Assembly: GCA_007116155.1 (NCBI GenBank)
Contig: SKJC01000011.1
Location: 1 to 37,237, forward strand
DNA length: 37,237 bases
Direction of reading: 5' to 3'
From: Candidatus Babeliaceae bacterium
Lineage (GTDB): Bacteria; Babelota; Babeliae; Babelales; Babelaceae
In this document: piece by piece, positions 1-37,237 of the stretch
Numbering within the stretch: position 1 is the first letter of the stretch
Layout: every line of letters starts with the position of its first letter
Translations under genes and position numbers: made by a program
The notes under the pieces: model-generated
Seen by the model: only the letters and a program-made list of their open reading frames with translations
Told to the model about the DNA's origin: nothing
The model's database searches: none

Positions 1-389
1 CAACTACTAGAGCCGGGGGTTTTTGAGAAGGAACACAACGCCTTTTTGCTTTAGATTCAATCAAAAAAAAAAGTTGTTAAAAAAATCCAAACGAAAGAAA
101 CATTATTTTTTTTATTGTATTCATAGTATATACTCCTTTTTTTCATTTTTTACTAATAAATCTCTTATGAATAAATTAAAAAACCAAAATCACTATCTCC
201 TTTTTATTAATTATTTTTACCCAATATCATCTTCTCTTTCATACTTACCCTTCCTTAGTTTTTATCTTTCTTATGTAAGTATAACGAAACCTTTTTATAA
301 TTTTCAACTATTAATTAAAAAAATAATAGAAGCGTATATTGAAAAAAAAGAAAAAAGACTGCTACTATTAAAACAAAAAAAGGGGAATT
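1..389. other. AT-rich stretch, no supported gene
   Basis: This leader is very rich in A and T, with long A and T runs. A reading frame crosses it from about 23 to 397, but its product is only Lys, Phe, Tyr, Leu, Ser and Ile with no domain, and it runs into the start of the ATPase gene. That is what random AT-rich DNA gives. A short G-run followed by Ts near 14-25 could be the tail of a terminator of a gene outside the window. I see no tRNA, repeat or clear promoter. Confidence 0.6.
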
Positions 390-3014
390 ATGGATAATAC
401 CTGGTATAAAAAACCACTCTCGGAACTATTAGCCGAGTTTAATGTTCAAGAAAAAATGGGCCTCACAGAAAAAGCGGCGCTCAAACACCAAGCTATTTAT
501 GGGTTAAACCATATTAGAACAGAAAAACTTCCATCTTTTTTATTTATTTTTTTTAAACAATTCAACAATATTTTTTTAATTATATTACTTATAGCCGGGC
601 TTATTAAACTCTTTATTCAAGAATATACTGATTCAATATTAATTTTCAGCATTACCCTGGTAAGTGCATTAATTGGGAGTATTCAAGAGTCAAAAGCTCG
701 AAAAATGACTCTGGCAATAAAAAAATTATTGCCAAAAAATTCATTAGTTTTGCGTGATGGGAAGCAACAAGCAATTCCGAGTGAACAGATTGTGCCAGGC
801 GATATACTCATTTTAGTTGATGGAAGTTTCATCTCTGCTGATGGGGTACTTATTTCTGATTACGGATTACAAGTTAATGAATCTTTATTAACAGGAGAAT
901 CTCTCCCAATAAAAAAAAATACTATACCTGAAGGCCTAGCAAAAGATCTTGCTGTATCAGATCGAACTAATATGGTTTATAGTGGCTCCCTTGTTTCTGC
1001 AGGAACCGCACATATTCTTGTTACAGAAACTGGAATGAATACTGTTATTGGAGCAATGGCAAAAACACTACAAAAAACAAAATCTCGTCCATCCCAATTA
1101 CAAAATGATTTAAATCTTTTATCAAAAAAATTTCTTTTTCTATTGATAGTCGCACTATTATTTTTGGTTATTATTGGCTATTTACAAGGGCATGAACTTA
1201 AAGATCTTATTTTTGCGTTAATATCATTACTCGTTTCAGTAGTTCCAGAAGGACTTCCCTTAGTTTTTGCTATAATGCTTGCTCGATCGGCATATCAACT
1301 TGCCATTGATCATAAAGTTTTAATAAAAAATCCACGCTCTACTGAAACATTAGGTGAAATAAGCATTCTTATTATGGATAAAACCGGAACATTAACAAAA
1401 AATCAACCAAATGTCGTTACCTGTATCACTGAAGAAAAAAACTTAATCTGGCAAAAAGACTGTTATAAAGAAAAAACAACCTCAATATGCTATGATCAAG
1501 AACTAATAAAAGATAAACAACACCCGCTTTGGTTAATCGGCTTAACAGGATCACTATTAAACGAATCAGAAGAAATTGAAGAAAATGGGGTTATTCATCA
1601 AAAGGGCGAACCTCTACTTATTGCTTTTGGAAAATTTTCTGAAAAATTAGGTTTTTTCAAAGAAGCTACACATAAACAATATCCTAAATTATATGAAATA
1701 CCTTTTTCTTCTGAAACTAGATTGAGATATACATCATATAAAATTAATGAGACTGAAATCTTATATATCTTATCTGGAGCACCAGAAGAAGTTTTAAAAA
1801 CAGTCCAGAAAAAAAAAGATCAACAATACTATACTGATGTCCTTCATGAAATGCTTTCTTTTGGACAGCGAACCATTGCATTTGGTTACATGATTTCTAA
1901 AAATGAAACAAAAGAGATCCAAAGAATATCTTTTAATTTTTTGGGATTATTAGGTATAGAAGATTTAATACGTCCAGAAGCAAAAGAGGTTATTACAGAA
2001 ATACAAAACCTTGGTGTTCATGTATGTATTGCAACAGGAGATCATCCTGCAACAACGTGTTCTATTGCCCAACAAATAGGAAAACCTTGTACCAAAGATG
2101 AATTAACTAATTCTTTAAAAATCCCAATAGCAGATCGTATAGCAAAAAATTATACTATTTTTTCCCGAATTACTCCTCAAGATAAACTATTAATTGTAGA
2201 AGAACTTCATCGTATTAAAAATGAAATGATCGGCATGATTGGCGATGGAGTAAATGATGTACCTGCACTTAATGCAGCTGATGTCGGAATTTCTTTTGGA
2301 AGCTCGGGAACCGATACCGCCAGAGAAGCTTCAGATATACTTCTTATGAATGATTCAATTGATGCACTCATACCAAGTATTATCACGGGAAGAAATATAA
2401 AAGATGCCGTATTACGTGTAGTTTATTTTGTACTTACCACAGCAACATCGGAGATATGTATTATACTTTTTGGTCTAGCAATAGGACTTCCTAATCCTTT
2501 ACTTGCTAATCAAATTCTTTGGTTGCATATAGTAACTGATGGTTTTTTGGTATTATCGCTTATTATGGAACCTGCAGATATTAAACACTTAAGAAAAAGA
2601 CAAAAACATCCATCACTTTTTTATTACATAACCTATAGAAAAATATTAGCATTCGGCATTATTATATCATTTTTATCTTTAATTATTTTTGCATGGGCCC
2701 TTGATTATTCAATTATTTATGCCCGCACAATGGTGTTTACGACATTAACTCTATTTCAATGGTCTGTTGCTTGGTCATTTAGAAGTCTTTATAAAAAACC
2801 TTGTAGTCTTGGATATACAAAAAATATATGGCTCTTAAGAATGACCGGTGCGGTATTTGTTGCGCATCTTGTTGCACTTTATATACCTCCCTTTCAAACA
2901 CTCTTGCGCTTTGTTCCGCTGCAACCTATTGACTGGGTTATTTGTGCAATTATGCCACTGACATTATTTATAATAACCCAATACAAAAATTGGTTTGTCA
3001 TAGCAAAAAACTAA
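390..3014 (+). CDS. P-type (P2-like) cation-transporting ATPase
   Basis: Membrane pump that uses ATP to move a cation, of the Ca2+-ATPase-like P2 class. In order it shows the N-terminal cytoplasmic cap, a TM pair, the actuator loop TGES (168-171), the M4 motif PEGLPL (286-291), the phosphorylation site DKTGT (Asp330), the hinge GDGVND (618-623) and a C-terminal membrane block. Its 874 residues fit the family. The ATG follows a GGGG ribosome-binding site by 5 bases. Compared with SERCA, the M4 Glu, M5 Glu (E688) and M6 Asp (D717) are kept. The M5 Asn (N768) position is Ala685 and the M6 Asn (N796) position is His713, so Ca2+ specificity is not assured. The gene looks clearly more AT-rich than what follows, which may mean recent acquisition. 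Family certain, substrate unknown. Confidence 0.93.
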   Translation: MDNTWYKKPLSELLAEFNVQEKMGLTEKAALKHQAIYGLNHIRTEKLPSFLFIFFKQFNNIFLIILLIAGLIKLFIQEYTDSILIFSITLVSALIGSIQESKARKMTLAIKKLLPKNSLVLRDGKQQAIPSEQIVPGDILILVDGSFISADGVLISDYGLQVNESLLTGESLPIKKNTIPEGLAKDLAVSDRTNMVYSGSLVSAGTAHILVTETGMNTVIGAMAKTLQKTKSRPSQLQNDLNLLSKKFLFLLIVALLFLVIIGYLQGHELKDLIFALISLLVSVVPEGLPLVFAIMLARSAYQLAIDHKVLIKNPRSTETLGEISILIMDKTGTLTKNQPNVVTCITEEKNLIWQKDCYKEKTTSICYDQELIKDKQHPLWLIGLTGSLLNESEEIEENGVIHQKGEPLLIAFGKFSEKLGFFKEATHKQYPKLYEIPFSSETRLRYTSYKINETEILYILSGAPEEVLKTVQKKKDQQYYTDVLHEMLSFGQRTIAFGYMISKNETKEIQRISFNFLGLLGIEDLIRPEAKEVITEIQNLGVHVCIATGDHPATTCSIAQQIGKPCTKDELTNSLKIPIADRIAKNYTIFSRITPQDKLLIVEELHRIKNEMIGMIGDGVNDVPALNAADVGISFGSSGTDTAREASDILLMNDSIDALIPSIITGRNIKDAVLRVVYFVLTTATSEICIILFGLAIGLPNPLLANQILWLHIVTDGFLVLSLIMEPADIKHLRKRQKHPSLFYYITYRKILAFGIIISFLSLIIFAWALDYSIIYARTMVFTTLTLFQWSVAWSFRSLYKKPCSLGYTKNIWLLRMTGAVFVAHLVALYIPPFQTLLRFVPLQPIDWVICAIMPLTLFIITQYKNWFVIAKN

Positions 3015-3091
3015 CTCTGATTTTCAAATGTATCTGGTATACTAATTACAGACATTGCAAACCCCTCCTCCTGTATAAAGAGAAAAAACTG

Positions 3092-4510
3092 ATGACTGGA
3101 CTTCCAAGCATAGAAAAAGATTTTGCGCAATGGTATCAAGAAGTTGTCTATCAAGCAGAGCTTGCTGATCAAGCCCCCGTCCGAGGCTGCATAGTGATGC
3201 GTCCGTATGGATATGCGCTCTGGGAAGAAATACAAAAATATCTTGATATAAAATTTAAAGAAACGGGGCATCAAAACGCAGCCTTTCCTCTTTTAATCCC
3301 CCTCTCTTTTTTACAAAAAGAAGCAGAACACGTAGAAGGATTTGCTCCGGAAATTGCAGTTGTAACGCATGCAGGCGGCAAAAAACTAGAAGAACCGTTA
3401 GTAATACGACCCACCTCTGAAACTATTATTCATCATATGTATGCGCGCTGGATTCGCTCATGGCGAGATTTGCCTGTTAAACTAAATCAATGGTGCAGCG
3501 TGGTACGCTGGGAAATGCGACCACGTCCATTTATTCGAACAACCGAATTCTGGTGGCAAGAAGGTCATACTGCTCACGAGACTGAAGCCGAAGCAAAACA
3601 AGAAGCTGAGCAAATGCACCAACTGTACCATAATTTTGTTCAAAATATATTGGCAATACCAGCGATTGCTGGTGTAAAGCCAGAACATGAAAAATTTGCT
3701 GGTGCTGATGCCACCTACACGATTGAATCCATGATGCGAGACGGTAAAGCTGTTCAAATGTGCACCTCTCACCGCATTTCTCAAAATTTTGCGCGTGCAT
3801 TTGATATGAAATTCCAAGACAAAAACGGACAAATTGCCTATCCCTACCTCACCAGTTGGGGCTGCACAACACGATTAATCGGTGCAATGATAATGACCCA
3901 CGGCGATCAAAAAGGTCTCGTTCTTCCTCCTGCAATAGCACCAATTCAAGTAGTAATCATACCTATATGGAAAAATGAAACAAAAGAACAGGTCTTTGCA
4001 TATGTTAACAACCTAGCAAATCAATTAAAACAATACTGCCGCATACACGTAGATACGCGAGAACATGAAACACCTGGAGCTAAATTTTATGAATGGGAGC
4101 TTAAAGGAGTTCCTCTGCGTATAGAAGTTGGCGCGCGAGATATTGCAGCCAATATCGTAACTATGGTTACGCGTCATTCAGGAGAAAAGAAGACCGTGGA
4201 TCTTTCAATATGTGCTCAAAACATAACCGCAGATTTAGAACAAATACAACAAGACCTTTTTAAACAAGCACAAAAAAGACAAGACGAAAAAACAATAAAA
4301 ACAGAAGCATTATTACAAGAGTTTGGGCCCGAACTTCAAGAAAAAAATGGCTTTTTTAACGTTGGCTGGGATGGAGATCCTAAGGCAATTGATGCGCTCA
4401 AACAATACCAAGGTACTATTCGTTGCGTCCTGCCTTCAAATAATACAACTCGATGCTTTTTTAGCGGTAAACCAAGTAAATTTGATATTATTATTGCAAA
4501 ATCATACTAG
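3092..4510 (+). CDS. proS: Prolyl-tRNA synthetase, archaeal/eukaryote-type
   Basis: Cytoplasmic class II synthetase that charges tRNA-Pro. The frame is open from 2942, but homology begins at the ATG at 3092, giving 472 residues, normal for the short archaeal/eukaryote-like form that lacks the bacterial editing insertion. Visible are RPTSE (106-110), the motif 2 region with RWEMRPRPFIRTTEFWWQEG (139-158), the motif 3 block with TSWGCTTRLIGAMIMTHGD, and the C-terminal domain ending in Tyr, as in archaeal-type enzymes. The ribosome-binding site before 3092 is weak. It lies 77 bases after the ATPase and 11 bases before dnaN, so it probably heads or continues a proS-dnaN-recF transcript. The type is found in scattered bacterial lineages. 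Confidence 0.96.
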   Translation: MTGLPSIEKDFAQWYQEVVYQAELADQAPVRGCIVMRPYGYALWEEIQKYLDIKFKETGHQNAAFPLLIPLSFLQKEAEHVEGFAPEIAVVTHAGGKKLEEPLVIRPTSETIIHHMYARWIRSWRDLPVKLNQWCSVVRWEMRPRPFIRTTEFWWQEGHTAHETEAEAKQEAEQMHQLYHNFVQNILAIPAIAGVKPEHEKFAGADATYTIESMMRDGKAVQMCTSHRISQNFARAFDMKFQDKNGQIAYPYLTSWGCTTRLIGAMIMTHGDQKGLVLPPAIAPIQVVIIPIWKNETKEQVFAYVNNLANQLKQYCRIHVDTREHETPGAKFYEWELKGVPLRIEVGARDIAANIVTMVTRHSGEKKTVDLSICAQNITADLEQIQQDLFKQAQKRQDEKTIKTEALLQEFGPELQEKNGFFNVGWDGDPKAIDALKQYQGTIRCVLPSNNTTRCFFSGKPSKFDIIIAKSY

Positions 4511-4521
4511 GAATATATCCT

Positions 4522-5646
4522 ATGAATCCTATTTCATTTTCATTTGAAAAAGAAACCCTTTTTCCTATTCTTGCAGCAATGCAACCCCTATGTACACGAA
4601 GAACAACAGTTGAAGCAACAACAAACATTCTGTTACAAATTAGTAACCGAGAACTTATAGTAAAAGGAACCGACTTAGAAATAAGCCTCCAATCAAGCTG
4701 TCAATTAATTGACAGCAATGCAATGGAGCCTCAAAGCATACTTATTCCTGGTCGTAGATTTTATGAAGTCGTTAAAGAGTTAGATGGAACTATTACCTGT
4801 GCCTTTGAAAATAACCAGCTAGCAATAACAACACCATCAGTTGAATTACGATTAAACGTGCGAGATTCCGATGAATTTCCACCATTTCCTGAACGAATTG
4901 AAAATCTTATTAGTTTCGATACCACTGATACAATCGAATTACTCAACTCAGTTAGTTTTTTAATTCCACAAAACAATAGCAATCCAGCGCTTAATGGATT
5001 ACTTATTGAAGTTGATTCACAAAGTGTATCCTTCACAAGCACAGACGGCCATCGACTTGCACAAGCTAAAAATACCAAATATCAACTTGAAGAACGCCAA
5101 ACATGGCTTATTCCGCGTCGCGCGGCTTATGAAATTAAAAAGATTATCGAATCAGTTTCAGATCAAACGCTCTTTTTTGGTACTTGCAATGGGCATCTCG
5201 TAATTTCGGGCACGCAGTTTAATTTTTTTACCAGACTAATTGCACAACCATTTCCAGAATACCGTCCAATTTTATCAACCGAAGGTTTTTTTTGCGGAAC
5301 CGTACAGCGAACAAGCTTTATTAAAGCTTTGCGACACACCATGCCTTTGCTTTCTGGACAATTTATTGCGACTAACTTTACATTCCGCCCAGAGACACTT
5401 GAACTTATATTTTCAAACAAAGGTGTTGGAACGCTACAAGAAGAAGTTCCCTTAATAAAAGGACCAAAAGAACCTATTTCTATACGTTTTTATGCACCAT
5501 ATCTTGTGGACGGTCTTCAGGCTTGCACAAAAGAACATGTAAACTTTTTTATAAAAAGCTCACAAAAACCATTAATTATTGAAGAGTCGACTGAGCATTT
5601 CACAATACTGTACTTAGTTATGCCCGTTTCTTCAAATAATCAATAA
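4522..5646 (+). CDS. dnaN: DNA polymerase III sliding clamp (beta subunit)
   Basis: Ring-shaped processivity clamp that tethers the replicative polymerase to DNA. The 374 residues match the usual length and three-domain fold. Recognisable blocks are the N-terminal clamp segment with TNILLQISNRELIVKGTDLE, the central FTSTDGHRLAQAK and the C-terminal end LVMPVSSNNQ, close to the usual LxMPM/R ending. An AGGA site lies 9 bases upstream of the ATG. It is followed 8 bases later by recF, the classic dnaN-recF pair, but dnaA is not upstream; proS and a cation pump take its place. Confidence 0.97.
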   Translation: MNPISFSFEKETLFPILAAMQPLCTRRTTVEATTNILLQISNRELIVKGTDLEISLQSSCQLIDSNAMEPQSILIPGRRFYEVVKELDGTITCAFENNQLAITTPSVELRLNVRDSDEFPPFPERIENLISFDTTDTIELLNSVSFLIPQNNSNPALNGLLIEVDSQSVSFTSTDGHRLAQAKNTKYQLEERQTWLIPRRAAYEIKKIIESVSDQTLFFGTCNGHLVISGTQFNFFTRLIAQPFPEYRPILSTEGFFCGTVQRTSFIKALRHTMPLLSGQFIATNFTFRPETLELIFSNKGVGTLQEEVPLIKGPKEPISIRFYAPYLVDGLQACTKEHVNFFIKSSQKPLIIEESTEHFTILYLVMPVSSNNQ

Positions 5647-5654
5647 GTAGCAAA

Positions 5655-6680
5655 ATGTTGTTATTGCAAAAAATTCGACTATCGCAATTTCGCTGCTTTG
5701 AAAAATTAACCATCGAAATAACACATCCTATAGTAGTTATTACAGGATGTAATGGTTCGGGTAAAACCTCATTATTAGAAGCGATTTATTGCTGCAGTTT
5801 TTCAAAATCTTTTCGAATAAGCGATAGCTCAATACTTAAAAACCACCATGCTGAAGGTTTTGCAATCGAACTCGAAGGACTTGACAATCAAGGCGATTCT
5901 TGGAATATAAAACGAATTGAGCATAAAGAAAAAAAGAATTTCTTTATCAATAACAAGCGTGCAGCCACCTATAAACAAGTCTTTTCAACCTTTCGTACAA
6001 TCGCCATGAGTGAAGAAGACCTGACAATTATTCATGGAAGCCCTGAAAACCGAAGAACTTTTCTTGATAAAGCAATTGCGCTTCATGAAGGTGATTATAT
6101 TGAACTTTTACAACAACAAAAAAAAATCATTGCTCAAAAACAAGCTCTTCTTCGCTCGCAAAACCCGCAGAAATGCGTCTTCGAACTATTTAATGAAAAG
6201 CAGCAAGATCTTGATACTCTTATTCGTAAAAAACGAATCGAATACGGACAAAAACTCATCCAAGAAAGCCTTTCAATTAATAGCAATATACAGATAATAA
6301 ATTCTGAAATACGCTTTAAATACGAATCATTCCAAACAACCGACAGTTTTACTATAGAGAAGCAAGCTGGGCGAGTACTATCAGGCTCTCATAAAGACAA
6401 TCCACAAATTTTATTAAATGACGAATCATCTCGCTATTTTGCATCTCGCGGTCAACAAAAAGCCCTCCTAACTCTTCTTAAACTAGGGCAAATACATCTT
6501 CTAAACAAACCCTGCATCCTTTTAATTGATGACTACTTGACTGATTTAGATAAAGATAAAGCCAAGCAAATACTTAAGATTTTAAGTAAACAACAGATTC
6601 AGATCTTTATAGCTTCACCAATGATCGATACAGCTAACGAACTGATAAAAGAGTTTTCTCACCAAATGATAAGACTATAA
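5655..6680 (+). CDS. recF: DNA replication and repair protein RecF
   Basis: SMC-like ATPase that helps load RecA at gapped DNA through RecFOR. The sequence shows Walker A GCNGSGKTS (31-39), the motif SGSHKDNPQ, an ABC-signature-like segment ASRGQQKALLTLL and Walker B CILLIDDYLTDLD. The D-loop region therefore reads DDYLTDLD where many RecF proteins have a DDxxxELD pattern. Length 341 is slightly short but complete. It starts 8 bases after the dnaN stop with no strong ribosome-binding site, consistent with translational coupling to dnaN. Confidence 0.95.
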   Translation: MLLLQKIRLSQFRCFEKLTIEITHPIVVITGCNGSGKTSLLEAIYCCSFSKSFRISDSSILKNHHAEGFAIELEGLDNQGDSWNIKRIEHKEKKNFFINNKRAATYKQVFSTFRTIAMSEEDLTIIHGSPENRRTFLDKAIALHEGDYIELLQQQKKIIAQKQALLRSQNPQKCVFELFNEKQQDLDTLIRKKRIEYGQKLIQESLSINSNIQIINSEIRFKYESFQTTDSFTIEKQAGRVLSGSHKDNPQILLNDESSRYFASRGQQKALLTLLKLGQIHLLNKPCILLIDDYLTDLDKDKAKQILKILSKQQIQIFIASPMIDTANELIKEFSHQMIRL

Positions 6681-6728
6681 AAAAGACTAGATAAAAAAGA
6701 CATTTTTAGAAAAAAGCGAAAAGAAAAA

Positions 6729-6756
6729 TTGACACAAAAAAATTATACGTCATAAT
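6729..6756 (+). promoter_or_regulatory. Sigma-70-type promoter
   Basis: TTGACA (6729-6734, perfect -35) and CATAAT (6751-6756, 5 of 6 for -10) are 16 bases apart. It points right into a stretch without an open reading frame and ends at the terminator at 6835-6870, so it should drive a short untranslated RNA of about 105 nt. Confidence 0.65.
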
Positions 6757-6762
6757 TAAAAG

Positions 6763-6870
6763 ACAAAAGTTGGTCTTGTTTTCAACAAGCCTTCTTTTTG
6801 TTTTTAACAAGGCTTCATTACTACTCTCCTTTTTCCACCGTATTGATGTTCTATCAATGCGGTGGTTTTT
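6763..6870 (+). ncRNA. Candidate small RNA between recF and ruvC
   Basis: Start is inferred about 7 bases after the -10 box; the end is the T-run of a strong hairpin. The RNA would fold a 5' stem-loop (about 6775-6791, CTTGTT paired with AACAAG around a TTC loop). A second possible AAGCC/GGCTT stem competes for part of it. An unpaired pyrimidine-rich strand CTACTCTCCTTTTTCC (about 6821-6836) precedes the terminator hairpin. The CTCTCC segment could pair with GGAGAG-type ribosome-binding sites. I do not recognise a known RNA family: it lacks the SRP RNA, tmRNA and 6S signatures I know. Inference from promoter, terminator and absence of coding only. Confidence 0.4.
6835..6870 (+). terminator. 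Rho-independent terminator
   Basis: CCACCGTATTGAT (6835-6847) pairs with ATCAATGCGGTGG (6853-6865) around GTTCT, with one U-G pair, followed by TTTTT (6866-6870). It ends the candidate small RNA and may also end proS-dnaN-recF transcripts. Confidence 0.85.
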
Positions 6871-6910
6871 ATTCTTACAATGCTAACATTCGAACAAAAA
6901 AATAGCAAGT

Positions 6911-6983
6911 TCTAACAAAATAAAAACGCTTCGTAACCATGTCTCAGAAAGAGACGCATACGAAGCGTTTTTATTTTGTTAGA
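6911..6983. terminator. Long bidirectional hairpin terminator
   Basis: A perfect 24-base inverted repeat: arm 6911-6934 (begins TCTAACAAAATAAAAACGCT) and arm 6960-6983. The 25-base loop contains a nested GTCTC/GAGAC hairpin. A- and T-tracts lie inside the arms, so either strand yields a stem followed by a U-rich tract. It separates the rightward recF side from the 3' end of ruvC, which converges on it. Confidence 0.8.
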
Positions 6984-7007
6984 CATAGCAGTAGAAACAA
7001 AGGCGCG

Positions 7008-7502
7008 TTATCGGACCACTATCGAAATGCGAGAGAGCAAAGAAAAAGCTAGCGCTAACGCATCAGTCGCATCTGCTGATAGCGCGTTATCAGAAAGCAT
7101 CGGAAAAAACCGCAAAACAGTGCGCGCAACCTGCTCCTTATCGGCTGAGCCGCAACCAGTAACATTGCGCTTAATTTCTCGCGGCGAAGCTTCATGGAGC
7201 TGCAAGTTATATCGAGCTGCCAGCAATAAAAGTGCGCCACGCAAATAACCCAACTTAAGAAAATTTTGTGCGTTTTTACCCAAGAATGGAGTCTCAAGAG
7301 CCAAGTCGGTAACAGCATGGGAGACTAGTAATGACTCAAAAAAATCAGAAAACTTTAACAATCGTGATTCTAACGAGCGAGAAGAGCTCTGCACAAGAGC
7401 CGAACAAGCGATTAATTCACCACGAGTTCCAGAAACCCGAATAATTGCATACCCTGCGGAAACAAATCCAGGATCAATAGCCAATAATGTCCTACTCGTC
7501 AT
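7008..7502 (-). CDS. ruvC: Holliday junction resolvase RuvC
   Basis: Endonuclease that cuts Holliday junctions after RuvAB branch migration. Counted from the chosen ATG at 7502 the protein is 164 residues. The four acidic catalytic residues are in place: Asp10 (IDPG), Glu70 (LETPF), Asp144 and Asp147 (ADATDALA). The conserved FLGKNAQ and VTGCGSADKEQV segments are also present. The longer frame up to 7583 lies inside dnaB and adds nothing conserved. The ATG overlaps the last codons of dnaB by 11 bases (7492-7502), suggesting translational coupling. It is the last gene of the lnt-rplI-dnaB-ruvC run. Confidence 0.96.
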   Translation of the reverse strand: MTSRTLLAIDPGFVSAGYAIIRVSGTRGELIACSALVQSSSRSLESRLLKFSDFFESLLVSHAVTDLALETPFLGKNAQNFLKLGYLRGALLLLAARYNLQLHEASPREIKRNVTGCGSADKEQVARTVLRFFPMLSDNALSADATDALALAFSLLSRISIVVR

Positions 7503-8880
7503 ACGGCATATCTTCGAATGTCGTAAGCTCTTTTTGAAAGCGCAACATAACCGTTCCAGTAGGCCCGTTACGCTGCTTACCAATAATTAATTCCGCTTGA
7601 TCAGGATACTCAGTATCAGGATTATAAATTACATCACGATATAAAAACATAATAACATCTGCGTCCTGCTCAATGGCACCAGATTCACGCAAATCCGAAA
7701 GCATCGGACGTCGATCAAGACGAGAATCAACTGCACGGGACAACTGTGAAAGTGCCAAAATAGGTATTTGCAACTCCTTGGCTAATGCCTTAAGCGAGCG
7801 CGAAATAACAGAAACCTCTTGATGCCGATTTTCAAATTTCCCGTTTCCATGCAACAACTGCAAATAATCAATAACCAATAGTTGAATATCATGCTCCGCC
7901 TTAAGCTTGCGCGCTTTTGTACGGACATCAGCAATAGTCTGCATCGGAGTATCATCGATAAAAAATTTCATCTCAGCTAAACGCGCAGCTGCATGTGTAA
8001 GATCTACCCATTCATCAGATGATATTGACGCATTACGTATCAAATGATGACGTATACGAGCCTCACTCGACAATAAACGCAAAACTAATTGCTCCGCGCT
8101 CATCTCTAAAGAAAAGAACCCAACAGGATATCCAACCTCAGCCGCATGCTGTGCTATTCGTAAAGCCAGAGCAGTTTTACCAACTGATGGTCGCGCAGCC
8201 AAAACCAAAAAATCACTCTTTTGAAAACCACTAGAAATAGCATCAAGTTTTGCATAACCAGAAGGTACCCCAGTAACCCCGCTGCGCTGACTTTTAACTT
8301 CAGATAGTTGTTGAAATGTCCGCTTTAACCAAATATCAAGCTGAATAAAACCATCAGATGACCGCTTATTTGATATCGCAAATATTGTTCGCTCAGCTTC
8401 ATCAAGCACCGAATCAATTTCACGTGTATCCTGTGCATAGCAACTCGTAATAATGGAAGTCGCTGAAGTAATTAATTGTCGTAAAATTGATTTTTCTTTT
8501 ATTAATCGAGCATGTTGCTCAACCAAACCAACAGATGAAAGATCTTCTTGCAGCGAAAGCAAATACACAACACCACCAATATCTTCCAATTGATTGCGCT
8601 TCTGCAACTCATCTTGCAAAGAAATAATATCAATGCGCAGCTGCCGCTCAACAAGACTAAGCATAGCTAAAAAAATAAGACGATGTATTGGAGCATAAAA
8701 ATCATCTGCTATGATAATCTCTGCCAATGGAGCAAACGATGCATCATTTAAGAGAACAGCCCCCAACACAGATCGTTCAGCATCAACAACCGCCGGCAAA
8801 CTCTTGCCAAGCACTTGCTCAACAGGTCGACGCCTCGGCTGCTCTCTTTTTTCTTGAGATTGTATTGGGGATGTTCCCAT
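7492..8880 (-). CDS. dnaB: Replicative DNA helicase DnaB
   Basis: Hexameric helicase that unwinds the fork and recruits primase. The N-terminal primase-interacting domain (about 25-130) is followed by a linker and the RecA-like ATPase core. Walker A is ARPSVGKTA (229-237), Walker B is LLVIDYLQLL, and SQLSRAVDSR and SDLRESGAIEQDADVI follow. Length 462 is typical. An AGGAAG site lies about 7 bases before the ATG. It follows rplI by 34 bases, a very common rplI-dnaB neighbourhood. No intein is present. Confidence 0.97.
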   Translation of the reverse strand: MGTSPIQSQEKREQPRRRPVEQVLGKSLPAVVDAERSVLGAVLLNDASFAPLAEIIIADDFYAPIHRLIFLAMLSLVERQLRIDIISLQDELQKRNQLEDIGGVVYLLSLQEDLSSVGLVEQHARLIKEKSILRQLITSATSIITSCYAQDTREIDSVLDEAERTIFAISNKRSSDGFIQLDIWLKRTFQQLSEVKSQRSGVTGVPSGYAKLDAISSGFQKSDFLVLAARPSVGKTALALRIAQHAAEVGYPVGFFSLEMSAEQLVLRLLSSEARIRHHLIRNASISSDEWVDLTHAAARLAEMKFFIDDTPMQTIADVRTKARKLKAEHDIQLLVIDYLQLLHGNGKFENRHQEVSVISRSLKALAKELQIPILALSQLSRAVDSRLDRRPMLSDLRESGAIEQDADVIMFLYRDVIYNPDTEYPDQAELIIGKQRNGPTGTVMLRFQKELTTFEDMPYDE

Positions 8881-8914
8881 ATAATTACTTCCTATAAATC
8901 AACTCAGCACGTAT

Positions 8915-9370
8915 TTATGCACCAATTTCTGCGGTTACCTTAATAGTAATTTTTGGCTGCAACTTAGAAGAAAGTTTAATTGTCGCAGAAAAAACTCCCT
9001 TTGATTTAATAGATTTTTCAAATACAACCTGATTTTTCGCGATCGAAATACCAAAGTTTTTTAATCCATCCACAACTTCTTGCTGACTTACTGCACCATA
9101 CAATTTGCCATCATCATGTAATTTCTTTTTTATAACAAGTTCAGCATCACTGATACGATCAGCTAATTGAGAACTTTTTACGTCGCTAACAACAACCTTC
9201 TTTTTATTTGCCTCATAACGCTTTTGCAATTCCACTTCATTTTGAGCAGTAACCACAATGACCAATTGACGAGGAACGAGGAAGTTAGCAGCAAAACCAT
9301 CTGCTACTGATTTTATTTCCCCAGCTTTACCAACATTTGGGACATCTTTTTTCAAAAATACACGGACCAT
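8915..9370 (-). CDS. rplI: 50S ribosomal protein bL9
   Basis: Large-subunit protein with two globular domains joined by a long helix. The N-terminal signature VRVFLKKDVPNVGKAGE and the DGFAANFLVPR block are clear. The lysine-rich helix EANKKKVVV follows, then a C-terminal domain with KLYGAVSQQEV. The start was set at the ATG at 9370 (151 residues), which has an AAGAAGGG site 5 bases upstream; an extended frame to 9412 is less likely. The leader 9371-9443 holds a small GAGTT/AACTC hairpin on the transcribed strand, which could be regulatory. Confidence 0.96.
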   Translation of the reverse strand: MVRVFLKKDVPNVGKAGEIKSVADGFAANFLVPRQLVIVVTAQNEVELQKRYEANKKKVVVSDVKSSQLADRISDAELVIKKKLHDDGKLYGAVSQQEVVDGLKNFGISIAKNQVVFEKSIKSKGVFSATIKLSSKLQPKITIKVTAEIGA

Positions 9371-9443
9371 AGTAACCCTTCTTAAATTGCAAAACAGAGA
9401 GTTGATACTCAAAACTCAGTATATAAAAAAAATTTTATACAAA

Positions 9444-10793
9444 CTACAAAGAATGCCAGCAACCACTACTTGAAAACCATCCTTGATATGCATAAGAACT
9501 ATAAAGAAGCGGCACTCCTGAGGCAATTACCTGCAATCGCGCAACCTCCCATAACGCTTGCTGAAAAAAGCTCCCCTCAAACCAACTATCATTAATTAAT
9601 GCAACAACAACATCATCAGCGCATAACATAGAAGTCATATTCGATAACCGATTGGTAAAGAAAAGCTCGGAACAAACAATTGGAACCACAGCACCAGCAA
9701 TCTGAGTACAGCAAAAACGAGTAAAAGCACCATTGCCAGCACAAAAAGCTATTAGGGTGTACCCCAACAAAGAACTTAACAAAACAATCCAATTCGGAAA
9801 ACGTTCAGCTAGAACAACACGATGCGATTTTTCATACAGACCAATACACTTTTCACATGAAAAACCAAATGCGGCATTTGCTACAAAATCCTCTTTTTCA
9901 AGCGCATAAGAGCCAAAAATCAAAGTGTCATTATCAGAACAGGCTTGAGAAAATCCTGCTTGCATATAAGGCGTATTACACGCAAACGGGAAAAAACTTT
10001 CAGGAAATACGATAATGCGAGGTGCGCGACCTAACCCATCTCTCCCAAGAAGATCGCATATCTTCTCAAGCGCTTCAAAACTCGAAATGTCAGGTTCAAG
10101 AGGATGTGTGACTCGAGGAACGTAAAAACAAGAAAAATGTTTCAATTGAACATCCCGGTGAAAGCAATTTATTATGAGTATTGAGGCAATATTTATTAGA
10201 AACACCAAGAGTGCCGCACGATTTCTTCTAAGCAGAAAAGAACAACCACTAAAAACCACCAATAAAAAGATACCAAACGCCCAGGAATAACCAAGATACA
10301 ACGTACATGTAGCCAAACCCGGCAACTGTACGAGCACCCTCATTGGATGTACAAAAAGTAGACCTTCCAGGGAGCCGAATATCCATAACGAATAATGCCC
10401 AAGAACATAAAACCAAACAATAAAAAACATATAGCCAGCAAGACAGGGATACCGATAATATAGGCCAGAAAAAAGCCAAAAGATGAGCGTTTGCTGCAGA
10501 GAAAGATAAAAAGCAAGTGCAATACTCAGAACAACACCAACCCACGGAGCAAAGCAGGAAAAAAAAAGAGGCCAAAGAGCAAGTAACCCAACAATAAGAT
10601 AGGTCAAAAAGGCCCAGAGGAAAACATGCTTGAATAAAACAACTCCCCGACAAAACAGCCAGGCACAAGATATAAACCAAAAAAGCATCCAATAAGGAGC
10701 CGAGTAAACTAAGCTAGCACATCCTAAAGCTACTGCTCCCAAAAAAACAAAATTTTTAAGAAATCTTCCGCTCACGAGAGTTCTCATTTTCAC
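9444..10793 (-). CDS. lnt: Apolipoprotein N-acyltransferase (divergent, short C-terminus)
   Basis: Inner-membrane enzyme that adds the third acyl chain to lipoproteins in diderm bacteria. About six N-terminal TM segments (about 12-210) precede a nitrilase-like CN-hydrolase domain. The catalytic triad fits Glu265 (VFPESFFPF), Lys322 (YEKSHRVVL) and Cys374 (PIVCSELFF). The segment NDSWFEGSFFQQ matches the usual NDAWFG region. It ends at residue 449 soon after the YSSYAYQGW block, whereas typical Lnt is about 500 residues with a final TM anchor, so the C-terminus looks clipped. The GTG at 10793 has a GGA about 8 bases upstream; an ATG at 10787 is an alternative. It is the upstream gene of the rplI-dnaB-ruvC run. 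Confidence 0.8.
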   Translation of the reverse strand: MKMRTLVSGRFLKNFVFLGAVALGCASLVYSAPYWMLFWFISCAWLFCRGVVLFKHVFLWAFLTYLIVGLLALWPLFFSCFAPWVGVVLSIALAFYLSLQQTLIFWLFSGLYYRYPCLAGYMFFIVWFYVLGHYSLWIFGSLEGLLFVHPMRVLVQLPGLATCTLYLGYSWAFGIFLLVVFSGCSFLLRRNRAALLVFLINIASILIINCFHRDVQLKHFSCFYVPRVTHPLEPDISSFEALEKICDLLGRDGLGRAPRIIVFPESFFPFACNTPYMQAGFSQACSDNDTLIFGSYALEKEDFVANAAFGFSCEKCIGLYEKSHRVVLAERFPNWIVLLSSLLGYTLIAFCAGNGAFTRFCCTQIAGAVVPIVCSELFFTNRLSNMTSMLCADDVVVALINDSWFEGSFFQQALWEVARLQVIASGVPLLYSSYAYQGWFSSSGCWHSL

Positions 10794-10881
10794 AATTGTT
10801 GTCCATCGCCACGAGTGATGTTACGCTAGCACATATAGGTACTTCTGAATACATGAACAAACCCTTAGCTGAGAGTAATAT

Positions 10882-13356
10882 ATGATGAAACAATACTTTC
10901 TTATTACCTGCGCCATTTGCGCAATAGCGTGCTTTTCGCAACAACTACATTCTACCGCCATACAAAATCCATATGGCCCCATGGGTAATCAGGGACAACC
11001 CCCCATGCCAAATCCCGATGACATTGAAGCAATAAATCAATATTTAGAAGATCTGCAACACAATGACCCCGAACAATTACGGGAACTAGAAAGAATGGGA
11101 AATGAACTTATCATGTCACTAAGCCCTGAAGAACTCGATGAGTTTAGTGCTATGTTTGGCGTTGATCCGCAAGAGCTGAGAAGAGAGGCCGAAACTTTCT
11201 TACAAAAAGAGGGACCATCGACGACTCCAGAAGCTCAAGAACCTATACTACCCAGGGAACCAGAAAAATCTGATCCTTCAACGGCAAAACCAAAAACAAC
11301 GCAAACAAAACAGGAAAAAGCTGAATCAGAGCCTCGAGCCTCAACAAAAGCAGCAGAATCAGCTAAAGATATTATTCGTGCAACACTAAACCATCTTGAA
11401 GAGCTATTAATTAAAGAAGCTGCTTCAGAAAAAATCCAAAGTCTCTTGCGAACCTGGAATGATGATCTTGCTAACTTAGTATTTTTTCTTAAAACAATTA
11501 ATAGACGTGAACACTTTTTAAAACTGCCACTTGAAAAACACAGCCAACTACTAGACGATCTAAAAACCCTCAATGAAAAACTTGAACGAGCCTTACCCCT
11601 CATAGACCCAAGCATTGAACAGACACAATCTGATGCATACGCTTTTTTCGATTTTACCACTATTCCTTCACCAGAAGCACTCAAAGAAGCTTATGAAAAA
11701 AAACGCCAACAATATAACCCCGAAAATATTCGCAAAAAAATAGAAACCAATAAAAATATATCTGAGGCCCAGCTCAAAAGGGAATTAAAAGCAGCACGTA
11801 TTATGCAGATTGCGATTGATGAAGAATATGAAAAGCTCTCAGATCCAAAAAACATTCAAGAAATTGAACGCCAGACCACAAAAAAACAAGAAGCAAAAGA
11901 AGAAACCTATAAACAATGGAAATCACTGATATCAAGTATCACCAAAGAACTCGGAACCCTATTCTTCGAAAAAAAACTCTTAGTGCGCTTTGAAGATTAT
12001 CTAAAAGAACATGAACCCCAGGCATTAGAACAAAAAAAAGCCCGTGAAAAAGCAATTGAAGAGCAAAAAAAAGCACAAACCGCGCAAGCTAAAAAAACTC
12101 CTATAAAAACTCCAGGTAGCTCATTTGAACCAAAGGTGACCTATAAACAACCGAACCAAGCACAATCATATTACAATCAAGGATACCAACCAGGGGCAAG
12201 GCCACAACGTCAAAGCCCTTATTCCTCTAACACCGCAATGCCTCAAACTGAATCTGAAAAAAAGAGTTCAGACACCGAGACACTCGGCGACAAAAAAAGC
12301 AATAAAGAGAAATTGAATGAACAAGAAATTAAATTTGGAAAAACCTCTAAAAAAGAAAAAGCTGCTCTTGAAAAGCAAGCAGATCAACTCAAAGAGCTAG
12401 AACTAGGCCTTGCCAAGGCACTTGAAATACTCTACGTTCCAATAACCGCAACACAAAACAAACAACTTACGCAAGAACAAAAAGAAGCACAAATTAAAAA
12501 GTTCTTAGATTCACCAGAAGCGTCAACGCTGCTCTCTACACTTGAAAAAATAACAACAGTTGCCCAGACATGCATGAAGGCGGAGCAGCAAGAAACTACA
12601 ACAACCACAGAAAAACGCAAAAAAATTATACAACTTGCATCCACCCTTACAGAATTTTCTACACAGTTACGTATTGTAAGCGGTTCACTGCAACATTCTG
12701 TTTTAGAACAAATTAATCTAGCCATAAAAAAAGCAACCCAAGCCATACAGGGCAACTGCATTAATCCAAATATCAGCAACGAAACAACAACAGATCAAGA
12801 AGAACAGCAAAGCCTGCGTAAAGCATCAAATACAGAACAAAATCAACCAATGACCCAAGAAGAATTTGAAAACACCCTAGCTACACTGCAAAAGGCAATG
12901 GAAGAATCAGAAACAATTCTTACGCAGCTCAATAATCAAGAAGGTCAAAGAACCCTTGAAAACAAAAACAAACTCCTTGTAACAATAAAAACCGTACACG
13001 ACTCGGCCAAAAAAATTCTTTCTATTACACAGCAAATCAACAGCGCCGAACTAAATACATTTAACCAGAATATGCTTTCATCGATTAAACCCATAGCAAA
13101 AAAATTGCGCGACACCCTTCCTATGTTTCTAAAAGAAAAGCCTACCGAGGAAGAAAAAACGATATTAAAAAATATAAGTATCATTGTAACTGAACTCGAA
13201 ACAATGAGCCAAAACGCACCAGATTTGACAGAAGATGAAATCAATCAACAAAACGGCCAAGAAGTTCCGGAGAATAGAGTAGGCTGGGGAGCTTGGTTCG
13301 GTCAAAAATTTGATCAAGTTAAAACATTGGCAAGTGGCTTTTGGCCTTGGAAATAA
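10882..13356 (+). CDS. Large secreted coiled-coil protein with a degenerate J-like domain
   Basis: Unknown function. A signal peptide (about 1-25, MMKQYFLITCAICAIACFSQ) predicts export. A proline/glutamine-rich segment (28-50) and a charged linker (110-160) lead to helical regions. Residues 252-330 resemble a DnaJ J-domain: SPEALKEAYEKKRQQYNPEN aligns with helix II and its loop, and AIDEEYEKLSDPKN with helix III. The catalytic HPD is replaced by NPE (279-281), so Hsp70 activation is unlikely. The rest, to about 790, is Glu/Lys/Gln-rich helix with a low-complexity Gln/Tyr/Pro patch (420-455). The C-terminus ends with a Trp/Phe-rich amphipathic tail (GWGAWFGQ, SGFWPWK). It sits divergent to lnt and convergent with ileS. 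Similar J-like secreted proteins may exist elsewhere in this genome. Confidence 0.75.
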   Translation: MMKQYFLITCAICAIACFSQQLHSTAIQNPYGPMGNQGQPPMPNPDDIEAINQYLEDLQHNDPEQLRELERMGNELIMSLSPEELDEFSAMFGVDPQELRREAETFLQKEGPSTTPEAQEPILPREPEKSDPSTAKPKTTQTKQEKAESEPRASTKAAESAKDIIRATLNHLEELLIKEAASEKIQSLLRTWNDDLANLVFFLKTINRREHFLKLPLEKHSQLLDDLKTLNEKLERALPLIDPSIEQTQSDAYAFFDFTTIPSPEALKEAYEKKRQQYNPENIRKKIETNKNISEAQLKRELKAARIMQIAIDEEYEKLSDPKNIQEIERQTTKKQEAKEETYKQWKSLISSITKELGTLFFEKKLLVRFEDYLKEHEPQALEQKKAREKAIEEQKKAQTAQAKKTPIKTPGSSFEPKVTYKQPNQAQSYYNQGYQPGARPQRQSPYSSNTAMPQTESEKKSSDTETLGDKKSNKEKLNEQEIKFGKTSKKEKAALEKQADQLKELELGLAKALEILYVPITATQNKQLTQEQKEAQIKKFLDSPEASTLLSTLEKITTVAQTCMKAEQQETTTTTEKRKKIIQLASTLTEFSTQLRIVSGSLQHSVLEQINLAIKKATQAIQGNCINPNISNETTTDQEEQQSLRKASNTEQNQPMTQEEFENTLATLQKAMEESETILTQLNNQEGQRTLENKNKLLVTIKTVHDSAKKILSITQQINSAELNTFNQNMLSSIKPIAKKLRDTLPMFLKEKPTEEEKTILKNISIIVTELETMSQNAPDLTEDEINQQNGQEVPENRVGWGAWFGQKFDQVKTLASGFWPWK

Positions 13357-13378
13357 CAAATCACCACAAACGTTGACG

Positions 13379-13430
13379 TATAAAAAGGTAGTTGGGAATG
13401 GAATATTCTATTCCCAACTACCTTTTTATA
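13379..13430. terminator. Bidirectional palindromic terminator
   Basis: Arms of 21 bases (13379-13399, TATAAAAAGGTAGTTGGGAA, and 13410-13430) are perfectly complementary, and most of the short centre can also pair. A-tract at one base and T-tract at the other let it stop both the secreted-protein gene and the converging ileS. Confidence 0.85.
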
Positions 13431-13440
13431 GAATTAAACC

Positions 13441-16230
13441 TTAGGAGTTTAATACATCAGCACATCGAGCGCATACCTTTTTATCACCGAGAACACCCCA
13501 CTGCCAACAACGTGGACACTTACTGCCTGTTGCATGTTCAACACGCGCTGAAAAACCAGCAACTGGGGTAGATACATAATCACCAGATTGTTCAAAAACA
13601 ACCTGCGATGCTACGAACAACTCTTGGAATAACCGTTGTACAACATCCTGGTCGTTACCCAATAGACTAATCTTAGGAAATTGTGCCATATCAATATACA
13701 GAGCTACTTCTAATGGGTGTTTAATAATCCCAGCTGCACGTTGTTCTTCAATCAATTTAAGCCCAGCAGAACGTATTTCACGTAAAAGCGCCCAATCAGC
13801 ACGATATTGTTCTATATTCTTTTGCGCGAAAAGAGCTTGTATATCAGTAAGATTTGCAAACGACTGCAAATGAATTGATGCATGACCAGCTCCTTGATAA
13901 TAATCAGCTACTGACTCTGCCATCAACGAGCAAATTGGGGCAATAAGCCGCGTAAGCGTATCCAAAATACGCCAAATAACCGTCTGCGCTGATCGACGAG
14001 AAACGCCTTTTGCTGCATCACAATACAACCGATCCTTAGTAATATCCGCGTAAAATGCACTGACTTCACTTGAACAATATTCTGCAACAAGCCGAAACAC
14101 CTCGGTCAGATCAAAGCGTTTATATGCATCGATTACGTTATTTTGAAATTCCAACAACGTAAAAAGCGCATATTGATCAATCAATGAAAGCTTTTCCAAC
14201 GCAACTGCATCTTGTTTATTATCATAGTCATATAAATTTTGCAGAAGAAACCGACTGGTGTTCCGTATTTTTCGATACACTGAAATAACATTTTGTATCA
14301 ATGTCTTTGAAAGGACCGCATCGCCCTCATTTCCAATGCTGGCAACCCAAAGCCGCAGACCGTCTGTTCCCACTTGAGCAATCAACTCATCAGGAGTTAC
14401 AACGTTACCCAATGACTTTGACATCTTTCTACCCTGTCCATCAACCGTAAATCCATGGGTCATAATCGACTTCATCGGGGCTGCAGTATGTAAGATTATG
14501 CTCGTTAGCAAGGAGCTCTGAAACCACCCTCGGTGCTGATCAATACCCTCTAAATACAAATCGGCTGGAAAATTACCCTGCTTCTGCAATACTGCATAGT
14601 GACTCACACCAGAATCAAACCAGACATCAAGAATATCCGTCTCTTTGCGATACTCATCAAGCACCAAATCTGCTGGTAAAACACCAACCTGCCGCAACGC
14701 TTCCAACGAAACTGTGTCCCAAAATTCAATACCCGCTATTGCAACTTCTTTTGCTACATAGGCTATTAATTCAGGACTTGTCCAATAAGTATTATTATCT
14801 TTATGAATTAATGCAGGAATTGGCACGCCCCAATTACGTTGACGCGACAAGCACCATTCCCAACGATTTTCGACGGTAGCGGATAAAAATGCTCGACCCT
14901 GCTCAGGAAAAAAAGAAAGCTGTTGTATGCTCGTAAGCGCACGATTTTTTACATCATTATGCTGCAAGCTACAAAACCACTGCGGCGTTGCTCTAAAAAT
15001 TAAGCCATTGTGACATCGCCAGCAATGGGGGTAGCTATGGCGCACAGAACCAGATCGCAATAAATAACCCCGCTCTTTAAGCGCGCGCAAGACCCAAATT
15101 TGCCCATCTTCAACCGACATACCTACTAATTCACGCGGTTCAATTTCTTCAGAATATTTTCCATCTGCAGAAATTGGAGAATAAATCGGCAATCCTTGTT
15201 TAATTCCAACTTCATAGTCAATCGGACCACACCCTGGGGCACAATGCACACACGCGCTCCCTTCATTGACGCCGACATTCATATCTCCAATAACAGGAAC
15301 CTGCCGTTCCACGAGTGGATGTTGCAACAGCATCCCGACTAAACTTGAACCTAAAAATTCTTCCTGAACAACTGCTTGCTCAAACCCTTCTACGTCTAAA
15401 ACTGATGCAAAGCGATCTTTACCCAGAATGAGATTCTTCCCCTGTACAAGGACACGAACATACATGGCATCTGGACGTACCATAACAGCCTGATTTAAAG
15501 GAATCGTCCAAGGAGTTGTCGTCCAAATTACCACAAACGCTGGAATATCTATCTCTTGAGCAACAGGAAATAATACAAAGATAGACGGGTCTTTACGATC
15601 AGCATATTCAATTTCTGCTGCCGCCAATGCCGTTGCACATGTAGGGCACCACGGAATCGTCTTATTTTTACGCTCTACAAACCCTTGTCCAACCAACGAA
15701 GCAAACGCAGAAAGAATAGAAGACTCATATTCTGGATTCATAGTAATATACGGATTATCCCAATCCATGCATACACCCAATTTCTTGAATTCTTCTTTTT
15801 GTGTTTCAACCCAACGCAACGCATAGGTCCGACACTCTTTCTTAAGCGCAGCACCCGTTAGACGAGGATTTTCACTAGTAACTTTTTGTTCAATAGGAAG
15901 ACCATGGCAATCCCAACCTGGGGTAATTGGCACATGATACCCCTGCATCCGGTAGGACTTTGTTATAATATCTTTAAGAACTTTATTATATGCATGACCC
16001 AAGTGGATATGCCCATTAGCATAGGGAGGACCATCATGTAAAATAAAGCGAAGCGCCCCAGCATTCTGCTGCATTACCGTTTCACAAAGCCCCTCATTTT
16101 CCCAACGCAACAACATGCGCGGATCATTTTGGGCTGCATCTGCTCGCAACGGAAAATCTGTCTGAGGCAAACAGAGAGTCTCTTTAAAATCATGCTCCGC
16201 TGACTGCGCTGACTTGGAAAATTCTCCCAT
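13441..16230 (-). CDS. ileS: Isoleucyl-tRNA synthetase
   Basis: Class I synthetase that charges tRNA-Ile, with an editing domain against valine. HIHLGH (74-79) and KMSKS (602-606) mark the active site. The CP1 editing insert carries VVIWTTTPWTIPLNQAVMV. The C-terminus has two CxxC pairs (CPRCWQWG and CARC), forming a zinc finger as in bacterial IleS type 1. Length 929 is normal. A strong AAGGAG lies 6 bases before the ATG. The 115-base gap to murD (16231-16345) must hold both divergent promoters; it contains two copies of ACTATAC (16274-16280 and 16302-16308) that read as TATAGT -10-like boxes on this strand. Confidence 0.97.
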   Translation of the reverse strand: MGEFSKSAQSAEHDFKETLCLPQTDFPLRADAAQNDPRMLLRWENEGLCETVMQQNAGALRFILHDGPPYANGHIHLGHAYNKVLKDIITKSYRMQGYHVPITPGWDCHGLPIEQKVTSENPRLTGAALKKECRTYALRWVETQKEEFKKLGVCMDWDNPYITMNPEYESSILSAFASLVGQGFVERKNKTIPWCPTCATALAAAEIEYADRKDPSIFVLFPVAQEIDIPAFVVIWTTTPWTIPLNQAVMVRPDAMYVRVLVQGKNLILGKDRFASVLDVEGFEQAVVQEEFLGSSLVGMLLQHPLVERQVPVIGDMNVGVNEGSACVHCAPGCGPIDYEVGIKQGLPIYSPISADGKYSEEIEPRELVGMSVEDGQIWVLRALKERGYLLRSGSVRHSYPHCWRCHNGLIFRATPQWFCSLQHNDVKNRALTSIQQLSFFPEQGRAFLSATVENRWEWCLSRQRNWGVPIPALIHKDNNTYWTSPELIAYVAKEVAIAGIEFWDTVSLEALRQVGVLPADLVLDEYRKETDILDVWFDSGVSHYAVLQKQGNFPADLYLEGIDQHRGWFQSSLLTSIILHTAAPMKSIMTHGFTVDGQGRKMSKSLGNVVTPDELIAQVGTDGLRLWVASIGNEGDAVLSKTLIQNVISVYRKIRNTSRFLLQNLYDYDNKQDAVALEKLSLIDQYALFTLLEFQNNVIDAYKRFDLTEVFRLVAEYCSSEVSAFYADITKDRLYCDAAKGVSRRSAQTVIWRILDTLTRLIAPICSLMAESVADYYQGAGHASIHLQSFANLTDIQALFAQKNIEQYRADWALLREIRSAGLKLIEEQRAAGIIKHPLEVALYIDMAQFPKISLLGNDQDVVQRLFQELFVASQVVFEQSGDYVSTPVAGFSARVEHATGSKCPRCWQWGVLGDKKVCARCADVLNS

Positions 16231-16345
16231 ATAAAACTCCTTGGGACATCAAAGAACCCTTATCTTCGATTACACTATACTTCGTAGATCTTTACAAACA
16301 TACTATACAGAAAGAATTATCTGTTACACAGGAAATAGTATTAGT

Positions 16346-17704
16346 ATGAATACTGTATCACGAACAAAAGACATCTCCAAAAAAATAGGCATCTGGGGCT
16401 TAGGCGTCTCAGGGAAAAAGTTACTGGGTTTTTTTCACGAACAGAACTATCAAATAGCTATCCTCGAACATCCCGAAAAAATTGCAGCGCTCTCACCGCT
16501 TCTCAGTCAATATCCTTGTACAAAATACTTTGATCCACGTGAGCGGGCGCTCTTTTTTGCAGAATCTGATTATATCATTCCAAGTCCTGGCATTGAAATA
16601 CCACCGGAAATACCACACAAAGAAAAACTCTGGGCAGAGCTAGACTGCTTTACCACCTTTAACACAAAAAAAATTATTGGCATTACCGGAACCCTGGGCA
16701 AAACATCTACAACCACCCTCCTGACTAATCTCCTCAATCAGACCAGTCAAACAGCAGTCACCGGAGGCAATATTGGGAACGGTATTATCGACGTACTTTT
16801 ACAAAAAGGCGATATTGCTGTTTTAGAGCTCTCAAGCTTTCAGCTTGAACTAGCTAAATCATGTGCCCCGGACATTGCAATCATTACCAATTTTTTTGCC
16901 AATCATCTTGATCGACATAAAACCTTAAACGCCTACCAAGAAGCAAAACTCAACGTAATTCGACAACAACGGCCCAATCAACATGCAGTTATTAATTGTG
17001 CCTTTGCTGAAAGCTGCGCCTATCGTCTACCAACAAATGCACAAGTTACGGTCTTTGGAAAACCAACAAAAAAAGAACCACCCACCAATTACACACATGT
17101 ATTTCAACAAGCAGATGGATCTATTGTAAAAAAACAAAAATCAAAAACAACCATACTCCTGCCCGTAAAGGCAATCCCAAATATCTCCTTCCCTGAAAAT
17201 TGGCTCATTATCGCAGCTACGCTCGATATTCTCGGCTGCCTACATATTCTTACACACAAAACAACAACATATGTGCTACCCGAACACCGGATGGAATTTG
17301 TCCGGCTACATAATCGCATTCGCTATATAAACGACTCAAAATCAACACTTATGGAAGCAACAAGAGCAGCAATTTGCCAATTACACATGCCAGAGAAAAC
17401 AATTCTTCTGTTTGGCGGATTAAGCAAAGGCGTAGACCGAACCAAAATACTTGATTGGATAGCGCCCTGTAAGCATATCGTCTGTTTTGGTCACGAAGCT
17501 GCAATGCTTTCCCAAGCTTGCGCTGAACAAAACATCTCAGCAACCGCATACAAGGACCTTGAAGCAGCTCTAATGCATGCACGAGCCCTTGCTGAACCAG
17601 GTGATACAATTCTCCTTTCCCCGGGCGGATCAAGTTACGACCTATTTCACAGCTATGAAGAGCGAGGAACTTTTTTTAAACAATTAGTAAAAACGTTATC
17701 ATAG
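16346..17704 (+). CDS. murD: UDP-N-acetylmuramoyl-L-alanine:D-glutamate ligase
   Basis: Cytoplasmic Mur ligase that adds D-Glu to the peptidoglycan precursor. The ATG at 16346, with AGGAAA about 10 bases upstream, gives 452 residues; a TTG-started extension from 16241 has no homology. Visible are the N-terminal Rossmann motif IWGLGVSG (16-23), the ATP loop TGTLGKTST (114-122), the central SSFQLE and NHLDRH blocks, EHRMEF, the carbamylated-lysine-region motif NDSKST, and LLSPGGSSYDLF near the C-terminus. The ATP loop has Leu where most MurD proteins have Asn, a mild change. It is followed by ftsW, a remnant of the dcw cluster. Confidence 0.93.
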   Translation: MNTVSRTKDISKKIGIWGLGVSGKKLLGFFHEQNYQIAILEHPEKIAALSPLLSQYPCTKYFDPRERALFFAESDYIIPSPGIEIPPEIPHKEKLWAELDCFTTFNTKKIIGITGTLGKTSTTTLLTNLLNQTSQTAVTGGNIGNGIIDVLLQKGDIAVLELSSFQLELAKSCAPDIAIITNFFANHLDRHKTLNAYQEAKLNVIRQQRPNQHAVINCAFAESCAYRLPTNAQVTVFGKPTKKEPPTNYTHVFQQADGSIVKKQKSKTTILLPVKAIPNISFPENWLIIAATLDILGCLHILTHKTTTYVLPEHRMEFVRLHNRIRYINDSKSTLMEATRAAICQLHMPEKTILLFGGLSKGVDRTKILDWIAPCKHIVCFGHEAAMLSQACAEQNISATAYKDLEAALMHARALAEPGDTILLSPGGSSYDLFHSYEERGTFFKQLVKTLS

Positions 17705-17707
17705 ACT

Positions 17708-17736
17708 TTGACGAAATATGTGCCTATTAGTAGGAT
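17708..17736 (+). promoter_or_regulatory. Probable ftsW promoter
   Basis: TTGACG (17708-17713) and TAGGAT (17731-17736) are separated by exactly 17 bases. They start just after the murD stop and lie 35 bases before the ftsW start. Five and four of six positions match the sigma-70 consensus. Confidence 0.5.
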
Positions 17737-17770
17737 CAAGCGACATAAAATGTTGCACTAACAGGTACAT

Positions 17771-18880
17771 ATGATGGCTATTTCTCAATCATCACTTCGC
17801 GTAACGTTCTTTGTAACAATTATAGCGCTTGCACTCACAGGCCTTGTTTTTATCTATTCTGCAAGCTCAGTCTATGCTATGGAACTCTACCAAGACAGCG
17901 CATTTTTTGTAAAAAAACAGCTGGTAGCTCTCATTCTTGCTGCTATTATCACCTGCATTCTCGCACTCCTCCCCCTAGAAACGCTACAAAAAGTAGCCCC
18001 AATATTTTTTCTAATAAGTTTAGGCCTAACCTGTGCAACACTTATTCCTGGCATTGGTTCGGTTATTAACGGATCACGACGCTGGCTCTTTCTAGCAGGA
18101 TTTTCGCTACAACCAAGCGAGCTTCTTAAGTCATCTTTTATCCTCTATTTTGCATCATATCTTGATCGAAAACCAATCAACTCCGCACGCCCTAGTAAAA
18201 CATTTCTTCCTATTCTTATTATTCTCGGCATTTGTTGCATAATCCTTCTAAAACAACCTGATTTTGGACAAGCTGTCACGCTAACACTCTCTGTCCTTCT
18301 CATATTCTTCATTACGGGAGGAAACAGCAAATACCTGCTCTGGCTCAGTTTTATTTTTATAATTGGAACAGGCATATTGGGTATAGCAAAACCCTATCGC
18401 TTCCGCCGCATACTTATATTCTTAGATCCTTGGAAAGACCCACAAGGTGCTGGCTTTCAAATTATTCAATCACTTATCGCTATTGGATCAGGATCGTGGC
18501 TCGGAACCGGCATAGCCCAATCAAAACAAAAATTTTTCTACCTTCCCATGCAACACACTGACTTTATTTTCTCCGTAATTGCTGAAGAAACCGGATTTAT
18601 TGGCGTATCATTACTCATCAGTTTATTCCTCCTATTACTCTGGTCAGGAATTCGCCTAGCAAAACATATGACCACCACATTCGGCGCGATTGCATGCCTT
18701 GGATTTACATTCCTCGTTTTACTGCAGACAGTAATGAACATCTGCGTTTCCACAGGCCTCGTCCCTACAAAAGGAATCGGACTTCCTTTTATTAGCTACG
18801 GAGGCTCTTCTCTTCTCGGATTATCTATATTGCTAGGAAGCGTTCTTAATGCTTCGCTAGAAGAATCTTTTAGTCACTAA
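17771..18880 (+). CDS. ftsW: SEDS peptidoglycan glycosyltransferase, FtsW type
   Basis: Polytopic membrane enzyme that polymerises lipid II at the division site with a partner class B PBP. The 369 residues give about ten TM segments. Family blocks are RRWLFLAGFSLQPSELLK, KQPDFGQAV, the loop HTDFIFSVIAEETGFIG with the essential Asp264, and the C-terminal GIGLPFISYGGSSL. The location behind murD favours FtsW over RodA, though residue patterns alone do not fully separate them. Two ATG codons in tandem (17771 and 17774) are possible starts; neither has a strong ribosome-binding site, although AACAGG lies nearby. Confidence 0.88.
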   Translation: MMAISQSSLRVTFFVTIIALALTGLVFIYSASSVYAMELYQDSAFFVKKQLVALILAAIITCILALLPLETLQKVAPIFFLISLGLTCATLIPGIGSVINGSRRWLFLAGFSLQPSELLKSSFILYFASYLDRKPINSARPSKTFLPILIILGICCIILLKQPDFGQAVTLTLSVLLIFFITGGNSKYLLWLSFIFIIGTGILGIAKPYRFRRILIFLDPWKDPQGAGFQIIQSLIAIGSGSWLGTGIAQSKQKFFYLPMQHTDFIFSVIAEETGFIGVSLLISLFLLLLWSGIRLAKHMTTTFGAIACLGFTFLVLLQTVMNICVSTGLVPTKGIGLPFISYGGSSLLGLSILLGSVLNASLEESFSH

Positions 18881-18953
18881 TCTTCCTATTGCAATCTCAT
18901 ACAATCGTAGTAGGCTACTCAAAATATTCTTCTTACAAGGAGATACTAGAATT

Positions 18954-19898
18954 ATGGCATGCACCATTGGCATAATAGGAGCAGGACGCGTTGGATCAAC
19001 AATCGCATATGGATTACTAGAAAACAATCTTGCAGCGCGCATCCTTCTTGTTGATCTAAATAAAGAACAATGCCACGGTGAAGAATTAGATCTCTCAGAT
19101 GCACTTGCATTTTCTCGAACCTCATCCGTTAAACAAGTCTGTTTTAAAGACCTTGAAACAGCAAACATTATAATCATTGCAGCAGGAAAAGCCCAATCAA
19201 GCGCTCAAGAAAATCGCAATGAACTTATCAAGACCAACCAAGCAATCATCTCTGATATCTGCCATAATTTATCGAATATCCCAAAAAGTACGATTATTAT
19301 TCTTGTTACCAACCCTGTTGATATTATCACCCGTGTTGCCATGGAAGCATTACCAAACCATCCGCGCAACCACATCTTTGGATCAGGAACCTGGTTAGAT
19401 ACCCAACGCCTCCGCAGGATTCTAGGAAACACGGTCAATGTTGCACCAGAATCGATCCAAGCCTTCATTATTGGCGAGCATGGAGATAATCAAATCTTCG
19501 CATGGCAAAACGCAACAATTGGCGGAATACCCCTTGCAGCATGGAACATCGAAAAAAACAGCTTAGCACTCATCGAAGAGAAAACACGCTCTACGGTATA
19601 CGAAATTATTGCAAGCAAACAAGCAACCTACTTTGGCATTGCCTCTTGCATTGTTGACATATGTAGTGCAATCATATTCGACGAACACCGAATACTGCCA
19701 CTCTCATGGTCTCAAAACCCAGATGAGCCACCATTCAGCCTACCCTCAATTATTGGAAAAGATGGAATAATAAAGCAATACAATCTTCCCCTTTCAGAGC
19801 CAGAAGTAAACCGACTTGAAGAAAGCCGAAAACAATTGAACGCCACATGGTTTTCAATATCACACAAAGAAGACACCGGAGGAATAACCCTCAGGTAA
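18954..19898 (+). CDS. ldh: L-lactate dehydrogenase-like enzyme (LDH/MDH family)
   Basis: NAD-dependent 2-hydroxyacid dehydrogenase of the lactate/malate family, 314 residues. The Rossmann loop IIGAGRVGS (7-15) and Asp34 (VDLN) indicate NAD+. Substrate residues by alignment with LDH are Gln81 at the position that is Gln in LDH and Arg in MDH, Arg88 (loop Arg), Asp149 and Arg152 (LDTQR), and catalytic His176 (GEHGDN). The Gln favours pyruvate/lactate over oxaloacetate/malate. An AAGGAG lies about 11 bases before the ATG. It follows ftsW by 73 bases. PEP synthase elsewhere in the window suggests pyruvate is an important node here, which is inference. Confidence 0.8.
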   Translation: MACTIGIIGAGRVGSTIAYGLLENNLAARILLVDLNKEQCHGEELDLSDALAFSRTSSVKQVCFKDLETANIIIIAAGKAQSSAQENRNELIKTNQAIISDICHNLSNIPKSTIIILVTNPVDIITRVAMEALPNHPRNHIFGSGTWLDTQRLRRILGNTVNVAPESIQAFIIGEHGDNQIFAWQNATIGGIPLAAWNIEKNSLALIEEKTRSTVYEIIASKQATYFGIASCIVDICSAIIFDEHRILPLSWSQNPDEPPFSLPSIIGKDGIIKQYNLPLSEPEVNRLEESRKQLNATWFSISHKEDTGGITLR

Positions 19899-19942
19899 AC
19901 CGAAAAAATGGATTTATTATTCTTAACCCAAAGGAGAAACCT

Positions 19943-20026
19943 ATGGAAACGAACATGATGATTATGCTTGGTGTCGGCGCAGTTATACTTCTCGCTATTA
20001 TTTATTACGCGTTCTTCAGCAAATAA
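19943..20026 (+). CDS. 27-residue single-pass membrane peptide
   Basis: Very short gene preceded by a strong AAGGAG (19931-19936) 6 bases before the ATG, and closed by a terminator 9 bases after its stop. The product METNMMIMLGVGAVILLAII ends YYAFFSK: a short polar start, one hydrophobic helix of about 18 residues and a basic end. It lies 44 bases after ldh and probably shares its transcript. It resembles small single-TM subunits or stabilisers of membrane complexes in form only; I recognise no family. Confidence 0.6.
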   Translation: METNMMIMLGVGAVILLAIIYYAFFSK

Positions 20027-20034
20027 ATAATACG

Positions 20035-20088
20035 AAAAGCAGATCGGGGAATATTTTATATAAAATATTCCCCGATCTGCTTTTTTCA
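20035..20088. terminator. Loop-less palindromic terminator
   Basis: A perfect palindrome with no loop spans 20035-20084: AAAAGCAGATCGGGGAATAT leads into an AT-only centre and its complement, ending CTGCTTTTTT. It can end the ldh-peptide transcript on plus and pepA on minus. Confidence 0.85.
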
Positions 20089-20096
20089 AAAACTAG

Positions 20097-21626
20097 TTAT
20101 AGCTGTTTCCAACTCATCAACAACTCAACAAATAAACGCACACCAAAACCTGTTGCCCCAGTCGAACGAATATATGTCTTATCCGGAACCTTAAAAGAAA
20201 CCCCGGCAATATCAATATGAGCCCATACAAGAGCATCCGGTACAAATTGCGACAAAAACTTACCTGCCGTTACGGCACCAGCACGATACCCCTCTTTCCC
20301 AATATTGCAAACATCTGCAACATCCGAGGTAACAGCTTTGTCATATTCGCCAGAAAATGGCAAAGCCCAAACTTTATCCCCCGAAACAGCACCCGCATGC
20401 TCAAGTCGTACACGTAATGTTGTATTTTCAGTCATTAATCCGGCATAAAATGAACCCAGCGCGTAAGCACATGCACCAGTCAAGGTAGCAATATCAATAA
20501 GTGCATCAAGCTGATATTCTTTGCATATATACCCCAGAGCATCAGCCAAAATTAAGCGCCCTTCTGCATCGGTATTTTTAATTTCCGACGTTTTCCCATT
20601 ATAATGATAAATAATATCACCAGGCTTTGTTGCTGAACCACTCGGCATATTTTCCGTTAACGGAACTGCAGCAACAACACGCACATGCGGCTTCAAATGA
20701 GCTATCGCCTGCATTGTTGCAAGAACAGATGCCGCGCCCGCCATGTCATCTTTCATCTCATCCATGCTCTGAGAAGGCTTAATACTAATACCGCCCGAAT
20801 CAAAGGTAACGCCCTTACCAACTAACCCAATAGTTTGATGCGCTGACTCTTCTGGAAGATATTCAACTACAACAAAGCGCGGTTCTTGCACAGATCCTTG
20901 ACTTACAGCGAGCAAACCGCCCATACCCAACTCTTGAATTTTCTGCTTATCAAAAATCTGACAGTGAAGATTCGGATGAGCTTGCGCTATATCACTAAAA
21001 GATTCCGCCATTGCCGAAGGAGTAAGCGCACAAGGAGGCATGTCACACCATCGACGCGCCTGATTAACAGCAAAACCTTCCCAGACACCTCGCTCCCAAC
21101 CAAACTTAATAGCTTCATGATCCGCTTCTTTGGCAACAAGAAGAAAATCATATTCTTGATCTAGGTGGCGCTTAGAATCGGTTATATATTCATTAAATTG
21201 ATAAGCTGACATCATTGAGATTGATGCAACTTCTTGTGCTAATTCAAACGCATCAATACCAAACATCTCAGGAAAGGGAAGATCTAAAACCACCACCCCC
21301 GGCACTACTTTTTCAAGATATCGAATTACAGAGCCTATCGCTTGCCGCAACGATTCTAATAAACTCACACTCGATGTATCTAAATTGCCTAATCCAACAA
21401 CAAGAACAGTGCACAAGACCCCATCCCTTATCCCGTATAATGGCAACAAAGAAGCACAATCAGCAGAAAATTTATTTTTTTTGGTCCATACATCATACGA
21501 AATTCCAACCTGCTCCATCCATTGACGCTGTTCTTGAGTTATACTAGACGCTGAATCAACAAAAAAAACATACGTATCACCCTGAATATTTATTAATGGA
21601 TGTTTTGCTACACGCATCTGTATCAT
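20097..21626 (-). CDS. pepA: Leucyl aminopeptidase, M17 family
   Basis: Cytosolic di-zinc exopeptidase that trims N-terminal residues; in some bacteria it also binds DNA. The signature NTDAEGRLILADAL is present, as are the metal/catalytic segment VGKGVTFDSGGISIKPS and MKDDMAGAA. The ATG at 21626 (509 residues) has AGAGGA about 8 bases upstream, so the longer frame to 21671 is not needed. For an organism that takes up host peptides this would be a scavenging enzyme, which is inference. Confidence 0.94.
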   Translation of the reverse strand: MIQMRVAKHPLINIQGDTYVFFVDSASSITQEQRQWMEQVGISYDVWTKKNKFSADCASLLPLYGIRDGVLCTVLVVGLGNLDTSSVSLLESLRQAIGSVIRYLEKVVPGVVVLDLPFPEMFGIDAFELAQEVASISMMSAYQFNEYITDSKRHLDQEYDFLLVAKEADHEAIKFGWERGVWEGFAVNQARRWCDMPPCALTPSAMAESFSDIAQAHPNLHCQIFDKQKIQELGMGGLLAVSQGSVQEPRFVVVEYLPEESAHQTIGLVGKGVTFDSGGISIKPSQSMDEMKDDMAGAASVLATMQAIAHLKPHVRVVAAVPLTENMPSGSATKPGDIIYHYNGKTSEIKNTDAEGRLILADALGYICKEYQLDALIDIATLTGACAYALGSFYAGLMTENTTLRVRLEHAGAVSGDKVWALPFSGEYDKAVTSDVADVCNIGKEGYRAGAVTAGKFLSQFVPDALVWAHIDIAGVSFKVPDKTYIRSTGATGFGVRLFVELLMSWKQL

Positions 21627-21719
21627 ATACTCTTCCTCTTGATAGTTGTACGCAATACATAATTCCCTCAATACCCCCTAGTATACCGAGCTTTTTCAAA
21701 ATAACAGCGCCAAAAACCC

Positions 21720-21747
21720 TAGACAAAAAATGCAGCCCTGGTATAAT
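21720..21747 (+). promoter_or_regulatory. Strong promoter of the secreted 177-residue protein gene
   Basis: TAGACA (21720-21725, 5 of 6) and a perfect TATAAT (21742-21747) are 16 bases apart, with TG one base before the -10 (extended -10, TGGTATAAT). It lies 38 bases before the ATG at 21785. Confidence 0.7.
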
Positions 21748-21784
21748 TGAAAGATAGAATTAATAAAATTTAATCGGAAATAAA

Positions 21785-22318
21785 ATGAAACACAAAGTAC
21801 AGAGCTCGATAGTCCTGAGCTTAACGGCAACGCTCTTTTTAAACATACAAGCTGCAAATATCCAAATAATTGACAACCGGACAGCACAAAGAATCAATCA
21901 ATATTTTGGTATGCATGCTGAAGCTTTCAAAAAAAACCACAACACCGTTTCTCGCTGCATTAGACGATACGAACACACAAATCAAGAGAATACACTTAAT
22001 TTGCGACGCCCAAAAATTACAGAAAGCCTTATGGAAAAGAAACACCATTATGTAACACTCATGACCTTCGGAATTACGTACATCTCAACGAACAATAGCA
22101 CGCTTGCCGCTGAACTCCCCCATTTAAAAAATTTATTTTCTTCCCTAAGTAACCAATATGAGCTCTTTCAAAGGCTAAGCAACACGACTGATACTATCAC
22201 CAGTAAAAAAGCCAAACGAACACTCATACAACAAACAACTCGAGCAAAACAAATCTTGCAAGCGGTTGCGCCAACATTAAAAGTAAAAAGCATTAAAAGA
22301 ACTATCGTGCTTACATAA
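21785..22318 (+). CDS. Small secreted protein of unknown function
   Basis: 177 residues. An N-terminal signal peptide (MKHKVQSSIVLSLTATLFLN, likely cut after about 23 at IQAA) predicts export. The mature part is mostly helical and basic, with several KK/RR pairs and no recognised domain. Expression is likely high given its near-consensus promoter, although the ribosome-binding site before the ATG is only GGAAA. It converges with the thioredoxin-like gene with only 14 bases between them. Confidence 0.7.
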   Translation: MKHKVQSSIVLSLTATLFLNIQAANIQIIDNRTAQRINQYFGMHAEAFKKNHNTVSRCIRRYEHTNQENTLNLRRPKITESLMEKKHHYVTLMTFGITYISTNNSTLAAELPHLKNLFSSLSNQYELFQRLSNTTDTITSKKAKRTLIQQTTRAKQILQAVAPTLKVKSIKRTIVLT

Positions 22319-22332
22319 TCACATAAAACATC

Positions 22333-22995
22333 TTACCAGCAACAACCCCTGCCCCAATAGCCACCCCAGCGACCCCAACCCCAACTCGCTGGAGAAACAC
22401 AACCAGAGCGCCAAGGGTACGCACAACCATATCCAAGCCCAACACCAAAACTAACTAAGGGCGCAGAAGCACGACGACGTAATTCACGTTCTTTTTTCTT
22501 TTTTGCAATCCGCTCTTCATTAACATACTCTGCAAAATCAGATATATTTGCTCGCTCTAAAAAACGCCGCATATCAGCAGGGGAAAAGCTTGCCGCATCA
22601 ATAATTTGCGTAACCAGCGGAACGCCGTCTTTAAAAAAAAGAATAGCATCCTGAGTTAACCCCAGCTCTTGTCTTAACTCACTCAGATCTCCGCGATCAA
22701 AATTAATCGCAATAAATGCAACCGAGTCACTATATTTTGACCTATTACTGAATGAATCAAGTATTTCAACAACATTTTCCACAGCATGCCATCGCTGCGA
22801 ATATGTTTTCTCACCATCTTCATCAGCAAAACCGGCTCGGTCCCGCGCAGAAAGACTATATGCAAATGCAACAATTAACGAATGCTCTTTTTTTATACGC
22901 TGAAACTTTTTTTGTACATGTACCATCGACACATCTGCAAAAAAGGAACCAAAAACTAAGGCGCCTAACAAACCTATATATCTTACGATTCTCAT
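22333..22995 (-). CDS. Exported thioredoxin-fold-like protein without CxxC
   Basis: 220 residues with a short signal peptide (1-20). Residues about 35-150 follow a thioredoxin-like pattern: a first strand LIVAFAYS, a helix, a strand SVAFIAINFD followed by LSELRQELGLTQD, then AILFFKDGVPL as in the usual pre-cis-Pro and following strands. No CxxC follows the first strand; the region reads SLSARDRAG instead. A basic KKKK/RRR stretch (163-175) leads to a Gly/Trp/Cys-rich tail (PWRSGCVSPASWGWGRWGGY) ending GCCW. It is the last gene of the exported operon; its ATG overlaps the hydrolase stop as ATGA. Redox activity, if any, would have to come from tail cysteines. Fold assignment is moderate. Confidence 0.65.
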   Translation of the reverse strand: MRIVRYIGLLGALVFGSFFADVSMVHVQKKFQRIKKEHSLIVAFAYSLSARDRAGFADEDGEKTYSQRWHAVENVVEILDSFSNRSKYSDSVAFIAINFDRGDLSELRQELGLTQDAILFFKDGVPLVTQIIDAASFSPADMRRFLERANISDFAEYVNEERIAKKKKERELRRRASAPLVSFGVGLGYGCAYPWRSGCVSPASWGWGRWGGYWGRGCCW

Positions 22996-24002
22996 GATAA
23001 ATCTCCCCAGCTATCACCATCAACCATAATTTTTTCTAATGGGCGACGACCTAAATTATCTGTTACATATTGTTCTGATAAAAACTTGGCAATAAATCGT
23101 TGTACTCGATACGCATAGGCATCAGGCTCATAAAAAAATGAATCAAAATGATGTCTGCCATTAGTAATCCAAAACCGCTTAAAGCCGCTTACTGCATCAT
23201 AAATACGCCGAACTGCCACCGGAGGAGCTTTTTCATCACGTTTACAAGTAATAAAAAAAACGGGAATAAATACATGTTGAGCCGCAGCAACATTATCCAG
23301 AGGAACTACCCGCGTTGGTATCTGTGCAGCATCAATATGCGCAATTATTTTTAGAACCATTTTTAATAATTCTTGAACATACTCGTTATAGGCAAACTTT
23401 TTTAAAAATGAACGCCCAGGAACCGCAAATTTTTGGCCTAATATTGAAAACTCTAAATTGTTAATACTACGAGCTAATAAATCTTCTGATGACTCAAATG
23501 GACAATCCCAAACAGCACAATCAAATAAATTTCCATATGTTGCTTGAGCATTTAAACAGGATACTGCCCCCATAGAAAAAGCATACGAAATAAGAGGCAA
23601 CTTAGATAATTCCCGATCAGAGCGAATAAAGTCCACAGCAGCTTTTACATCATAGACTTCATCACGCCCAAAGGTACAACACTGATCATCCACATCCTTC
23701 CCATGAGCACGAAAATCAAAGAGCATAACGTGATACTGATCAAACATGCGACGTAAAAATTTCACATCTGATGCACTGCACATAAAACCATGACAAATTA
23801 ATACGGTCGCCTTCGCGCCTGGTTTACGATAGAGTATTCCTTTACGAATAATTCGCTTACGACGACCAATACCCCCATCACTCTCAAGACAAACGCGCTC
23901 AGGATAGACACCCGCATATTTAAAATATTTTTGTTGCGCACCCCGCACATCACTCTCGCCCAGCAAAAAAATTAATAGACAAAACAATCCTACATATTTC
24001 AT
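22992..24002 (-). CDS. Exported alpha/beta hydrolase
   Basis: 336 residues with a signal peptide (about 1-21) and an alpha/beta-hydrolase fold. The segment VLICHGFMCSASDV (68-81) supplies the HG oxyanion motif. The nucleophile is Ser143 in AFSMG (a GxSxG variant with Ala first), the acid is probably Asp256 (CKRDEKAP), and the base is His284 or His285 (GRHHFDSF). The arrangement resembles BAAT/dienelactone-hydrolase-like or BEM46-type serine hydrolases that act on esters or peptides; the substrate is unknown. ATGA overlaps with both neighbours show tight translational coupling with the muramidase before it and the thioredoxin-like protein after it. Confidence 0.85.
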   Translation of the reverse strand: MKYVGLFCLLIFLLGESDVRGAQQKYFKYAGVYPERVCLESDGGIGRRKRIIRKGILYRKPGAKATVLICHGFMCSASDVKFLRRMFDQYHVMLFDFRAHGKDVDDQCCTFGRDEVYDVKAAVDFIRSDRELSKLPLISYAFSMGAVSCLNAQATYGNLFDCAVWDCPFESSEDLLARSINNLEFSILGQKFAVPGRSFLKKFAYNEYVQELLKMVLKIIAHIDAAQIPTRVVPLDNVAAAQHVFIPVFFITCKRDEKAPPVAVRRIYDAVSGFKRFWITNGRHHFDSFFYEPDAYAYRVQRFIAKFLSEQYVTDNLGRRPLEKIMVDGDSWGDLS

Positions 24003-24556
24003 GCAACACCCCCTCTAGCATAAAACACAGATCGATCATTAAAAAATTTCTGCAACTCAGCCATAGTTGTATTTGTCTGCCCGTACGGCGCTCCTGGAAA
24101 AGGCGCCCAGGTTTTATTTGTTTTATTAATTGCCTGAGCAAAACGCCCTTGGACAATATCCTCCACGGCATCATTTTCATACAAAAGAGCAATAGCACCT
24201 AAATCTTGATTAAAAGGCTTAAAATCGGCAAACCCATACTGCTTTTCCAAACCATTCCACGTAGACTGAAGAAACATATAGCGTCCCGCAGCCGAGCTAC
24301 GCTTTAACTCACCAGATTTTCTTTTAAACTCAATAACCCCTGGATGCTTATCATACCCACGAAACCATTGATATGGGTACCGCAAAGAATACCCCAATAT
24401 ACCCGCATCAAAAGTTCCCTCTGCATATGCAATTACATCTAAAAAGGCCTTAACTCGATTGTTTTTCCGTGCCTCTACTAACGACTCAAATCGAACCCCA
24501 AAACAGACGCCAACCAAACAGAGCAATCCGAAAAAACCTTTAACAAAATACTTCAT
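23999..24556 (-). CDS. Exported muramidase of the phage lambda R (GH104) type
   Basis: 185 residues from the ATG at 24556. A signal peptide (MKYFVKGFFGLLCLVGVCFG) replaces the cytoplasmic start of the phage enzyme. The fold matches lambda endolysin: AFLDVIAYAEGT with probable catalytic Glu46, GYDKHP, SAAGRYMFLQSTW (88-100), DFKPFNQDLGA and WAPFPGAPYGQ. It should cleave the glycan backbone of peptidoglycan by lytic transglycosylation, probably in the periplasm or outside the cell. It heads the operon. The ribosome-binding site is only a G-run (GGTGGGGG). Catalytic machinery appears intact. It could serve self-wall remodelling or attack on other bacteria in the same host. Confidence 0.88.
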   Translation of the reverse strand: MKYFVKGFFGLLCLVGVCFGVRFESLVEARKNNRVKAFLDVIAYAEGTFDAGILGYSLRYPYQWFRGYDKHPGVIEFKRKSGELKRSSAAGRYMFLQSTWNGLEKQYGFADFKPFNQDLGAIALLYENDAVEDIVQGRFAQAINKTNKTWAPFPGAPYGQTNTTMAELQKFFNDRSVFYARGGVA

Positions 24557-24596
24557 ACGAGCCCCCACCACTTATTTTTCTTATTTTTTCATTTAC

Positions 24597-24605
24597 ATTC
24601 TAGCA
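24597..24605 (-). promoter_or_regulatory. Extended -10 promoter for the muramidase operon
   Basis: On the minus strand TGCTAGAAT: TAGAAT (5 of 6) with TG one base upstream. It is 40 bases before the muramidase ATG. No clear -35 is seen in the AT-rich upstream DNA. Confidence 0.45.
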
Positions 24606-24826
24606 GATTAAAATTACAAAAATAAATATTTTTTTAAATTTCAACAAAATAAATATACATAGCGGGATTCGCAAAGACTCTACTTCAAAAAAAACAATCA
24701 CAATTCTCGCACCTTTTTTATTTAAACAAGGTTTTCATACATAATTTAAGGAATAAAAGGTTTTTCTTCCGTTCACGCTCACCTTATGATACCTTACCTG
24801 AAGATGGTTCTTCTGGAGCCAAGTAT

Positions 24827-24911
24827 GCAAGAGTGGCGAAATTGGCAGACGCGCTGGATTTAGGTTCCAGTCCCGAAAGGGGTGGGGGTTCGAGTCCCTT
24901 CTCTTGCACCA
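24827..24911 (+). tRNA. tRNA-Leu (anticodon UAG)
   Basis: 85 nt with CCA encoded (24909-24911). Acceptor GCAAGAG pairs with CTCTTGC. The anticodon stem-loop CTGGATTTAGGTTCCAG carries TAG. A variable arm (TCCCGAAAGGGG) marks a class II tRNA, and the T-loop GGTTCGAGTC is normal. It reads CUN leucine codons. The trigger-factor gene starts 19 bases after it with no terminator between. Confidence 0.96.
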
Positions 24912-24930
24912 AATCTATTAGGGAGAGCGT

Positions 24931-26241
24931 ATGAAATGCGATGGGCCTTTTGTTTCCTGTAACATCGATATAGATACTACTCAAACTACATCTTCACGTG
25001 CTCATATACATATCGAACAACCGATAGTTTCCGAAATTTATCAAAAAGCTCTTCTTACCCATCAAAAACAGATCCAAGCTCGAGGATTTGAACGAGGAAC
25101 AGTACCCCTTGCCTACCTTGAAAAAACCTATCGCTCATTCATCATCGAACATATGAAAGAATTTCTACTTAATCACTGTGTCCTTAACACCCTCTGCGAG
25201 CACATTTGCACAAACCATATTTTGTGTGTTGGCTACCCTATACTTGAATCAATACATATTGAGCCTGATCAAAAAGCTAACTTCACGTTCTCACTTCCCC
25301 AAGTGCCTATTTTCACTAAACAGCCATGGAAATCAATAACCTTTCAACCACCAAAACGGCGGAACTATAAAGATATTGATAAACAGGTCGAAACATTTCT
25401 TACACAAGAATGCGCCCAAGAAAAAATCAACGTCGATACGAGAACCATAGCTCCTGGAGACTGGGTACAATTTTCCATAGCACTGTTTAATGAAAAACAA
25501 AATACACCACTAAACCATAAAGATCTCTTATGGCTACGCCTAGGTGACGATGACCCGGATTATGAAGCCTTAGAAATTTTTATTGGGAAAAAAAACAACG
25601 ATACATTTATCTCTAAAAGTATTTTCTTACAGCACTATTTCAGCAAACAGTGGGATTCTGACTACTGTTATTTTATACAAATACACAACATCATTCCAAA
25701 ATCACAGCTCCATGAATCATACCTCTCCCACTTCTTCTCATGTACCCAAAAACAAGATCTTAAAAACCTATGCGTTCAAATATTTTCATTCAGAAATGAC
25801 CTTTCTCTCCGTAGAGAAATCGTTTCGCACCTCTTTAAAACACTACAAAGAACCATTCAAGCGTCAATACCACCTACCCTACTAACACAACAAGAGCACT
25901 ACGTACTACAAGAAGTACAAAAAACACCTGATTATCCGGTATACCGATTACAAAAAGATTTTAAATTAAAAATTCGTCAACTCGCAGAAAAACAACTAAG
26001 AGAAACAATTATTATGGATTACATCGCGAGAGAAGAGCATATACAACCAAAAGAAGATGATATTTTTGCCTACCTTGCCCTGCATCAAAATCCACGCACA
26101 AAAGATCTCTTGAATTTTCACCTACCAACAACACAAGTCAACGGACAAGAGCAACCAATTCCAGCAAACATCATTAAACTTTCCTGTTTGCGAGAAAAAA
26201 CGTTAAACTATGCCTTAAAAAAACTCACTCACATCGCTTGA
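24931..26241 (+). CDS. tig: Trigger factor-like ribosome-associated chaperone
   Basis: Chaperone that binds the ribosome exit tunnel and shields nascent chains. The domain order fits: an N-terminal ribosome-binding domain (about 10-110, with IEQPIVSEIYQKALLTHQKQ), a diverged PPIase-like domain (about 155-245, GDWVQFSIALF) and a long helical C-terminal domain (about 270-430). The docking signature GFRxGxxP is present as GFERGTVP (52-59): the conserved Arg is Glu, followed by Arg, so docking may be altered. 436 residues is normal. An AGGGAGAG site precedes the ATG. It sits 19 bases after tRNA-Leu and 4 bases before trxB, so all three may share a transcript. Confidence 0.86.
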   Translation: MKCDGPFVSCNIDIDTTQTTSSRAHIHIEQPIVSEIYQKALLTHQKQIQARGFERGTVPLAYLEKTYRSFIIEHMKEFLLNHCVLNTLCEHICTNHILCVGYPILESIHIEPDQKANFTFSLPQVPIFTKQPWKSITFQPPKRRNYKDIDKQVETFLTQECAQEKINVDTRTIAPGDWVQFSIALFNEKQNTPLNHKDLLWLRLGDDDPDYEALEIFIGKKNNDTFISKSIFLQHYFSKQWDSDYCYFIQIHNIIPKSQLHESYLSHFFSCTQKQDLKNLCVQIFSFRNDLSLRREIVSHLFKTLQRTIQASIPPTLLTQQEHYVLQEVQKTPDYPVYRLQKDFKLKIRQLAEKQLRETIIMDYIAREEHIQPKEDDIFAYLALHQNPRTKDLLNFHLPTTQVNGQEQPIPANIIKLSCLREKTLNYALKKLTHIA

Positions 26242-26245
26242 AAAT

Positions 26246-27184
26246 ATGAGACCTGAAAACGTTGTTATTATTGGATCTGGCCCTGCCGGATTAACTGCTG
26301 CTCTATATTGCGCCCGAATGGGACTTTCGCCCCTAATAATTGAAGGCCCTCTCCCCGGCGGACAGCTTATGACTACCTTTTTAGTAGAAAACTGGCCGGG
26401 AGAGAAAAGCATTCTTGGGCCATCTCTAATGAACAATCTCCGGGAACACGCTACTCATCTTGGTACACGATTTATCAGCGAAACGGTTACCAATATAGAA
26501 ACATCAAAACAACCGTTTACCATTATTACCAAAAACAACACACGCATTCACGCACAAAGCATTATTATAGCAACAGGCTCTACACCCCGGCGAATCGGAT
26601 GTCCGGGCGAGGATCTTTATTGGGGAATCGGCGTTTCTTCTTGCGCTGTTTGCGATGGAGCTTTTTATAAGGATAAAACCGTAGCGGTCATTGGTGGCGG
26701 CAACACTGCTCTCGGACATATTCTCTTTTTATCACGATTTGCCAGACAGCTCTTTTTAATACATCACGGGACCCAGCTTACCGCAACTGAACAACACCTT
26801 ATTGAAAGCCTCAAGAATATTGCTCATCTTTCTATTTTTTACCAAACAAAAGTTAAAGAAATCATTGGCGACACAAAAAAAATCACAGAACTACAACTCA
26901 ACAGTCAAAACCCCGAAATACCATCGAAAATTTCAGCAGATGGCGTCTTTGTTGCAATCGGCAGTCAAGCTACGACATCCTTCCTACCCCCAGAAATAAG
27001 ACTTTCAGAAAAAAAACAGATTGTCATATCCCATACCACACAGACCTCTGTTGATGGGATATTTGCTGCTGGCGATGTAACTATTCATGCCTATCGACAA
27101 GCCATTACGGCAGCATCTGCAGGATGTCAAGCCGCACTGGATGTACAAAATTATTTGAAAAAAAACAACATTCCCGTACACTAA
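26246..27184 (+). CDS. trxB: Thioredoxin reductase-like flavoprotein
   Basis: FAD enzyme that passes electrons to thioredoxin, 312 residues. The FAD motif GSGPAGL (10-16), redox centre CAVC (133-136) with CDGAF, NAD(P) motif GGGNTA (150-155) and final FAD motif GIFAAGDV are intact. The NADPH 2'-phosphate motif, HRRxxxR in classic TrxB, reads HHGTQLTA (173-180): both adjacent Arg and the later Arg are missing. NADH, reduced flavodoxin or ferredoxin may therefore be the donor. It starts 4 bases after the trigger factor stop. Confidence 0.92.
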   Translation: MRPENVVIIGSGPAGLTAALYCARMGLSPLIIEGPLPGGQLMTTFLVENWPGEKSILGPSLMNNLREHATHLGTRFISETVTNIETSKQPFTIITKNNTRIHAQSIIIATGSTPRRIGCPGEDLYWGIGVSSCAVCDGAFYKDKTVAVIGGGNTALGHILFLSRFARQLFLIHHGTQLTATEQHLIESLKNIAHLSIFYQTKVKEIIGDTKKITELQLNSQNPEIPSKISADGVFVAIGSQATTSFLPPEIRLSEKKQIVISHTTQTSVDGIFAAGDVTIHAYRQAITAASAGCQAALDVQNYLKKNNIPVH

Positions 27185-27229
27185 TATCGTGATGCGTACC
27201 AATAACAAGACAATTTAGGAAATTCCACT

Positions 27230-27364
27230 ATGTCGATTACTTTTAAACCTAAACGCGTTAAGCGTCTTAGAAAACACGGATTTTTAGCTCGCATGGCTAC
27301 GCGCTCAGGACAAGATGTTATTCGTCGTCGCCGTGCAAAAGGCAGAAAACGTTTAACGGTCTAA
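27230..27364 (+). CDS. rpmH: 50S ribosomal protein bL34
   Basis: 44 residues, [20 protein letters not shown] followed by an Arg/Lys-rich end; a textbook L34. It starts with AGGA about 10 bases upstream, and 7 bases separate its stop from rnpA. The first residues are slightly longer than the usual MKRTFQP start. Confidence 0.97.
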
Positions 27365-27371
27365 GCTTTAC

Positions 27372-27788
27372 ATGAAGCTGCAACAAAGAAAACGGCGGCG
27401 GGTATTTTCAAAAACCGCTGCCATTCTTTATTCTTCCCGACGTCTTTACTCAAATGACTTTATTGATATTAAAATAGCATCATTTAGCCCGACCTCAGAA
27501 ACCGAAAACGCCCGGTGTATAGGTGTTGTTTCTAAAAAAATTGGCAACGCAGTTACGCGGAATCTTCTTAAGCGACGTCTTCGCTCAATCTGGCATACAC
27601 TAGATCTTAAAACAACGAAATATCACTGGATCTTCTTTTGTAAAAAAGGCATCGAAAAAGCCTCGTATGAAACAATACGTATAGCAATATCTACTGCGCA
27701 CCAAAAATTTCTAAAAAAACAGACTATTCAAGCAACGAATCACGAACCCGTTGATATAGATCCTGATCAAAAGACGACAAAAGCGTAA
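27372..27788 (+). CDS. rnpA: Ribonuclease P protein component
   Basis: Basic protein subunit that helps RNase P RNA mature tRNA 5' ends. 138 residues with the RNR-type motif KIGNAVTRNLLKRRLRSIW and a typical N-terminal FSKTAAILYSSRRLYSNDF. It directly follows rpmH, as in most bacteria, but yidD and yidC do not follow. Its last 21 codons overlap tail-to-tail (27724-27788) with a minus-strand gene. The C-terminal extension after about residue 115 is not conserved and may exist only because of this overlap. Confidence 0.93.
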   Translation: MKLQQRKRRRVFSKTAAILYSSRRLYSNDFIDIKIASFSPTSETENARCIGVVSKKIGNAVTRNLLKRRLRSIWHTLDLKTTKYHWIFFCKKGIEKASYETIRIAISTAHQKFLKKQTIQATNHEPVDIDPDQKTTKA

Positions 27789-28389
27789 ATAGTTGTGTTG
27801 CAATAATACGCTCTTCCCCGGTTCCTTCATAGGTATAATACCAAGCTAACTCTCTGCAATAGGACTCAAAAAAAAACGGCGCTTCACTCAACGAACTATA
27901 TTGAACAATACCATATATAATGGCTTTTTTAAGCCACATCCCCCGCAAAGAAGAACGGGCAAACGCGTTAATAACAAGATCTTGTACTCTTCCCCAACGC
28001 TGCGCAGCAATAGACCACATAACGACAAGGCGCATGCCCGTTCGCCATAAGACTTCCGAAGAAAATGAATCGCATAAATTAGCCAGGGAATCAAGAGACT
28101 GCTCCTCCCCTGGCCACCATTCAAAAATATAAGAATACGCTAAAACAACTTTTTCATAATTTAATTGAGCTTCATATAAAGATATGGCTCGAAAACATGC
28201 TTCTTTAGCGCGAATATCACCAAATACATGAAAAAGTTCACTCTCCAAAAGCGCCACAAAAGCCTTATCTGATATGGAGTGAGACAACAAGCGAAAAACC
28301 GATAACGCGCGTTCCCGCTCCCCCCTCATAACTAATTCAGACAATTTAAACCATGCGATGTTTGATTTGCTTTGGAGCGCTTCTCTCAT
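27724..28389 (-). CDS. Helical-repeat (TPR-like) protein, unknown function
   Basis: 221 residues, all predicted helical, with alternating pairs such as LFHVFGDIRAKEACFRAISL and YEKVVLAYSYIFEWWPGEEQ that look like TPR or related repeats. There is no signal peptide, so it is probably cytoplasmic. An AAGG site lies about 8 bases before the ATG. It follows the 289-residue membrane/secreted gene by 82 bases on the same strand and may be cotranscribed. Its 3' end overlaps rnpA by 65 bases, tail-to-tail. Confidence 0.65.
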   Translation of the reverse strand: MREALQSKSNIAWFKLSELVMRGERERALSVFRLLSHSISDKAFVALLESELFHVFGDIRAKEACFRAISLYEAQLNYEKVVLAYSYIFEWWPGEEQSLDSLANLCDSFSSEVLWRTGMRLVVMWSIAAQRWGRVQDLVINAFARSSLRGMWLKKAIIYGIVQYSSLSEAPFFFESYCRELAWYYTYEGTGEERIIATQLFTLLSSFDQDLYQRVRDSLLE

Positions 28390-28471
28390 ATCCCAGCCTT
28401 TTAGACAAAAAACCTAACATACGCAATCTGTGCCGAGCTTACTACGAGTCCTACCGAATAGCAAAACCTCA

Positions 28472-29341
28472 CTATTTAGAGTCAGAAGAAGTTACTGAAA
28501 ACGCATTCTGCAGCGGCCGCACCTGGACAATAAAATCCTCAAAACGTAACAACCGTTGACACAAGCTCATCTTTTTATCAATGGCACGCATAAGATGAGC
28601 TAAATAACTTTCCCAATAACCAAAAAGATCTTCAACCAGATGCTCAAAGGTAACAGTATCAAACTCTAAACTTTGGAGAAGAACCATCTGTTCATTTTCT
28701 AGAATACTTTGATTTTCAGCACCATTACGAAGAGAAACCAATAGAAACGCATGCTCGGAATACAAGCCGAGATCATCCAACTTTTTACAAATTGTGCGAA
28801 CATAGGATTCACCAGTTTCAACAACTTTGCTTATTTTTTTTGCAAGTGAATCAACTGAAATAAAACTTCCTGATTTAACTAATACTTCCGCCAATAAATG
28901 CTCCATCTCCCCTTGCATCTTTTTGAGCGAATCAAGATATCTTACATATAACCGTAAATCTTCTAAGATTTCTTGCGCTATACGAGGAGAAATATGTTCA
29001 CCGGAAAAAAGAACCGTGTTTGCATACCACACCAATTCACGATATTGCAAAAATAATTGAGTAACAATCGGCAACGTAACAGCAGAGCCAAGGAGCGGAG
29101 CCAACATATGTGCATATTTTTCAGAAATCGGTGTTAACGTTTTACGAACAACGCGCTCAGTAATGCGATCTAATCCCAGGGCAAATAAGCCGTAAACAGT
29201 ACCAACGGAAACCCAAGCCGCTGTTTTTACTCGGGGAGAAATTTGATCTTCCACTCGCCCACATGCACAAATAGGTAAAAAACTCCCGCTGAGAAAAACA
29301 ACACTGGTTACTAGTCGCAACATATACCACATCTTCATCAT
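28472..29341 (-). CDS. Exported/membrane protein of unknown function
   Basis: The frame opens at 29473, but the ATG at 29341 has GGAGAGGG 4 bases upstream and begins a good signal peptide (MMKMWYMLRLVTSVVFLSGS), giving 289 residues. Two hydrophobic segments follow (AAWVSVGTVYGLFALGL and LAPLLGSAVTLPIVTQLFL). The rest is helical and acidic, with heptad-like leucines, for example ILEDLRLYVRYLDSLKKMQG. No family recognised. The small Lys-rich secreted protein lies divergent to it. Confidence 0.65.
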   Translation of the reverse strand: MMKMWYMLRLVTSVVFLSGSFLPICACGRVEDQISPRVKTAAWVSVGTVYGLFALGLDRITERVVRKTLTPISEKYAHMLAPLLGSAVTLPIVTQLFLQYRELVWYANTVLFSGEHISPRIAQEILEDLRLYVRYLDSLKKMQGEMEHLLAEVLVKSGSFISVDSLAKKISKVVETGESYVRTICKKLDDLGLYSEHAFLLVSLRNGAENQSILENEQMVLLQSLEFDTVTFEHLVEDLFGYWESYLAHLMRAIDKKMSLCQRLLRFEDFIVQVRPLQNAFSVTSSDSK

Positions 29342-29424
29342 CACACCCTCTCCGTAAATAATCCTACCACCCCGAGCATAATACAGCCATGCCAAGAGAA
29401 CAATATATAAAAAAACAATAATTA

Positions 29425-29454
29425 TTGACAAATAGCAACAAAATTCGATATTCT
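29425..29454 (+). promoter_or_regulatory. Promoter of the Lys-rich secreted protein gene
   Basis: A perfect TTGACA (29425-29430) and TATTCT (29449-29454) are 18 bases apart; GATATT at 16 bases is an alternative -10. It lies 40 bases before the ATG at 29495, which also has AAAAGGAG upstream. Confidence 0.5.
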
Positions 29455-29494
29455 TAACAAAGATAGACATCATTTTTATTAAAAGGAGAAAATC

Positions 29495-29884
29495 ATGAAG
29501 AAATCATTACTCATCGTTAGCAGTATAGCGGCAATTCTCGGTAATTCTATACAAGCAACAGAACACAAAAAGATGGCTAAAAAATCTGAAGCATGCCCAA
29601 CAACCAGCAACGCTAAAAAAGAGAAAAAACAGCAGAAAGATCCGCATGAAAAAAAAGCGGGCAAAATATTAAAAGAGATTATCACAGAAAATACAAAGCT
29701 AACGGGCGAACAAAAGAAAAAACCAGGCTATTTTATGAAAACCAATCGCGGGAAAGAATTAAAAGCAACAATTCTTGAACACGTGAAAAACAAAAAAACT
29801 GCTGAAGAAATCAAAAAAGATAGTACTTTAGTAAGCACTATCAAAACTGCATTTAATGAATATCTAGCAAAACCAAAAAAATAA
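29495..29884 (+). CDS. Small secreted lysine-rich protein
   Basis: 129 residues. A signal peptide (MKKSLLIVSSIAAILGNSIQ, cut about ATEH) precedes a very basic mature chain with many KK pairs (KKEKKQQKDPHEKKAGK). A predicted helical C-terminal half contains GKILKEIITENTKLTGEQKK and VSTIKTAFNEYLAKPKK. An AAAGGAG site sits 6 bases before the ATG. The charge suggests binding to acidic polymers (nucleic acid, LPS or wall polymers), which is inference. No family recognised. Confidence 0.65.
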   Translation: MKKSLLIVSSIAAILGNSIQATEHKKMAKKSEACPTTSNAKKEKKQQKDPHEKKAGKILKEIITENTKLTGEQKKKPGYFMKTNRGKELKATILEHVKNKKTAEEIKKDSTLVSTIKTAFNEYLAKPKK

Positions 29885-29939
29885 TCTCATTCAAGAATTA
29901 AGATGAGAATCGACGCCTTACCATAGGCAAAACTATTTT

Positions 29940-29980
29940 CATGGCCCAGCATATTATGCTGGGCCATGACTTTCTTATTT
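29940..29980 (+). terminator. Rho-independent terminator
   Basis: CATGGCCCAGCATA (29940-29953) pairs with its complement (29955-29968) around a single T; TTTCTTATTT follows within a few bases. It ends the Lys-rich secreted protein gene. Confidence 0.75.
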
Positions 29981-30902
29981 ATTTACCAAACGTCTCTAAT
30001 GCTTTTACCGCCAACTTACGATCGTTATAAAACGCAATCGCAACATCAACTATGTACTCAAATTGTGGGCGAACCGGTTTAAGACGCTCTTCTAATTCTT
30101 TGGATTTTTGTGCATCAAGCCCATTTGAATTAGAACTGAGATCTACTTGAATAATCGCAACTAATGATCGATCTTGATTTTGTGCTTGCACATTGTTTTT
30201 TGGTAAAACAACGAAGAGCACTTTTATGTCCTCAACCAACGTTTCGCGTTCATCAAAGAGTAGAATAAGATCCTGCGGGTTTTCACCAGATGGCTCATAG
30301 CCTACGGCATACTTCAAGCCACGAAACCAGACTGAATTAGCAGCCTCAGTTATCGCATTTAATTTTTTAGTAGATTCTTCAAGTGACAAATTACGAGTGC
30401 TTATTTGAGTCGAAAGATTAGGTAACGCGTTTGCTAGCTTTTTTTGCACTTCTAAATAGTTACACTTCTCCGACCAATAACACAGCTCTTTCAATAGCTC
30501 CTCTGCAAAAGCATATTGCGCTTTTGTTTTCTCTGCATTTGCATATCCAAGACCTAGGGCAATCCCGGTAACCGAACGTGATGTAATCCAATCAATATTC
30601 TTAATCAGCTTAACGCCGCCATATAATCCCAGTATGGACCCTATAGAAAATACATACGGTTTTTTTTCTGCAAACCGCAACACGGTGTTTGTGCCATCGT
30701 AGAGATAATCTGTAAAACCTTTTGCACCAGGAACCGGAGCACCTGTATCTTTATTCCACCACCAAACTGCTCCAACGCTTCCAAGACCAAGGAGCAACAT
30801 TTTTTCAGGAGTCTTCAGTATTCGTGCCTTTGCAATAGTACCTATTGGATTCAGAATTAAAACTAGACCTAAAGCCAATATCACTTCTTTTTTTATATTC
30901 AT
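29979..30902 (-). CDS. Membrane-anchored/exported protein, FYNDRKL-tail family (copy 2)
   Basis: 307 residues from the ATG at 30902, which overlaps the upstream stop as ATGA and has GGGGG 6 bases before it. There is a signal-like start (MNIKKEVILALGLVLILNPI), a second hydrophobic patch (MLLLGLGSVGAVWWW) and a Gly-rich one (SIGSILGLYGGVKLI). A soluble helical C-terminal part contains LILLFDERETLVEDIKVL and ends YIVDVAIAFYNDRKLAVKAL. The last segment and the ILLFD block recur in the upstream gene, so the two are paralogues. No known family. Confidence 0.7.
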   Translation of the reverse strand: MNIKKEVILALGLVLILNPIGTIAKARILKTPEKMLLLGLGSVGAVWWWNKDTGAPVPGAKGFTDYLYDGTNTVLRFAEKKPYVFSIGSILGLYGGVKLIKNIDWITSRSVTGIALGLGYANAEKTKAQYAFAEELLKELCYWSEKCNYLEVQKKLANALPNLSTQISTRNLSLEESTKKLNAITEAANSVWFRGLKYAVGYEPSGENPQDLILLFDERETLVEDIKVLFVVLPKNNVQAQNQDRSLVAIIQVDLSSNSNGLDAQKSKELEERLKPVRPQFEYIVDVAIAFYNDRKLAVKALETFGK

Positions 30903-32029
30903 GCTAACCCCCATGCATTCATACGGAGTTTTCGATCGTTATAAAAATTTACAGCAACATCAACAACATAGGTTAAATGTTTTTTTAATTCAGGATCCAA
31001 GTCTACCTTCTGAAAATTTTGATTAGAAGCCGGGATCTTATTAATTTCAGCATTTAATTTTTGTATAGAACTAATTAACTTATTAGACGGATCAAAAAGC
31101 AAAATTTGCTGCTCAGGCAAACAATAATACAGATCTATCCATAAAGTACGCTGGGGACGAAGCCACAAATACGATAGGCCTATAGGTGCTGTGCCCCCAA
31201 TATTGTTTAAGCATTCAATCGCTTTTGCACCATTAAGCATAGCACCAACATTTTGTATTTTTTCTTTAAGATCATCACAATTTGTATATTGAGAAAGCAT
31301 TTTACTTAACTCTCCAAGTAATTTTTTAGCATAATTATATGATTCACGAACTTTTGTTTCTTCAGAAGAATGGATCAAACTAGAAATATACCACCGCGGT
31401 TTTGTTGAAGCCTGCTCTGCAATATATTTTGCTGTAATTGGCCCTCGAACTGCAGCAACATACAATCCTTGATACCCTACATACGCCGCTAACGCTACCC
31501 CGAAAATTGTCTTGCGCGGATGTATTTTTGCAATCTCATAAAAACTAGAAAGGTCCCCACAAGCTCGCTTTATCAATCCTTTACCAGAGACAATACCAGC
31601 TGATAGCCATGAATTATTTTGCGATTGAAACAAGTGATTTGGCTCTTTTTGAGGTAAATCTGAAACCACCGATACACGAGGTACTTCAGGGAAAGACACA
31701 GGATCCGACGTAGTTGATGAAATCTGATCTATTTTGTGTTGATTAGACGGGAATAAGGATTCTTTTTTTTGAAGTCTTTTTTTGTTCACATAGCCAGCAA
31801 AAGTATTTACTTGCGCCCAAGACCATAGCGCTGATTTTTTAGCAAAGGAACCAACAGGTTTTGCTACCTTCTTACTACCAGTAACAGTAGATGCCAGTAT
31901 CGTTTTTATTATTTCGAAGGATGCACGCAACGATTCTGCACCGATAACGGCACTAGCTGATTGTGCTGCAAAAACAGACAAAAATAATAACAACAATATC
32001 TGTATTTTTTTATGATTTACTATATTCAT
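30899..32029 (-). CDS. Exported protein, FYNDRKL-tail family (copy 1)
   Basis: 376 residues from the ATG at 32029, which has a strong GGAGGT upstream; the frame to 32137 runs into the tRNA and is not used. It has a signal peptide (MNIVNHKKIQILLLLFLSVF, cut after about ASA) and a low-complexity linker (80-135). A hydrophobic segment (TIFGVALAAYVGYQGLYVAA) is followed by a helical domain with YAKKLLGELSKML, QQILLFDPSNKLISSIQKL and the tail YVVDVAVNFYNDRKLRMNAW. The last two blocks match the downstream gene. A GGGTG/CGCCC hairpin lies just upstream of its ribosome-binding site. tRNA-Phe lies 75 bases upstream on the same strand. Confidence 0.72.
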   Translation of the reverse strand: MNIVNHKKIQILLLLFLSVFAAQSASAVIGAESLRASFEIIKTILASTVTGSKKVAKPVGSFAKKSALWSWAQVNTFAGYVNKKRLQKKESLFPSNQHKIDQISSTTSDPVSFPEVPRVSVVSDLPQKEPNHLFQSQNNSWLSAGIVSGKGLIKRACGDLSSFYEIAKIHPRKTIFGVALAAYVGYQGLYVAAVRGPITAKYIAEQASTKPRWYISSLIHSSEETKVRESYNYAKKLLGELSKMLSQYTNCDDLKEKIQNVGAMLNGAKAIECLNNIGGTAPIGLSYLWLRPQRTLWIDLYYCLPEQQILLFDPSNKLISSIQKLNAEINKIPASNQNFQKVDLDPELKKHLTYVVDVAVNFYNDRKLRMNAWGLA

Positions 32030-32104
32030 ACCAAAGCACCTCCAAGGGCGAAAACACCCTAACTCTGTCTTATCTAGCACACGAAGAAAACAAACAAAAA
32101 AAGA

Positions 32105-32179
32105 TGGTGCCGAGAGATGGAATCGAACCACCGACACGAAGCTCTTCAGGCTTCTGCTCTACCACTGAGCTACCTCGGC
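32105..32179 (-). tRNA. tRNA-Phe (anticodon GAA)
   Basis: 75 nt on the minus strand with CCA encoded. Acceptor GCCGAGG pairs with TCTCGGC with one G-U pair. The D-arm is GCTCAGTGGTAGAGC, the anticodon stem-loop GAAGCCTGAAGAGCTTC carries GAA, and the T-arm has GGTTCGATTCC. It sits back to back with pheS, the alpha subunit of its own synthetase, 130 bases away. Confidence 0.96.
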
Positions 32180-32271
32180 AAACTACTAGACTTTCAGAAC
32201 CTCCATTCATATGCATTAATTGTGTCACAAAAGCAGAGATCTGTCAACATCCTGTCTTTAATTGCAGCCTG

Positions 32272-32280
32272 TGCTATCAT
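32272..32280 (+). promoter_or_regulatory. Extended -10 promoter of pheS
   Basis: TGCTATCAT: TATCAT (5 of 6) with TG one base upstream. It lies 28 bases before the pheS ATG at 32309, leaving only about 22 bases of leader. A short palindrome TTGTGTCACAA (32220-32230) sits further upstream and could be an operator. Confidence 0.45.
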
Positions 32281-32308
32281 ATCTATATGCATATACCTTT
32301 TTATTTTT

Positions 32309-33349
32309 ATGGATTTTGCCATGGAGCGCTTCAAATCAAATCTTCTGTCAACAAAAAAAACTTTTTCATCTGCTCTTGCTTCCATCTCCACGCTCCAAGA
32401 ATTAACAGCGCTTGAAGCAACCTTTTTAGAAAAAAATGGATTAATCGCTCAATTATTACAAGAATTTAAAGCATTATCACCAGAAAATAAGCGCTCATGC
32501 GGCACCGAATTCAATGCATTTCGCGAAGAAATTCGAACGGCTATAGATGCTAAAAAAAATGCTCTGTTGCTTTCACCAGTAAACAACAGAATACAAAGCC
32601 GACCTATTGACGTAACAGCATACAAAAGTGAGCCCAAAGGTTCGCTCCATCCAGAAACACTCGCTATCCAGGAACTAGAAAACATTCTTATCACCATGGG
32701 GTTCCAGCTCGCCGAAGGCCCAGAACTTGAGCAAGAATGGTACAACTTTGATGCCCTCAACATTCCCGCAACACATCCTGCGCGCGACATGCAAGATACC
32801 TTCTGGGTGCCCCAACCACACCATCTACTGCGTACACATACCTCATCAGTACAAATTCGCGCCATGCAACAACAGAGACCTCCCTTGGCCATATCCGCCA
32901 TTGGCCGAGTCTATCGATGCGAAGCGACCGATGCATGCCATGACTATATGTTTTTACAGTGCGAAGGTCTCGTAATAGATAAAAATATTTCCCTGGCAAA
33001 TCTCTTTGCGACCATAAAAACGTTGCTACAAAAACTCTTTCATAACAACACACTCCAAATTCGCGTGCGTCCAAGCTATTTTCCTTTTGTTGAGCCAGGC
33101 GTAGAAATTGACTTAACCTGTCCATTCTGTTCCTCAGGTTGTCCTACCTGCAAGCGCAGTCGCTGGATTGAAATTTGTGGGGCTGGATTGGTCCATCCTA
33201 ACGTATTACGTGCAGCAAATATTAACCCACAAGAATGGAGTGGTTTTGCTTTTGGATTCGGGTTAACTCGACTTATCATGCTTAAATATGGCATCGATGA
33301 TATTCGCCACCTTCACAGCGCAAAAATAGAGTTTTTACAACAATTTTAA
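32309..33349 (+). CDS. pheS: Phenylalanyl-tRNA synthetase alpha subunit
   Basis: Catalytic subunit of the alpha2-beta2 enzyme that charges tRNA-Phe. From the ATG at 32309 it has 346 residues (342 from 32321), the usual length; earlier codons lie over the tRNA leader. An N-terminal coiled coil (about 5-85) is followed by motif 1 (EWYNFDALNIPATHPARDMQ), HTSSVQIRAMQ, motif 2 around IGRVYRCEATDACHDYMFLQ and motif 3 GFAFGFGLTRLIMLKYGI. A Cys cluster (CPFCSSGCPTCK) and ICGAGLVHPNVL are as expected. No strong ribosome-binding site is seen for either ATG. pheT is not downstream, so the subunits are encoded apart. Confidence 0.95.
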   Translation: MDFAMERFKSNLLSTKKTFSSALASISTLQELTALEATFLEKNGLIAQLLQEFKALSPENKRSCGTEFNAFREEIRTAIDAKKNALLLSPVNNRIQSRPIDVTAYKSEPKGSLHPETLAIQELENILITMGFQLAEGPELEQEWYNFDALNIPATHPARDMQDTFWVPQPHHLLRTHTSSVQIRAMQQQRPPLAISAIGRVYRCEATDACHDYMFLQCEGLVIDKNISLANLFATIKTLLQKLFHNNTLQIRVRPSYFPFVEPGVEIDLTCPFCSSGCPTCKRSRWIEICGAGLVHPNVLRAANINPQEWSGFAFGFGLTRLIMLKYGIDDIRHLHSAKIEFLQQF

Positions 33350-33363
33350 AAAAAGGAAACACC

Positions 33364-33744
33364 GTGAAACAGATTACACTTGCTCTCTTAGCATATAGCA
33401 GCATAACAGTAGCGATGCAATTACCACAGGAAAACAAAGATCAGACGACAGAAGCCATTACTACCTTTTCAAAATACTATGCCCCTAAAAAAACCGACAC
33501 TATATGGGAAGTATTTCACAAATTAGATGATGGTCTAAGTTATCTTAAAACACTTCCAAAAGAACTGCAAACAAAAGACTTTGCCGCAAAGCTCCAGCCA
33601 ACACTAGATGCATACAATGAACTCTTTCAAGACGTTGATCCGCATCAAATACAATCCGCACTCACTGAACAAGAAAAATGCGTGGAAGCAGTCCACTGTT
33701 TTCTAAAATTCATGGAACAAAACTTTGCAGCACTACAAAAATAA
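33364..33744 (+). CDS. Small secreted helical protein
   Basis: 126 residues starting with GTG at 33364, with AAAAAGGAAA 4-6 bases upstream. A signal peptide (MKQITLALLAYSSITVAMQL, cut near residue 18) is followed by a helical, mildly acidic chain. It contains TDTIWEVFHKLDDGLSYLKT and a C-terminal helix FLKFMEQNFAALQK; two Cys (about residues 105 and 111, KCVEAVHCF) could form a disulphide. It follows pheS by 14 bases and is likely cotranscribed. Family unknown. Confidence 0.65.
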   Translation: MKQITLALLAYSSITVAMQLPQENKDQTTEAITTFSKYYAPKKTDTIWEVFHKLDDGLSYLKTLPKELQTKDFAAKLQPTLDAYNELFQDVDPHQIQSALTEQEKCVEAVHCFLKFMEQNFAALQK

Positions 33745-33751
33745 AAAACTG

Positions 33752-33790
33752 CAAAAAAATATAGGGACGGGTTTCCCCCCCCCCCTATAT
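33752..33790 (-). terminator. ppsA terminator containing a C11/G11 tract
   Basis: On the minus strand ATATAGGG...CCCTATAT (33790-33759) is followed by a run of seven Us. The plus-strand side has an unbroken run of 11 Cs (33775-33785) facing GGG and CGGG, so several alternative stems are possible. It ends ppsA; on plus no T-run follows. Confidence 0.7.
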
Positions 33791-33795
33791 AATAT

Positions 33796-36228
33796 CTACT
33801 TAGGTAATTCAGCTAAAAACTGCAAAACCGCATCCGCGGTCATAGAAATATAATCAATCTGACTACGAATCAAGAAATCTCGCAATACTGGTGAATCTGC
33901 AGGACCCTGGCCACAAATACCAATACGCTTATTTGCGTGATGCACTTTTTCAATCGCCTCTTCAATCATTTGATATACTGCTGGATCATTTTCATTGTAT
34001 AAATGCTGCACCGCAACAGTATCGCGATCTACACCAAGGGCCAATTGCGTTAAGTCATTAGAGCCAATAGAAAATGCATCACAATAAGGCAGATATGACT
34101 CCAAGTTGCGTACATTTTCAGGCAGCTCAACCATCATGTATAATGCAAATCCGTCTTTTCCTCGGACAAGGCCAGCCTGCTCTATACTACGCGCAACCTG
34201 TTCCATTTCACTAACTGAACGAACAAATGGTATCATAAGCATACAATTATGTAGCCCAAACTGTTGGCGAACTCGGCGTATTGCTGCCAACTCAAGCATA
34301 AAAGCATCCTGGTACTGTTCACTTAAATAACGAGAAGCGCCCCGTAAACCAAGCATTGGATTTGCTTCATGCGTTTCAAAAATAGAACCCGCTAAAAGCG
34401 ATGCATACTCATTACTTTTTAAATCCGTAGCCCGAACTACAACCGGACGCGGATACATCGCCGCTGCAATCACACCAATAGATTCAGCGAGCATACTAAC
34501 AAATGTTTCAGCCCAAGCCTCTGGTTGCGCCAAAAGTTTTTCACTAATCACTTCACGCAAAATTGCATCATTAATCTGTTCAGGATGCGCACAAGCCTGG
34601 GGATGCACACCAATACTGGAAGCAATAATAAACTCAGATCGCACAAGTCCGACGCCTTCAACCGGCAAAAACGACGCATTAATAGCGCGCAACGCGTCAC
34701 TAATATTCAACTGCAAGGGGATCGGTGATGCAACCGACTGAGCAAGAGATATCTCGGTTGTTTTGATCTCAAAAGATCCACGATAGACAACGCCCTGATC
34801 TCCGGATGAACAATCGACCGTAATCGGTTCTCCTGCAACAATCTTCGTCGTCGCGTCGCGCGTTCCCACAATCGCTGGAATCCCCAACTCTCGACTCACA
34901 ATCGCTGCGTGACACGCGCGCCCACCCTGATCTGTTACTATGGCAGCTGCGCGCTCCATCAAAGGCAGCCAATCTGGATCTGTCATACTTGCAACTAGGA
35001 CATCACCATCTTGCAGCGTTGCTTCGTCCTCAATAGAATTAAGAATACAAGCCCGGCCTGAAACAATACCGGAACCAACTCGTGCTCCACGAATAATCAC
35101 TTTGTCTTCATCAGGCGCTACCTCAAACGCATCGAGAGAAAAAGAAACCGTATGTATTTTTTGACTATGCACTGTTTCTGGACGCGCTTGCACAACATAA
35201 ATCTCGTTGTCCTCTCCATCGATAGCCCACTCAATATCCATTGGTGTCCAACGCTGATACAATGCCGAATAATAGTCTTCTATGGTTAAACCTATCTGCG
35301 CCAAAGCAATAATTTGCGCATCAGACAAGGACCAAGCCATCCGCTCTTCTTCGCTAACCGATTCTAAACTTACAACCCTAGGTCCGAGCCCTGAATGTAT
35401 CGGAAATAATCGATCTAAAAATCCGCTCTGGCGATAGGTCATCCGTTTTTCTTTAGATCCAAGAAAGCGCCGCACAATTGGCGCATAGCCCTGCTGCAAT
35501 TGCGCTTTTGCCACTAAAAATTCATCGGGATTAACCTGTCCTTGAACAATCGGCTCACCTAATCCAAATGACGCATTAATAGCTAAGAAATTCTTATGTC
35601 CAGTCTCTGGCTCCAGCGTGAACATAACTCCAGAAACCCCAATGTCCGCGCGAACCATTTTTTGAACACAAACAGAAAGCCCTACCTGCATAGAATCAAT
35701 TCCATGATTGCGCCGATAGACAATTGCTCGATCAGTAAAGAGTGAAGCCATGCATTTACGCACAACTGTCAACAAATGATCAACCTCCGAAACATTAAGA
35801 AAGGTCTCTTGTTGACCAGCAAACGATGCCTCAGGAAGATCTTCTGCGGTTGCTGATGACCGCACAGCAACGGAAATTGCTACCCCGGAATAATTCTCCT
35901 GTAGCCTTTTAAATGCAACAAGAATCTCTTGCTCAATATCATCAGGCAAGGACGCTTCAGCAATATACGATCGAATGTTACGAGCTACGGCCGATAAAGA
36001 ACTTACTGAAGTGTGATCAATTGTATCAAGCAACTGTGCTATTGGTTCTACAAGATTATTTACTTCAAGATGCCGCCAATATGCTTTTGTAGAAAGCGCA
36101 AAACCGTATGGAACACGAATACCCTTGTTCGTTAAATGCTGGTACATCTGACCAAGCGCTGCATTTTTACCACCATAAAGCGCAAGATCTTTTTGTGATA
36201 TCTGATCAAAAAAAGCAATATAATTCAT
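33796..36228 (-). CDS. ppsA: Phosphoenolpyruvate synthase
   Basis: Enzyme that converts pyruvate and ATP to PEP, AMP and phosphate, the gluconeogenic entry from pyruvate. 810 residues from the ATG at 36228, with GAGGAG 7 bases upstream. The N-terminal ATP-grasp domain starts with LYGGKNAALGQM and contains VAVRSSATAEDLPEASFAGQ. The swivelling phosphohistidine domain has His440 in GGRACHAAIVSRELGIPA. The C-terminal TIM barrel carries FSIGSNDLTQLALGVDRD and catalytic Cys772 in GICGQGPAD. It follows the MshEN-type gene by 11 bases and is clearly coupled to it. No PEP synthase regulatory protein (PpsR) is seen nearby. Confidence 0.95.
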   Translation of the reverse strand: MNYIAFFDQISQKDLALYGGKNAALGQMYQHLTNKGIRVPYGFALSTKAYWRHLEVNNLVEPIAQLLDTIDHTSVSSLSAVARNIRSYIAEASLPDDIEQEILVAFKRLQENYSGVAISVAVRSSATAEDLPEASFAGQQETFLNVSEVDHLLTVVRKCMASLFTDRAIVYRRNHGIDSMQVGLSVCVQKMVRADIGVSGVMFTLEPETGHKNFLAINASFGLGEPIVQGQVNPDEFLVAKAQLQQGYAPIVRRFLGSKEKRMTYRQSGFLDRLFPIHSGLGPRVVSLESVSEEERMAWSLSDAQIIALAQIGLTIEDYYSALYQRWTPMDIEWAIDGEDNEIYVVQARPETVHSQKIHTVSFSLDAFEVAPDEDKVIIRGARVGSGIVSGRACILNSIEDEATLQDGDVLVASMTDPDWLPLMERAAAIVTDQGGRACHAAIVSRELGIPAIVGTRDATTKIVAGEPITVDCSSGDQGVVYRGSFEIKTTEISLAQSVASPIPLQLNISDALRAINASFLPVEGVGLVRSEFIIASSIGVHPQACAHPEQINDAILREVISEKLLAQPEAWAETFVSMLAESIGVIAAAMYPRPVVVRATDLKSNEYASLLAGSIFETHEANPMLGLRGASRYLSEQYQDAFMLELAAIRRVRQQFGLHNCMLMIPFVRSVSEMEQVARSIEQAGLVRGKDGFALYMMVELPENVRNLESYLPYCDAFSIGSNDLTQLALGVDRDTVAVQHLYNENDPAVYQMIEEAIEKVHHANKRIGICGQGPADSPVLRDFLIRSQIDYISMTADAVLQFLAELPK

Positions 36229-36239
36229 CCTTTTACTCC

Positions 36240-36869
36240 TCACTCTTCCTCGAAAGACGGTTCTTCATCAAAAACACGATCTAGCTCAACATCTCGTTCG
36301 CCTTCCTCGATCCGTTCGCGCTCATGCTCCCAATGATACCGATCGTCTTCATCCTCATAATGAGCCTGCGCAATCGTATTTTCAAACTCAACATGATATA
36401 ATTCATCCTGATAAAAATCTTTTATCATAATGTCAATGTGCTGGGGAATCCCGACAAAAAACTCTATATCATTCGACACATGCTCTCGTAAGCGCTCTTC
36501 AATATCCTCATCTTCTGGGTTGCCGGCAATAACAGTAATCACCATCCCATCCTGCAAGTAAGGGATAACATTATTCCGCAAGAGAAGACCTTTGGGGAAT
36601 GACTGAATAAGAGTGTGATCAAACATCGTGCCCAAAACATCAATCGCTTTTACTCCAAACACCTCTTCCAGGGCGCCAAGCAATTCTTCTTTTTCGACCA
36701 ACCCCGTTTCCAACAAAAAATCTTGTACCGAAAGCGCCTCATGCTGCTCAAACTCCTGGCATAAGACTTCAAGATCTTGCGGCTCTAAAACATCACGCTT
36801 TTCCAATGCACAAACTAAGCGCTCCAATAACTCATTATGAGTATTTTTGCAAACTGAACAGCCATCCAT
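36240..36869 (-). CDS. Free-standing GspE/MshE N-terminal-type domain with acidic tail
   Basis: 209 residues. Residues about 15-150 match the N-terminal domain of type II secretion/type IV pilus ATPases (GspE_N, MshEN): FLLETGLVEKEELLGALEEV, then VKAIDVL, a second half with SFPKGLLLRNNVIPYLQDG and MVITVIAGNPEDEDIEERLR, and a final FFVGIPQHIDIMIKDFY. There is no ATPase core. Instead a highly acidic tail follows (YEDEDDRYHWEHERERIEEG, ending DEEPSFEEE). Two Cys (CSVC, 4-7) are at the start. MshEN domains can bind c-di-GMP; here the RLGxxL motif is not clearly kept. AGGAG precedes the ATG. It is transcribed with ppsA, 11 bases before it, so it may regulate or scaffold PEP synthase (inference). 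Confidence 0.7.
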   Translation of the reverse strand: MDGCSVCKNTHNELLERLVCALEKRDVLEPQDLEVLCQEFEQHEALSVQDFLLETGLVEKEELLGALEEVFGVKAIDVLGTMFDHTLIQSFPKGLLLRNNVIPYLQDGMVITVIAGNPEDEDIEERLREHVSNDIEFFVGIPQHIDIMIKDFYQDELYHVEFENTIAQAHYEDEDDRYHWEHERERIEEGERDVELDRVFDEEPSFEEE

Positions 36870-36908
36870 ATTCCAACTCCTGTATCAAATCAATAGGCCA
36901 CTGGCGTT

Positions 36909-36936
36909 AGTATAAAATAGCTACTAAAAAGCACAA
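36909..36936 (-). promoter_or_regulatory. Possible promoter of the MshEN-ppsA operon
   Basis: On the minus strand TATACT (36914-36909, 5 of 6) is preceded after 16 bases by TTGTGC (36936-36931, 3 of 6). It lies about 40 bases before the ATG at 36869. Confidence 0.35.
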
Positions 36937-36956
36937 AGAATGATCTTCTAGACTAT

Positions 36957-36993
36957 ATAAAATGTGGACCAGGGGAGTATTCCCCTGGTCCAC
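36957..36993 (-). terminator. Terminator of the gene at the right edge
   Basis: GTGGACCAGGGGA (36964-36976) pairs with its complement (36981-36993) around GTAT, a perfect 13-base stem. On the minus strand it is followed by ATTTTATATA. It sits 40 bases downstream of the stop of the partial gene. Confidence 0.7.
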
Positions 36994-37033
36994 CGAACAC
37001 TATCTAAAAAGCATTAGATAAACAATAAAATTT

Positions 37034-37237
37034 TTATTTCTTACGAAGCCAACTAAACTTTCTCTTTAGCGGGACCTCTGGAACCTTCACCATTGGCTTT
37101 GTCGGAAAATATTTTTTATAGAGCCAATAGGCGCTTCCACCAAAAGCCGAGGCTATTAAAAAATTTCTCAACGTTAAATAAGAAAAAAAAGTCTTTTCAA
37201 CCAATGTTACTTGCGATTCTTTGATAAGATCCTCTAA
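37034..37237 (-). CDS. Partial membrane protein gene running off the window
   Basis: An open minus-strand frame enters from the right edge and stops at 37034-37036, giving the last 67 residues of a larger protein. A probable TM segment (LTLRNFLIASAFGGSAYWLY) is followed by a basic, proline-rich cytoplasmic-type tail (YKKYFPTKPMVKVPEVPLKR, ending KFSWLRKK). The start is outside the window. The frame is supported by its position before a good terminator and by typical codon use. No family can be named from this fragment. Confidence 0.6.
   Translation of the reverse strand, partial: LEDLIKESQVTLVEKTFFSYLTLRNFLIASAFGGSAYWLYKKYFPTKPMVKVPEVPLKRKFSWLRKK

Follow-up and report, generated by a model that had tools for sequence, protein, structure and literature searches.

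The operon and its three products

The window analysed here is the whole of contig C12, 37,237 nucleotides in length, of the Candidatus Babeliaceae bacterium genome G000 (754,937 bases), which falls within the phylum Babelota (Dependentiae, TM6). On its minus strand we find a GH104 lysozyme of the phage lambda R family (gene 1, 23999..24556, 185 aa), an alpha/beta serine hydrolase (gene 2, 22992..24002, 336 aa) and a protein with a predicted thioredoxin fold that is devoid of a CxxC motif (gene 3, 22333..22995, 220 aa). Gene 1 begins with ATG; position 24571, 15 bases further upstream, has a GTG in the same frame. A preliminary description of this DNA, made from the letters alone, had reported that the three genes are joined by two ATGA overlaps; this is confirmed, as the plus-strand letters read TCAT at 23999–24002 (gene 1/gene 2) and at 22992–22995 (gene 2/gene 3). 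The same description would have been refuted by a neighbourhood not conserved in any relative, and we found that gene order and strand do recur. Because of this recurrence, and because 7 of the 11 lysozyme–hydrolase junctions share the 4-base overlap (the remaining gaps are 2, 3, 10 and 117 bases), the arrangement appears to be more than chance. For the hydrolase/gene 3 junctions the overlap of 4 bases is found in 14 of the 48 listed. A promoter scan found 6 sites where shuffled sequence led us to expect 8.8, and a terminator scan found 2 where 3.6 were expected.

Downstream of the operon lies a leucyl aminopeptidase gene of family M17 on the same strand (20097..21671, profile match), which is often the next gene in the phylum, and further on murD for peptidoglycan synthesis on the plus strand (16241..17704, profile match 16382–17692), an opposite-strand neighbour in many relatives. 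Between gene 3 and the aminopeptidase gene a plus-strand open reading frame of 177 aa with a hydrophobic start (21785–22318) has weak family matches only and is unrelated (E 0.77) to the 185-aa reading frame at the equivalent spot in genome G015 (L053). As neighbours of gene 1, where a phage lysis cassette would have holin and spanin genes, the scan of the longer reading frames and of tRNAs gave the hydrolase, gene 3, a tRNA-Leu and trigger factor.

Gene 1 matches PHROG 90 (endolysin) with an E-value of 1.8e-34 and the phage lambda lysozyme structures 3d3d and 1am7 with 3e-19; Pfam and NCBIfam gave no significant match. In the alignment with lambda lysozyme Glu46 stands opposite the lambda glutamate, Glu19, which we take to be the catalytic residue, and it is invariant in all 13 Babelota lysozyme copies, so that the catalytic position proposed earlier for Glu46 holds. 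The relationship to lambda R was also seen correctly, but the term muramidase had been used loosely, since the accessible part of PMC7511926 counts GH104 as a family of lytic transglycosylases. By its family gene 1 is thus a lytic transglycosylase and not a hydrolytic muramidase. The family is matched by 553 phage records, the phage relatives standing at 42 to 43% identity among the matches listed (Escherichia phage V5 and its like). Single-sequence scans of the genome-contig and viral-contig collections gave no relative, and an alignment was required to find them; with it, at least 585 viral-contig candidates, among the 600 listed, were seen to encode one. Gene 1 shares with lambda endolysin R the sequence family and the position of the catalytic glutamate. 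In contrast to lambda R, it has an export-type hydrophobic N-terminal segment, is chromosomal and heads an enzyme operon, and among the GH104 proteins of Babelota one is naturally fused to a domain of thioredoxin fold. Five of the 13 lysozymes (L120, L121, L123, L124 and L131) have two paired cysteines immediately ahead of the AAGRY-type motif, and the other eight do not. The window lysozyme has two cysteines, both confined to the export segment, and redox control of this protein by a disulfide was rejected for this reason.

Gene 2 scores 36 bits against Pfam Hydrolase_4 (PF12146, cut-off 27), and Ser143, Asp256 and His285 are kept in 36 of 36 aligned relatives, with Asp256 assigned by position. 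This bears out the serine hydrolase with an intact Ser-Asp-His set that had been proposed. The predicted model has a mean pLDDT of 90, and the folds nearest to it include the Pyrococcus furiosus esterase Pf2001, the thioesterase DcsB and monoglyceride lipases. With the Hydrolase_4 or monoglyceride lipase-like hydrolases and Pf2001 gene 2 has in common the fold and the Ser-Asp-His set; it differs by its export-type N-terminus and by belonging to a Babelota family that a score gap separates from the other hydrolases of the phylum. Against the quorum-quenching lactonase UilS (NF047920) it reaches 32.8 bits, far below the cut-off of 400. Cysteines are frequent among the 36 relatives, at position 253 in 35, at 167 in 30, and at 70, 75 and 109 in 26 each.

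Gene 3 alone gave no significant match in the PDB, Pfam, NCBIfam or PHROGs. When five of its relatives were scanned with PF00085, one passed (24.9 versus 23.5 bits, E 2.1e-5), one lay at the cut-off and the remaining three had no thioredoxin match. The AlphaFold2 model (pLDDT 84) predicts a thioredoxin fold from about residue 20 to 150, a long helix from 151 to 177 and a low-confidence tail, residues 184–220 being mostly below 50. Compared with thioredoxins this model reaches Z-scores of 13.8 to 14.7 over 102 to 116 residues among the 50 matches listed. There is no CxxC in residues 21–110, and within this range only 2 of the 52 members of the gene 3 profile have one, of which one (L098, 132 aa) does not adjoin a hydrolase. 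The designation as thioredoxin-like therefore stands for the predicted fold, as seen in the model and in the one relative passing PF00085, but not for a redox function of the usual motif; the long helix and above all the aromatic tail, the distinctive part of the protein, are extra relative to thioredoxin.

The tail is rich in glycine, tyrosine and tryptophan. These residues make up more than 35% of the last 45 positions in 40 of the 52 gene 3 members compared to 1 of 215 other reading frames longer than 300 aa. A count over the hydrolase-centred regions gave 56 reading frames of 70–270 aa with a tail of more than 30% Gly+Tyr+Trp, of which 48 follow the hydrolase immediately and 8 lie in its vicinity. 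At four loci without gene 3 proper (L062, L064, L065 and L107) the hydrolase is followed by a short protein which, judged by eye, has a hydrophobic start and such a tail, and L093 and L101 have, likewise by eye, borderline short tail proteins. Of the parts of gene 3 it may therefore be the tail that persists best. Tandem duplicates of gene 3 occur after the hydrolase at L110 (5367–6676) and L074 (2701–3990).

The preliminary description had also assigned signal peptides to all three products. Export was judged here by N-terminal hydropathy alone, a loose test which is passed by all 13 lysozymes, by 60 of the 65 hydrolases and by 49 of the 52 products of gene 3, and also by 122 of the 215 other reading frames above 300 aa from the same regions. 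Of 33 leucyl aminopeptidases, which served as the control for a cytosolic protein, one passes, and in all 13 lysozymes the hydrophobic segment is preceded by a net positive charge. This segment may be a cleaved signal or, as in SAR endolysins, a weakly hydrophobic signal-anchor that stays uncleaved. Hydropathy supports export-type N-termini for the three proteins at this level.

Distribution of the hydrolase and gene 3 in the phylum

The hydrolase is present in 64 of the 101 analysed genomes of the phylum with E-values of 6.6e-59 or better, the next scores being 6.8e-22 and weaker. All 64 loci, including the window, were read. In 49 of them gene 3 is the gene immediately after the hydrolase, and in 41 the leucyl aminopeptidase lies downstream on the same strand. 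As a control we inspected 28 loci of lower-scoring hydrolases (L171–L198, taken from the best 80 of 218 relatives; by title 18 belong to other phyla, 6 to Dependentiae, Babeliales or TM6 and 4 to a 'bacterium'), and none of these has a gene 3 profile match or a tail protein downstream. On this comparison of gene neighbourhoods, the best-supported view is that the natural unit is the pair of hydrolase and gene 3, occurring phylum-wide, which the lysozyme would have joined in one family. We found no description of such a gene composition in the literature searched, including the accessible parts of PMC4378268, PMC6561590, PMC12172432 and PMC7511926. At L096 (5263–8101, genome G074) two tandem hydrolase paralogues have gene 3 between them.

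Upstream of 51 of 65 hydrolases a thioredoxin reductase gene is found on the same strand, within 500 bases in 28 and within 3 kb in 47 cases. Reductases longer than 370 aa are, according to a Pfam scan of two, mostly fusions of thioredoxin reductase and thioredoxin, for example at L202 (2883–4394, contig C1 of the window genome) and L068 (3705–5228). Forty-five of the 49 reductases of this size have a CxxC in the last 120 residues, 46 have an N-terminal hydrophobic segment and 13 a lipobox-like motif. This suggests that the fusion could be an exported NADPH-dependent enzyme, although it would be puzzling where its NADPH comes from. Of the 53 thioredoxin reductase genes, 37 have a divergent gene for an AAA protein at a distance of no more than 500 bases. 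Among four large AAA proteins (L202 4544–6844, L068 642–3200, L079 757–3201 and L062 131–2713) two match the M41 peptidase.

In the window genome the block is split, because the fusion of 503 aa, together with the divergent AAA protein of 766 aa that adjoins it and has no M41 match, is located on contig C1 and not on C12. The thioredoxin reductase encoded in the window itself (26246–27184) is only 312 aa long and has neither an anchor nor a thioredoxin domain; it was set aside as a member of the module.

The lysozyme as a possible later recruit

The distribution of the lysozyme is much narrower. A single-sequence search detected it in 12 of the 101 genomes, namely in 11 of the 16 genomes of the family to which the window belongs, spread over seven genera, and in genome G043. 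A profile search over 87 genomes, a sample to which G008 does not belong, gave no further genome. In all 11 family genomes that carry it the lysozyme gene adjoins the hydrolase gene upstream and on the same strand, and the proteins are 31 to 52% identical to the window protein. Copies outside the operon are found in G008, which has a second one beside the guanylate kinase gene, and in G043, where the only copy lies beside the genes of EF-P, NusB and NDK. With such neighbours the lysozyme does not look like a prophage gene.

Presence of the lysozyme goes along with presence of gene 3. Eight of the 11 family loci with lysozyme have a whole gene 3, two have a short protein with signal and tail, and in one (G009) the gene 3 domain and, behind it, the lysozyme share a reading frame of 311 aa that directly precedes the hydrolase, downstream of which there is no further gene 3. 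At the four family hydrolase loci without lysozyme (G004, G010, G011 and G012) gene 3 is missing in all four. Fisher's test, from which G003 was left out as it has no orthologous hydrolase, gives p = 7e-4, a value to be read with the reservation that the rows are not independent and that the four lysozyme-free loci come from two genera; G010 and G011 are moreover only 70 and 67% complete. Weaker matches to the gene 3 profile are found in all 16 family genomes, also in the four without gene 3 at the locus, and many of these are ordinary thioredoxins or reductase fusions.

In a tree of the lysozyme with its viral relatives, in which 57 of 80 loci are given, the Babelota rows need one change, with a branch support of 2. 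A single acquisition is therefore allowed by the tree and not shown by it. Taken together, the gene distribution makes the lysozyme look like a later recruit to an older gene pair.

Possible roles at the cell envelope

If the lysozyme is exported, the own wall of the cell is the target that we favour for the set. The gene murD is found in 84 of the 87 sampled genomes, and in all 11 sampled lysozyme carriers, the window genome included, it scores above the cut-off; within this sample no match was obtained in G004, G034 and G079. The absences fit the accessible text of PMC4378268 and PMC6561590, according to which Babela massiliensis is without the murein pathway and JCVI TM6SC1 and Chromulinavorax possess it. 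Where hydrolase and murD are on one contig, they lie at most 25 kb apart in 32 of 34 genomes, and in 30 they are encoded on opposite strands; a further 17 genomes, out of 51 in all, have the two on different contigs. This linkage gives moderate support for a role at the own envelope, and it may also be plain conserved gene order. The genomes of the family that lack the lysozyme are informative in two respects. G010, G011 and G012, which belong to one genus, are without lysozyme; G010 and G011 are outside the murD sample, and G012 has murD, so that the lysozyme appears dispensable even when a wall is present. G004 has neither murD nor lysozyme and keeps the hydrolase, and gene 2 is therefore not by necessity a wall enzyme.

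We lean, with due caution, towards the reading that a phage-type endolysin was domesticated, exported and added to an envelope module of Babelota, where it most likely cuts the own wall locally. This reading builds on membership and order of the genes, on the catalytic residues, on the occurrence of the lysozyme in a single family and just one outlier genome, and on the single fusion of gene 3 with the lysozyme, all of which are read from sequence, and on the folds of genes 2 and 3, which are predicted. In mechanistic terms, the lysozyme would go to the periplasm and cut the peptidoglycan of the cell at chosen places when the cell divides, enlarges its envelope or releases vesicles. Gene 3 might be an adaptor without redox function that uses its tail to keep the enzymes at a surface. 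This would probably be the outer membrane on its inner side, and there the hydrolase would cleave an ester, a thioester or a lipid. Such a recruitment would show how a cell can make an exported function of its own out of a lysis enzyme. Hardly any Babelota have been cultured, and little is known about the biology of their envelope. A gene block that much of the phylum has kept, consisting mostly of proteins with export-type N-termini and without known partners, offers a good handle on it. Both the fusion in G009 and the versions of gene 3 reduced to the tail make the function of partner and tail directly testable.

A different target is conceivable, although we regard it as rather unlikely: lysozyme and hydrolase might be released, directly or by outer-membrane vesicles, and break down lipids of the protist host, or other bacteria ingested along with the cell, within the protist. 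This would nourish an organism whose own metabolism is small. The life style would agree with this, as Babelota are described as strictly intracellular in protist hosts (accessible part of PMC12172432) and Chromulinavorax is reported to have secreted hydrolases and apparently to release vesicles in the food vacuole (PMC6561590, in the sections available), and lipases and esterases are among the near folds of gene 2. A precedent would be the lysozyme of Bdellovibrio which, in the available text of PMC7511926, aids exit from the prey. The Bdellovibrio lysozyme DslA, presumed to sit at the outer membrane of this predator, is like gene 1 a lysozyme-fold enzyme employed by a bacterium, but it cuts the wall of the prey, while gene 1 comes from an intracellular bacterium of protists (same source, accessible part); the two are likened here by enzyme type and use. 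No secretion route beyond the Sec-type N-terminus was seen, the murD linkage points to the cell's own envelope, and the lysozyme is limited to one family and one outlier despite the shared life style.

Even less probable in our opinion is that loosening of the own wall by the lysozyme serves the release of outer-membrane vesicles in particular, with genes 2 and 3 as cargo or as vesicle-forming factors. The vesicles reported for Chromulinavorax (accessible part of PMC6561590) would suit this proposal, as would the link that the title of PMC7918800 draws between the DLP12 prophage lysis module of Escherichia coli and vesicle production. However, no direct link was found in any Babelota genome, and in the phylum the module without lysozyme is the rule.

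One may further speculate, at long odds, that the full locus is an envelope relay of redox control and lysis. The exported reductase–thioredoxin fusion would then maintain or switch cysteine-bearing envelope enzymes, that is, the hydrolase with its conserved cysteines and those lysozymes that have the cysteine pair, and gene 3, being without CxxC, would dock these enzymes at the outer membrane by its aromatic tail. For this the fusion would require a supply of NADPH outside the cytoplasm, for which the host might be the source; if true, the opening of the wall would be regulated by redox and depend on the condition of the host.

That the lysozyme gene is a phage remnant, or a phage gene that is still mobile, and by chance lies before a housekeeping operon is the least probable explanation and can hardly be upheld: the family is indeed largely known from phages, as the counts given above illustrate, but the gene has the identical place in all the family genomes that carry it in spite of their sequence divergence, every copy retains Glu46, and in G009 it is fused with gene 3.

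Two further observations concern other parts of the window. The reading frames 29979–30914 and 30899–32137 have no Pfam match and are adjacent distant paralogues (34% identity over 93 residues, E 2e-8). The reading frame 9444–10793 encodes a hydrophobic protein with a weak match to CN_hydrolase, possibly an apolipoprotein N-acyltransferase, as named by eye.
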